From NCBI GenBank assembly GCA_029238785.1, contig JAQWFN010000073.1, positions 1 to 55,439 on the forward strand: a stretch of 55,439 nt of DNA. The letters are read 5' to 3'. Of this stretch, positions 1 to 55,439 are shown one piece after another. The first letter of the stretch is position 1, and each line of letters opens with the position of its first letter. The stretch is from Flavobacteriales bacterium (GTDB taxonomy: Bacteria > Bacteroidota > Bacteroidia > Flavobacteriales_D > Sanyastnellaceae). The notes beneath the pieces were generated by a model, which saw only the letters and a list, made by a program, of their open reading frames with translations, was not told where the DNA came from and made no database searches. The translations under genes and the position numbers were made by a program.

Positions 1-247
1 GCACGAATGGATTTTCTTGATAACCGGCTTACGTCGCACGAATGGATTTTCTTGATAACCGGCTTACGTCGCACGAATGGATTTTCTTGATAACCGGCTT
101 ACGTCGCACGAATGGATTTTCTTGATAACCGGCTTACGTCGCACGAATTGATTTTACTGATGACCAGCTTACGTCGCACGAATTAATTTTAACTGATAAC
201 CGGCTTACGTCGCACGAATTAATTTTAACTGATAACCGGCTTAAGTC
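1..247. repeat. Tandem array, seven copies of a 35/36-bp unit
   Basis: The core of the unit is gataaccggcttacgtcgc followed by acgaatggattttctt. Copies 1-4 (1-35, 36-70, 71-105, 106-140) are identical. Copy 5 (141-175) differs at several bases. Copies 6 and 7 (176-211, 212-247) are 36 bp and carry the aattaattttaact variant, and copy 7 has ttaagtc in place of ttacgtc. The array starts at base 1, so it probably continues outside the window. There is no variable spacer between units, and both tga and taa occur in the plus strand, so it is neither a CRISPR array nor coding. The copy 6/7 variants match the end of the insertion element at 14576-14606. Confidence 0.97.
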
Positions 248-284
248 GCACGAAAAATTCTCAAGCTAAAAACCCCACGAAACA

Positions 285-1586
285 TTACCAAGCTTCAATG
301 CGCTTTTCCCAAAGCAGCAAGCCTTCGCGGTCATAAACACGCATGATACAAACGCGAGCGTCTTTCGGACCTTCAAACGAGAGGCAGGCGTAATTCTGAG
401 TACCTACTACGGTGCCTTCAACTCGATACTTATTAGGCTCCGATGTGTGATCATAAGCAGTTGAAGTGAGTGGAGAAGCAGTTAGATCATAAACCACATT
501 GTCTTTCCCGAGCTCCATCTTGCTCAACTCGGTGTGGTGACGATCACCTGACAAAAAGATGACACCTCGAATGTTCTCTTCTTTCAATCTTTTCAATAAG
601 TATTTACGCTCCTGATCATACAAGGCGTGGTTCTCATACATGGCGTAGTTGCTAAGAAATTGTCCTCCAGTAGCTACAATTTTAAAGGGAGCTGAACTGA
701 ATTTTAATGCTTCAATGAGCCAATTCACTTGTTCTTCGCCCCAAATGCTTTGATCCTTTTGTTTTACAGTATGATCGGTCCGGAAATAACGGTTGTCTAA
801 CAAAAAGAAATCAATATCGCTGTACTGAAACTGCGTTGTAATCCCGCCATCCACATCTGGTAAGCCAAAAGAAGGATTCGCCCAAAATAACTCAAAGGCC
901 TTTGAAGTCCAGTCTTTGTGGATGTAAGAACCATTGGAATCGTTCGGACCAAAATCATGGTCGTCCCAAATGGCGTAGTGCGGACAAACCGATAAAAATT
1001 CCTTGATTTCAGGAACCCTTCTCATGTGACTGTACCGTCGATAAATGCTTTGAGCTGAACCAAAATCAGGGCTTCGTAGATAGATGTTATCGCCTAACCA
1101 TAACATGAGGTCGGGCTTTTGATTGGCCATTGTTTTGAAGATGTCCGGACTTGTTCCATAAGGTTTTCCCGGACGATCAAAAGCTTCTTCATTAATGAAA
1201 TTGCAAGAACCGGTCATTAAAGTGAAATCTGGTGCAGAAGTTCGATACCTCCAGTTATCTTGGGTTTTGAAGCTATAGGGGCCATACATTCCACCTTCAC
1301 TCAATTCAATGAAATACTCATAACGACTTCCCCAGTTCAAGTCGAAAAGCTGAAATTTTAAGGTGAAGGCCTCGTCTAACTTTGACTTTTTGAAAGGTGT
1401 TCGCGAAAAAAAATCTTCACTGCCCTCAAGTCGATATGAAATAGCTACTTCTTGAGCGTTTTCCGTTTGCATCCAAATGATGGCCTCTCTTAAGGAAATG
1501 TCGCCGAGCATTGGGCCTGATGCAATTTGTGCATGGCTAAGAGCTAGTGTGAAAACCAGAATAAAAAGGAGGAGAGCGCGCTTCAT
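285..1586 (-). CDS. PhoD-like alkaline phosphatase / metallophosphoesterase, exported
   Basis: The 433-residue protein has a signal peptide ending near residue 20 (...LALSHAQ). A short beta domain (about 22-110) resembles the N-terminal domain of PhoD-like phosphatases. The metallophosphoesterase core follows, with metal-binding motifs GDN (165-167), WDDHD (207-211) and GDRHH (347-351). This family hydrolyses phosphate mono- or diesters outside the cytoplasm; the substrate here cannot be told from sequence. The gene ends about 37 bp after the tandem repeat array. It is separated from the gene upstream by a terminator-like hairpin, so it is probably transcribed alone. Confidence 0.9.
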   Translation of the reverse strand: MKRALLLFILVFTLALSHAQIASGPMLGDISLREAIIWMQTENAQEVAISYRLEGSEDFFSRTPFKKSKLDEAFTLKFQLFDLNWGSRYEYFIELSEGGMYGPYSFKTQDNWRYRTSAPDFTLMTGSCNFINEEAFDRPGKPYGTSPDIFKTMANQKPDLMLWLGDNIYLRSPDFGSAQSIYRRYSHMRRVPEIKEFLSVCPHYAIWDDHDFGPNDSNGSYIHKDWTSKAFELFWANPSFGLPDVDGGITTQFQYSDIDFFLLDNRYFRTDHTVKQKDQSIWGEEQVNWLIEALKFSSAPFKIVATGGQFLSNYAMYENHALYDQERKYLLKRLKEENIRGVIFLSGDRHHTELSKMELGKDNVVYDLTASPLTSTAYDHTSEPNKYRVEGTVVGTQNYACLSFEGPKDARVCIMRVYDREGLLLWEKRIEAW

Positions 1587-1668
1587 GAATAGAAATTTTA
1601 CTTCACGAAGTTAAATCTTTTAAGACGGAGATAAGTTGATGCGCATCGATTTAAAGTAAGGGTAAAAC

Positions 1669-1700
1669 AAAAAGCGCCACCAGTAAATGGAAGCGCTTTT
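1669..1700 (-). terminator. Rho-independent terminator of the 72-residue protein gene
   Basis: An 8-bp perfect stem (aaaagcgc 1670-1677 with gcgctttt 1693-1700) has a 15-nt loop. Read on the minus strand it is followed by a T-rich run. It lies just after the minus-strand gene ending at 1724 and before the phosphatase gene. Confidence 0.65.
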
Positions 1701-1723
1701 AGATTTCGAGGAAGCTCATCATT

Positions 1724-1942
1724 TTAAAGAAGATCAAGGTTATCAATGTTCTTTTCGCGGGCTTCTAATTTGATAATGTAGGTAATGTCTTTAAGTTGAA
1801 GTCGAAGGGCTGTCCAGATTTCATTTCTCGTAGGCATTTTAAATTCGAATGTTTTGTGACCGAAGCCATCTGGATAAGTTGACCTAAGTGCCTCATTGAG
1901 CTCACTGCTGAGCTTGTCGTAAGAAACAATTAAATTCTTCAC
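1724..1942 (-). CDS. Small conserved Bacteroidota protein, function unknown
   Basis: This is a 72-residue cytoplasmic protein with no signal peptide. The opening MKNLIVSYDKLSSEL and the spacing of acidic and hydrophobic residues recall a widespread short Bacteroidota hypothetical family whose members begin similarly, followed by YPDG and a strand-rich half; that is from memory. It has its own terminator-like hairpin downstream and codon use like its neighbours. No function can be assigned. Confidence 0.7.
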   Translation of the reverse strand: MKNLIVSYDKLSSELNEALRSTYPDGFGHKTFEFKMPTRNEIWTALRLQLKDITYIIKLEAREKNIDNLDLL

Positions 1943-2013
1943 AGGGTAGAGGTAAAGTGTTTTATTCCTCTTACGCCCTTATCTATCAGAAGATTACATT
2001 TCAGTTTTAGCGC

Positions 2014-2523
2014 TTATGAAGCTTTAAAAGTGATGCGTTGTGTGTGCTTTACGCTGTTGCCACATTGATCACTAGCCGTCCAAGTTCTTATCAGAGCTTT
2101 CTTTTCTCGCTGCTCTTCCAGAACAACTTTTACCTTTCCGTCGCTATTATCGCTAGCCGTTACTTTTGGTGCATCTGGGATTTCCGACTCGTTCGCGACC
2201 TCCATATCTTCAGGTTTTTCATTGAACACAGGGTCAAGGGCATCAAGCAATAAACAATATTGTTCCGCGCTTGCGCTATTACCACATTCGTCGGTGTAAG
2301 TGAATGTAACGACTAGGTTTCCAAGACAACCTCCACTAAAAATGGCTTCTTTTCGAGTTACTTGAAGCTCTCCACAGCTTGAACTTGCTTTAGGGGCTTG
2401 AAGTTGATCTGTATCATCAAGGTTTACTTTGAGCTCGCGCTCGTAGTTTTCTATGGTGATTTGTGCTTGTGATGTAACAATTGCACCTAATGCAAAAGCT
2501 AGGCTTAAGATGATTGATTTCAT
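2014..2523 (-). CDS. Secreted HYR-like domain protein
   Basis: The 169-residue protein has a signal peptide (MKSIILSLAFALGAIVTSQA) and two short Ig-like beta segments. The second contains the WTASDQCGN pattern typical of HYR repeats found in Bacteroidota surface proteins. Cysteines occur in pairs around residues 50-65, 79-90 and 154. There is no recognisable C-terminal T9SS sorting signal. A -7 box lies about 26-33 bp upstream, so it is probably transcribed separately from the TonB receptor gene, whose stop is 73 bp further upstream. Function unknown; a structural or adhesive role is inference. Confidence 0.75.
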   Translation of the reverse strand: MKSIILSLAFALGAIVTSQAQITIENYERELKVNLDDTDQLQAPKASSSCGELQVTRKEAIFSGGCLGNLVVTFTYTDECGNSASAEQYCLLLDALDPVFNEKPEDMEVANESEIPDAPKVTASDNSDGKVKVVLEEQREKKALIRTWTASDQCGNSVKHTQRITFKAS

Positions 2524-2548
2524 AGTCTTTCAGATTAGAATAATAGAG

Positions 2549-2556
2549 CAAAGGTA
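2549..2556 (-). promoter_or_regulatory. Bacteroidota -7 box before the HYR-like gene
   Basis: The minus strand reads TACCTTTG, an exact TAnnTTTG match, 26 bp upstream of the start codon. No well-spaced -33 TTG was seen. Confidence 0.5.
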
Positions 2557-2596
2557 ATGCCATAGTTCACGGAAAGCATCACAAAAGCATCATGTA

Positions 2597-5038
2597 TTAA
2601 TTCCAGAGGTGAAGGCCTAAATTCACGTAGAACATTCTTGGGGCGGAAGGGATGATTCCCGGGCCTGGATAACCTGTAGCTCTTCTTGTGAAATAACGTG
2701 CATCCAAGGCATTATTTGATCCCCCTTCAATAAAAAACTTTTTGAAATCAATTTTAGCAGATAGATCATGAACCCAATAAGCAGGGATTTCACCAACAAC
2801 ACCATTGGGGTCTCTTCTAAAACCTGCATTGCTCGCATCTGTGAACTGCTCACTAATAAAGGAGAACTGATAATTGATGCTGAAGCGTTTGTAGCCGATG
2901 CTGCTTCCGGTTTTTATATTCCATTCGGGCACAAACTCCAAGCGATTACCTGCAATAACAAGTTCACTATTAGGATCGTATTCAGCACTTATCCATGCCA
3001 CATTTATAAAAGCATCCCATGAGAAGTCAGCGTCTTTTTTCTGGGTGATGAAGGGGTGAAGAGCCAACTTCCCAAAAAACTCAAGTCCAAAAATAGAAGC
3101 ATCGCCAAGATTTTGTCGCACTTGGAAGGTTTCCGGACCAATCACTGGATTGACCTCGAGCACCTCGAGCTGATTACCGATTTTATCTTGATAGCTTAAG
3201 TGAAAAAGGGAGGCGTCAATATAAAAGCGCTCGTTGCCACCTCTCCAGCCTAAGTCTAAATTAAAGCCCCTTTCGTCTTGAATGTTTTCTGCAACCAATT
3301 GTCTCGGGTTTTCAATTCGCACATCCGAAAAATTTATTCCGCGGTAGTTCTGACTGAAGTTGGCATAGAGCTCTTTGCGCTTCTTTCCTTTATAACTCAC
3401 ACCTAGTCCTAGGAGCAAAAAGTCTCGTCCAAGTTGATTTTCTTCTTGAATGATCCTTGGATAAGTAGGCAAAATATTTCCAGCACCATCTCTTACAATG
3501 AGCGCGTATTCTCCTTGAGAGGCGGTTAACAGGTACTCATAACGCGCTCCAGGAGTAATACTGAGTTGTTCGTTGAGTTGAATGAGGGCTTCCGTAAAAA
3601 GAGCAATGTTTTCATTGTCGAAGCTATAATCACTTCCTTGGGCGAAATCGTTTTGGATATAGAAAAAGTCTGGACCAGAGGCATCGTTGGCCAAGGCTTG
3701 TTGACTTCTGTTGTTGCCCTTGAAATAACGCACACCACCAAGAACAGTTTGCGGCAAATTAAAGAGTTCGAATCGATGTTTCATTCGTCCTTCAATACCA
3801 TAATTCTCAAATGTTCCACGAATTAAATCGCGTTCCTCGCCCGGATCAGTTCGAGAGATTAAACCGAGAAAACCAAGCGCTTCTCTTTTCGCAATCAAAG
3901 CGAAAGGGAGAACGGATACCCGAGTTCGTAAATTGGGTTCCCATTCGATTTTGGCCGACATCAAATTCCAGTTGACTTGGAACCAATTTCGGTCTCTCAA
4001 AGAAACACTAGGGTCGATTTGAAACTGCGTATCTGTTAGTCCGCCCGGCTGTTGAGACAAATAATCCATGTGGGTAACTTCAGCACCAATAATCCATTTT
4101 TCGTGGGGCTGATAACTGAGCTGTAAGAAGCCCGTTTTTGCTTCGAAAGCACTGTTTTCGCGCCAGCCATCGCCGCTTTTGTATTGGAAAAAGGCATTGT
4201 AAGTGAGCCTACCGAGCGTTCCTCCAATGGCATTAAAGGTGCTGAAGGTATTAAACCTTGCATAGCTCTGTTCGCTGATTACACCGAACTTCTTTTCACT
4301 GGCCTTTCGTAGTCGGAAATCAACCATTCCACCAAACTGTGGTCCGAATTGAAGTGCCGCTGCACCGCGAATCAAAGCAATTTTCTCCACGGCCTGAAGG
4401 GGAGGAGTGTAGTAGCTTTCAGGATAACCATGGGGGTCGGCTGAGATGTCGTAGCCGTTTTGTCGGGTATTGAAGTTGGACGTTCTATTCGGGTTGAGAC
4501 CGCGACCACCAATGCCCAGTTGCAAACCACCATCGTCGCTTTCCCAAATGTTTAAACCAGGAACTTCTGCAAACACCTGTCTAGCATTGTTTAAGGCCAA
4601 GTTTGATGATCTTTTCTGCGGAATTACCAAAGCAGTTTTTTTCGCCGCATAAAGTGTTAAGTCTTCCAAGGCATTAAAGCGCTCAATCAAATCCTCACGA
4701 TCTCCAAAAACAATGATGTCGCTAAAAATTAATGGAGCCAAGGTGATGGTTTTTTGCGTGAGTTTATTCGCTTCCATCACAAGCTCCAAAGCTTCTTTGT
4801 TGAAACCCAATAAAGAGCACTCCAAGCGATATTTACCGGCGGGAAGTTTTTCTTCAATAAGACCAAAAGCATCACTCTGAAAAAGGATGGAGTCGTTAAC
4901 AAGGAGCAAGACATTGGGAAGTGGCGATTGATCGGTATCATCAATGAAGCTTAAACGCAGTGTTCCTTGCGCTTTGGATTGGAGCGTGAAAACACACCCT
5001 ATCATCAATAAAACCACGCAAAACCTATTCCCAATCAT
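2597..5038 (-). CDS. TonB-dependent outer-membrane receptor, FecA type
   Basis: The 813-residue receptor has a signal peptide (1-23), a carboxypeptidase-D-like regulatory domain (about 26-110), a plug domain (about 130-240, including GGRGLNPNR and the IRGAAALQFGPQFGG segment) and a 22-strand-type barrel to the C-terminus. It should import an iron complex using TonB energy; FecA similarity suggests citrate-like chelates, but the ligand is not proven. Its start overlaps the end of the HTTM gene by 14 bp, so it is the last gene of an operon with DUF4856, imelysin and HTTM genes. That layout is a known Flavobacteriia iron-uptake arrangement. Confidence 0.93.
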   Translation of the reverse strand: MIGNRFCVVLLMIGCVFTLQSKAQGTLRLSFIDDTDQSPLPNVLLLVNDSILFQSDAFGLIEEKLPAGKYRLECSLLGFNKEALELVMEANKLTQKTITLAPLIFSDIIVFGDREDLIERFNALEDLTLYAAKKTALVIPQKRSSNLALNNARQVFAEVPGLNIWESDDGGLQLGIGGRGLNPNRTSNFNTRQNGYDISADPHGYPESYYTPPLQAVEKIALIRGAAALQFGPQFGGMVDFRLRKASEKKFGVISEQSYARFNTFSTFNAIGGTLGRLTYNAFFQYKSGDGWRENSAFEAKTGFLQLSYQPHEKWIIGAEVTHMDYLSQQPGGLTDTQFQIDPSVSLRDRNWFQVNWNLMSAKIEWEPNLRTRVSVLPFALIAKREALGFLGLISRTDPGEERDLIRGTFENYGIEGRMKHRFELFNLPQTVLGGVRYFKGNNRSQQALANDASGPDFFYIQNDFAQGSDYSFDNENIALFTEALIQLNEQLSITPGARYEYLLTASQGEYALIVRDGAGNILPTYPRIIQEENQLGRDFLLLGLGVSYKGKKRKELYANFSQNYRGINFSDVRIENPRQLVAENIQDERGFNLDLGWRGGNERFYIDASLFHLSYQDKIGNQLEVLEVNPVIGPETFQVRQNLGDASIFGLEFFGKLALHPFITQKKDADFSWDAFINVAWISAEYDPNSELVIAGNRLEFVPEWNIKTGSSIGYKRFSINYQFSFISEQFTDASNAGFRRDPNGVVGEIPAYWVHDLSAKIDFKKFFIEGGSNNALDARYFTRRATGYPGPGIIPSAPRMFYVNLGLHLWN

Positions 5039-6368
5039 GCACCCAAGACCTATCGAAATAGGGATTTTTTAAGGACAGCAAATCTACGTCGCTTTTTACG
5101 AATGGCCGGCTGCCCGAGCCGTTTAATGTGACAAAACTATCGGCGTATATGGCAATAGAGTCCAGACCGAGTGTCTGGTAACGGTCTTTTATGATCAAAG
5201 CTGTCATGTGAATCATGTCGGCCTGGGTACTCATCTGTTTTTCCTGTAATGGCGTGAGGAACTCTTGATGATCAACAATACTTTTCCGACTGGTTTTTAG
5301 ATCCTCCACTTTAAATGTGATGCTTCCCGCTTTTTCCATAAGCATTACCCGCCAAGAGAAGCGGTAGCCCTGCTCTTTCCAAAATAAATCCCCCGGATAA
5401 AGAGCGAATCGGAAAGGAATCAAGAGCTGTAGGAGTCCGTAAATGACAAGCGCACCTAGGATTATTGGTCGGTTCGTTTTGCTTCGCGATGCTTGAACCT
5501 TGGTGTTTATCTTCCAAACTCGATTGTGCCAATTTGCACTAAAAAAAACCAATGTAAGCCCAATCATCACCCAAGGAAAAACACCTATTTGAAAGAGGAG
5601 CCAAGTAAAGATATGGAACACCAAAACCGCCAGATAGGCCATTGGTCTTGCTCGCTTGTTCCACAACAAAAAGGGCACGAACAAATCGTACAGTAAACCA
5701 CACCAGGAGAATACAAAAGCCACCCAAGGAAGTGCTAAGAATGACCCGATAAGTGGCATGTTGGATCTCGCAGGAAGCCAAATCGACATCGGCATGGCGC
5801 GGAGTAACCAGTCTGAATTGATTTTAGCAAGACCCGCGTAAAAATACACAATGGCCAATTGAAATTGAAAAATGAAGATGGTCCAGTTTTCTACTTCATG
5901 CCTCCTCATACTTGGCTTGAGCAGCACATCTAGAGACCACGCTCGATTCGCAGGTACCCAAATCATCCAGAAAGCAACAAGACTCACAAAGTAATAATGA
6001 TTGAGGTAAGTGGAGATGTCGATCAATTCAACATAAGTGAATAGCGTGAAGTAAGTAATGGCGCTTGCTCTGTAGAATAAGCCAAGCAAGATATTCAAAG
6101 CAGCTAGCCCCATCAAGCCGAAAACAAGATACATTCCAATACCGGGTAAAGCTTGAATGAAACTCCAACCAAAAAAAGGAAAATGTACTTCCGGGTTAAT
6201 GTACAAATCTTCGATCCAGTCCATGTACCAAAACCGGGTCACGCTAAAAAGCATTAAAGCGCCAAAAATCACTCTGAAAGTGATTAATGGCGCAATTGAA
6301 GTGGGTTTGAATAAAAAGTTCTTCACGCTTTTGAACCCGCTATTATGTTCGCTGATTGCTTGGTTCAC
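5025..6368 (-). CDS. HTTM-domain membrane protein (gamma-carboxylase-like)
   Basis: This is a 447-residue polytopic membrane protein with several transmembrane segments between residues 25 and 320, followed by a soluble tail of about 120 residues. The YLNHYYFVSL segment and the many Trp/Tyr residues in helices are characteristic of HTTM (horizontally transferred transmembrane) proteins, related to vitamin-K-dependent gamma-carboxylase. The Bacteroidota members have no established reaction. Its position between imelysin and the TonB receptor, with a 14-bp overlap into the receptor and a 6-bp gap from imelysin, ties it to metal uptake. Confidence 0.88.
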   Translation of the reverse strand: MNQAISEHNSGFKSVKNFLFKPTSIAPLITFRVIFGALMLFSVTRFWYMDWIEDLYINPEVHFPFFGWSFIQALPGIGMYLVFGLMGLAALNILLGLFYRASAITYFTLFTYVELIDISTYLNHYYFVSLVAFWMIWVPANRAWSLDVLLKPSMRRHEVENWTIFIFQFQLAIVYFYAGLAKINSDWLLRAMPMSIWLPARSNMPLIGSFLALPWVAFVFSWCGLLYDLFVPFLLWNKRARPMAYLAVLVFHIFTWLLFQIGVFPWVMIGLTLVFFSANWHNRVWKINTKVQASRSKTNRPIILGALVIYGLLQLLIPFRFALYPGDLFWKEQGYRFSWRVMLMEKAGSITFKVEDLKTSRKSIVDHQEFLTPLQEKQMSTQADMIHMTALIIKDRYQTLGLDSIAIYADSFVTLNGSGSRPFVKSDVDLLSLKNPYFDRSWVHDWE

Positions 6369-6374
6369 CTTGAT

Positions 6375-7454
6375 TTAATCTCCGTCGTTATCGCTAAATG
6401 TGATGCTGATACCAAGAGAAGACGGCATATCTGCTTTTACCAGCGCCACCGTAGATTGGAGCTGATTGTAAATGCTCTCAAGTTCGTCTGGCGACTCAGA
6501 AATGAAGGTGCTTAAATCACTTGGTAGCTGACTTAGGTTATTGATTGAAACCGAGAATCGAGCATTAATTTCTTCATCCAATAAAACCTGATTCGCACCA
6601 TATCGAGCATCAACCTCGCGCAAGGCTTCAGCCAAACCGATGGCGTTCATTTCTGCAGTATCAAAACCATTGAAAACGGCATTTAAGGCAGTGATTTGTT
6701 CTAGCGCCAAAGTGCTGCTGTAAGCGCCATACCTGGCTTCCACGTGATCTACAAGAGGTATGCCTAATGTGAGTAAGCCTAGTGGAAGAGCTACTTTTTC
6801 TCGCTTGAGTTCTTCATAGCAAATTACGAAATGGTTAACCAAAAGGCTCATACCGCTTCCTGCTGCGGCTCCAGTGTTTTGTCTGAAGTTGGTAGCATAG
6901 GAACTGTTCCATTCGTTTTTAACGCTATTCGCCTTATTGGAGATGTCCTCGCAATGATTCACAATTAAGTCAAGAATATGAGCGGCGTTTTCATTCTCGG
7001 TGATTGAACTAAAGGCAGTTTCGCGGTGAAGTAGAAAGTCGAGTGCTGCAAAACCCGTTTCATCAGGAGAAAATCCATCGAGCGTTCCACTTTCTATTTT
7101 ATTCTTGATGGCTGATGTGTCTGCTGGGAAGGTGTTAATGCTTGATAGGCTGATTGTTTCTGCCGGACCAAAATTGAACATGCATATCCATTGCCATGCT
7201 TTCCTTGTTTCAAAAAGTTCGTTTTGAAGCAGCTCTAAACTCATTGCATTTGGCGAAGTTCTCAGGTCTTCGGCTGCTAATTTGAGCGATAAAGTATGTT
7301 CTGCAAATGACTCGTACTGAGCCGGTATGGCTGAAGAGAAATTGGTCAATACCGACTGAAAACTCGTATCTCCAGGAGTTTCTAAGTCCTCAGGCTTTTT
7401 GCATGCGGCTAAAACAAGCACGAGCATAAATAAGACGCTAACTTTGCTGTTCAT
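6375..7454 (-). CDS. Imelysin-like (M75 superfamily) iron-uptake lipoprotein
   Basis: The 359-residue protein has a lipoprotein signal with the lipidated Cys at residue 18 (LVLAAC). The rest is helical, as expected for the two four-helix-bundle imelysin fold. The usual GxHxxE signature is replaced by GFAALD (134-139), followed by FLLHRE, as in other imelysin-like proteins that lack the canonical His. It is predicted to sit on the cell envelope and take part in iron acquisition with the co-transcribed receptor. It starts 3 bp after the DUF4856 gene ends. Confidence 0.85.
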   Translation of the reverse strand: MNSKVSVLFMLVLVLAACKKPEDLETPGDTSFQSVLTNFSSAIPAQYESFAEHTLSLKLAAEDLRTSPNAMSLELLQNELFETRKAWQWICMFNFGPAETISLSSINTFPADTSAIKNKIESGTLDGFSPDETGFAALDFLLHRETAFSSITENENAAHILDLIVNHCEDISNKANSVKNEWNSSYATNFRQNTGAAAGSGMSLLVNHFVICYEELKREKVALPLGLLTLGIPLVDHVEARYGAYSSTLALEQITALNAVFNGFDTAEMNAIGLAEALREVDARYGANQVLLDEEINARFSVSINNLSQLPSDLSTFISESPDELESIYNQLQSTVALVKADMPSSLGISITFSDNDGD

Positions 7455-7457
7455 GGC

Positions 7458-8603
7458 TTAAAGGTTGGCAAGTTCTACTAGAGTGATTTCTGTGTTATCG
7501 AGCATAAATTGAAGACAGGCATCGATATCTTCTACACTCGTTTCGTAGTAGTTATCTCCGAGGAGGTTGCGCGCTTCTTCCACTTGTTCCGGACTCAAAT
7601 TGTAGCCTGAATTGTGAATCATGTTCCCCAAGAAAGCATAAGCTTCGCTCAGTACATGGTTTTTAATTGCTGGATCGTCCATGTTTAACTTGGCTACTTT
7701 CAAGTAGTAAATCACAGTACCTGCAATTACCCTGTGCCACTTCAATTTAATATCGTCAATAGGGGTGAAGACATTCTGGTCGATGTCTTGCGTGCCAGTG
7801 ATGGCGAGTCGAGCCGCTTTAAAATCATCCATAATGGAATTTGTTTCAAGGGCTGCATTTCGTCCTTCACAATATTTTCCGTGAAATCTTGTAGGAGATG
7901 AGCTGTTTGGAAAGTCGATTGGAATACCGAAATATCCAAAGGCCTCATCAAACTTGTGCTCCATTTCGGTGTAGTTCTTTCCGTCAACAAGATTAATATT
8001 GTCGTAAAGCTCATCCAAAACTCCTTGCAGATATGTGTCGCAAGCTTGGTAATAGAAAACATCACCAATCAAGCCTTTTTCGATCAATTGAATGTGCTCA
8101 AAACCATTTTCATCGAACAAGTATTGTTTACTTGGATCGTTGATGCTAACAACAACTCCGGCAACACCATTTTCTCCTGGAACTGTACTTAGTGAAGCAG
8201 CTTCAAGCTCTTCCATCCAGGTTTCATACAAACCTACATTAGGCAAAAAGCACTTGTCTTTGAGTTGTTTTCCCGGTATTACTGCTGAAGAGGAAAAATA
8301 TTGACTACCTGCACCATCTGCATTGCTGAACATTTCTTTGAGTTGGTCGGCACTAACAGTAACACCGCTTGTATAGCCTGTTTTCATGTAGTTGGTAAGC
8401 TCTTCAAGTTGATTTAGCCGAGCTGTTTGTCCAGAAAAATCAACACTTGTGGCACCGTTCCTTTCGAAGCAGTAGTCGTTATCGTTACAAATTGCAGATG
8501 GGCTTGAAGTTATTAAATCATCTTGGTCTTTTTCTTTTTTGCAGGAAGCCAAAACTGCGATTGTAAATAGGAGGAGGAGTGGGGATATTTTTAACGTTCT
8601 CAT
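7458..8603 (-). CDS. DUF4856 lipoprotein, first gene of the iron-uptake operon
   Basis: The 381-residue protein has a lipobox with Cys at residue 21 (AVLASC). The region with MKTGYTSGVTVSADQLKEMF and the rest of the helical body match DUF4856, a family often encoded beside imelysin in Bacteroidota and thought to share its two-bundle architecture. The biochemical role is unknown; metal binding or delivery is inferred from context. A strong promoter (TTG-N20-TACATTTG) lies 31-61 bp upstream, with a dyad over the -33 region. Confidence 0.82.
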   Translation of the reverse strand: MRTLKISPLLLLFTIAVLASCKKEKDQDDLITSSPSAICNDNDYCFERNGATSVDFSGQTARLNQLEELTNYMKTGYTSGVTVSADQLKEMFSNADGAGSQYFSSSAVIPGKQLKDKCFLPNVGLYETWMEELEAASLSTVPGENGVAGVVVSINDPSKQYLFDENGFEHIQLIEKGLIGDVFYYQACDTYLQGVLDELYDNINLVDGKNYTEMEHKFDEAFGYFGIPIDFPNSSSPTRFHGKYCEGRNAALETNSIMDDFKAARLAITGTQDIDQNVFTPIDDIKLKWHRVIAGTVIYYLKVAKLNMDDPAIKNHVLSEAYAFLGNMIHNSGYNLSPEQVEEARNLLGDNYYETSVEDIDACLQFMLDNTEITLVELANL

Positions 8604-8633
8604 ATTTGTTTAGAATAAATCTTAATAACGATG

Positions 8634-8664
8634 CAAATGTATACCTGGAGTCGTGGGCAGACAA
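8634..8664 (-). promoter_or_regulatory. Promoter of the iron-uptake operon
   Basis: The minus strand carries TTG (8662-8664), a 20-bp spacer and TACATTTG (8634-8641). This fits the Bacteroidota -33/-7 consensus, and the start codon is about 30 bp downstream. Confidence 0.65.
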
Positions 8665-8672
8665 TACCACGA
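8651..8672. promoter_or_regulatory. Candidate operator dyad over the -33 box
   Basis: TCGTGG (8651-8656) and CCACGA (8667-8672) form a perfect 6-bp inverted repeat with 10 bp between the arms. It contains the TTG at 8662-8664. The placement fits repressor binding, plausibly iron-responsive. This is inference; no known binding consensus was matched. Confidence 0.4.
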
Positions 8673-8757
8673 TTAGGGTATAATGCGTTTATCTCGCTAA
8701 AAATATTTACTCAACCACAGCGAAGTTAAGGTGATAAAGGTGTAACAATAGACTCCT

Positions 8758-9804
8758 CTATTTGAGAAGGATATCTAGTCTAACTGGTTGATGGTCTGAG
8801 AATTTAAAGTCCAGATCTATGGTTTTAACTTGAAGCACATCAATGTTCGGAGAAAGCAGATAGTGATCTATCACAGAAGTGTAGGATTTTCCTTTGATGT
8901 ATGGGGTGGTTAATTTCCGATTGGTAGGTGTGCTGGGGTCGGCCACCCATTGCCAGTTTTCGTCAATTTGAGAATTTTGAAGAACGTACTCGTTGTATTC
9001 ATTGCTTGGGGATTTTGGTTGGTAGTTGGGCGGACACTGATTCCAATCACCACCAATAACAACGTAATTGCCTTTTTCAAACTCAATGCGCGCATCACTC
9101 ATCAATAATTCAACTTCTTTAGCTACAAGTGTTCCTGAAGTGTCATAAGCTGAACAATGGGTGTTGTAAATGACAAGGTCTTTACCATTTTTCGTTTTCA
9201 TGCGTTCCTTGAGGTAGCATCGATCTAGAAAAAAGACTCCTGTAGGCCAACTGAATTGACTAGGAAAGGCGATGCGCTGTTGATCAGTGGTTTCGTACTT
9301 GTGGTAGCTCGCTAAGCCACTAACAACGCCACCCATGGGTTCTATTAAGGGCATAGGAACGAAATCAACATTGTAATTGATGGCGAAAGAATGACGGTAA
9401 TCAGGTAAAACTTCTGCCAAAGCTTCGATGTGATTAACTCGGTGACTTCGTTTAGCACTGGAATCGACTTCTTGAAATAGGAAAACATCTACATCATCCT
9501 GATTTTTTACAAAGTTTTGAATTCCCTTGAGGTTCTTTTCTACCAGTTTTTCGTCTTGAATCACTGTTTTACCTCCATCGTAAAAGAAGTCGGTTTCCTC
9601 ACCCAAGCCCGTAAAACCAATATTCCAGATTAGGAAGGTTAAGCGATTGGTGTCTAGAGGAGCCAGTTCTTTTTTGCCGTGAGTTGAGAGTCTAATTTCC
9701 TGTTCTGGTTGAAAATCGTTCAGCGTGCCATAGATCAGCACACCAGCAACGTACAGTCCGGCACACAAGGCCAAAATGGCGATGAGTTTAAATGCTTTTT
9801 TCAT
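8758..9804 (-). CDS. Endonuclease/exonuclease/phosphatase-family protein, membrane-anchored
   Basis: The protein has 348 residues from the ATG at 9804; an in-frame TTG six bases upstream is a less likely start. An N-terminal hydrophobic segment (about 5-25) anchors or exports it. The EEP fold is shown by LIWNIGF, LFQEVD, the IYNTH strand, GGDWNQCP and the terminal SDHQPV motif, which supply the metal-binding and catalytic Asp/His residues. Family members cleave phosphodiesters in nucleic acids or lipids; the target is unknown. The ATG lies 8 bp after the hydrolase gene, so the two are probably co-transcribed. Confidence 0.88.
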   Translation of the reverse strand: MKKAFKLIAILALCAGLYVAGVLIYGTLNDFQPEQEIRLSTHGKKELAPLDTNRLTFLIWNIGFTGLGEETDFFYDGGKTVIQDEKLVEKNLKGIQNFVKNQDDVDVFLFQEVDSSAKRSHRVNHIEALAEVLPDYRHSFAINYNVDFVPMPLIEPMGGVVSGLASYHKYETTDQQRIAFPSQFSWPTGVFFLDRCYLKERMKTKNGKDLVIYNTHCSAYDTSGTLVAKEVELLMSDARIEFEKGNYVVIGGDWNQCPPNYQPKSPSNEYNEYVLQNSQIDENWQWVADPSTPTNRKLTTPYIKGKSYTSVIDHYLLSPNIDVLQVKTIDLDFKFSDHQPVRLDILLK

Positions 9805-9811
9805 TGTCAAA

Positions 9812-10732
9812 CTATGATTTTTCTGATTCTAGAAGTTTTAAAGTCCAATTGATGATGTCTTGCCAAACTTCTTTTCTATTCACTTCATTGAGCACTTCGT
9901 GACGGGCATCTTTATAAATAATCCTTGTAAAGTTCTTCTTACCCTGTGCGAAGTGCTCAGAAGTTTTAAGGAAATTCTTTTCAAAGCCCACAACCGGATC
10001 GGCACTTCCCGCGATAAAGAGGTAAGGTAGTTCGCTTGGAAGCGCATGTGCCTCTTTATGAACATGGCTTAAACCACTGAGTAAGTCGTAAAAAAAACGA
10101 TTTGTAAAACGCTCACCGCAGTCTTTGTCGGAAATGTATTTATCAACTTCACTTTCATCCCTGCTCAACCAGTCGAAATCGGTACGACTCGGTTTGAAGG
10201 ATTTATTGAAGTCGCCAAAGGTCAATTTGTCCATAAGCGGACTCTCTTTTTCGGCACCAAATAAGGCAGAGAGCGTTTTTGATAATCCTTTTCCGATAGG
10301 TAGCAAGACTCCTGGATCATGGGCTAGAGCGGAGAGAATCAGTCCGTCCAAGTTTTCTTCCAACTTCAAAGCCGCAGAAGCAGCGAGAATGGCTCCCATG
10401 CTATGACCAAGAATAATGGTTTTCACTCCGGGATATTCGCTTCGAATGATTTTATGGGTTTCAACAAGATCATCCGTCGCCCTGTCCCAGCCATTTGTTT
10501 CAGTAAAAAAACCTCTTTTACCATTAATTCTAGACGTTTTCCCGTGTCCGCGATGATCATTAACAATCACACTAAAACCAAACTCGTTACAAGCCAACGC
10601 GAAACGTTCATAGCGCAAGCCGTGTTCAGCCATTCCATGACTGATATGTATGATGATTTTGGGCTGATCCACAAGGAACTCGTAGGCCACAATTTGGAGT
10701 CCGTCCGAAACTGGAAATAATCGTTCTTTCAT
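9812..10732 (-). CDS. Alpha/beta hydrolase, monoacylglycerol-lipase / lysophospholipase-like
   Basis: This is a 306-residue cytoplasmic hydrolase without a signal peptide. An oxyanion-hole HG motif is at 32-33 (SHGMAEHG), the strand VNDHRGHGKT follows at about 57-66, and the nucleophile elbow GHSMG has Ser at 111. The catalytic Asp is probably in GSADPVVG and the His in DARHEVLNE near the C-terminus. The profile fits the monoacylglycerol lipase / PldB-like family. It is divergent from the methyltransferase gene, with 58 bp between the two starts. Confidence 0.9.
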   Translation of the reverse strand: MKERLFPVSDGLQIVAYEFLVDQPKIIIHISHGMAEHGLRYERFALACNEFGFSVIVNDHRGHGKTSRINGKRGFFTETNGWDRATDDLVETHKIIRSEYPGVKTIILGHSMGAILAASAALKLEENLDGLILSALAHDPGVLLPIGKGLSKTLSALFGAEKESPLMDKLTFGDFNKSFKPSRTDFDWLSRDESEVDKYISDKDCGERFTNRFFYDLLSGLSHVHKEAHALPSELPYLFIAGSADPVVGFEKNFLKTSEHFAQGKKNFTRIIYKDARHEVLNEVNRKEVWQDIINWTLKLLESEKS

Positions 10733-10790
10733 GAACTTGTGAAGATATAAAGAATGGCGTCGTTTTGCTCAATTTTGTTTCTTTGCGTTC

Positions 10791-11660
10791 ATGGATTTCA
10801 TGAATCACAAAGCTTGTCTCGTCTGTGGGAGCGACGATTTATCCGCGCTGAACAGGTACCGTAAAGACCATCTTGTAAAATGCAGGTCTTGCTCTTTCGT
10901 GTTCAGCTCCAAAAAGCCAAGTGATGAGGACTTGAAGGCCTTTTACAGCAATTACGGCTTTGAAGGAGATCCCTATTTCTCACCAATCACCGCAAAACGA
11001 TATTCGGAATTACTTAGTGAGTTTGAACGACTAGGTTCAAAAGGACCCATTCATGATGCGGGCTGTGGTTTTGGCTTTTTTGTTGAAACAGCTCAGAATA
11101 TGGGTTGGAAGGCAAGTGGGTCTGAGCTTTCGAGCAGGGCAGTGGCTTCTTGCAAGAAACGGGGATTAAATGTAGAGGAGCGGGCAGATATTTCTTCCGG
11201 ACCCTTTCAAGTGGTGACGAGTTTTGAATTGATTGAACACCTTTATGATCCCAAGAAGTATGTGGAATCCATTAAAAAACAGCTGCTGCCGGGAGGCTTA
11301 CTTTACATCACGACACCTAACTTTAATGGCTTGAGCAGGTATCTTTTGAAAGAGAAATACAACGTCATCAACTACCCCGAGCACCTTTGTTATTTCACCC
11401 CGAAAACAATTCATCAAGTCCTCAGCGAAATGGGTTTTGAAAAAGTGTGGTTAAAGACGGATGGAATCAGTGTAGGTCGAATCAAAACCAGCTTAAAGCC
11501 AAGTGGCGAAGCCTTGATTAGTGAAGTATCGGCAGACGAAAAATTAAGGTCAAGACTCGAAAATAACGTGATTCTATACACGCTTAAACACTTCGTTAAC
11601 AAGGCGTTATCCGTTCTTGGTTTAGGTGTTTCTTTAAAGGCCTTGTACAGGAAGAAATAA
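10791..11660 (+). CDS. Class I SAM-dependent methyltransferase with N-terminal zinc ribbon
   Basis: The 289-residue protein has two CxxC pairs (9/12 and 31/34) forming a small zinc ribbon, then a Rossmann methyltransferase domain with HDAGCGFGFF (88-97) as the SAM-binding loop. ELIEHLYDP and LLPGGLLYITTPN are the usual post-I and motif III elements of Methyltransf_23 proteins. Similar enzymes act on sugars, lipids or small molecules; the substrate is unknown. ATG at 10791 is taken; the ATG at 10800 is an alternative. It is convergent with the PhzF-like gene with no gap. Confidence 0.87.
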   Translation: MDFMNHKACLVCGSDDLSALNRYRKDHLVKCRSCSFVFSSKKPSDEDLKAFYSNYGFEGDPYFSPITAKRYSELLSEFERLGSKGPIHDAGCGFGFFVETAQNMGWKASGSELSSRAVASCKKRGLNVEERADISSGPFQVVTSFELIEHLYDPKKYVESIKKQLLPGGLLYITTPNFNGLSRYLLKEKYNVINYPEHLCYFTPKTIHQVLSEMGFEKVWLKTDGISVGRIKTSLKPSGEALISEVSADEKLRSRLENNVILYTLKHFVNKALSVLGLGVSLKALYRKK

Positions 11661-12446
11661 TCAATCCAAGTAGTATTCACCAATAAGATAAGTACGGGCT
11701 TTTCCTGTGAGTTCAACACGGTTTCCAAGCAATTCGCAATCAATTTGGCCACCTCTATTGCTGAGCTGTTGAGCGTGAAGTTGGGTTTTCCCGAGTTTTT
11801 TCGACCAGTAGGCAGTTAGTGTTGTGTGGGCAGATCCTGTAACTGGGTCTTCGTTGATTCCTGATTGTGGGGCGAAAAAGCGCGATACAAAATCTGCATC
11901 ACTTCCCGGGGCTGTAATGATCACTCCACGAACTTCTAAACGTTTAAGTCTATGGAAATCAGGAGTCATACAAAGGATATCGTTTTTCTCCTTGTAAACA
12001 CAAAGAAGGTCGTATTTACCTCGGTAGATTTCATCTGGTTCTAAGCCAATGCTATAAGCCACGTCGTGTGAATCGTCTTTGTATTCAAAAAGCTCGTCGT
12101 TAGGGAAAGACATGGAAATACTATCGCCATTTCTTCTCACCAACAATTCGCCACTATTCGAAAAGAAACGAATTTCATCTTGTGCATAATCCAAGTGATT
12201 CCAAAGCACGTGTGCTGTGGCCAAAGTAGCGTGTCCGCACAGGTCAACTTCCACAGTTGGAGTGAACCATCTCAGGCGATATCCGTCGTGTTCTCTCATG
12301 AAAAATGCCGTTTCCGACAAGTTGTTTTCACGGGCAATGTGTTGAAGGATTGTGTCGTCTGGCCAAGTATTTAGAGGACATACAGCGGCTGGGTTTCCTT
12401 TAAACAAATCTGAGGTGAAGGCATCAACTTGGAATAATTGGGGCAT
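11661..12446 (-). CDS. PhzF-family isomerase
   Basis: The protein has 261 residues from the ATG at 12446. The frame stays open to 12530, inside rlmF, but the family consensus begins MxxFQVDAF, as here (MPQLFQVDAF), so the extension was trimmed. The catalytic Glu is in NNLSETAFF (E45). The later EDPVTGSAH motif is the second conserved PhzF block. Homologues isomerise trans-2,3-dihydro-3-hydroxyanthranilate, or are uncharacterised epimerase-like proteins. There are no phenazine genes nearby, so a phenazine role is unlikely. It follows rlmF on the same strand. Confidence 0.9.
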   Translation of the reverse strand: MPQLFQVDAFTSDLFKGNPAAVCPLNTWPDDTILQHIARENNLSETAFFMREHDGYRLRWFTPTVEVDLCGHATLATAHVLWNHLDYAQDEIRFFSNSGELLVRRNGDSISMSFPNDELFEYKDDSHDVAYSIGLEPDEIYRGKYDLLCVYKEKNDILCMTPDFHRLKRLEVRGVIITAPGSDADFVSRFFAPQSGINEDPVTGSAHTTLTAYWSKKLGKTQLHAQQLSNRGGQIDCELLGNRVELTGKARTYLIGEYYLD

Positions 12447-12514
12447 GGGGCTAAAATCTTTGTGCGAAGCTACAACCTTTTGAGTCGTGCTAGGCAATAG
12501 TTTACTTGTAATCC

Positions 12515-13438
12515 TTAGTTTTTCTTCCACCTAAATTCAGCCCAAAGTTTGCGCTGATGATCGGTAAGGAAGGTCCAACAAATGATACGACTTTGTTTCT
12601 GTCCGTGTTTCATTTCAATCACCTTTTCTTTCACAACACCAGCCTGTGCGAGTTGTGCCTTGATCACGTTCAAGTTTTCTTTGCGCGAAACGAGACTCGT
12701 AAACCACATCACTTGGTGCTTAAATTCGGTGCTTTCAGCGATGTAATTCTTGATGAAACCCACCTCGCCGCCAATAGTCCAAAGTTCTTCATCGCTTCCA
12801 TTGAAATTTGCTCCTTGAGGCTGTTGTTTGAGTTTCTTCCATTTCAAAGCATTTGCTTCTTCTGAGGCTTTTTTCGTACTGAAAAAGGGAGGATTACACA
12901 TACTCACATCGAGGCGTTCGCCTTCCATAATGATGCCTTTTAGAATAAAGTGTTTTTTCTTTTGTGGCCGAAGGGAAATGGGGCGTTTATCAATGTTGTT
13001 TTGCGCTTGTAGCAGTTGTGTAGCGTGTTTAATAGAGTCTTTGGCGATTTCTGAACCAATCGACTGCCATCCATAGATGCATTCGGCCAGAATAGGATAA
13101 ACTAATCCTGCGCCCGTTCCAATATCCAACAAACTCAACTTAGGGCCTTTAGGAAGGGTGTTTTTATTTTCTTCGCGAAGCAAATCTGCCAAGTGATGAA
13201 TATAATCTTCTCTGCCTGGAATAGGAGGAATCAGGTGTCCTTGAGGGATGCTCCAATTCTTCCATTTACTGCGCTCGATGAGTAAAGCCTTGTTTAATTC
13301 ATAAACCGCTTGACCATTCGTGAAGTCGACACTTTTTCTCCCTGATTTAGCCACATGCACAAATTGAGATAGTTCCGGGTTTAGAAGGCATAAGGACTTA
13401 AAGTCATAGTCTTTCTGGAAATGATTTTTTGGATGCAT
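12515..13438 (-). CDS. rlmF: 23S rRNA (adenine-1618-N6)-methyltransferase
   Basis: The 307-residue protein is collinear with E. coli RlmF: the MHPKN start, SVDFTNGQAVYELNKALL, PPIPGREDYIHHLADLL, SAM loop LDIGTGAG (104-111), the catalytic CNPPF (181-185) and the C-terminal MKHGQKQSRIICWTF. It methylates N6 of A1618 in 23S rRNA. A TAGCTTTG -7 box ends only 4 bp before the ATG, so the mRNA may be leaderless. Confidence 0.95.
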   Translation of the reverse strand: MHPKNHFQKDYDFKSLCLLNPELSQFVHVAKSGRKSVDFTNGQAVYELNKALLIERSKWKNWSIPQGHLIPPIPGREDYIHHLADLLREENKNTLPKGPKLSLLDIGTGAGLVYPILAECIYGWQSIGSEIAKDSIKHATQLLQAQNNIDKRPISLRPQKKKHFILKGIIMEGERLDVSMCNPPFFSTKKASEEANALKWKKLKQQPQGANFNGSDEELWTIGGEVGFIKNYIAESTEFKHQVMWFTSLVSRKENLNVIKAQLAQAGVVKEKVIEMKHGQKQSRIICWTFLTDHQRKLWAEFRWKKN

Positions 13439-13442
13439 CGTG

Positions 13443-13450
13443 CAAAGCTA
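13443..13450 (-). promoter_or_regulatory. -7 box immediately before rlmF
   Basis: The minus strand reads TAGCTTTG, an exact TAnnTTTG match. With the usual spacing, transcription would start at or just before the ATG at 13438, implying a leaderless transcript. Confidence 0.5.
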
Positions 13451-13475
13451 TTAAAAGGCATCATGTGGTGAAATA

Positions 13476-13510
13476 AAAAACGGAACCACAAAGCGAGCGG
13501 TTCCGTTTTT
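13476..13510. terminator. Strong bidirectional-looking hairpin terminator
   Basis: A 12-bp perfect stem (aaaaacggaacc 13476-13487 with ggttccgttttt 13499-13510) has an 11-nt loop and A/T flanks on both sides. It lies upstream of rlmF and downstream of the T9SS cargo gene, so on the minus strand it terminates the latter. Confidence 0.85.
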
Positions 13511-13591
13511 CTTGTTTACGCTTTTAATCAATCTTCAAAAAGACTAAAAACGAGGATAATGGTTTAACACTAAAACAAAAGATAAGCTTTA

Positions 13592-14518
13592 TTATTCAAT
13601 CACCAAGGGCATTACATGGTATTTACCTTCAGAAACAATTTGAACATAGTAGATGCCCGATTCCAAATCACTTGTTTCGAATTGAGTGATTTCGCTCTGT
13701 GCTATATTCCATTGCTTAACTAATTGTCCGCTAGAACTGATCACCATGACCTTTTCTAAATTCGCCATTGTTTCTAGAATAAAGTGGTCTTTTGCAGGGT
13801 TAGGATAGAGCTCGAATTTGGTATACTCTTTTTCATCCAGACCAGTAACAATTTCTTCAGTGATTGTGATGTCATCACTATAATACAAGCCCGTATTTTC
13901 GGAGGGCCCCCAAGCGAAGAAGTTCACAGCTTCGAATTCATTTAGGCCAGGACTTCCATCAGCATTATTAAGCGACCACTGCCAAGAGAGTTGTTCCTCT
14001 CCATTGAGTAATAGAACTCCAAAATCGTTGACCAAATTAACTCGAACTTGGATATCCTGCCATTCACCAGGGGTATAGGTTCCAGCGCCACCTTCTGTAG
14101 CTGCCGCAACCCATGTCATATTGCCATTTGCAAAATTCACATCAATGGCCCATTCGTACACAGCACTCGTGTAGTTCCAATCGTGAAGCAGATTGAAATA
14201 GCCCTCTTCACCTTCAGGAATAAGAATTTTGAAATCGACGGTGTAAATGTTTTGGTTGTATTCACCAGCAGAGAGGACGATATCTGTACCATCTGCAAAA
14301 GCTAGTTCAATTGAATTCGAACCACTTGCGGCGTAGGCATCGCTAACTGGAGCATCCATGTTAGGACTGTTTGAGGTCCAGGTGTAAAACGAAGCATTTG
14401 ATTCAGCAATTTGATCACCAGCTTGGTAGGATTCGAAGTCTTCTGAGAAGATAACAGTTTGTGCCATTAAGGCTTTGCTGAGTGTGATAGCACCCAGGAG
14501 GAGTAGTGTTTTTTTCAT
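13592..14518 (-). CDS. Secreted protein with T9SS type A sorting domain
   Basis: The 308-residue protein has a signal peptide (1-20, ...SKALMAQ), a single beta-sandwich domain (about 21-220) resembling concanavalin-A/laminin-G-like folds, and a C-terminal sorting domain starting near FELYPNPAKDHF (about 235). That domain contains the conserved SSGQLVKQW and LESGIYYVQIV elements. It should cross the outer membrane through the type IX system and be released or surface-attached. The specific function is unknown. It has no partner gene: a terminator lies downstream and the insertion element lies just upstream. Confidence 0.9.
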   Translation of the reverse strand: MKKTLLLLGAITLSKALMAQTVIFSEDFESYQAGDQIAESNASFYTWTSNSPNMDAPVSDAYAASGSNSIELAFADGTDIVLSAGEYNQNIYTVDFKILIPEGEEGYFNLLHDWNYTSAVYEWAIDVNFANGNMTWVAAATEGGAGTYTPGEWQDIQVRVNLVNDFGVLLLNGEEQLSWQWSLNNADGSPGLNEFEAVNFFAWGPSENTGLYYSDDITITEEIVTGLDEKEYTKFELYPNPAKDHFILETMANLEKVMVISSSGQLVKQWNIAQSEITQFETSDLESGIYYVQIVSEGKYHVMPLVIE

Positions 14519-14575
14519 GATAATTAAGGTTTTGGTTTTGAAAAGGTAAGTATTTCTATTGGATAGTTATTGCTT

Positions 14576-15624
14576 GATGACCGGCTTAAGTCGCACGAAT
14601 TAATTTGTAAGGCAGCCACGGATGAATTACCATCGCTGAAAGGCATTGGTGAAAGCGCTTTTTTTTGCTGTTTTTGTTATTTGTTCTGAAGTTATACTCG
14701 CTGCAATAGAAAAACAGATGCTTACAAGAAATATGGTGATGCGTTCTTTTGATCAAGTAGACCATTTTATTTTTGAATTCTAATAATCCCTTCTTATAAT
14801 TAGTCTTGCCAATTCCAAAGCGTTTTAACCAAAGGTTTCCAAGGGCTCTTCGGTGTAGATTCTTAGAAAAGCCATCTTTGATCAGTTTCGATGGCTTTAT
14901 ATTTCTTGGGCGAATTGATCTTATTTTGCTGGAAATCAGTTTTGAATCATCATCAACAAAGTAATCCAGAATTGTTTTTACCTCAATTTTAGCCTCATTA
15001 AGGCAATTCTTTTTTAGGTGATGTTTTGACCTAGCAAATATTTTTCCATTACTTCCTTGGAAGATGCTTTCAGTTTCAAATCGACCCATTGCTTGCTGAA
15101 CTTTTCGCTTAAAATACCAAGCTGTTTCCTGAGAAATCTTGAACTCTCTTGAGATTTGGTAGGAGGAACAGCCTTCTTCATTTACGGTCAATTGGTAACA
15201 AATTTTAAAAGCTTTTAGAATAGGGAATTTAAGTTTGTGGAACAATGTCCCTGCAGTTGCAGACTCATCGTATCCACATTTTGTGCAGCGTTTATGGTGC
15301 CATTTTTTTCCTTTACATGGGGTGGTCCCGCCACATTTTCGGCATTTAAATCCATCCTTCCATTTGCAATCCATTAGAAAAGAAAAGCATGCGGTATCTG
15401 TTTTGAAATAGCGATTGAACTTCTTGGTTTTTTGACTCCTATTCACTGTTAATATTTTGACATTCAATTTAGTGCGACTAGATTGAAAATCAGTTTTCAC
15501 AGACAAATCGAGCGTATTCATTCACAAAGTTTTTCTCTTAATTTGGATGGGATTTTAGGATGCTTAATTTTTTTCTTTGAACTAACCCCGAATCTTTTTT
15601 TTTTGCGACTTAAGCCGGTTATCA
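14576..15624 (-). mobile_element. Degenerate IS1595/ISXO2-type insertion element with repeat-bearing ends
   Basis: The left end (14576-14594) reads gatgaccggcttaagtcgc. The right end (15605-15624), read on the minus strand, is gataaccggcttaagtcgc, so the two match at 18 of 19 bases as terminal inverted repeats. The 1049-bp span fits the ISXO2 group and encloses one transposase gene. No clear target duplication is visible: the flanks tattgctt and ttttggct differ. The region is AT-richer than its neighbours, with a run of ten T at the right end. Three more degenerate right-end copies lie outside it. Confidence 0.7.
14586..15521 (-). pseudogene. IS1595/ISXO2-like transposase, frame open but probably inactive
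   Basis: The 311-residue frame has an N-terminal zinc ribbon (CRKCGG ... CTKCGYDES), the TAGTLFHKLKFP motif and a helix-turn-helix (SSYQISREFKISQETAW). Near the C-terminus THHHISCKHL followed by YNFRTNN corresponds to the family's gthHHvSkkHL / EFxFRxNrR end. The central DDE part is not recognisable: no VDE(T/F) motif follows the HTH, and the second Asp context is weak (LIKDGF). The stop codon and last residues (KLIRAT) lie in the left terminal repeat. I judge it a decayed or repurposed transposase; the missing motifs are judged from memory of the family. Confidence 0.72.
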
Positions 15625-15656
15625 TTTTGGCTTTGAACATTCCAATCAAAAATCTT

Positions 15657-15795
15657 GCGATTTAAGCTGGTTATTAGTTTTAATCAGAAACCCTTCTCTT
15701 GAATTTTAAACTTGCGACCTAAGTTGGTTATCAGCTCTTGTTTTAATCGGAACTCAATGCTTGAATTTAGATCTTGCGACCTAAGCCGTTTATCA
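15657..15795 (-). repeat. Three degenerate inverted copies of the repeat right of the insertion element
   Basis: Copies at 15657-15676 (gcgatttaagctggttatta), 15714-15733 (gcgacctaagttggttatca) and 15776-15795 (gcgacctaagccgtttatca) follow the right end copy at 15605. Their starts are 52, 57 and 62 bp apart. The intervening DNA shares ttttaatc-gaa and cttgaattt-a elements, so the true repeated unit is about 52-62 bp. All are inverted relative to the array at 1-247. The rest of the gap between 15522 and 15940 holds no gene. Confidence 0.8.
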
Positions 15796-15888
15796 AATTT
15801 TTATATCAACAGCGTCAAACTGACTTTTATCACCCCACACGAATCCACACAATCCTAAATTTGAACCTAATCTCAATAAAACAGTTTA

Positions 15889-15896
15889 TACCTTTG
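15889..15896 (+). promoter_or_regulatory. -7 box of pdxH
   Basis: TACCTTTG, an exact TAnnTTTG match, lies 45 bp upstream of the pdxH ATG. No well-spaced -33 TTG was found. Confidence 0.5.
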
Positions 15897-15940
15897 AACG
15901 AGCACCAATTCCAAGTGTAAAGCCTAAATTTTACGTACAC

Positions 15941-16579
15941 ATGAAAGACCTAAACACCGTAAGGAAAGACTATAGCAACGATCAATTAAGCGAAGAACAC
16001 GCTCTGGAAAATCCATTTGATCAGCTGAAAACGTGGCTTTCAGAAGCAAAGGAAGTTGATGATACCGATTACAATGCAATGACCCTCTCAACGATTAATC
16101 CAGAGGGATACCCACAAAGTAGAATCGTTCTCTGCAGAGAATTGAGTGAGCGCGGGTTGGTATTCTACACCAACTACAACAGCTCAAAAGGTGCACAGAT
16201 TAGCCAAAACCCTATGGTGAGCGTTTCCTTTTTCTGGAAAGAACTCGAAAGACAAGTTAGAATTACCGGAAAAGCATCTAAAATAAGCGCAGAGGCTTCT
16301 GATGCTTACTTCAATTCCCGACCAAGAGCTTCGAAAATAGGAGCGTGGGCTAGTGAACAAAGTGCGGAGATTTCTTCACGGGAAGAACTTCAAAACCAAG
16401 TGACCCAAATCGAAAAGCGTTTTGAAAACCAGGAGGTGCCTAGACCAGAGTTCTGGGGCGGGTTTATTATTGAACCCCAAAGCTTCGAATTCTGGCAAGG
16501 AAGACCGAGTAGATTGCACGACCGTTTGAGATACAACTTAGTGCAGAATGAATGGAATAGATCACGACTAGCTCCTTGA
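15941..16579 (+). CDS. pdxH: Pyridoxamine 5'-phosphate oxidase
   Basis: The 212-residue FMN enzyme oxidises pyridoxine or pyridoxamine 5'-phosphate to pyridoxal 5'-phosphate, the last step of PLP salvage. Family landmarks include YNAMTLSTINPEGYPQSRIVLCR, FYTNYNSSKGAQI, FFWKELERQVRITG, SRPRASKIGAWASEQS, PEFWGGF and the C-terminal FEFWQGRPSRLHDR...YN with RLAP at the end. Length and end are canonical. It is convergent with the RlmI-like gene. Confidence 0.97.
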   Translation: MKDLNTVRKDYSNDQLSEEHALENPFDQLKTWLSEAKEVDDTDYNAMTLSTINPEGYPQSRIVLCRELSERGLVFYTNYNSSKGAQISQNPMVSVSFFWKELERQVRITGKASKISAEASDAYFNSRPRASKIGAWASEQSAEISSREELQNQVTQIEKRFENQEVPRPEFWGGFIIEPQSFEFWQGRPSRLHDRLRYNLVQNEWNRSRLAP

Positions 16580-16589
16580 TGAAAGGGAG

Positions 16590-17780
16590 TTAGTTCACCT
16601 GAATAACTAGTCCTTTCAAGTATTCACCCTCAGGATGGAATGCACTAATTGGATGGTCAGCAGGCTGGTGCAATTGATGAAGTATTTTAACTTCTCTTCC
16701 CACAGAAATAGCAGCAGCTATAATCGTGTGTGTGAACAATTGCTTGTCTACAGCTTGAGAGCACGAAAAAGTGAAAATCAATCCACCGGGTTTAATTTTC
16801 TCAATGGCACGGGCGTTGATTCTTTTGTAACCTTGAACGGCTTTATGGCGCGCATTCATGTGCTTGGCGAAAGCAGGAGGGTCAAGAATAATGATGTCGT
16901 AATCGGTCTCAGCGTCTTTAATGAACTGAACAGCATCAGCATGAATACAAGCGTGCTTCGAACTATCAAAACCATTCAGTTTTACATTTTCCTCAACCAA
17001 ATCAAGGGCCTTTTGAGAACTGTCTAAACTGTGAACTAATTCCGCTCCATTACCCAAGGCATAAATCGAAAATCCACCGGTGTAACAAAAGGAGTTCAAA
17101 ATCTTTTTCCCCTTAGAGACTTTGCCTAACAATTCACGGTTCTCGCGCTGATCAATGAAGAATCCTGTTTTCTGACCACCTTCCCAGTCAATCAAAAATT
17201 GATGACCATTTTCAAGCGAAATGTTGCCGCTTTTTTCATCGCCAAATAAGTACTCGTTCTCCATCTCATAGCCACCGTTCTTTTTTAGGGTTGATGAACT
17301 TTTATCGTAAATGGACTTCAAATTACTTCCGTAAATGTCTTTCAAAGCACTAACCCAATGATCGCGCAGCAAGTGCATTCCCAAACTGTGGGTTTGGATA
17401 ACAAGGTGCCCATCGAAATGATCAATGATTAATCCAGGCAAGCGATCACCTTCGGCATGAACCAATCGGTAGGTGTTTGACTTGGTATCTGAGGTCATTC
17501 CTAAAGCTTCACGCATTTGATAGGCTTTGCGAATCTTCTCAATCCAAAAGTTTTCATCAGGAATTTCTTCATCAAAACTCACCATGCGAACTGCGATGGT
17601 TGCGTTGGGAGAGTAATGCCCATAACCGAGAACGGCTCCTTTGTTAGCACAAACGCGAACGGTGTCGCCATTGGCTGGCTGACCATCGATCTGCTTAATA
17701 GCTCCACTGAAGACCCAAGGGTGAAATCTTCTAATACTCTCGTCTTTCTTCGGTTTAAGGTAAACAGTGGCTGTGCTCAT
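16590..17780 (-). CDS. RlmI-like 23S rRNA (cytosine-C5) methyltransferase with PUA domain
   Basis: The protein has 396 residues from the ATG at 17780. The frame is open 10 codons further, but that stretch contains the -7 promoter box, so it is excluded. An N-terminal PUA domain (about 1-75, LKPKKDESIRRFHPWVFSGAI) precedes an EEHEE-type segment and a Rossmann methyltransferase domain with NSFCYTGGFSIYA and LDPPAFAK, followed by FSCSQAV with its catalytic Cys. E. coli RlmI makes m5C1962 in 23S rRNA. The exact target here is inferred from similarity. Confidence 0.9.
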   Translation of the reverse strand: MSTATVYLKPKKDESIRRFHPWVFSGAIKQIDGQPANGDTVRVCANKGAVLGYGHYSPNATIAVRMVSFDEEIPDENFWIEKIRKAYQMREALGMTSDTKSNTYRLVHAEGDRLPGLIIDHFDGHLVIQTHSLGMHLLRDHWVSALKDIYGSNLKSIYDKSSSTLKKNGGYEMENEYLFGDEKSGNISLENGHQFLIDWEGGQKTGFFIDQRENRELLGKVSKGKKILNSFCYTGGFSIYALGNGAELVHSLDSSQKALDLVEENVKLNGFDSSKHACIHADAVQFIKDAETDYDIIILDPPAFAKHMNARHKAVQGYKRINARAIEKIKPGGLIFTFSCSQAVDKQLFTHTIIAAAISVGREVKILHQLHQPADHPISAFHPEGEYLKGLVIQVN

Positions 17781-17796
17781 ATGATGAAAATTTCGG

Positions 17797-17804
17797 CAAA
17801 GGTA
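17797..17804 (-). promoter_or_regulatory. -7 box of the RlmI-like gene
   Basis: The minus strand reads TACCTTTG, ending 16 bp before the chosen ATG. Transcription would start near 17793, which decides against the upstream TTG start at 17810. Confidence 0.5.
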
Positions 17805-17813
17805 GAACAATGC

Positions 17814-19712
17814 TTACGATCTTAAACAAAAACGATCATCTTCAATCGTTTCAACAAGATCTTCGTCGATCATGGTGCGCAATACCTTACCAATGATGAG
17901 TTCGTCAAAATGAGGAAGGGCGGCAATGAGTTCGTCTAAACTCATATTTGCTCCTTCTAATGTCTTAACGATGGCTTTTTCCACTTGATCAAGGCTGCGG
18001 TCGAGGTCCAAATTGTTCTTTCGGCACCAATCGCAATGCGTGCAATCTTGGGGCTGCTCAACACCGAAATAACGGAGCAACTGGCTCTCCCGGCAAGATT
18101 CGGAATGAATATACACCTTCATGGCATCCCAACGAACACGCACCCGCTGCTCGCGTTCAAGCTTTGCGGCTTTCGGAAAGGTGATGTAATCGGCATCTTG
18201 AACTGCTGAAAGGAACATGATCATGTCTGAACTGCTTTTTTTAGCATATTGCAAGACGCCCATGTCAGCTAATCGTTCCAACTTGTACTGAATGTCCCGA
18301 TAATCCCAGCCGGTCATTTCACTCAATTTCCCTTCGTTTACACGAACATAAGTGTCGAAAATCCCTCCATAAGTTCGAACCAAAAGCTGTATAAAGGGGT
18401 CCCAAGTTGGATACTTGACCTGAAAATTATAAAGCTCTTGCTTGTTCATGGAGAAGTAAACTCTACTGGGCATTTGAAGTCCTTCAGACAATTGAAGGTA
18501 ACCTGCGAGAGCTAGAATGTGAAGTCCATTCATCACGGTCCTAGGGTGCTTTTCTATGTGTTTTGAAAAATCAATAATCGAAATGGCATGACTCGTTTCT
18601 AAACCGCTTCCTTGCGCCAATTGAAGGTAGGAGGTGAGTCGGCGATAGATTTCGCGGATCTCATCATCTTCCGGAAAACGTTCCTTCAAATCTTTTTCTT
18701 TAGCAGCAATCTCCTGTTCGGTATAAAACAATACAGCCCAGGCTTGGTCGCCATCTCTGCCTGCCCTGCCAGCTTCTTGCAAGTAGGCCTCTGGAGTTTC
18801 TGGGATATCGGCGTGAAGAACAAATCGAACATCGCTTTTATCAATTCCCATCCCAAAGGCGTTGGTGGCAACGATTATCCTGATTTTCCCGCTTTTCCAC
18901 TCTTCCTGAAGTTGCTCCTTTTGTTCAATGGCCAGACCAGCGTGATAGTAATATGCAGATTGTCCATGACTCCTTAAGTATTCTGCTACTTGCTTTGTTC
19001 TTCTTCTGGTTGATGCGTAAATCACACCACTTCCAGAAAGGCGTTGGCAAGATTGAAGGAGCTTTTGAAGTTTATTTTCAGCATGAACCACAGCTAAAGA
19101 CAAATTACTTCGGTTCATTTCACCCCGAATAACAAATGGCGTTTTAAAAGCCAATTGCTTCATAATATCTTGCTCAACCTCGAGAGTGGCAGAGGCTGTT
19201 AATGCTAAAACAGGAATGTTGGGTTTTACTTTTCGGATGTCGGAAATTAATCGATATGCTGGCCTGAATTCATGACCCCATTGCGAAATACAGTGGGCCT
19301 CATCAATAGCGATGTAATTCACCTTCATCTTTTCAAAACGAGTAAGAAAAAGCTCGTTACTGAGTCGCTCAGGAGAAACATACAAAAACTTGGTGCCACC
19401 GTAAATGGCGTTGTCAAGGATGATGTCGATTTCGCGCGGGGTATGGGCTGATGAAATCATGCTGGCTTTAATCCCACGAGCTTTCAATTGATCAACCTGA
19501 TCTTTCATAAGCGCAAGCAAAGGCGAAACCACTAAGCAAATACCCTCTTTGACCATTGCGGGAACCTGAAAACAAACCGACTTTCCTCCACCAGTTGGTA
19601 GAATAGCCAATAAGTCTTTCCCTTCAAGGGCTTCTTCAACAATGTCGGCCTGCCTACCCCGAAAGTCAGGATAACCCCAATATTGCTTTAATATTTCTTT
19701 TGCTTCACTCAT
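17814..19712 (-). CDS. recQ: ATP-dependent DNA helicase RecQ
   Basis: The protein has 632 residues from the ATG at 19712; the TTG four codons upstream is less likely because a near-consensus -7 box (GATCTTTG) overlaps it. Walker A PTGGGKS is at 39-45 and DEAH at 137-140, with CISQWGHEFRPAY after it. The helicase core then runs through ATNAFGMGIDKSDVRFV and QEAGRAGRDG. The RQC zinc site uses CRESQ and CTHCDWC, followed by a winged helix. No HRDC domain is present. It unwinds DNA 3'-5' in recombination and repair. It is divergent from tpiA. Confidence 0.96.
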   Translation of the reverse strand: MSEAKEILKQYWGYPDFRGRQADIVEEALEGKDLLAILPTGGGKSVCFQVPAMVKEGICLVVSPLLALMKDQVDQLKARGIKASMISSAHTPREIDIILDNAIYGGTKFLYVSPERLSNELFLTRFEKMKVNYIAIDEAHCISQWGHEFRPAYRLISDIRKVKPNIPVLALTASATLEVEQDIMKQLAFKTPFVIRGEMNRSNLSLAVVHAENKLQKLLQSCQRLSGSGVIYASTRRRTKQVAEYLRSHGQSAYYYHAGLAIEQKEQLQEEWKSGKIRIIVATNAFGMGIDKSDVRFVLHADIPETPEAYLQEAGRAGRDGDQAWAVLFYTEQEIAAKEKDLKERFPEDDEIREIYRRLTSYLQLAQGSGLETSHAISIIDFSKHIEKHPRTVMNGLHILALAGYLQLSEGLQMPSRVYFSMNKQELYNFQVKYPTWDPFIQLLVRTYGGIFDTYVRVNEGKLSEMTGWDYRDIQYKLERLADMGVLQYAKKSSSDMIMFLSAVQDADYITFPKAAKLEREQRVRVRWDAMKVYIHSESCRESQLLRYFGVEQPQDCTHCDWCRKNNLDLDRSLDQVEKAIVKTLEGANMSLDELIAALPHFDELIIGKVLRTMIDEDLVETIEDDRFCLRS

Positions 19713-19773
19713 TCTTTGCCACAAAGATCGCAGTACTTTGCGAAAAGCTATAATTTAGCCACAAAACAAACTT

Positions 19774-20526
19774 ATGCGTTCACAAATTGTAGCCGGAAAT
19801 TGGAAGAGTAACCTCACTTTTCAAGAAGCAAAAACACTAATCGCTGATTTACAAGACTTGAAAGGGTCTTTTCCTGATGATGTTAAAGTAGCTTTAGCAG
19901 CACCTTTTCCATATTTAGGAGCATTTGCTTCCGAGGTGAAAGGTATGCATTTGGCAGCTCAAAACTCAAGCGCTCACGAAATGGGAGCCTTTACAGGTGA
20001 AGTCCATCCAGAAATGCTCGCTAGCCTTGGTGTTGATCACGTGATCATTGGTCACTCCGAGCGAAGAAGCTTCTTCAATGAATCCAATGAAGTAGTTGCA
20101 GATAAGGTGAAACGAGCAGTGAACGCTGGTTTGAATGTGTTTTTCTGTTGCGGAGAACTGTTGGAACATCGCGAGGAAGAGGTGCATTTTGATTTGGTGA
20201 AGGAACAGATAGAAACTGGTCTTTTTGATTTGGATGAAACGGCCATGAAACAAATAGTGATTGCTTACGAACCAGTTTGGGCTATTGGAACAGGAAGAAC
20301 GGCGAGCTCTGAACAAGCGCAAGAAATGCACGCGGCAATTCGTTCTTGGATTGCTAATGAATTCAGCGAAGCATGTGCTGAAAATACTTCAATCCTTTAT
20401 GGCGGTAGCTGTAAACCAAGCAATGCTCGAGAGTTATTTGCTCAGAAAGATGTGGATGGCGGACTAATTGGCGGGGCCAGTTTGAGCGCGAAAGACTTTG
20501 CTGCAATCATTCAATCCTTCGCTTAA
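19774..20526 (+). CDS. tpiA: Triosephosphate isomerase
   Basis: The 250-residue TIM barrel interconverts dihydroxyacetone phosphate and glyceraldehyde 3-phosphate in glycolysis. Active-site residues are Asn9 and Lys11 (GNWKSN), His94 in IIGHSERR and Glu165 in AYEPVWAIGTG. The phosphate-binding LYGGSCKPSNA and GLIGGASL end the protein. The stop overlaps the prmA start by one base (taATG), indicating translational coupling. Confidence 0.98.
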   Translation: MRSQIVAGNWKSNLTFQEAKTLIADLQDLKGSFPDDVKVALAAPFPYLGAFASEVKGMHLAAQNSSAHEMGAFTGEVHPEMLASLGVDHVIIGHSERRSFFNESNEVVADKVKRAVNAGLNVFFCCGELLEHREEEVHFDLVKEQIETGLFDLDETAMKQIVIAYEPVWAIGTGRTASSEQAQEMHAAIRSWIANEFSEACAENTSILYGGSCKPSNARELFAQKDVDGGLIGGASLSAKDFAAIIQSFA

Positions 20527-21359
20527 TGGATTATAAAGGACTTTTTTTTACGGTTAACCCCGTGTTTCCAGTTAAAGATATTCTCACCGCTCGTTTAGCA
20601 GATCTGGGATTCGAAAGTTTTGTAGACACGGAGGAAGGCTTTGAAGCTTACATTCCAAAAGAACACTATAAAAAAGAAGAGGTCTTAAGCCTTCAAGAAT
20701 TTGATCATGCAGAATGGGAAATCAGTTTCGAGGAAAAGGATTTTGAAGATCAAAACTGGAACGCTACATGGGAAGCTAGTTTTCACCCCATTGATGTGGG
20801 AGATTTCGTTCGGGTAAGAGCGCCATTCCACGATGTAAAAGAAGGCTTTAAACATGAAGTGCTCATTCAACCACAAATGAGCTTTGGAACAGGGCATCAT
20901 CAAACAACCTTCCTCATCATGAAGAACATGGAAAGCATCAATTTCGAAAAGGCAAAGGTGCTCGATATGGGATGCGGAACGGGTATTTTGGCCATTCTAG
21001 CAGAAAAACTAGGAGCTTCCTCAATAGATGCTATCGACATTGATCACTGGTCGTTTGAAAATACCAAAGAGAACATCGAACTCAATCAAAGTAAAAACAT
21101 TGTTCCTATTCTCGGGGGGGAAGAGGCGATTCCAGAGGTGCAATACGATTGCATTATCGCCAATATCAACCGAAATATCCTCCAAGCTCAACTTCCAAGA
21201 TATGCGCGTGCAATGAAAAAAGGTGCAAGGCTGTTTTTAAGTGGTTTTTTTACCAACGACGTTCCTGTTTTGCAACAACAAGCGGCTGATCTTGGTATCG
21301 CTTTCATAGCCCAAGATGAAAAAGAGGGATGGGCGGTCTGGATTGGAGAAAAGGAATAA
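20526..21359 (+). CDS. prmA: Ribosomal protein L11 methyltransferase
   Basis: The 277-residue enzyme trimethylates L11. The N-terminal substrate-recognition domain (about 1-85) is followed by FGTGHHQTT (120-128), the SAM loop VLDMGCGTG (145-153) and IIANINRNIL (the NPPY-like motif, here NINR). It is coupled to tpiA by a 1-bp overlap, a pairing common in Bacteroidota. A weak hairpin and T-run follow the stop. Confidence 0.95.
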   Translation: MDYKGLFFTVNPVFPVKDILTARLADLGFESFVDTEEGFEAYIPKEHYKKEEVLSLQEFDHAEWEISFEEKDFEDQNWNATWEASFHPIDVGDFVRVRAPFHDVKEGFKHEVLIQPQMSFGTGHHQTTFLIMKNMESINFEKAKVLDMGCGTGILAILAEKLGASSIDAIDIDHWSFENTKENIELNQSKNIVPILGGEEAIPEVQYDCIIANINRNILQAQLPRYARAMKKGARLFLSGFFTNDVPVLQQQAADLGIAFIAQDEKEGWAVWIGEKE

Positions 21360-21385
21360 GCTCCTTTAAGGCTTAGAAGTTTTTT
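21357..21385 (+). terminator. Possible weak terminator after prmA
   Basis: A TAAGC/GCTTA stem (21357-21361 and 21371-21375) includes the prmA stop, and a run of six T begins at 21380. The short stem and 4-nt offset make this tentative. Confidence 0.35.
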
Positions 21386-21542
21386 GCTGTTGAACGATTG
21401 TTGAAAGTTCTTTTTGCGTGAAATAACTCTTTGTTGTTCCTTGTTATAAGTTTGAACTCGGCTTTTTCGGTTTGATTATTGTCAATCGAAATTATAGGTC
21501 GATGTACTACAAACAGTTCACCTTGATTTTGGATATTTCACT

Positions 21543-28737
<7,195 letters not shown>

Positions 28738-28751
28738 AAGCAGCGAAGTTA

Positions 28752-28819
28752 GAAAAAAAATAAGGGGAGAACACTTGAGATTGATGACCATGAAGGCTGC
28801 GTCTCCCCTTAAGTAAGGG
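28752..28819 (-). promoter_or_regulatory. Attenuator-like leader structure before plsC
   Basis: On the minus strand AAGGGGAGA (28802-28810) pairs perfectly with TCTCCCCTT (28762-28770) across a 31-nt loop. TTTTTTTT follows within 28752-28761, as in an intrinsic terminator. Just upstream CCCTT (28815-28819) can pair instead with AAGGG (28806-28810), giving a mutually exclusive alternative stem. The arrangement fits transcription attenuation; the signal sensed is unknown. Confidence 0.5.
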
Positions 28820-28864
28820 CTATTTTTCAGTTTAACCCAGTGAATTCATCCTTATGAATCTGCG

Positions 28865-28895
28865 CAAAGATATGTTATATAATAAACGTGGCCAA
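28865..28895 (-). promoter_or_regulatory. Promoter of plsC
   Basis: The minus strand has TTG (28893-28895), 20 bp, then TATCTTTG (28865-28872), a full Bacteroidota -33/-7 match. Transcription from about 28861 gives a leader of about 120 nt before the ATG at 28737. Confidence 0.6.
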
Positions 28896-29300
28896 TTCTC
28901 TGTTTACTCAATTCCCCTCAATTCATGAATGTCTGAGAAAAGGTGCTTCTGAACTAACATATATCAATGAATATCAATAACTTGTTTCCTGAGTTTTGAG
29001 CTGTTAATAAAAAACAGCCATTATTAGTATATGATTAGTTAATTTTGAAACGCAGTAAGGGTAAACGCCGTGTTTTGAAGAAATTAACGGGGTTTATCAA
29101 GTAAGCTAAGTTCGAGATTGATCATCTGAAGTAACATTACTAGTCCATCCGGTCAGTTTTCGTTAAAACAATTTCCTGAAGGAATAAAGGAGTACTTCAA
29201 GGGATCAATTCAGAAACTAGGAATAGGTATAGGCATAATTTTAATTAATATTGCAGTTATACCAATGCATAACCTAAGTTTAATTTTAGCATCGTTAGAA
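28896..29300 (+). other. Long intergenic region before the response regulator gene
   Basis: No gene was found. A TAATTTTG -7-like box is at 29040-29047. A 12-bp stem with one mismatch and one wobble pair forms between 29060-29071 and 29087-29098 (loop of 15 nt). A smaller hairpin (gctgtt / aacagc) lies near 29001-29018. If the box is used, the regulator mRNA has a structured leader of about 250 nt. Confidence 0.45.
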
Positions 29301-29963
29301 ATGAGTACAATTAAAGTAGCTATTGCCGAGGATCATCATTTAATGAGAACCGGTCTCTCAAAAATTATCAGTTCTTTCAAGAACATGGAATTACAGGTTA
29401 TTGTAGGAAGTGGAAATGAACTCTTCCGTCAGAATTTGTCGTCCATGGATCTCATTCTTGTCGATCTTGATATGCCTTTTCTGAAGGGTTTCGAAACAGT
29501 AAAACAACTCAATTATAGCGAAGAATCTAATTATAAAATCATTGGACTCACCAACGATATGGTGAATCAAGACGTCTTTCACGCATTTGAAATAGGAGCA
29601 AAAGCGGTACTCCCGAAAGACTTGAACGAAAAGGAACTGGAAAAAGCATTGAATTCAGTTGTTGAAGAAGGTTACTTTTTGTCAGACAGTTTAGCTTCAC
29701 TACTCATTAAAGGTTTAGAACAACGCTACCGTCAAAAACCAACCGGCTATAAAGGCCTCTATAGTGAACAAGAACGATTCATATTGATTCGCCTTTGTCA
29801 AGGAAAAAAGGCCTCTGAAATTGCTGCAGAACTTAATCGCTCGGTTAGAACCATAGAAAACATCAAAGCAGGAATGATGGAAAAAGCAGAGGTTCAAAAA
29901 ACGGTTTCTTTAGTGGTGCACGCTATTAAACATGGAATTATTGAACTTAGCGACCTTGATTAA
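29301..29963 (+). CDS. LuxR-type response regulator (NarL family)
   Basis: The protein has 220 residues from the ATG at 29301; the frame opens at 29265, but MSTIKVAIAEDHHLM matches the normal receiver start. The receiver domain (1-120) has the acidic pair EDH, phospho-acceptor Asp in LILVDLDMP and Lys in AVLPKD. The LuxR/GerE helix-turn-helix is at about 150-210 (SEQERFILIRLCQG ... VRTIENIKAGMMEKA). The usual TVxxHR is replaced by TIENIK. No histidine kinase is adjacent, so the partner is unknown. Its stop overlaps the convergent pseudouridine synthase gene by 4 bp. Confidence 0.92.
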   Translation: MSTIKVAIAEDHHLMRTGLSKIISSFKNMELQVIVGSGNELFRQNLSSMDLILVDLDMPFLKGFETVKQLNYSEESNYKIIGLTNDMVNQDVFHAFEIGAKAVLPKDLNEKELEKALNSVVEEGYFLSDSLASLLIKGLEQRYRQKPTGYKGLYSEQERFILIRLCQGKKASEIAAELNRSVRTIENIKAGMMEKAEVQKTVSLVVHAIKHGIIELSDLD

Positions 29964-30541
29964 AACTTCAATAATCGTCTGAATTCATCTTCACTATATT
30001 CCACGAAACCTCCTTGTGGTATTCCCTCTAAACTGATGCCTTCTATCGACAAGCGAACAAGTCTTAAAGTAGGAAAACCAACTTGTGCAGTCATTTTTCT
30101 CACTTGCCTGTTCTTACCTTCGCATAAACTTAACTTGATCCACGATGTAGGTATCGATTTTCTAAAACGAACAGGAGGATCTCGCTCTTCTATAAAAGCA
30201 GGGCACGCTACTGCTTCAGCCAAGGCAGGAGCCGTTTTATGAATTTTCCCCTTGTAATTCAAGCTTAATGGTCCGCGCAATTGAAGCAAGGCCTCTTCGT
30301 TTATTTCACCTTCCAACTGAACGAGATAAGTTCTCCAATGTTTGTTTTTGGGATGCAATAAACGAGCGTTGATTGAGCCATCACTGCTCAATAGCAAAAG
30401 TCCCTCACTATCAGCGTCTAATCTGCCAATGGGGTAGACGCCTTTAGGAAAGAGCTCAAGGCTGGCTAATCCTTGCCACCTTCCCTCAGGGGTGAATTGC
30501 GACAAATAACCATAGGGTTTATGAAAGGCAAAGTACTTCAC
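29960..30541 (-). CDS. RluE/RsuA-family 23S rRNA pseudouridine synthase
   Basis: The 193-residue protein has no S4 domain. It starts directly with the catalytic domain (MKYFAFHKPYGYLSQFTP), as RluE does. The catalytic Asp is residue 42 in GRLDADSEGLLLL; the later CEGKNRQVRKM and LRLVRLSIEGI are the conserved family motifs. E. coli RluE makes pseudouridine 2457 in 23S rRNA; the same site is likely here but not shown by sequence alone. Confidence 0.92.
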   Translation of the reverse strand: MKYFAFHKPYGYLSQFTPEGRWQGLASLELFPKGVYPIGRLDADSEGLLLLSSDGSINARLLHPKNKHWRTYLVQLEGEINEEALLQLRGPLSLNYKGKIHKTAPALAEAVACPAFIEERDPPVRFRKSIPTSWIKLSLCEGKNRQVRKMTAQVGFPTLRLVRLSIEGISLEGIPQGGFVEYSEDEFRRLLKF

Positions 30542-30589
30542 GCGGTAAAATTAGCACTTTAAAATCGACAAGATTGTACCTTTACCCTC

Positions 30590-31732
30590 GTGAAAACTCA
30601 ATCTAAAACCGGTGCCCTTATCTTAACATGTTTCCGCATGCTCATCATCATCGTGTTTTTATTGAGCTTTACCAAGCATTCGAGCGCCCAAGCAAGGTCA
30701 TCTAATGATCGAAATGAAGAAGCAGTTGATAGCCTAGAACAAAAAAACTACCTCTTCGCTTTTCCAGTACTCTTTCGCTTGCCAGAAACGAGGTGGGGTG
30801 GTGGTTTTGCAAGTCTGTTTAATTTTCACATCAATAAAAAAGATAAAATCAGTCCGGCAAGTCAAGTGCAATTTGGAGCAGCTTACACGCAAAACAATCA
30901 AATTTTACTTTATCTGCCGTTCAGCTTGTTTTGGAAAGAACGTCAACATGTGGCTTACGGTGAAGTTGGCTACTATCGCTATTCATACAATTTCTTCGGA
31001 GCAGGTGATTTTGGAACAAATCAAGCTCAAAATTACGATGCAAACTTCTTCAGGCTTAGACTAAATTACCTGAGAGAACTTAAAAATAGGTGGTACATCG
31101 GTGGACGAATTTGGTATGAAGACTACGAAATTAGCTCTAACGAACCCGGTTTAATTGGTGAACAAATCATTAGAGGTGATGAAGGAGGAAGGGTGCTGGG
31201 ATTTGGACTAATTCTCAATCAAGACAAACGAGACAATGTGTTCTTCCCAAGAAAAGGTCACTTTATTGAATTGGTCTCCCATCCAGATTTCACCCCAATT
31301 AGCGATTTCAATTTTTGGCGAAACCGTGCTGATTTCAGACTTTATTCATCACTCTCAAAAAAGGTGGTTTGGGCGAACCAGTTTTTTGTAGACCTCGTTT
31401 CTGGAAGTCCGCCGTTTTTTTCAATGGCGATGTTGGGCGGTCAAAGAAGGATGAGGGGCATGTTTGAAGGTCGATACAGAGATCGAAATGCGCTGTTATT
31501 TCAAAGCGAACTTCGTGCAGACATCTACAAACGCTTCGGTGCCGTTGCCTTTATTTCAGCGGGAAACGTAGCTTTTCAAAGCAGCGAATTTGCAGTAAAC
31601 AAAACGGTTTTAGCGGGCGGAGCAGGGCTAAGATTTGTTCTCGATAAAGAGAAGCACCTTAATTTGAGATTGGACTTTGCAGCAAGTAGAGATCATCGCG
31701 ATTTCTATTTCACGATCGGAGAGGCCTTTTAA
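30590..31732 (+). CDS. Omp85/BamA-like outer-membrane barrel protein
   Basis: The 380-residue protein has a signal peptide ending at HSSAQ (about 34) and a 16-strand-type surface-antigen barrel without POTRA domains. QRRMRGMFEGRYRDRN corresponds to the RGF/Y lid-lock motif of Omp85 proteins, and the protein ends in an aromatic residue (GEAF). POTRA-less Omp85-like proteins in Bacteroidota have unknown cargo. The GTG at 30590 is the 5'-most start; the ATG at 30638, leaving a shorter signal peptide, is equally possible because a TACCTTTA box is only 5 bp before the GTG. Confidence 0.82.
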   Translation: MKTQSKTGALILTCFRMLIIIVFLLSFTKHSSAQARSSNDRNEEAVDSLEQKNYLFAFPVLFRLPETRWGGGFASLFNFHINKKDKISPASQVQFGAAYTQNNQILLYLPFSLFWKERQHVAYGEVGYYRYSYNFFGAGDFGTNQAQNYDANFFRLRLNYLRELKNRWYIGGRIWYEDYEISSNEPGLIGEQIIRGDEGGRVLGFGLILNQDKRDNVFFPRKGHFIELVSHPDFTPISDFNFWRNRADFRLYSSLSKKVVWANQFFVDLVSGSPPFFSMAMLGGQRRMRGMFEGRYRDRNALLFQSELRADIYKRFGAVAFISAGNVAFQSSEFAVNKTVLAGGAGLRFVLDKEKHLNLRLDFAASRDHRDFYFTIGEAF

Positions 31733-31738
31733 AGCTTC

Positions 31739-32494
31739 TCACTCATTCAAATTCCAGTTGTATTCCTGGTATTCAATCTCGCAGTCTTCGTTGAGCTGAG
31801 ACGAACTAAATTGATTGATGAAGGACACTAGACTAAGATCTCTAGTGAAATCACCACTAAACCACTTGAAAATTCTTGAAATACGGGACTTTTCTGCTGT
31901 GATGCTGTTCCTGGTGGTGTCGTTGATGAAGTCAGTCGCAGCTTGGTTCAACTGTGCTTTAAGTCTGGAACTTTCATAAGCTGTATTGCTGAGTTTCGGA
32001 CAAGAAACGCTGGCGCAATTAATCGCAAAATGAATCCGCGGGTCTTTCCATTCCTCTCGTAATATGTCGTGTTCTATATTGTTTAAATCATAATCAATGC
32101 CCTCTATTTCAATAAAACGGATGTCCCATGGTGTATTGATTTTGTACAATGCACCCCCCAAATCTTTTATCGACGATACGGGGTAATTATCCACAATTAG
32201 TTTTACTGTAAATGCATTATAAGCATTGATCCAATAGGCCTTTCGCTCGTCAGAATTCCAGTTCTTCTTATTTGGATGATGCGAAGACAAGTGCTGTAAA
32301 TATTCCCCAAAGACTAGACTATCGTTTTTGAAGCCTTGATAATTGACACGTCCAAGTTCGTCAACATGCTTTTGCAAGAGTGCAGTCCATTGCTCATGAG
32401 TAATGGCTTTGCTCGTTGAAGGAAGTTCTTTCTTTGCACACGAAATGAACACAAAGAGGAATATAGGTATTATAATTGCGACTTTTTTCACCAA
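31739..32494 (-). CDS. DUF547 lipoprotein
   Basis: The 251-residue protein has a lipobox with Cys at residue 19 (FVFISC). DUF547 features are the W..LL..HVD..G.VNY start, KAYWINAYNAFTVKLI, the Asp/Glu-rich middle and IHFAINCASVSCPKL. The domain has a papain-like/transglutaminase-like appearance with conserved Cys and His, but no established reaction. It is divergent from a glycosyltransferase gene; both families are known from arsenosugar-type neighbourhoods, though no other arsenic gene is here. Confidence 0.88.
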   Translation of the reverse strand: MVKKVAIIIPIFLFVFISCAKKELPSTSKAITHEQWTALLQKHVDELGRVNYQGFKNDSLVFGEYLQHLSSHHPNKKNWNSDERKAYWINAYNAFTVKLIVDNYPVSSIKDLGGALYKINTPWDIRFIEIEGIDYDLNNIEHDILREEWKDPRIHFAINCASVSCPKLSNTAYESSRLKAQLNQAATDFINDTTRNSITAEKSRISRIFKWFSGDFTRDLSLVSFINQFSSSQLNEDCEIEYQEYNWNLNE

Positions 32495-32516
32495 GTAAAC
32501 TTCGAGAAAAAGTGTT

Positions 32517-32536
32517 GCATTTTTATAACAATGCAG
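32517..32536. promoter_or_regulatory. Palindrome in the divergent DUF547/glycosyltransferase region
   Basis: TGCATT (32517-32522) and AATGCA (32531-32536) form a perfect 6-bp inverted repeat with 8 bp between. It lies midway in the 77-bp divergent intergenic region, where a shared regulator could bind. No consensus was matched. Confidence 0.3.
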
Positions 32537-32571
32537 ATCCTATTTAATGCGCTTTCTTTTATTAGTGCTAA

Positions 32572-33291
32572 ATGAATAAACAAGAACTATCCATAAGCAT
32601 AATCATTCCAACCTTAAACGAGGAAAGGAACATTCAAGAGCTCATTCCTTTGCTAAAGGAACAGGGAGTGAAAGAGATTATTGTGGTTGATGGCGGTTCT
32701 CTAGATGATACAAAGCTACAAGCAGAGAAAGCAGGAGCACAGGTGCTCGTTTCTGAATGTGGTAGAGCGGTACAAATGAATGCTGGAGCTGATGTCGCAA
32801 GGGGAGAAGTACTGTGGTTTGTTCACGCCGACACGCGACCACCGGCTCATGGCGCTAAGCAAATTATTGAAGTCCTCTCGAATGGAAACGACTTAGGCTC
32901 CTTTCGTTTTCGATTTGATAGCAACAGGCCTTTGCTTCGTCTAAACTCTTGGTTTACGCGCTTTAAAGCAATGCACTTTAGAGGAGGAGACCAAGCCATT
33001 TTTATTCGTCGAGATGCTTTTTTTTCACTCAAAGGGTATAAGGCCTCAATGCCCATTATGGAAGAATACGACTTACTTCAAAGAGCTGAAGCAAAGGGAC
33101 TAAAATTTGCTCTGATTCAGGATGACGTTGTAGTTAGTCCAAGAAAATATGAAGAGAACAGATACCTCAGAGTAAATTGGGCCAATCTCCTGGCATTTAG
33201 ATCTTTTAAGAAGGGAGTTGATGTAGAAACAATTTATCGCGATTATCATCGCCGATTAAAACATCCAAGCGATCGAAGAGGAAAGCAATAA
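32572..33291 (+). CDS. TIGR04283-type family 2 glycosyltransferase
   Basis: The 239-residue protein begins with a GT-A fold (SISIIIPTLNEERNI) and has VDGGSLDDT, the DxD-like FVHADTRPP and the RGGDQAIFIRRDAFFSLKGY segment that is typical of the TIGR04283 subfamily. That family is annotated as arsenosugar biosynthesis glycosyltransferase. No ArsM or radical-SAM ArsS gene lies in the window, so the assignment to arsenosugars is by family only. It has no membrane segment. Confidence 0.88.
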   Translation: MNKQELSISIIIPTLNEERNIQELIPLLKEQGVKEIIVVDGGSLDDTKLQAEKAGAQVLVSECGRAVQMNAGADVARGEVLWFVHADTRPPAHGAKQIIEVLSNGNDLGSFRFRFDSNRPLLRLNSWFTRFKAMHFRGGDQAIFIRRDAFFSLKGYKASMPIMEEYDLLQRAEAKGLKFALIQDDVVVSPRKYEENRYLRVNWANLLAFRSFKKGVDVETIYRDYHRRLKHPSDRRGKQ

Positions 33292-33380
33292 AAGCTTCGA
33301 TAGCTCATTTTAGGGCTGAATAATGTGATGAGCGTGTAAAATGAAAGGAGTAGCGGTTCAGGAAAATGTAAAATCAAACT

Positions 33381-33388
33381 TAACTTTG
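33381..33388 (+). promoter_or_regulatory. -7 box of the DUF4870 gene
   Basis: TAACTTTG, an exact TAnnTTTG match, ends 16 bp before the ATG at 33405. Confidence 0.5.
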
Positions 33389-33404
33389 TAGAAAAGCAAT
33401 ACAA

Positions 33405-33770
33405 ATGGAATCTAACAAAAGCCCTATCGAAATAAAACCACGTGATGAAGTTTCTCAAGACGACATCAACCTGGCACTCATATCACATGTAGGAACCATG
33501 TTTGGAGGTTTCTTCGTTCCCTTAATTATTTGGATCATCAAGAAGGATGAGTCTAAATTTGTGGCTGAACACGCAAGAAACTCGCTTAATTTTCAACTTT
33601 CCATGCTCCTCTATGTGGTGGTGAGCATTATTCTATTCTTCATCTTCATTGGTGTTCTCTTGCTCTTTGCTATTGCCGTTTTCGCCACAATTGTAGTGAT
33701 TCTTGCCACGGTGGCAGCTTCAAGAGGAGAACATTATGATTACCCCTTAACAATAAATTTCATTAAGTAG
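33405..33770 (+). CDS. DUF4870 small membrane protein
   Basis: The 121-residue protein has a polar N-terminus (1-25) and three hydrophobic segments (about 27-47, 62-85, 85-105). The pattern HVGTMFGGFFVPLIIW and FVAEHARNSLNFQLS identifies DUF4870, a Tic20-like integral membrane family with no assigned function. A -7 box is 16 bp upstream and a strong terminator lies downstream, so it is a single-gene unit. Confidence 0.88.
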   Translation: MESNKSPIEIKPRDEVSQDDINLALISHVGTMFGGFFVPLIIWIIKKDESKFVAEHARNSLNFQLSMLLYVVVSIILFFIFIGVLLLFAIAVFATIVVILATVAASRGEHYDYPLTINFIK

Positions 33771-33863
33771 GTGTTGTAAAAGAACTTAACATCCTTCAAA
33801 ACCAAGGAGTTGTGCGCCGCCAAAAAACACCAAGAGCCACAACAAGCCCTTGATTAGAAAAAA

Positions 33864-33918
33864 CAAAAAAGCTCCCACTCCAAAGCGTTTTAAACACCTT
33901 TGAAGCTGAGAGCTTTTT
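33864..33918. terminator. Bidirectional terminator between convergent genes
   Basis: Aaaaaagctc (33864-33873) pairs with gagctttttt (33909-33918), with an inner caaag/ctttg helix. It serves the DUF4870 gene on the plus strand and the PD40 lipoprotein gene on the minus strand. Confidence 0.75.
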
Positions 33919-33937
33919 TCTTGATTATCATTTTCTT

Positions 33938-35083
33938 TTAATCCTGCCATTCTGCGATAAACAGGTTGGTGTCTCTGGTTCTTCCATTGTTTCTGTTCGA
34001 TGCAAAAACAAGGTGCTTACCGCTGTATGAGAACATGGGGAATGAATCAAATGCACTGTCGAAAGTAACTTGCTCAAGTCCAGTTCCATCCAAGTTCACT
34101 AAGAACAAGTTAAATGGATATCCTCCGCTGTGATGATTCGAACAAAACAAGATTTTCTCTCCGGAAGGATGAAAAAACGGTGCCCAGTTTGCTCCTCCCA
34201 AGTTGGTAACCTGCTGATGTCCGGTTCCATCTACATTACAAACATACAACTCCATATCACTAGGCTCAACTAGTCCTTCAGCCAATAAAGAAGTATATTT
34301 CTCAACTTCTTCAGGAGTTTTTGGTCGGCTTGAACGGTACACTAATTTAGTTCCGTCCGGACTAAAAAACGCTCCTCCATCGTAGCCCAAATCAAAAGTG
34401 ATCTGCTTTAAATCACTTCCATCTGTATTCATGGTCCAAAGTTCTAAATCACCACTTCTGGTGCTGGTAAATACTATTTTGCTTCCATCTGGAGAAAGCG
34501 TGGCCTCAGCATCATAACCTTCATAATCGGTCAATTGCTTGATGACATTCCCTTCCAAATCGGCTACGAAGAGGTCGTAAGTGTCGTAAATAGACCAAAC
34601 GTATCTGCCGTTACTTCTGTCTGCTTCTGGCGGACAAGCATCTCCGCCCAAGTGGGTTGAGGCGTAAATGATGGTGCTATCTCCTGGCATAAAGTAGCTG
34701 CAAGTCGTTCTTCCTTTTCCTGTTGATACGATGAATGGTGAAATGGTATCAGGAGTCATGTTCTCCAAAGGCATAACATAAATCTGATCGCAGGCATAAC
34801 CCCATTTGGGATTGTTAGATTGAAAAACCAACTGATCATCACCAAAACTCCAATAAGCCTCAGCATTATCTCCACCATAGCTCAATTGGCGCACGTTCGT
34901 GAGGTGCTTTTCTTGCTCGTAATGAGTGAGTTCTGGTCCGGCAATTTCGCTTTGTCCGTGATGGTGGTGCCCAGCAGCAGTGCTATCTGCCCCGTGATGA
35001 TGGTGTCCATGTTCGTGGTCTGCTGTTCCTTCAGAACAAGCTACTAAAAAAAGCATGGAGAGTGGTATGAAGATTCTTCTCAT
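33938..35083 (-). CDS. PD40 beta-propeller lipoprotein with His-rich N-terminal segment
   Basis: The 381-residue lipoprotein has Cys at residue 16 (LFLVAC). Residues 22-45 hold two clusters of His (HEHGHHHH and GHHHHG) separated by a short linker, suggesting metal binding. The remainder is a TolB-like propeller with repeated SPDGSKIVFTS, SPDGTKLVYRS, HPSGEKILFCS and SYSGKHLVFAS blades. It probably acts in the periplasm or on the cell surface, either scaffolding or binding a partner. It is divergent from the M28 peptidase gene with 52 bp between starts, hinting at a shared control region. Confidence 0.88.
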   Translation of the reverse strand: MRRIFIPLSMLFLVACSEGTADHEHGHHHHGADSTAAGHHHHGQSEIAGPELTHYEQEKHLTNVRQLSYGGDNAEAYWSFGDDQLVFQSNNPKWGYACDQIYVMPLENMTPDTISPFIVSTGKGRTTCSYFMPGDSTIIYASTHLGGDACPPEADRSNGRYVWSIYDTYDLFVADLEGNVIKQLTDYEGYDAEATLSPDGSKIVFTSTRSGDLELWTMNTDGSDLKQITFDLGYDGGAFFSPDGTKLVYRSSRPKTPEEVEKYTSLLAEGLVEPSDMELYVCNVDGTGHQQVTNLGGANWAPFFHPSGEKILFCSNHHSGGYPFNLFLVNLDGTGLEQVTFDSAFDSFPMFSYSGKHLVFASNRNNGRTRDTNLFIAEWQD

Positions 35084-35135
35084 TGTATAATGTTAACTAA
35101 CTTGCCAGCGAAATTACAATAAAGCAATCCCAAAA

Positions 35136-36419
35136 ATGAATATTTCGAAAATCACCTTAAAAAACACCCTCCTTATGGTAGGTGTATTCGCTTTGTTTAC
35201 GGCATGTGAGCAAGAAGAACTTGCTGAAAATAAGTTCAGCCAAAACTTGGTGTTGGCCGATTTAAACTACTTGGCTTCAGATGAGCTAAGAGGAAGAGGA
35301 ACCGGTTCCCCAGAAGAAGCTATCGCTGCTGAATACATCGCAAATCGATTCGATCAACTTGGATTGCAACCTGCAGGAGAAGAAGGGTACTTCCAATCGT
35401 TCACCAAAAAACCTCACCCCACGGTTCAAAAAATGAACGACGGAGATTCTACACGCTTCGGTATGGGAGTGGTGAAAGAGCTCACTGGGAAGAACGTCAT
35501 TGCCAAATTGGAAAACGGCAGCGATTCATGGATTGTTATCGGAGCGCACTATGATCACCTCGGTATGGGGGATGAGAATTCACTTCACATGGAAGGAAGC
35601 GCGATTCACAACGGAGCAGACGACAATGCAAGCGGTGTGGCTTTAATGCTCTCTCTTGCACAACACATTAACGATTATGTGAAAAAAAGCAATGTCCTGT
35701 TTATTGCTTTCTCTGGCGAAGAAAAAGGACTTTGGGGATCAAATACTTTTTGCGATAAACCTACGATCGAAATGTCGAAAGTGAAGTACATGATCAATTT
35801 TGATATGGTGGGAAGAATGAATGAGGAAAACACCTTGGCGATTTATGGCAATGGTACGAGTCCGGTTTGGAATGCTGAACTCGAGAAAGCAAATGCCGAT
35901 AGCCTTAGGCTGGTTTTGAGCGAATCAGGGGTTGGTCCTTCAGATCACACGAGTTTTTACCTCGAAGACATTCCTGTTCTTCACCTCTTTACTGGTCAGC
36001 ACGAAGATTACCATAAACCAAGTGATGATGTTGAAAAAATCAACCTCAAAGGGATGGAACTGGTAAATAACTATACCGCTCGCTTAATCAGCTCTTTAGA
36101 TTTAGTTGCCGATATGCCTTTCACCAAAACAAAAGATGAAGACAACGAAAGCGCTCCTGCATTCAAAGTTACTTTAGGCGTAATTCCAGATTATCTCTAC
36201 GATGGCGAAGGAATGCGCATTGATGGGCTTCGCGAAGAGCGTCCGGCTCAAATGGCAGGCATGGAAAAAGGCGATATCGTTGTTGCCATGGGCGATTTGA
36301 AAGTGGATGGTATGCAAACTTACATGGAAGGACTGAGTAAATTTGAACCTAAAGATACCACTCAAGTAAAAGTGGTAAGAGCGGGCGACACACTTACTGT
36401 AGATGTTATTTGGGATTAA
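35136..36419 (+). CDS. M28-family zinc aminopeptidase lipoprotein with C-terminal PDZ domain
   Basis: The 427-residue protein has a lipobox with Cys at residue 24 (FTAC). The co-catalytic zinc site uses His in GAHYDHLG, Asp in GADDNASG, Glu-Glu in SGEEKG, Asp in NFDMVGR and His in HEDYHKPSD, all present. A PDZ domain follows (about 345-427, ERPAQMAGMEKGDIV). Such proteins trim amino acids from peptides at the envelope. The aldehyde dehydrogenase gene begins 25 bp downstream, so they may be co-transcribed. Confidence 0.93.
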   Translation: MNISKITLKNTLLMVGVFALFTACEQEELAENKFSQNLVLADLNYLASDELRGRGTGSPEEAIAAEYIANRFDQLGLQPAGEEGYFQSFTKKPHPTVQKMNDGDSTRFGMGVVKELTGKNVIAKLENGSDSWIVIGAHYDHLGMGDENSLHMEGSAIHNGADDNASGVALMLSLAQHINDYVKKSNVLFIAFSGEEKGLWGSNTFCDKPTIEMSKVKYMINFDMVGRMNEENTLAIYGNGTSPVWNAELEKANADSLRLVLSESGVGPSDHTSFYLEDIPVLHLFTGQHEDYHKPSDDVEKINLKGMELVNNYTARLISSLDLVADMPFTKTKDEDNESAPAFKVTLGVIPDYLYDGEGMRIDGLREERPAQMAGMEKGDIVVAMGDLKVDGMQTYMEGLSKFEPKDTTQVKVVRAGDTLTVDVIWD

Positions 36420-36444
36420 CAGAAGATCATCAGACCATTGATTC

Positions 36445-37800
36445 ATGAGCCAAACGTTAAAAAGCATCAATCCCTGGAACAAGCAGCTGGTTTTTGAAAT
36501 AAACGAAAGCAGTGAAAAGGAAGTAGAACAAAGTTTAATGGCTTTGGACAAGAGCTTTCAGCAATGGAAGTCGACTCCAGTGATAACACGCTGCGCTTAT
36601 ATCATGGCCGTGGCGGCAAAGCTGAAGCGAGGAAGAGACGACTACGCAAGGATGATGAGCCGTGAAATGGGGAAACCCTTGGCTCAGGCAAAAGCAGAAA
36701 TCGACAAATGTGCTTGGCTTTGCGAACACCACGCAAAACACGCCCCTATTTTTTTGGCTGATGAAGTGATTCAATCAAATGCAAAACGCTCCTTTGTTCG
36801 CCATCAAGGAAGCGGTGTGATTCTAGCATTAATGCCTTGGAACTATCCATTTTGGCAGGTTTTCAGAGCAGCTGTGCCTGCAATCCTATCTGGAAATGCA
36901 ATGGTGCTGAAACACGCGAGCAACGTTTCAGGATCGTCCAAGGCTTTGGAAGAACTCTTTAATATTGAATCATTTCCAATTCTATTTAAAAGTGTCTTCT
37001 TGCGTGGAGAGAAAGCAGCGCTAGTTTTAAAAAATCCGCTTGTTAAAGGTTTGACCTTAACGGGCTCAGAAAAGGCAGGTAGTGAAATGGCGGCGCTGGC
37101 TGGAAGCCTGATTAAACCGGCTTTGCTCGAATTGGGAGGGAGTAATGCGATGATCATTACAGCCGATGCCAATATTGAACAAGCTGTTGAGCAGGCGGTA
37201 AAGGGACGCTTTCAGAATAACGGACAAAGCTGTATTGCCGTTAAACGACTCATCGTAGACGAGCGGCACTATGAAGAAGTAAAAGAGAGGCTTGAAGCTA
37301 AACTTAAATCAATGTTCACAGGAGATCCACTTGAAGACCCTGATCTCGGACCAATGGCGCGAGAAGACTTGGCGATTGAATTGGAGGAGCAGTGCATTTG
37401 TTCTCTGGAACAGGGGGCTAAAGCCATGTTTCCCATTAAAAGAGAAGTTAGTTTGTTCTTTCCAAATGTGCTGATGGATTGTTCCCCAGGCATGAAGGCT
37501 TGGGATGAAGAACTCTTCGGTCCTGTTTTGGCACTATGTAGCTTCAATAGCTTTGACGAAGCCATTGCTTTAAGCAACCACAATCGTTTCGGTTTGGGTG
37601 TTTCAATTATGTGTAACAACCCTGAAATGTACTTGTCGAGATGTGCCGAATTTGAAGAAGGAGCAGTGTTTTTTAATTCCTTTGTGAAATCAGACCCAAA
37701 CCTCCCTTTCGGCGGGGTAAATGCCTCTGGTTTTGGTCGCGAATTAGCAAAAGATGGATTCATGTCTTTTGTTAACCGACAAACAATTGTGATCGAATAA
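36445..37800 (+). CDS. NAD(P)-dependent succinate-semialdehyde dehydrogenase-like enzyme
   Basis: The 451-residue aldehyde dehydrogenase has the SSADH-subfamily start (LKSINPWNKQLV), nucleotide-binding PWNYPFW and TGSEKAGSEMA, catalytic Glu in LLELGGSNA and catalytic Cys in FQNNGQSCIAVKR. The end is LPFGGVNASGFGRELAKDG. Close family members oxidise succinate semialdehyde to succinate. Exact substrate is inferred. It follows the M28 gene and precedes rnpB. Confidence 0.9.
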   Translation: MSQTLKSINPWNKQLVFEINESSEKEVEQSLMALDKSFQQWKSTPVITRCAYIMAVAAKLKRGRDDYARMMSREMGKPLAQAKAEIDKCAWLCEHHAKHAPIFLADEVIQSNAKRSFVRHQGSGVILALMPWNYPFWQVFRAAVPAILSGNAMVLKHASNVSGSSKALEELFNIESFPILFKSVFLRGEKAALVLKNPLVKGLTLTGSEKAGSEMAALAGSLIKPALLELGGSNAMIITADANIEQAVEQAVKGRFQNNGQSCIAVKRLIVDERHYEEVKERLEAKLKSMFTGDPLEDPDLGPMAREDLAIELEEQCICSLEQGAKAMFPIKREVSLFFPNVLMDCSPGMKAWDEELFGPVLALCSFNSFDEAIALSNHNRFGLGVSIMCNNPEMYLSRCAEFEEGAVFFNSFVKSDPNLPFGGVNASGFGRELAKDGFMSFVNRQTIVIE

Positions 37801-37812
37801 CAAATATTAACG

Positions 37813-37820
37813 TACTTTTG
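37813..37820 (+). promoter_or_regulatory. -7 box of the RNase P RNA gene
   Basis: TACTTTTG (TAnnTTTG match) places the start of transcription at about 37824-37825, the 5' base of the P1 helix. A TTG at 37787-37789 is a possible -33 element, though the 23-bp spacing is long. Confidence 0.6.
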
Positions 37821-37824
37821 TAAT

Positions 37825-38143
37825 GCAAATCGGCTCGTCGCTTTTTCGGAAGAGGAAAGTCCGGACATCAAAGAGCGCCACACTGCCCAAAAAGCAGGCA
37901 TTCTAGGATGACAGATAGTGCTACAGAGATTTAAACCGCCAACTTGTTTGGTAAGGGTGAAAAGGTGAGGTAAGAGCTCACCAGTTGCACAAGTGATTGT
38001 GTAAGCTTTGGTAAACCTTGTGGGATGAAATACCATGTACACCAGCATTTGAGGGCTGCTCGCTCGATGTTGGGGGGTAGGTTGAATAGATAAATGACGA
38101 GACTCCAAGAAATTGGAGAACAGAATCCGGCTTATGAATTTGT
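37825..38143 (+). ncRNA. rnpB: RNase P RNA, bacterial class A
   Basis: Core signatures are all present: gaggaaagtccggac (37852-37866), ggtaagggtgaaaagg and ggtaagagctcaccag (the P10/P12 region), ggtaaacc (about 38010), and the 3' cagaatccggcttat (about 38121-38135). P1 pairs gcaaat (37825-37830) with atttgt (38138-38143). The RNA is about 319 nt, on the short side for class A. It is the catalytic subunit that matures the 5' ends of tRNAs. A UUCG-loop terminator follows directly. Confidence 0.96.
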
Positions 38144-38168
38144 AGCCCCACTTCGGTGGGGCTTTTTT
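38144..38168 (+). terminator. Terminator of rnpB
   Basis: The 8-bp stem agccccac / gtggggct (38144-38163) has a TTCG tetraloop and a T-run to 38168. It is a textbook intrinsic terminator. Confidence 0.9.
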
Positions 38169-38176
38169 ATTTATAT

Positions 38177-38184
38177 TATCTTTG
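38177..38184 (+). promoter_or_regulatory. -7 box of the following gene
   Basis: TATCTTTG, an exact TAnnTTTG match, lies between the rnpB terminator and the putative DNA-binding protein gene. Confidence 0.5.
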
Positions 38185-38257
38185 TATTATTAAACGCTAG
38201 TCATAACTGATGATATCTCAGAAATTTCATTCAGCTGGACTTGAAAAAACATATGTC

Positions 38258-38848
38258 ATGAACAAAATTGATCACAAAGTAATATCGGTTTCTTCCGAGG
38301 AATTGTTGAGCATGCGTGCTTTTTATGAGCAAGAATACTTAGCTACAAAAACAAAATTGCAACACTTATCATCTATGCTGAACAAGCTGGGTGGACTACC
38401 TATTGATGTTCCAGAAGTTGAAACAAAAGCTCCTGTCATCGCTCCTAAAACAAGCAATGTAAGTGCTGCAAAAAGTAAAGCTAGCGCCGAGCAAGAAATA
38501 GCCAGACGAAAAAGGAAAAAGAAAAGAGGACCGAAACCAACGTGGAGCAAATTCATTTTGGATCGTTTAAAGGCTGCTGATCGACCTATGACTTATAACG
38601 AGCTATTCAGAGATGCAATGGTTTTGAAAAACAAAGCACCTGAAGAATACAACGCAACCAAAGCGTCTGTGCTTAATTCCGCCTTCCGTTTGAGAACCGT
38701 CGCAAATAAAATCGACACGCTCGGCGAAGAAGGGAAAAAAGAGAAGTTCATCGTACTCACAAAGTGGATGGACGAAAAAGGAGCTCTCGTATCTCCCTAC
38801 AATCATAAACTTGAAGAGTTAAAACACTTGAAAGAGTCTGCCGAATAA
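38258..38848 (+). CDS. Putative DNA-binding protein, basic linker plus winged-helix-like domain
   Basis: The protein has 196 residues from the ATG at 38258; the frame also contains an ATG at 38210, which adds 16 less typical residues. A helical segment (11-45) is followed by a low-complexity Ala/Lys/Ser linker, then a very basic RRKRKKKRGPKP stretch (83-94) resembling an AT-hook. The final domain (95-175) contains RPMTYNELFRDA and an FIVLTKW strand, recalling HARE-HTH/winged-helix domains. DNA binding is inference; I do not recognise a named family. It is bracketed by its own promoter box and terminator. Confidence 0.72.
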   Translation: MNKIDHKVISVSSEELLSMRAFYEQEYLATKTKLQHLSSMLNKLGGLPIDVPEVETKAPVIAPKTSNVSAAKSKASAEQEIARRKRKKKRGPKPTWSKFILDRLKAADRPMTYNELFRDAMVLKNKAPEEYNATKASVLNSAFRLRTVANKIDTLGEEGKKEKFIVLTKWMDEKGALVSPYNHKLEELKHLKESAE

Positions 38849-38866
38849 GCCAAAATAAAATAGTAT

Positions 38867-38901
38867 AAAAAAACCGCTTCCAAACAGGAGGCGGTTTTTT
38901 T
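38867..38901 (+). terminator. Terminator between convergent genes
   Basis: Ccgcttcc / ggaggcgg form an 8-bp stem (one G-T wobble) with an AAACA loop, flanked by A-rich and T-rich runs. It can serve both the gene ending at 38848 and pruA on the minus strand. Confidence 0.8.
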
Positions 38902-38919
38902 TATCTCGAGAAATAAAGA

Positions 38920-40548
38920 TCAATCTAAAAATGGGTAACGAAAGTTCTGTGCAGGAACAAATGTTTCTTTAATTGTTCTTGGTGAAACCCAACGAAGCAA
39001 ATTAAACACAGCCCCAGCCTTATCGTTCGTTCCAGAACCTCTAGCTCCACCAAAAGGTTGTTGTCCAACCACGGCTCCAGTAGGCTTGTCGTTAATGTAG
39101 AAGTTACCCGCAGCGTTCTCAAGGCGCTTGGCCATGTGGTTGAGTGCATATCGGTCTCTTGAGAAAATTGCACCTGTTAAAGCATATTCCGAAGTTTCAT
39201 CAACCAAAGTTAAGGTTGCCTCGTAATCCTTTGGCTCGTAAACGAAAATGGTGATAACCGGACCAAAGATCTCTTCACACATCGTTCTGAATTTCGGGTT
39301 AGTAGTAACAACCACAGTTGGCTCAATGAAGTATCCTTTAGAACCGTCGTAGTTTCCACCAATGATGATCTCTGCATCGTCTTGTTCTTTGATGAAATCG
39401 ATATAAGCCGAAATCTTATCAAAAGCTGGCTTGTCGATCACAGCGGTTACAAAGTTAGAGAAGTCTTCAGGAGACCCCATTTTAAAGCTACCTACCTCTG
39501 CAAGAACGTGTTCCTTTACTTCAGCCCAAATATTGCTCGGAATATAAGCTCTTGAAGCAGCAGAGCATTTCTGTCCTTGGAACTCAAATGCGCCTCTAGA
39601 AATGGCTGTTCCTACTTCTTTTGGATGTGCACTCTCATGAGCAAAGATGAAATCTTTACCACCTGTTTCTCCCACAATGCGGGGATATGATCGATAGCGC
39701 TCAATGTTCGCTCCAATTTCTTTCCATAAATGACGGAATACTCCTGTAGAACCGGTAAAGTGTAAACCAGCTAGATCGCGGTGTTTGAAAACCACATCTC
39801 CAAGAACAGGACCATCAACGGTAATCATGTTAATTACCCCGTCTGGTAATCCCGCTTCGCGGAACAACTCCATAATCACTTGTGCAGAGTAAACTTGACT
39901 ATCAGCCGGCTTCCAAACAACAGTGTTTCCCATCATCGCAGCTACTGCCGGTAAATTGGCGGCAATCGCTGTGAAATTGAATGGTGTAATGGCAAGAACA
40001 AAACCTTCTAGTGGACGATATTCTAATCTGTTCCACATACCACTATTGCTGTCGGGCTGGTTCTCATATATCTCCTGCATGAAATTCACATTGAATCTCA
40101 AGAAATCAATCAACTCGCAAGCCGCGTCAATCTCAGCTTGGTAAGCATTCTTCGATTGTGCAAGCATGGTGGCTGCGTTCATTTTAGATCTGAACGGACC
40201 AGCAAGTAGGTCTGCGGCTTTTAAGAAAACAGAAGCGCGGTGTTCCCAGGGTAGCTCACTCCATTGTTGTTTTGCTGAAAGCGCCGCATCAATGGCTTGT
40301 TGCACATGAGCAGCTCCACCATAGTTGAAATGACCAAGAACATGTTGGTGATCGTGAGGTGGCGACATCGGCCTTTTATCTGAGGTTTTCACCAATTCAC
40401 TTCCAATATACATCGGAACATCAATGGGCGCCTGAGCATACATTCTTTTGTATGTGGCCAATAACTCTTCTCTCTCTGGAGTGCCTGGGGCGTAAGAAAG
40501 AACTTCTTCATTCCCTGAAAACGGCACATTATAAACTCCTTTAGACAT
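38920..40548 (-). CDS. pruA: L-glutamate gamma-semialdehyde (1-pyrroline-5-carboxylate) dehydrogenase
   Basis: The 542-residue enzyme has the length of the single-domain P5C dehydrogenase family. Catalytic Glu is in IVGETGGKD and catalytic Cys in FQGQKCSAASR. FNFTAIAANLPAV and GQQPFGGARGSGTNDKAG are characteristic of this subfamily. It oxidises glutamate semialdehyde, the product of proline dehydrogenase, to glutamate. No proline dehydrogenase gene lies in the window. A full -33/-7 promoter is 20-50 bp upstream. Confidence 0.96.
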   Translation of the reverse strand: MSKGVYNVPFSGNEEVLSYAPGTPEREELLATYKRMYAQAPIDVPMYIGSELVKTSDKRPMSPPHDHQHVLGHFNYGGAAHVQQAIDAALSAKQQWSELPWEHRASVFLKAADLLAGPFRSKMNAATMLAQSKNAYQAEIDAACELIDFLRFNVNFMQEIYENQPDSNSGMWNRLEYRPLEGFVLAITPFNFTAIAANLPAVAAMMGNTVVWKPADSQVYSAQVIMELFREAGLPDGVINMITVDGPVLGDVVFKHRDLAGLHFTGSTGVFRHLWKEIGANIERYRSYPRIVGETGGKDFIFAHESAHPKEVGTAISRGAFEFQGQKCSAASRAYIPSNIWAEVKEHVLAEVGSFKMGSPEDFSNFVTAVIDKPAFDKISAYIDFIKEQDDAEIIIGGNYDGSKGYFIEPTVVVTTNPKFRTMCEEIFGPVITIFVYEPKDYEATLTLVDETSEYALTGAIFSRDRYALNHMAKRLENAAGNFYINDKPTGAVVGQQPFGGARGSGTNDKAGAVFNLLRWVSPRTIKETFVPAQNFRYPFLD

Positions 40549-40567
40549 GCTTTTCTGTATTTTCCAA

Positions 40568-40597
40568 CAAAGGTAACAAGCATTTCGTGCCTTACAA
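40568..40597 (-). promoter_or_regulatory. Promoter of pruA
   Basis: The minus strand has TTG (40595-40597), a 19-bp spacer and TACCTTTG (40568-40575), matching the Bacteroidota consensus exactly. Confidence 0.7.
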
Positions 40598-40752
40598 GTA
40601 ACAAGGGTAACCTTTCCTGATATCGTGCGTAAAGAAGAATGAAAACTGTAGGAAACGACCGAAAGCAGGCGGTTTTTGTTGAAGCTATCAAGAATTGCCT
40701 AATTTCCCTTCTGAAAACAAGGAAACTCGCTTTCTTAAAAAGAACTTACATT

Positions 40753-43700
40753 ATGCGTCATCTAATTTTGACGGTCATCATGGTGTTTTTTGCCACCCTA
40801 ATGGCATTGGGACAGCAGAACTCGGCTCAAACTGAAAAGTTGAAGGCCGAAGCAGACCAATTGTTCGAGGCTGATGCTTTCGCTAAAGCCTACCCATTGT
40901 ACTCACAACTCGTGAGTCTTAATCCTAAAGATGCTGAACTGAACTTCAAGTTTGGGGCCTGTACCATTTACGCAGGAGAACCAAAGGAAACAGCTATTCG
41001 CCACCTGAATTTCGCTATACAAAAGGGATGTGCTGATCCGCGTGTATACTACTACATGGGTAAAGCTCAACACTTGAATTATGAATTCGCTAAAGCAATT
41101 CCTTTCTATAACGACTACCTCAAAAAACGCAATCCAAAAGATAAAAAACGGCTCCCCGCGGAACAATCAATCCAAATGTGTAAGGAGGGAAAACAACTCT
41201 TGACCAATGTGAAAGACATCGTGGTTTTAGAAAAAGTTGGAGCTGATGTAGAAAGCTTTTTCCGGTTTTACAACTTGGAAGAAATAGGTGGAAAGGTACT
41301 CGCTATTCCAGAAGAATTAAGATCCAAAATCGACAAGAAAAAAGAGTATAAAGGTGTGCTGTACAAGAACGGTAATGCCCCAGAGGTTTACTTTTCTAGT
41401 TATGGTGAAGATGAAGAAAATGGCATTGATATTTATCAAGCTTTTCTTCTGGGTGATGGAACTTTCTCTTCCCCGAAACGTCTACCAAATACGATAAACA
41501 CACCTGAAGACGAAGAGTTCGCCTATATGCATCCTGACGGAAAAACATTCTATTTCGCTTCAAAAGGGCACAACTCAATGGGCGGATATGATATTTTTAA
41601 GTCGATGTATAACGGATCTTCTCAAGAATTCTCTCAACCTGAAAACCTCGATTTCGCTATAAACACTCCAGATGACGACCTCTTTTTTGTTACTGATTCT
41701 TTACATCAAACGGCTTATTTCGCATCAGCAAGAAGCAGTAGCCAAGGCGAATTGCATGTTTACAAAGTAATGGTGGACGGTATCCCTGTGCAATTGATGT
41801 TTGTCAAGGGTATATTTGTGAATGAAAACAATCCAAGTAAATCTGGCGCTAAGGTCACTATTGTTGATGAACTGAGCGGAAAGATCATTACGCAAACAAG
41901 CACCAATGATTTTAATGGTGATTATGTGTTATCATTCCCAAGGGCCGGACTCTATCGGCTCTCGCTGCAAGTCATTGGTGAACCCTTGATTCATGAAGGG
42001 GTAATTGAATTGCCCGCATTTGATCATGTTGTTGCTTTGGAACAAGAATTAAAGCTGGTTAACGAAGATGGCCGAGAGAAACTTATTATTAATAATAAAT
42101 TCGATAAAGAGCTTGATGAAGACCTAGCGGCGCTTTCTGCAGAGGTCTTAAGAAGAAAAGCTGGTCTAGAAGTGAATGCAACAGAAGAGCTAATCGCGCA
42201 AGCAAAAGAAATTGCTAATCCGAAAAGAGATATTTCCGAAGCACATCTATTAGCCGGTTTAAATGTTGAGCAAACTGCGGATGTGGTGAAATCAGAAATG
42301 TTGACCGAAAGCAATGAGTTAAAGGTTCAAGCTAAAAAGCATCAACAAAGAGCTGCAGTTGCAATTAATGAAGCAAAAAGCGAAAATGCCAAAGCAGAAC
42401 AAAAACTCGCTAAAGCTGCTGAACTTTACACCAGCTTTGAAAACCTAGAAGGTGAAGCTTATTATGATACCTTCGATGAGTACAGCGCAATCATTGATGA
42501 AGCAGAACAACTTCAAAACAAAGCAAAAAACCTTATCGCGGTTGCAAATGTGCTCTTGTCTTCTGCAGAGAAATCAAACGCACTTGCTGAGCAACTCGTG
42601 AAAAATACAGCAATAATTGATTCAAGCACTGCAAACGAAGATGTGGATGCCTTGGTGAGCATCCTTCAGCAAGAAAAAGAAAGAAAACGCAGCAAATCTG
42701 ATGTCTTAAAAGAAAGTATAGATGATCTAGCAGCAAGCGCTTCTGAAAAGGAAATTACAGCCAAACAATTCGAAAACCGAAGCCTAGCGCTTCAAGATGA
42801 AGAAAGAAGCATTTCAGCTAAAATCAAAGCAAAACAACAGTCGCTAGAAAGCACAAAAAAGAAAGCTGAAAAGGCTCAATTAGCAGAAGAAATATTCCAA
42901 CTGGAAGGAGAATTAAGCTACGTTCAAGATGAATATGTAAAAGCTCAAAATCAACTCCTTGCGGCTAGTAACGAAAGTATTCGGAACCGCCAACAGTCAT
43001 TGCTTGCACAAAACTTTAAAAATCAAGAACCAGAATCAAATTTGGAAGCAGCTTCTGAATCCGACTTAAAAGCGGTATCAGCGATTATTGGTCAACAAGA
43101 ATTGACCTTAGCAAACATTAAAGTTGATAGAGAAGAAAAAGCCGCTGCTATTGCAGATGGTCCTTTAAAATCTGGTGTTGACCTGGCTACTTTGCCTAGC
43201 GTGATCGCACGAGCAAGCGAAACGGCTCTTGAACTGAAGCCTGTAAAAAACTTGAAAAATGATTACGAAACAGCTCAACTCAAATTTGTTGAGTCTAGTG
43301 TTGGAGTTGAAAGTAAAGAACTTGTTTTAACGAAACAGGCCTTGAGAGAGCTTGAAGAACAAAAAACTTTCTTATCGTCAATTAAATCAGAAAATCCTGA
43401 AGAACAACAGGCCATTGAACTTGAATTAAAAGCTTTAAACGATTTTCAAGAGGAATTGACAACGAGCATTTTTGCCTTAGAGCAGAAAAAGAGCGAAGAG
43501 AAAATGACGCAAAACGAAGCGCTTTCGTTTGTAGAAAATTACCGACCAGAGATTCAAGTTGATTTGAAAACGGCAAATTCACAAGAATTACCCGAATTCA
43601 ACAAGCTTGAAGCAAGCAAACGAGCTAACACAAACATCAATCGGCAAATCAAACTGAATAACGAACTCATCCTGAGTTCAAATGACGAAGCCGAAATAGC

Positions 43701-46700
43701 TCAAATTAACAAGGAAAACCAAGCTCTTGAAATTAGCCGATCGAGTTTAGAGCAAAGCCAAGCACTTAGCCTGAAGGCAGTAAGTATAGATGTTCAGAAT
43801 AGAATCATTCAACTCATGAACGCTGAAAATACTCCAGACGAAAACAACGAAAGACAACTTGATCTACTTCGTGAGTATGGAGCGTTTTTAGCAGATTACG
43901 AGGTCGATAATGAGTCAGAAGCGAAAGATCTGAACGAAATGATTGAAAGAAACAATGCGTCGATTGCTCAACTTGAGAGCATTCAAGCAGAAAATGTTGC
44001 TGTGAACTCATTAAGCGAATCACGTGAAATCACAAGACTTCCAGAAACCGAAGACCTACTTATTGAAGCCATCGACCCTAGTTTCCCTAAGCTTGATTTG
44101 AACGACAATACCAGCATTAATGAGCTCGATGAATCAAGCCTAATGTCCCGAATAAATGAACATGAAAACTTAGTGTTCAAAGCTCAAGAGGCAATGGACG
44201 AACGTGTTTTCGCCCTGGATTCAAGCAATTCTAGTGATGAAAAGGAACGCTTGCAATTGGAAATTACTCGACTCCAATCTTTGATAAATAGAAAATCACA
44301 AGAGCAGCTCAAGCTCATCAGCGCTTTGGATAAATTGAACGAAGCTTCAAACTTAGCCAATAATGGTGTACTTGATGTAAATGAGGCTGAGGAATCACCG
44401 CAGTCTGTTGAAGTTAATGCATCAAGCACTTCCAGCCCAGAAGTTCAAATTGAGAATTGGAATGACTTAGAGCAAGAAGAACAGTTTAACCTGGCCTTTG
44501 AAGCACTTCATCCTAAAAGTACTCCAGTAGAAAAAACGGTTCTAGAGCACGCGCAGTTTGAAACCGTAAGTGCTGCAATTACTGCTGCTCAATTTGAACG
44601 TGATATTGAAGAAATCGAACTGAAATCACTCGAAATTGCAGAACTAGAAGCACAAATTGTTCAATTGGAAAAACGCAGCGAAGTTAAGAAGGTAGACAAA
44701 CAAATTGAGAAAGCCTTTTTTGACAGAAGTGCAGCTGAAATAAGAACAGCTGAAGCGCTGATTGCTGTTTCAACAGAAGAATTTGCCTCAAGAGAAATCG
44801 AAATTGCTAAGATCAAGAACGAGAAGAAAGCTGGTTTAGACTCGCTAGTATGGTTAGCGCAAGAAATACGTCTGAAAGAAAGAAAGGCAGAAGAGAAGCA
44901 ACGGCTAGCTCGAGAAATCCTTGCTGAAGCAGCTCCAGAAATCGATGAAATCAAACAAGCAGACATGTATAAAAGAGCTGCTGTTCTCCAAATGGATGCA
45001 CTCAATGAACAGGGGCAAATAATTAATCTTCTGAACAATACGGAAAGTGTACTAAGCTTGAATGAAGAGCAAATCGCACAATTACAATCGGGAGAGCGAA
45101 ATGACGATAATTCGCTACTAGCAGAAAATGAAGCAACACCTGATGTAGTCAATAATGAAGGTCTTGAGTCAGAAAGCAGTACAACAAACCTTGAAAAGGA
45201 AGCTGAACTTAGCACTGATTCAAATGAAGCAGTTAACGAAACGCTTTCGGCGGAAGAAGAAGAAATTTTAAAAAGAGTTTTAGCTGAAGTAAATTCAAGC
45301 TTCCCAAACATTGAAATTTTTGCCGAAGAACTTGAGCTTACTAGTCCAGAAGAAGCAGCTCTAGCTCTTGACTTAAATGAAACAGAACTTGAAATCATTA
45401 AGTCGAGTGAGGCCTTTGAAGAACTTATTAGCATAAATGAAGCACAAATTGAAAGTCAAAAAGAGCGCGTGCGCATGATCAATGAAAGAAATGAGATGCT
45501 TTCAAATGTGAGTGCTTTAAAAGAAGGAATGGTGCGCTTGAAACAAGCTTCTTTGATGAGTGAAAGTGATGCTGAAAAGGTGGGCTTGGAGGCTGAATAT
45601 GAACAACTGAGCCAACAAGCTAAGGTGAACTATGAGGAAATTGCTAAGATGGATGAAAACATTGCAATTTTAAGTGCTGAAATAAAAGAGAAGGAGGAGG
45701 CCAAAGCTACATACATCTTTAACTTAGATGCGGCAGAGATCATCGCCGAAGCTGAAGAAAAATCAGCAAATGATAGAGCAGGTATTGCTTTAATAGAAAA
45801 TGAAAGCCCTCGTGAATTGGCCGTTTCTAACACTGCTGCAAATCCTGCATCCAGTTTCTATTTCGCCAATAATAATCGTTTTGAGGAGTATGACTTTAAT
45901 TTTCCAAAGGTCTTAGAAGCGGAGGTATTTAATATTGTAGACAAAACACCTTATTCAGAAGAGCAGCCCATACCAGTTGATGTAGCATTACCAGAAGGAA
46001 TCGTTTATAAAGTTCAAGTAGGGGCATTCAGAACTCAAATTCCTCAAAACCTTTATTCACAATTCGCACCTGTATCAGGTGAAAAGACAGGGACAGGACT
46101 TACGCGCTACGCCGTTGGTTTATTTAAGGCCTTTACTTCTGCTGACCTGGCAAAGAAAGAGGTGAGAAGCATGGGCTATTCAGACGCCTTTGTTGTAGCT
46201 TATAAAGATGGTGTGAGAATTCCGCTTTACGAGGCACGAGAAGCAAGTCAGGCCAATGGAGTGGAAGAACTAGCAAATAGATCATCAAACAACAATAATG
46301 ATGTCGCTCGAAGTGAAACAAACACTCAAAGTGCAGAAACAAACATAACTTCAGGTGAATTAAATGCCACTCCAGCGGAGACTTTAGCTACAAATACTGA
46401 AATTTCTCCTGCTATTCCAGGTGAAATGGATTGGAGTCGATCAAACGGAAGTTTTTATACTGTGCAGGTAGGGGTGTATTCAAAACTAATCGACCAAAAT
46501 CAATTGCCAGGAGTTAATTCGGTAATGATTGATAGAGTGAATAATAAGCTCTTTAGATATACATCTGGTCAATTCAATAGCCTACAAGATGCTCAAGCAG
46601 CAAAAGATCGAATTCGTGCTGCTGGAATTGCAGACGCCTTCATTACAGCATATCAAAATGGCAAAAAGGTAGCTGTTTCTAGCATGAGCCCCTCGCTGGT

Positions 46701-46992
46701 GTCAGAAGAACCTAGCCCAGAACAAGAAACAAATGTGGAGGATATTATCACCTATCAAGTGGTATTCGGAACCTTTATCAACGAAGTTCCATCAAACATC
46801 GCTCGCGCCATGTTGAGTCTTGAACGCAAGCATGGCGTAATCCAAAAGTCGAATGGTGAAAGCACAAGCTACCTCTCAAAACCAGTTTCGTCCAAAGCGC
46901 AAGCACAGCAAATTATCGCTTCATATAGAGCTCTTGGGGTTGAATTATCTGTGATTCAGACTTTAACGAATGGTGAACTGGGAGAGCAATGA
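40753..46992 (+). CDS. Giant TPR / PD40 / coiled-coil / triple-SPOR envelope protein
   Basis: The protein has 2079 residues from the ATG at 40753, where a good signal peptide begins (MRHLILTVIMVFFATLMALG); the frame is open 38 codons upstream. Order: TPR repeats (about 20-170), PD40 propeller blades (about 210-342), a carboxypeptidase-D-like beta domain (about 346-421), about 1250 residues of Glu/Ala/Lys-rich coiled coil (about 430-1680), then three SPOR-like domains (about 1750-1825, 1900-1975, 2000-2075) each opening with Y-V-Q-V-G-type strands. The front half resembles PorE-type T9SS proteins, but the usual OmpA domain is replaced by SPOR repeats. Peptidoglycan binding is expected from SPOR; the overall role is unknown. 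Confidence 0.88.
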   Translation: MRHLILTVIMVFFATLMALGQQNSAQTEKLKAEADQLFEADAFAKAYPLYSQLVSLNPKDAELNFKFGACTIYAGEPKETAIRHLNFAIQKGCADPRVYYYMGKAQHLNYEFAKAIPFYNDYLKKRNPKDKKRLPAEQSIQMCKEGKQLLTNVKDIVVLEKVGADVESFFRFYNLEEIGGKVLAIPEELRSKIDKKKEYKGVLYKNGNAPEVYFSSYGEDEENGIDIYQAFLLGDGTFSSPKRLPNTINTPEDEEFAYMHPDGKTFYFASKGHNSMGGYDIFKSMYNGSSQEFSQPENLDFAINTPDDDLFFVTDSLHQTAYFASARSSSQGELHVYKVMVDGIPVQLMFVKGIFVNENNPSKSGAKVTIVDELSGKIITQTSTNDFNGDYVLSFPRAGLYRLSLQVIGEPLIHEGVIELPAFDHVVALEQELKLVNEDGREKLIINNKFDKELDEDLAALSAEVLRRKAGLEVNATEELIAQAKEIANPKRDISEAHLLAGLNVEQTADVVKSEMLTESNELKVQAKKHQQRAAVAINEAKSENAKAEQKLAKAAELYTSFENLEGEAYYDTFDEYSAIIDEAEQLQNKAKNLIAVANVLLSSAEKSNALAEQLVKNTAIIDSSTANEDVDALVSILQQEKERKRSKSDVLKESIDDLAASASEKEITAKQFENRSLALQDEERSISAKIKAKQQSLESTKKKAEKAQLAEEIFQLEGELSYVQDEYVKAQNQLLAASNESIRNRQQSLLAQNFKNQEPESNLEAASESDLKAVSAIIGQQELTLANIKVDREEKAAAIADGPLKSGVDLATLPSVIARASETALELKPVKNLKNDYETAQLKFVESSVGVESKELVLTKQALRELEEQKTFLSSIKSENPEEQQAIELELKALNDFQEELTTSIFALEQKKSEEKMTQNEALSFVENYRPEIQVDLKTANSQELPEFNKLEASKRANTNINRQIKLNNELILSSNDEAEIAQINKENQALEISRSSLEQSQALSLKAVSIDVQNRIIQLMNAENTPDENNERQLDLLREYGAFLADYEVDNESEAKDLNEMIERNNASIAQLESIQAENVAVNSLSESREITRLPETEDLLIEAIDPSFPKLDLNDNTSINELDESSLMSRINEHENLVFKAQEAMDERVFALDSSNSSDEKERLQLEITRLQSLINRKSQEQLKLISALDKLNEASNLANNGVLDVNEAEESPQSVEVNASSTSSPEVQIENWNDLEQEEQFNLAFEALHPKSTPVEKTVLEHAQFETVSAAITAAQFERDIEEIELKSLEIAELEAQIVQLEKRSEVKKVDKQIEKAFFDRSAAEIRTAEALIAVSTEEFASREIEIAKIKNEKKAGLDSLVWLAQEIRLKERKAEEKQRLAREILAEAAPEIDEIKQADMYKRAAVLQMDALNEQGQIINLLNNTESVLSLNEEQIAQLQSGERNDDNSLLAENEATPDVVNNEGLESESSTTNLEKEAELSTDSNEAVNETLSAEEEEILKRVLAEVNSSFPNIEIFAEELELTSPEEAALALDLNETELEIIKSSEAFEELISINEAQIESQKERVRMINERNEMLSNVSALKEGMVRLKQASLMSESDAEKVGLEAEYEQLSQQAKVNYEEIAKMDENIAILSAEIKEKEEAKATYIFNLDAAEIIAEAEEKSANDRAGIALIENESPRELAVSNTAANPASSFYFANNNRFEEYDFNFPKVLEAEVFNIVDKTPYSEEQPIPVDVALPEGIVYKVQVGAFRTQIPQNLYSQFAPVSGEKTGTGLTRYAVGLFKAFTSADLAKKEVRSMGYSDAFVVAYKDGVRIPLYEAREASQANGVEELANRSSNNNNDVARSETNTQSAETNITSGELNATPAETLATNTEISPAIPGEMDWSRSNGSFYTVQVGVYSKLIDQNQLPGVNSVMIDRVNNKLFRYTSGQFNSLQDAQAAKDRIRAAGIADAFITAYQNGKKVAVSSMSPSLVSEEPSPEQETNVEDIITYQVVFGTFINEVPSNIARAMLSLERKHGVIQKSNGESTSYLSKPVSSKAQAQQIIASYRALGVELSVIQTLTNGELGEQ

Positions 46993-47016
46993 TGTCATTT
47001 TTTATGATTTCCGAAC

Positions 47017-47047
47017 TTGCATCATTGTTAAGATAATGTGTTCTTTG
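47017..47047 (+). promoter_or_regulatory. Possible promoter of the lamin-tail protein gene
   Basis: TTG (47017-47019), 20 bp, then GTTCTTTG (47040-47047). The last six bases of the -7 box match; the first two do not. Its position inside the longest open frame argues for the downstream TTG start. Confidence 0.35.
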
Positions 47048-47085
47048 TGTTAAGTAAAGAAGTATCTAACCAATCTAATATTCCT

Positions 47086-48726
47086 TTGAAAAAAATTACT
47101 CAATCCTTGCTCATTATTGCAGCGCTCTTTAGCCTAAGTCAATCAGCCCAAGCTCAATTGTATATCAATGAACTAATGGCCAGAAATAGCACGGGAATTA
47201 GTGATGATTTTTTCGAACAAGACGATTGGCTTGAAATCTACAACGCCGGAAGCATTACCAACTTGGCGGGCTATTTTTTGAGTGATGATCCCTTGCTCCT
47301 TACAAAGTGGGAGATTCCAAACACTAACGCGGGCTTAACAACTGTGCTCCCTAACAATCATATCCTCTTTTGGCTTGATAACGATATCACGCAAGGTGAA
47401 GATCACGCAAACTTTAGATTAAGCGGAGACGGAGAGACCATCTTTTTGGTGATGCCAGACGGTGTAACAATTATTGATTCAGTAACTTATCCGGTTCAAG
47501 CTCCAGACATTTCGTACGGTCGCTCTTGCGATGGATGTCCAGACTGGATATTCTTTGACAACAGTACTCCTGACGACAACAATGCGGAAGTGATTCCAAG
47601 CACAGAAACCTTGTTCATTAACGAAGTACTCACAAACAACACCTCAAACATTGTTGATGTCTTTGGAGAACACGAGGCTTGGCTTGAAATTTATAATCCC
47701 AACCCATTTCAAGTTAACTTGGCTCGTTATACATTAGAGGACGTGAATAGCGGAAGCGCTTATACTTTTCCAACGAGCAGCCCAATACTAACTACCATTG
47801 ATGCAGAAGGCTTTATCGTTATTTGGATGGATGGTCAATTCGAACAGGGAGAAGACCACGCTTTTACCATCGACCCTTCTGGAGAATTAAGACTCAAGGG
47901 GGAAGATGAGAGTATTGTTGATACCTACAGCTACCAAGATGCGGGTGAAAACATCAGCTGGGGAAGAAGTACAGATGGAGGTCCCTCAAGCATTTCTTAC
48001 ACCATTCCAACTCCCCGGGTTACCAATACTTTAGTGATTGTTCAGCCAGAATTACTCTATATTAATGAAGTGATGACCACCAATTTGTCAGATACAACCG
48101 ATGTCATGGGGGAATTTGAAGATTGGTTTGAGGTCTATAATCCAGGTCCAAATGCCGTTAATATCGCCGGTTACTATTTCACAGATAATCCTGCAAATCC
48201 AGATAAGTGGCGTGTTCCATTAGATCTGCCGAGCGAAACAACCATTCCAGCAGGAGGTTTTCTGCTTTTTTGGGCTGATGAAGACCAATCTCAAGGATGG
48301 AATCATACGAACTTCCGATTAAATAATGCTGGCGAAAGTTTATCGCTCTATAGTCCGGATGGATTTACGCTGGGCGACTTCATCGCCTTGGGCTTAATTG
48401 GTGATGATTTGACTTACGGAAGAGAAACCGATGGAAGTCCAAACTGGGTGAATTTCCTTGAAACAACACCCGAATATTCCAACAACGGCGCCACTGTGAA
48501 CATTGCGCTTTTACAAGAAGATCAGCTTAAGATGTATCCTAACCCTGTGGCATCTGGTCAAATGGTTAAACTCACGGAAAGCGCTGATATTATTGTCTCC
48601 GAAATGGGAGGGAAGGTTTTAATTCGCGAAAATCAAACACTTGTTATAAATACAGATTCACTTTCTCGAGGACTCTATTTGGTTCAAATCAACCAGAAAT
48701 ACACATTAAAGTTGTTGATAAACTAA
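47086..48726 (+). CDS. Secreted protein with three lamin-tail domains and a T9SS sorting domain
   Basis: The protein has 546 residues from TTG at 47086, which gives a normal signal peptide (KKITQSLLIIAALFSLSQSA). The GTG at 47038 would add 16 polar residues. Three repeats open with LYINELM, LFINEVLT and LYINEVMT (near 24, 178 and 336) and contain W-E-I/V-YN-P plus GRSTDG-type ends, as in lamin-tail (LTD) domains. A short C-terminal T9SS-type domain starts near LKMYPNPVASGQMV. It is a likely cell-surface or released protein; the binding target is unknown. Confidence 0.87.
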   Translation: MKKITQSLLIIAALFSLSQSAQAQLYINELMARNSTGISDDFFEQDDWLEIYNAGSITNLAGYFLSDDPLLLTKWEIPNTNAGLTTVLPNNHILFWLDNDITQGEDHANFRLSGDGETIFLVMPDGVTIIDSVTYPVQAPDISYGRSCDGCPDWIFFDNSTPDDNNAEVIPSTETLFINEVLTNNTSNIVDVFGEHEAWLEIYNPNPFQVNLARYTLEDVNSGSAYTFPTSSPILTTIDAEGFIVIWMDGQFEQGEDHAFTIDPSGELRLKGEDESIVDTYSYQDAGENISWGRSTDGGPSSISYTIPTPRVTNTLVIVQPELLYINEVMTTNLSDTTDVMGEFEDWFEVYNPGPNAVNIAGYYFTDNPANPDKWRVPLDLPSETTIPAGGFLLFWADEDQSQGWNHTNFRLNNAGESLSLYSPDGFTLGDFIALGLIGDDLTYGRETDGSPNWVNFLETTPEYSNNGATVNIALLQEDQLKMYPNPVASGQMVKLTESADIIVSEMGGKVLIRENQTLVINTDSLSRGLYLVQINQKYTLKLLIN

Positions 48727-48732
48727 GTTAAC

Positions 48733-48765
48733 TTGCTGAAAGTGTGGAATTATTCATTAACTTTG
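48733..48765 (+). promoter_or_regulatory. Promoter of rpsA
   Basis: TTG (48733-48735) and TAACTTTG (48758-48765) are 22 bp apart. The -7 box is an exact TAnnTTTG match. Transcription from about 48769 gives a leader of about 95 nt. Confidence 0.55.
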
Positions 48766-48768
48766 CGC

Positions 48769-48842
48769 CCCCAATTGGGGAAACCGTTATGTAGCTAACG
48801 GGCAAGTTAAACACTCTTATTCTGTGCTACTTAAGGAATAAG
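48769..48842 (+). promoter_or_regulatory. Structured 5' leader of rpsA, three hairpins
   Basis: Hairpin 1 is CCCC-AATT-GGGG (48769-48780). Hairpin 2 is CCGTTA (48784-48789) with TAACGG (48796-48801). Hairpin 3 is CTTATTC (48816-48822) with GAATAAG (48836-48842). The start codon is 21 bp after the third. This looks like a regulated ribosomal-protein leader, possibly autoregulated by S1; the mechanism is inference. Confidence 0.55.
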
Positions 48843-48863
48843 ATACAAATGTAGTGCCTCCAC

Positions 48864-50828
48864 ATGGCGGAAGAAAACAAAGATTCAGTAGAAAATACTG
48901 AAGAAACTCAAGATCAAGCAGCCAATGCAGCTGCTGAAGAAACCACATCAACAGAAGAAACTGCTCCTGCAGCGGTAGAAGAAGATCAGGAAGACGACGT
49001 AGAGTTGGACCTTACTGTGCCTGAAGCTCCGTTTGATTGGGAAGCTTATGAGTCTGGACAAGATGAGTACACTAACGACGAGCGTGCGCGCTTGAGCGAA
49101 GTTTACGGAAACACCTTGACCAGTATTCAGGAGAAAGAAGTAATTGATGGAACTGTTATTTCTGTTGGTAAGAAAGAAGTTGTTATCAACATTGGCTATA
49201 AGTCAGAAGGTGTTGTTTCTTCTTCTGAATTCCGTTACAATCCAGATCTAGCTGCTGGTGATACCGTTCCGGTATACATCGAGAAGCAAGAGGATAAAGG
49301 CGGTCAATTGATCATTTCTCACAAAACAGCACGTGTACACAGTGCTTGGGAGAATGTTAATGGCGCTCTTGAAAACGGTGAAGTAATTAAAGGTGAAGTG
49401 AAATGCAGAACTAAAGGTGGTTTGATTGTCGATGTATTCGGTATCGAAGCCTTCTTGCCAGGTTCTCAGATCGACGTGAAACCAATTCGTGATTACGATC
49501 AGTTTGTTGGAAAATTGATGGAATTCAAAGTTGTGAAAATCAACCAAGAATTTAAAAACGTAGTTGTTTCGCATAAAGCACTTATCGAGGCAGAACTCGA
49601 AGAACAAAAGAAACAAATCATTTCTGGTTTGGAAAAAGGTCAGGTACTCGAAGGTATCGTGAAGAACATTACTTCTTACGGTGTATTCGTCGATCTTGGT
49701 GGCGTAGACGGATTGATCCACATTACAGATCTTTCTTGGGGTCGTATCAACCATCCAGAAGAAGTGGTTGAACTCGATTCTAAAATCAACGTGGTTATTC
49801 TTGACTTCGATGACGACAAGAAACGTATCGCTCTTGGTCTGAAGCAATTGTCTTCTCACCCATGGGATGCACTTGATGAAGGATTGAATGTTGGAGATAA
49901 AGTAAAAGGAAAAGTTGTTGTTTTGGCCGACTATGGTGCGTTTGTTGAAATCGCTGCCGGTGTAGAAGGTTTGATCCACGTTTCTGAAATGTCTTGGTCT
50001 CAACACCTTCGTTCAGCTCAAGATTTCTTGAAAGTTGGCGACGAGGTTGAAGCAGAAGTATTGACTTTAGATCGTGAAGACCGTAAAATGTCGCTCGGTA
50101 TGAAGCAATTGATCCAAGATCCTTGGGCTGAAATCGAAAGCAAATACCCTGTACAGTCGAAACACAAAGCTACAGTACGTAACTTCACCAACTTCGGTGT
50201 GTTCGTAGAACTAGAAGAAGGAATCGACGGTTTGATCCACATCTCTGATTTGAGCTGGAGCAAGAAAGTGAAACACCCATCAGAATTCTGCGCTATTGGC
50301 GACGAACTCGAAGTGATCGTTCTTGAACTAGATAAAGAAAACAGAAGATTGAGTCTCGGACACAAACAACTTGAAGAAAATCCATGGGATGTATTCGAGA
50401 ATGTATTCGAAATCGGATCTGTTCACCAAGGTACAGTAATCAAGAAAGATGGTGCTCAGGCAATCGTTACACTTCCATACGGAGTAGAAGGATACTGCCA
50501 AACGAAGCAACTTAAGAAAGAAGATGGCGCTACTGCAGAGTTAGAGGAAGTTCTTGATTTCATGGTATTGGAATTCAACAAAAACGCAAAACGCATCAAT
50601 GTTTCTCACCTCAGAACTTATGAGGAAGGACCAATGCCAACTCCAACTGCAGCTAAGAAACCAGCTAAACGTGCAACAGGTACACGCGGTGGTTCTTCTG
50701 ACGCAGTGAAACAACTCAACGAGAAAGTAGAAAGAACTACACTTGGTGATTTGGGTGTTTTGTCTGAATTGAAAGAAAAAATGGACGGTGACGCGAAAGA
50801 CGCTGACGCCGATAAAGCAGCTGAATAA
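48864..50828 (+). CDS. rpsA: 30S ribosomal protein S1
   Basis: The 654-residue protein has an acidic, low-complexity N-terminal extension (about 1-88) and six S1 RNA-binding domains beginning near 92, 175, 259, 345, 432 and 518. Domains 3-5 carry the standard GVFVDLGG-DGLIHITDLSW-type core; domains 1, 2 and 6 are more divergent. A Lys/Ala-rich tail ends the protein. S1 brings mRNA to the 30S subunit, which in Bacteroidota matters because Shine-Dalgarno sequences are rarely used. A strong terminator follows. Confidence 0.97.
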   Translation: MAEENKDSVENTEETQDQAANAAAEETTSTEETAPAAVEEDQEDDVELDLTVPEAPFDWEAYESGQDEYTNDERARLSEVYGNTLTSIQEKEVIDGTVISVGKKEVVINIGYKSEGVVSSSEFRYNPDLAAGDTVPVYIEKQEDKGGQLIISHKTARVHSAWENVNGALENGEVIKGEVKCRTKGGLIVDVFGIEAFLPGSQIDVKPIRDYDQFVGKLMEFKVVKINQEFKNVVVSHKALIEAELEEQKKQIISGLEKGQVLEGIVKNITSYGVFVDLGGVDGLIHITDLSWGRINHPEEVVELDSKINVVILDFDDDKKRIALGLKQLSSHPWDALDEGLNVGDKVKGKVVVLADYGAFVEIAAGVEGLIHVSEMSWSQHLRSAQDFLKVGDEVEAEVLTLDREDRKMSLGMKQLIQDPWAEIESKYPVQSKHKATVRNFTNFGVFVELEEGIDGLIHISDLSWSKKVKHPSEFCAIGDELEVIVLELDKENRRLSLGHKQLEENPWDVFENVFEIGSVHQGTVIKKDGAQAIVTLPYGVEGYCQTKQLKKEDGATAELEEVLDFMVLEFNKNAKRINVSHLRTYEEGPMPTPTAAKKPAKRATGTRGGSSDAVKQLNEKVERTTLGDLGVLSELKEKMDGDAKDADADKAAE

Positions 50829-50851
50829 GCTTCTTTAATTTATCATACTCA

Positions 50852-50884
50852 AAATCCCTTCTCATCTAGAGAAGGGATTTTTTT
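50852..50884 (+). terminator. Terminator of rpsA
   Basis: AAATCCCTTCTC (50852-50863) pairs perfectly with GAGAAGGGATTT (50869-50880), with a 5-nt loop and a T-run to 50884. Confidence 0.92.
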
Positions 50885-50915
50885 GTATCTACAAGAATAA
50901 ACGAGCAGAGCTTTT

Positions 50916-50923
50916 TATATTTG
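50916..50923 (+). promoter_or_regulatory. -7 box of pyrR-pyrB
   Basis: TATATTTG, an exact TAnnTTTG match, ends 8 bp before the pyrR ATG, implying a very short leader. No -33 TTG was found at normal spacing. A short leader leaves no room for a PyrR-binding attenuator here. Confidence 0.5.
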
Positions 50924-50931
50924 ACGTAATT

Positions 50932-51489
50932 ATGAAACCAACACCGCTCATCGATCAAGAACAGTTTAGATTAATTATCAACCGACTCTGCTTCGAATTG
51001 GTAGAAAACCACGATGATTTTTCGAATACTGTTATCCTAGGTATTCAGCCTAGAGGAATATACTTGGCTGAAAGAATCAAGGATACGCTGAAAGAGATTA
51101 TACCTCAGGCTCAAATTGACTACGGTGTGCTCGACACTACATTCTTCAGAGATGACTTCCGAAGAAGAGAACAACCAATCGCAGCTAATGCTACTTCGGT
51201 TCCCTTCATTATAGAAAACAAAAAAGTAATTCTTATTGACGATGTGCTTTACACAGGAAGAACAATAAGAGCTGCAATGGACGCAATGTTGGCTTATGGC
51301 CGACCAAGTTTTGTTGAATTGCTCACTTTAGTTGATCGCCGTTTCTCACGAGAATTACCAATCGAAGCGAGTTATGTGGGAAAAGCCATAGACTCCATCG
51401 ACTCACAGCGTGTTACCGTTGAATGGGCACATTTGAATAAAGCAAAAAAAGACCGAGTAGTACTTCATACCTCAGCGCACAATGAATAA
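50932..51489 (+). CDS. pyrR: PyrR, pyrimidine operon regulator / uracil phosphoribosyltransferase
   Basis: The 185-residue phosphoribosyltransferase has ILGIQPRGIYLA near the N-terminus and the 13-residue PRPP loop VILIDDVLYTGRT at about 100-112. This matches the PyrR family, which regulates pyr mRNA in Firmicutes and has UPRT activity. The Bacteroidota homologue next to pyrB is common, but RNA-based regulation is not demonstrated by this sequence. Its end overlaps the pyrB start by 8 bp. Confidence 0.95.
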   Translation: MKPTPLIDQEQFRLIINRLCFELVENHDDFSNTVILGIQPRGIYLAERIKDTLKEIIPQAQIDYGVLDTTFFRDDFRRREQPIAANATSVPFIIENKKVILIDDVLYTGRTIRAAMDAMLAYGRPSFVELLTLVDRRFSRELPIEASYVGKAIDSIDSQRVTVEWAHLNKAKKDRVVLHTSAHNE

Positions 51490-52429
51490 TCAACTAAGCG
51501 TACAACATCTACTTGGGATAAAAGACCTAACTCCCGAAGATATTCAACTCATTTTTAAACATGCAGATGAGTTTAAGGATGTGATCAATCGTCCTATTAA
51601 AAAAGTCCCTACACTCAGAGAGATTACCATCGCTAATATGTTCTTCGAGAACTCTACAAGAACAAAACTTTCTTTTGAACTCGCAGAAAAACGACTTTCA
51701 GCAGATGTTGTTAATTTTTCCGCAAGCGGAAGTAGTGTTTCAAAAGGGGAGACCCTCATCGACACAGTGAACAATATTCTTGCAATGAAAGTTGATATGG
51801 TGGTCATGAGGCATCCAAACCCAGGAGCTCATCAGTTTTTAAGCCAACACGTCAACACAACGATCATCAACGCTGGAGATGGAACTCATGAACACCCAAC
51901 TCAAGCCTTACTGGATGCCTATTCCATGAGAGAGCAATTGGGCGAACTTCAAGGTAAAAAAGTACTTATTGTTGGTGATATTAAACACTCAAGAGTTGCG
52001 CTTTCTAATATCTTCTGCTTACAAAAGTTGGGCGCAGAAGTGATGGTTTGTGGTCCTTCAACACTCATTCCAAAACACATCGCTGAGTTGGGCGTTCAAG
52101 TTAGTCACAATCTTGACGAAGCCTTAGCCTGGTGCGATGTTGCCAACATGCTCAGAATCCAACTCGAACGACAAGGAAGCGATAACCATGTGGCCAATTT
52201 TCCTAGCCTAAGAGAGTATTCAATGAGATTTGGTCTGAGCAAAGCACACCTCGATAAACTTGATAAAAAAATCATTGTAATGCATCCCGGACCAATAAAT
52301 AGGGGGGTGGAAATAACTTCAGATGTGGCCGATAGTGAGCATTCAATCATCCTCGACCAAGTGGAGAACGGCGTAGCTGTAAGGATGGCAGTGATTTTCT
52401 TGTTGGCTGCAAAAATCAAAAGAAACTGA
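51482..52429 (+). CDS. pyrB: Aspartate carbamoyltransferase catalytic subunit
   Basis: The 315-residue enzyme condenses carbamoyl phosphate and aspartate in de novo pyrimidine synthesis. The carbamoyl-phosphate loop FFENSTRTKLSFE is at about 53-65. Other landmarks are GETLIDTVN, the HP(T)QALLDA helix near 138 and HPGPINRGVEI near the end. No pyrI regulatory subunit gene is adjacent, so it is probably the PyrI-independent type. It is translationally coupled to pyrR. Confidence 0.97.
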   Translation: MNNQLSVQHLLGIKDLTPEDIQLIFKHADEFKDVINRPIKKVPTLREITIANMFFENSTRTKLSFELAEKRLSADVVNFSASGSSVSKGETLIDTVNNILAMKVDMVVMRHPNPGAHQFLSQHVNTTIINAGDGTHEHPTQALLDAYSMREQLGELQGKKVLIVGDIKHSRVALSNIFCLQKLGAEVMVCGPSTLIPKHIAELGVQVSHNLDEALAWCDVANMLRIQLERQGSDNHVANFPSLREYSMRFGLSKAHLDKLDKKIIVMHPGPINRGVEITSDVADSEHSIILDQVENGVAVRMAVIFLLAAKIKRN

Positions 52430-52439
52430 TAATTTTACT

Positions 52440-52447
52440 TATATTTG
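52440..52447 (+). promoter_or_regulatory. -7 box before the STAS gene
   Basis: TATATTTG lies 19 bp before the STAS ATG, in the 37-bp gap after pyrB. It suggests that the STAS gene and the T9SS gene after it can be transcribed apart from pyrRB. Confidence 0.45.
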
Positions 52448-52466
52448 GCTAAACCCGATAGATTCC

Positions 52467-52829
52467 ATGAAGTACGAAATTGAAAAGCGAGATAAAGTAG
52501 CAATTGTTAAAACCAAGATAGATAAGGTAGATGCGCTACATGCTCCTGAATTGAAGTCAGAACTCGTTCTATTGAACAAAGACGGAGAACGAAACATTAT
52601 TCTCGATATGTCAGAATCAAGATACTGCGACTCAAGCGGATTGAGCGCTGTTCTTGTTGGTAACCGCCTTTGCAGAGATGCTAAAGGTTCTTTTGTGATT
52701 TGTGGACTTCAACCAACTGTGGCTAAATTAATTTCAATTTCACAATTGGATTCAGTACTCAAAATCACTCCAACCTTGAATGAAGCTGTTGACCTCGTCT
52801 ATATGGAAGAGGTAGAACGTGACCTATAA
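52467..52829 (+). CDS. STAS-domain protein (anti-sigma factor antagonist-like)
   Basis: The 120-residue single STAS domain carries the phosphorylation-site context YCDSSGLSAVL, where the Ser after Asp is the site used in SpoIIAA/RsbV proteins. No kinase partner of the RsbW type is encoded nearby. It could equally serve in a phospholipid-transport or general signalling role. The T9SS cargo gene starts 8 bp downstream. Confidence 0.88.
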   Translation: MKYEIEKRDKVAIVKTKIDKVDALHAPELKSELVLLNKDGERNIILDMSESRYCDSSGLSAVLVGNRLCRDAKGSFVICGLQPTVAKLISISQLDSVLKITPTLNEAVDLVYMEEVERDL

Positions 52830-52837
52830 TAACAACT

Positions 52838-53638
52838 ATGAAAAAACTTTTACTTTCTTTCGCCTTAATGGCTAGCTTGGCTGCAGGAGCTCAATGTGTT
52901 GCAGATTACGATTTTGGTGATGCTCCTTTTGGTGTTAGCCCAGACCCTATTCTTGGTGAGTCTTTTGATCAAGCTGCTTTAAATGAAGCTTATTCAGATG
53001 TGATTCACATCAAAGTTCCTACTTCAGCTGCTGATATCGACCCTACGTTCCCAGCAGCGGCGCCAATCGACTCTATTACTCTTGTTGGAGTAAACCTTGT
53101 TGATTTGAACAATGCAAATACCTACACTGTCCAAGAAATCGGTCTCAATATTGTTTGTAACAATAATGACGATTCTGTTGATCCTTGTACTTTCTACGGT
53201 GGAACACAATATTGTGCAAGTCTTGAAGGTACGCCTACAGTGGTTGGAGAATTCCAACTCATTATCGACGTTATCGGATACACCACCATTTTTGGTATCG
53301 TGGTTCCACAAGAAGTGTCTTTTGACCAATACAACTTCTCTGTTTTGGATCCAAACAGTGTTGAAGATCAAATCGTATTTGCATTAGGAATGGAGCAAAA
53401 CTCTCCAAACCCATTTAGCAAGAATACGAGCATCGCCTATACTTTGCCCACAAACGAATCATTTGCATTTAAAGTAACAAACCTACTCGGTGAGGTCGTT
53501 TTTAATGAAACAGTAGTTGGCCAAAGAGGCGCTGGAGTAATTAACTTTAATGGATCTAATCTACAGGCAGGTATCTACTTGTACAGCATTGAAACTGCCA
53601 ACGGCATGATTACTAAACGATTAATTATTAATCGATAA
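52838..53638 (+). CDS. Secreted protein with T9SS type A sorting domain
   Basis: The 266-residue protein has a signal peptide (MKKLLLSFALMASLAAGA), a Cys-containing beta-rich region (about 20-170) with four cysteines and no recognised domain, and a C-terminal sorting domain from about 186 (MEQNSPNPFSKNTSIAYTL, LLGEVVFNE, LQAGIYLYSIE, ITKRLIINR). It will be exported by the type IX pathway. Its passenger has no match I recognise. It ends with a strong terminator. Confidence 0.9.
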   Translation: MKKLLLSFALMASLAAGAQCVADYDFGDAPFGVSPDPILGESFDQAALNEAYSDVIHIKVPTSAADIDPTFPAAAPIDSITLVGVNLVDLNNANTYTVQEIGLNIVCNNNDDSVDPCTFYGGTQYCASLEGTPTVVGEFQLIIDVIGYTTIFGIVVPQEVSFDQYNFSVLDPNSVEDQIVFALGMEQNSPNPFSKNTSIAYTLPTNESFAFKVTNLLGEVVFNETVVGQRGAGVINFNGSNLQAGIYLYSIETANGMITKRLIINR

Positions 53639-53657
53639 AGAAGAATCAAAATCTTAT

Positions 53658-53693
53658 AAAACCTCCCCGTATCTTCGTGGGAGGTTTTTTTTT
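53658..53693 (+). terminator. Terminator directly before rnz
   Basis: AAAACCTCCC (53658-53667) pairs with GGGAGGTTTT (53679-53688), and the T-run continues to 53693. The next base begins the rnz start codon. Confidence 0.88.
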
Positions 53694-54611
53694 ATGATGA
53701 AATTCGAAATCAACATACTTGGATGTGGAGCTGCACTCCCAACTTCCAAACGCTCCCCAACTGCGCAGGTTGTTCAAATTAATGAACAGCTTTTTCTTGT
53801 TGATTGCGGAGAAGGAACTCAAGCGCAATTGAGGAAGATGAAAATCAAATTCTTGCGCATCGATCACATCTTCATTTCTCACCTGCATGGCGACCATTAC
53901 TTAGGTCTTCCAGGTTTAATTAGTACTATGCATCTCCTTGGAAGAAAGAAAGACATCAATATATACGGACCAAAAGGGATTGATGAAATCATGGAGGTGA
54001 ACTTAAGAAACTCGTTTACACAATTGAACTTTGAGCTCAATTACCATTTCACTGACCATAAAGAACAAGAGATCTTACTTGAAAAGGATACCTTCAGTAT
54101 CAAAAGCATCATTTTAAAACACCGCATACCATGCACAGGATTTCTGTTTCAAGAAAAGGAAAGAAAGCCTAAAATCAACAAATCAATCATCAAGGAATAC
54201 AAACTCCTAATTCCAGAGATTCTCGCGCTTAAAAGAAAGGAAGACATTATTAGAGAAGATGGAAGCCTATTGTCTTGGGAAAGGCTCACAATCAAAGCCC
54301 CGAAGCCAAAGTCGTATGCCTATTGTTCCGATACCAAATACTACGAACGGGTAATTGAACAAGTAAAAGGAGCAACTTGTCTATATCATGAGTCAACCTT
54401 CTTGAATGATCAGAAAGACAGGGCAGCTAAAACGTATCATTCAACAGCCGAACAAGCTGCCGAAATAGCGAAACAAGCTCGTGTAAATCAACTTGTATTA
54501 GGACATTTTTCGAGCAGATATCGGGAACTAGAAGGTTTTCTTGAACAAGCTAAACCAATCTTCAATAACACCATACTCGCTGAAGAAGGTTTGACGATCA
54601 CCGTTGAATAA
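53694..54611 (+). CDS. rnz: Ribonuclease Z
   Basis: The 305-residue short-form RNase Z (metallo-beta-lactamase fold) trims tRNA 3' ends. The first zinc motif HLHGDH is at 63-68. YCSDTKYY and STAEQAAEIA lead to the later metal ligands, with LGHFSSRY near the end. An ATG also occurs one codon later (53697). The start abuts the terminator of the previous gene, so it must rely on read-through or a promoter inside that gene. Confidence 0.96.
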   Translation: MMKFEINILGCGAALPTSKRSPTAQVVQINEQLFLVDCGEGTQAQLRKMKIKFLRIDHIFISHLHGDHYLGLPGLISTMHLLGRKKDINIYGPKGIDEIMEVNLRNSFTQLNFELNYHFTDHKEQEILLEKDTFSIKSIILKHRIPCTGFLFQEKERKPKINKSIIKEYKLLIPEILALKRKEDIIREDGSLLSWERLTIKAPKPKSYAYCSDTKYYERVIEQVKGATCLYHESTFLNDQKDRAAKTYHSTAEQAAEIAKQARVNQLVLGHFSSRYRELEGFLEQAKPIFNNTILAEEGLTITVE

Positions 54612-54630
54612 TAAATGTGTATAAGTATTC

Positions 54631-54661
54631 TTGATTGTAGAACTTCTAGCACCTACCTTTG
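54631..54661 (+). promoter_or_regulatory. Promoter of the second LuxR-type regulator
   Basis: TTG (54631-54633), a 20-bp spacer and TACCTTTG (54654-54661), a full Bacteroidota match. The ATG at 54684 is 22 bp after the -7 box. Confidence 0.65.
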
Positions 54662-54683
54662 TTATTTAGATTCAGTTTAAATA

Positions 54684-55367
54684 ATGGAAGAGGTAAAAGT
54701 CATCATAGCAGACAGTAATCAGTTAATACGCTTTGGTTTAAGTGCTATACTGAGAAATTACGACGGTCTGGCAATAGTTGGAGAAGCCACGAATGAAGCC
54801 GAACTCCAAGAAATGATTTCTAATTTCCATCCAGATGTAGTAATGATTGATTTTCTTGCTGATGGTTTTTCAGTAGATACGGTAAATCGATGCAAACAAG
54901 GTCCACGCGCTCCAAAATTTGTGGCAATTACCTCAGAACAGTCAGGACACACCATTGTAAATGCACTCAAGGCCGGGGTGGATAGCTACATTAAAAAAGA
55001 CTGCGACATCAATGAAATTGTAGATTCAGTTAAAGAAACTGGAGCAGGAGGGAAGTTCTTCTGTGGACAAATTCTAGACGCCATTGCTAAAGAGAGCATT
55101 GATGTTCATGACTTGAATTTACTTCAGGTTTCTTGCGAGCCAGTGAGTCTTTCTGCCAGAGAGCTAGAAGTAATCACCCTAATTGCCGAAGGTCACACAA
55201 ACACGCAAATTGCCGACAAGCTTTTCTTGAGCAGCCATACGATAACGACACACCGCAAGAACATCATGCAGAAACTTGGTGTTAATAATACAGCCGCCAT
55301 TGTAATGTATGCCGTAAAATCCGGACTAGTTAGCCCAAACAAGTTTCTCTTTTCGAAGCTCAGCTAA
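54684..55367 (+). CDS. LuxR-type response regulator (NarL family)
   Basis: The 227-residue protein has a receiver domain (1-120) with acidic ADSN at the start, phospho-acceptor Asp in VVMIDFLADG and Lys in SYIKKD. The LuxR/GerE DNA-binding domain (about 155-215) contains LSARELEVITLIAEGHTNTQIA and the full TITTHRKNIMQKLGV recognition helix region. No sensor kinase gene is adjacent. The 72 bp after it hold no feature. Confidence 0.95.
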   Translation: MEEVKVIIADSNQLIRFGLSAILRNYDGLAIVGEATNEAELQEMISNFHPDVVMIDFLADGFSVDTVNRCKQGPRAPKFVAITSEQSGHTIVNALKAGVDSYIKKDCDINEIVDSVKETGAGGKFFCGQILDAIAKESIDVHDLNLLQVSCEPVSLSARELEVITLIAEGHTNTQIADKLFLSSHTITTHRKNIMQKLGVNNTAAIVMYAVKSGLVSPNKFLFSKLS

Positions 55368-55439
55368 GAACTTTTGGGAAGTTTTAGAGTTTCGTGACCT
55401 TCATCTGCTAACGAAAGTCGTAAATTCGCAGGAAATGAG

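Follow-up and report, generated by a model that had tools for sequence, protein, structure and literature searches.

Very large proteins with a PorE-like head and a SPOR tail in one order of Bacteroidota

PorE of P. gingivalis and CHU_0125 of C. hutchinsonii consist of TPR, propeller, CRD and OmpA domains, in that order. How the outer membrane, the cell wall and division are coupled in Bacteroidota is poorly known. PorE has been proposed to anchor the T9SS to the wall (PMC7192894), and loss of CHU_0125 leads to sixfold more outer-membrane vesicles (PMC5891637). SPOR proteins are described as typically having a single SPOR domain on a membrane-anchored protein (PMC6895207). Here, we analyzed a contig of a Flavobacteriales bacterium (JAQWFN010000073.1; the window is its whole analyzed stretch of 55,439 nucleotides), in which a sequence-only reading had described a 2079-residue protein with a PorE-like front, a coiled coil of about 1250 residues and three SPOR domains replacing the OmpA domain. 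The open reading frame, Pfam searches, structure models and fold comparison confirm this multidomain protein, the domains of which are listed in Table 1.

Table 1. Features of the giant gene and of a candidate partner gene (window coordinates)
Feature	Position	Strand	Basis
Candidate partner, 1487 aa, signal peptide by eye, without Pfam family	21543..26006	+	Gene order
Whole gene, 2079 aa	40753..46992	+	ORF and homologue starts
Sec signal peptide, ~aa 1-21, without lipobox Cys	40753..40815	+	By eye and simple counts
TPR domain, aa 25-150	40825..41202	+	Structure model; VIA Z 13-16 to solved TPRs
Shortened PD40 propeller region, aa 158-345	41224..41787	+	Pfam PD40, NCBIfam PorE/CHU_0125 profiles, model
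CRD/Ig-like beta domain, aa 349-449	41797..42099	+	Model; Pfam CarboxypepD_reg 0.016, below cut-off
Helix-prone variable middle, aa 476-1700	42178..45852	+	Periodicity analysis
Strongest heptads within the middle, aa 476-800	42178..43152	+	Periodicity analysis
Conserved PIP-to-PEG stretch directly N-terminal to SPOR1, aa 1739-1749	45967..45999	+	Alignment A4
SPOR1, aa 1751-1822, glycan-contacting Gln present	46003..46218	+	Pfam, CwlC profile match, Gln alignment
SPOR2, aa 1901-1972, Gln present	46453..46668	+	Pfam, fold match, Gln alignment
SPOR3, aa 2001-2075, SPOR fold, Val replaces Gln	46753..46977	+	Model fold; without Pfam match

Head and tail of the giant protein

The gene has an in-frame ATG at 40753 and its stop codon ends at 46992. 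The frame is also open upstream, where an ATG at 40639 would give a protein of 2117 aa, but 40753 is the better start because the signal peptides of the homologues start at the equivalent position. A hydrophobic N-terminal stretch is seen in every one of the 92 homologues whose N-terminus is complete, and a lipobox pattern in just one of these 92.

Modelling of the termini recovered a TPR and a beta domain in the head and SPOR folds in the tail. In the head model (aa 1-530; pLDDT 85.9, pTM 0.73), residues ~20-150 match solved TPR domains with Z 13-16 (VIA-align), which upholds the claimed TPR even though all TPR matches of the giant protein in Pfam are below the cut-off. Foldseek searches with the head returned mostly TPR fragments; in PDB sequences, the single head sequence gave weak TPR matches only and the head profile A5 gave no match at 0.1. 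PD40 exceeds its Pfam cut-off with one repeat only (6.1e-5; 23.3 bits versus 20.9), the NCBIfam PorE and CHU_0125 profiles match within aa 210-373, and by our reading of DSSP on the model there are three to four blades. At ~190 residues, the propeller region is ~80 residues shorter than the 269 residues of PorE. The VIA neighbour list for the head shows no propeller, although a single domain fills this list, which makes it uninformative on this point. The claimed CRD is backed by a CRD-like, all-beta fold in the model at ~aa 349-449.

In the tail, SPOR1 (23.8 bits) and SPOR2 (26.5 bits) both exceed the Pfam PF05036 cut-off of 21, as PD40 does its own in the HMM searches that the sequence-only reading had proposed. 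Using the tail model (pLDDT 81.1, pTM 0.44), for which all VIA-align Z scores are below 8, CwlC (1x60) was found at or near the top with Z 7.6, together with RlpA at Z 7.4 (6i09, third domain) and 7.0 (6i05, second domain); FtsN (Z 5.6) and DamX (Z 5.2) rank below these and are interspersed with unrelated ferredoxin-like folds scoring from 6.2 downwards. In PDB sequences, tail profile A2 retrieved two entries: the SPOR domain of CwlC (1x60; 1.4e-5), aligned to the first SPOR, and an unrelated chain (0.086). The single tail sequence retrieved CwlC at 0.91. Foldseek with the tail returned mainly ferredoxin-like and ACT-domain folds, with CwlC at E 0.07. In RlpA, residue Q270 contacts NAM and NAG (PMC6895207). 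The equivalent Gln is present in SPOR1 of all 120 homologues and in SPOR2 of 114 of the 120, and in 22 of 71 SPOR3 sequences. Hence, three SPOR folds are present as claimed, of which SPOR3 has neither a Pfam match nor, in the window protein, the Gln. Judged by the SPOR family, their fold and the contact Gln, SPOR1 and SPOR2 are predicted to bind denuded glycan.

A family detected in one order, with a variable middle

The survey of taxa proposed earlier yielded matches across nine families of a single Bacteroidota order. With the SPOR1 profile at 1e-25, 109 of 149 good genomes of this order gave a match, as did 132 of its 199 genomes altogether. By our count, 114 of these 132 matches lie in frames of at least 1000 aa; three of the 18 shorter ones were examined (G101, G361 and G424), and each runs to a contig end. 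This tally is preferred because profile A4 at 1e-15 also picks up other SPOR proteins, such as one in G011 (8.3e-16) that is without the giant's head. At 1e-15, A4 misses genera g3 and g5, though retrieved members of both carry the protein. The long version was not detected outside the order in the Bacteroidota phylum samples (genomes at least 90% complete, at most 12 candidates scored per genome among the matches listed), where profiles built from the giant's own family may miss distant relatives. Some lineages can do without the gene: in G011, G311, G320, G415 and G418, all at least 98% complete, the head matches were PorE-like only and lay in frames of at most 781 aa.

After dropping nine loci as the same gene, 120 distinct homologues were obtained. 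In 99 of them, a single frame spans both head and SPOR; the remaining 21 comprise 16 that extend past the end of the retrieved DNA and five (L117, L123, L128, L180 and L181) that do not. Locus L172 of Brumimicrobium salinarum, a culturable non-pathogenic member of the order, has a frame of 2115 aa that contains the head and two SPORs. The spread across genomes of the order rules out a one-genome fusion. Together they make up a genuine family of giant envelope proteins, in which a spacer of ~50 to ~2,400 residues joins a conserved head to a wall-binding tail. We found no characterized homologue, whether of a different function or not, in the open-access literature searched.

Head and SPOR1 are conserved and the middle varies freely. 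Taken per 100 residues, mean identity to 11 relatives ranges from 0.42 to 0.56 in aa 1-500 and from 0.10 to 0.24 in aa 501-1700, and reaches 0.48 at aa 1701-1800 (SPOR1), 0.37 in SPOR2 and 0.17 in SPOR3. Internal repeats were not found in the middle, as a BLAST self-comparison of aa 456-1720 yielded no off-diagonal match at E 1. Averaged over 12 sequences, hydrophobicity at aa 476-1700 peaks at a period of 3.5 (z 5.9). By segment, heptads are clear at aa 476-800 (z 7.4), non-significant at aa 800-1250 (z 1.7) and modest at aa 1250-1700 (z 2.4). The single sequence has a weaker peak at 3.6 (z 3.4; z 2.9 at 3.5 and 2.6 at 3.0). Of ten periods compared in the 99 homologues, 3.5 scores highest in 52 of them; its mean z is 2.55, whereas the means for periods other than 3.5 and 3.6 lie between -0.85 and 0.5. 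Together, these three analyses indicate that the middle is helix-prone with real heptads, but they fall short of proving the unbroken coiled coil of ~1250 residues that had been claimed; heptads are significant in part of the middle only.

The spacing between head and SPOR1 is 489-2426 residues across the 99 homologues. Two syntenic g15 orthologues have head and SPORs separated by only ~50 residues, without a coil; therefore, the design can dispense with a long rod. Taken as one straight coiled coil, the middle would measure ~180 nm here and ~60-350 nm across the 99 homologues (calculated with the usual rise per residue), and protein length increases with genome size (Spearman 0.76 over 30 genera, uncorrected for descent, omitting genomes in which the gene is lacking or cut, and with the two g15 lengths of 655 and 665 estimated from stop-to-stop frames of 680 and 692 residues). 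Such lengths and their correlation would fit a lateral periplasmic filament or cytoskeleton-like layer, in which coils of adjacent molecules would assemble lengthwise on the wall and determine how the cell is shaped or how stiff it is; however, the coil-less g15 orthologues, the weak conservation of the middle and its uneven heptads make this unlikely.

Gene neighbourhood and the T9SS

The front domains follow the same order as in PorE and CHU_0125, as had been claimed, and export and a wall-binding end are also common to all three. The giant differs from both in that it is without a lipobox, has a shorter propeller region, and carries the variable middle and SPORs in place of OmpA; this replacement is borne out by the absence of any OmpA match in Pfam or NCBIfam at 0.01. 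Its scores against the NCBIfam families of PorE (NF052230; 78.2 bits, cut-off 600) and CHU_0125 (NF053607; 80.6 bits, cut-off 620) are far below the cut-offs. The genome also encodes a PorE-like protein that retains the OmpA domain (L002). On these grounds, and with other PorE-like proteins in the genome, we reject the giant as a PorE orthologue.

The giant might still work as part of the T9SS. Its head matches the PorE profile, the translocon protein SprA was detected in 196 of the 199 genomes of the order, and the adjoining gene (47038-48726) bears a T9SS cargo tail. Broad co-occurrence with SprA would be expected of a general component, but SprA is present in 227 of 296 phylum genomes and the long version was not detected in 224 of these 227; it was found in two, and G101 has a gene cut by the contig end. 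The head-coil protein is missing from five members of the order that do have SprA, and L002 is already there. In families other than that of the window, whose membership was assigned partly by judgement (L117 perhaps being misplaced), the identified neighbours of the gene are PlsY, ClpS, M48 and one unknown, none of them a T9SS gene. A general T9SS part is rejected on distribution, a T9SS-core role is disfavoured and in our view quite improbable, and the suggested link finds no specific support.

A 1487-aa protein is a candidate partner of the giant on the evidence of gene order: its orthologue adjoins the giant gene in other families of the order.

Predicted role and comparison with known systems

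The giant probably ties some envelope component to freshly remodelled wall. More specifically, we tentatively favour, at somewhat below even chances, a soluble Sec-exported periplasmic scaffold, of which the head docks a partner and SPOR1 and SPOR2 hold denuded, probably septal, glycan. The partner docked by the head of TPR, short propeller and CRD would most likely sit in the outer membrane or be attached to it, SPOR1 and SPOR2 would keep the tail on denuded glycan made by amidases mainly at the division site, and the middle would be an adjustable spacer or self-association region. As a coil of ~180 nm far exceeds the width of the periplasm, the middle would not span the envelope but run parallel to it or double back. 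What is known of SPOR and PorE leads us to infer the septal position and the linkage to the outer membrane, and the scaffold role and the shape of the middle are likewise predictions. That SPOR ligands are mainly septal is a premise taken from other phyla. From the sequence-only reading, this scaffold retains the PorE-like front, SPOR in place of OmpA and a wall-holding build, but neither the T9SS link nor the rod as an essential part.

The genome encodes an Amidase_3 protein with a C-terminus that matches the SPOR1 profile at 7e-15 (Pfam SPOR is below its cut-off there), so the SPOR ligand should exist. This amidase and the conserved Gln of SPOR1 and SPOR2 could also suit a protein that regulates how the septal wall is remodelled by recruiting amidases or synthases to denuded glycan, much as EnvC or DamX might be compared with it in role. 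However, the amidase has a SPOR-like end of its own, and Pfam and NCBIfam searches of the giant returned neither a catalytic family nor LytM; we regard such a regulator as quite improbable.

Extending the scaffold reading, the giant might represent an envelope scaffold of a new class, characteristic of one Bacteroidota order, with a head for an outer-membrane partner, a coiled-coil spacer of freely evolving length and a hold on septal denuded glycan, the long form running along or around the division site and doing for this order what Tol-Pal or lipoprotein tethers do elsewhere. This is possible, though doubtful. The protein is large and has been retained in most of the sampled members of one order, its SPOR ligand is known and the relatives of its head are wall-to-membrane scaffolds. 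Moreover, the natural series of spacers from ~50 to ~2,400 residues makes the spacer role directly testable.

FtsN, DamX, RlpA and CwlC share the SPOR fold with the giant, and the conserved Gln with its SPOR1 and SPOR2; we know of no SPOR protein with a TPR/propeller head. By description, SlpA of Deinococcus radiodurans is alike in having a long coiled coil and in connecting the wall to the outer envelope (PMC9388160). The giant yielded no match to a barrel family in Pfam or NCBIfam, its models covering head and tail, whereas SlpA is described as having its own outer-membrane barrel, SLH domains and a solved trimeric structure (PMC9388160).

Family membership and distribution of the giant

On the forward strand, the frame of the giant is open from an ATG at 40639 to 46992. 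The start at 40753 chosen in the sequence-only reading, which gives a protein of 2079 aa, agrees with the homologues, whose signal peptides begin at the same position. The SPOR and PD40 domains proposed there were likewise recovered, both as Pfam matches above cut-off. The NCBIfam models of PorE and CHU_0125, two known TPR-propeller-CRD-OmpA proteins, gave partial matches within residues 210-373, scoring 78.2 bits (cut-off 600) and 80.6 bits (cut-off 620), respectively.

The giant family is real and conserved. Full-protein matches, PorE-like paralogues among them, were obtained in 61/61 genomes of the window's family. At 1e-25, the SPOR1 profile built from the giant family (A4) matched 132 of the 199 genomes sampled from the order (109 of the 149 good ones), spanning nine families that each have at least one frame of more than 2000 aa; at 1e-15 it matched 152 (118 good), a count that includes other SPOR proteins. 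Across the phylum sample, A4 matched 32/247 genomes at 1e-8. All matches outside the order lie in frames of at most 527 aa, and the three order members have frames of 2119, 2040 and 743 aa, the last of which reaches a contig end. The head profile (A5) matched 4/296 phylum-sample genomes at 1e-12: two giant-family cases, and proteins of 481 and 775 aa. Among the matches listed (80 named loci) are MAGs assigned by NCBI to Flavobacteriales, Crocinitomicaceae and Vicingaceae, and the isolate Brumimicrobium salinarum; our search found no characterised member of the family.

Variable middle and conserved ends

Head and SPOR share one frame in 99 homologues, which are 1148-3551 aa long (median 2095). 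They carry two (43 homologues), three (48), four (5) or five (3) SPOR-like domains, as counted with a purpose-built profile at a threshold of 10 bits. Giant length grows with genome size (Spearman 0.76 over 30 genera, shared descent ignored; 0.77 in the 16 genera of the family, and 0.51, p 0.06, in the 14 others). In genus g15 of the window's family, the gene that has the same P5C-dehydrogenase, LTD (Lamin-tail domain) and S1 neighbours as the window giant encodes, stop to stop, 680 aa (G059) and 692 aa (G043) without the coil. A third g15 genome (G014) encodes a 486-aa product, perhaps from a broken gene, that keeps the head and a single SPOR-like domain; in a fourth (G033) no head of this kind was matched. 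Because these orthologues lack the coil, the long middle is an optional part, and what stays constant is a core of head and SPOR domains.

Features of the giant's relatives and neighbours
Feature	Position	Strand	Description
G059 short orthologue	aa 47-380		head
G059 short orthologue	aa 433-492, 522-594, 609-676		SPOR-like domains
L217, L218, L219	L217: frame from 5042		coil-free g15 orthologues, 486-692 aa, same locus
LTD neighbour	window 47038-48726	+	Lamin-tail domains and T9SS sorting tail
Orthologue of 1000-1500-aa neighbour	window 21543-26006	+	1487 aa, signal peptide by eye
743-aa protein of the window's genome (L183)	L183: 3627-5858		SPOR-like domains; possible beta barrel by eye

When hydrophobicity was averaged over 12 aligned sequences, the middle showed a peak at period 3.5 (z 5.9), with z 3.9 at periods 3.3 and 3.6 and negative values at 4.0 and 5.0. 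Split into stretches, the middle gave z 7.4 at 476-800, 1.7 at 800-1250 and 2.4 at 1250-1700. The window giant by itself has its best period at 3.6 (z 3.4). Period 3.5 tops the ten periods tested in 52/99 homologues, and z exceeds 2 in 48%, although these sequences are akin and the tests not independent. Identity is 0.42-0.56 in the head, 0.10-0.24 in the middle, and 0.48, 0.37 and 0.17 in SPOR1, SPOR2 and SPOR3; a spacer joining two functional ends would show this pattern.

The tail (aa 1691-2079), modelled with 33 homologues, folds into three domains (pLDDT 81.1), and a pTM of 0.44 leaves their mutual placement unfixed. The top VIA-align matches were CwlC 1x60 (Z 7.6, on SPOR2), RlpA 6i09 (Z 7.4, on SPOR3), one exported Burkholderia protein (Z 7.3) and RlpA 6i05 (Z 7.0, on SPOR2); FtsN (Z 5.6) and DamX (Z 5.2) are mixed with unrelated ferredoxin-like folds, which appear from 6.2 down. 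SPOR1 is backed by Pfam and by a profile match to CwlC across it. Residue Q270 of RlpA touches NAM and NAG and is the highly conserved side chain (PMC6895207). The equivalent Gln is present in SPOR1 of 120/120 homologues, SPOR2 of 114/120 and SPOR3 of 22/71, and is replaced by Val in SPOR3 of the window giant. The tail therefore has two likely glycan binders, SPOR1 and SPOR2, and a degenerate SPOR3.

In the window's genome, the SPOR1 profile matches, at 7e-15, the end of an Amidase_3 protein (173.7 bits). Domains of the same type occur in proteins of 743 and 470 aa, and SPOR is also carried by an HU-CCDC81 protein and by a short protein of 202 aa. The organism is thus expected to have denuded glycan and several proteins that read it. 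In the mechanism we favour, the head would dock a partner, SPOR1 and SPOR2 would grip amidase-processed wall, and the middle would govern the reach or self-association of the giant. The architecture, the conservation pattern, the distribution and the Gln come directly from the data; as in the sequence-only reading, we infer a septal site, an outer-membrane link and a scaffold role.

Neighbouring genes and the T9SS

Of the 33 loci of the window's family with two or more genes downstream of the giant, 18 have an LTD protein among the first two. Beyond this family, ClpS (within two genes, 56/74) and M48 (within three, 35/74) are found downstream, and PlsY (within two, 26/41) upstream; these are housekeeping genes whose proximity may be incidental. 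Also upstream, within three genes in 28/41 loci, is a protein of 1000-1500 aa that has no Pfam family above cut-off and, in a homologue, no NCBIfam family. Its window orthologue, without a Pfam match, is encoded 14.7 kb upstream of the giant on the same strand; G024 and G042 have the two genes about 9 kb and 118 kb apart, respectively. Since the linkage recurs in five other families (f2, f45, f46, f47 and f50), the 1487-aa protein is a candidate partner of the giant. A relative 26% identical to it is present in G245, a class member without a detected long SPOR protein.

The T9SS translocon SprA is present in 196/199 genomes of the order and 227/296 of the phylum sample. A long giant-type protein was seen in two of these 227, besides a contig-cut gene in G101, and G011, G311, G320, G415 and G418, all SprA-positive members of the order, gave PorE-like head matches only. 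On this distribution the giant is not a general T9SS part; it may have an order-specific accessory role in the system.

The head compared with PorE

The AlphaFold model of residues 1-530, built with 30 homologues, has a mean pLDDT of 85.9 and a pTM of 0.73, and solved TPR domains align to its residues ~20-150 with Z 13-16. About 190 residues separate TPR from CRD, and hold three full PD40-like blades and a partial one, as read from the DSSP of the model. Further PorE/CHU_0125-like proteins of the window's genome all fall below the curated cut-offs; the match extends through the OmpA domain in L002 and stops short of it in L003 (531 aa) and L004. TPR starts agree between the giant and the PorE profile, and residue 212 of the giant pairs with profile position 293. 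In the BLAST alignment with L003, the two sequences are offset by 12 at the TPR and by 94 in the later propeller. From this register and offset shift, about 80 propeller residues are absent from the giant. At the corresponding place PorE has residues 167-435, described as five-bladed (PMC7192894). Compared with PorE, the propeller region of the giant is thus shorter by roughly 80 residues.
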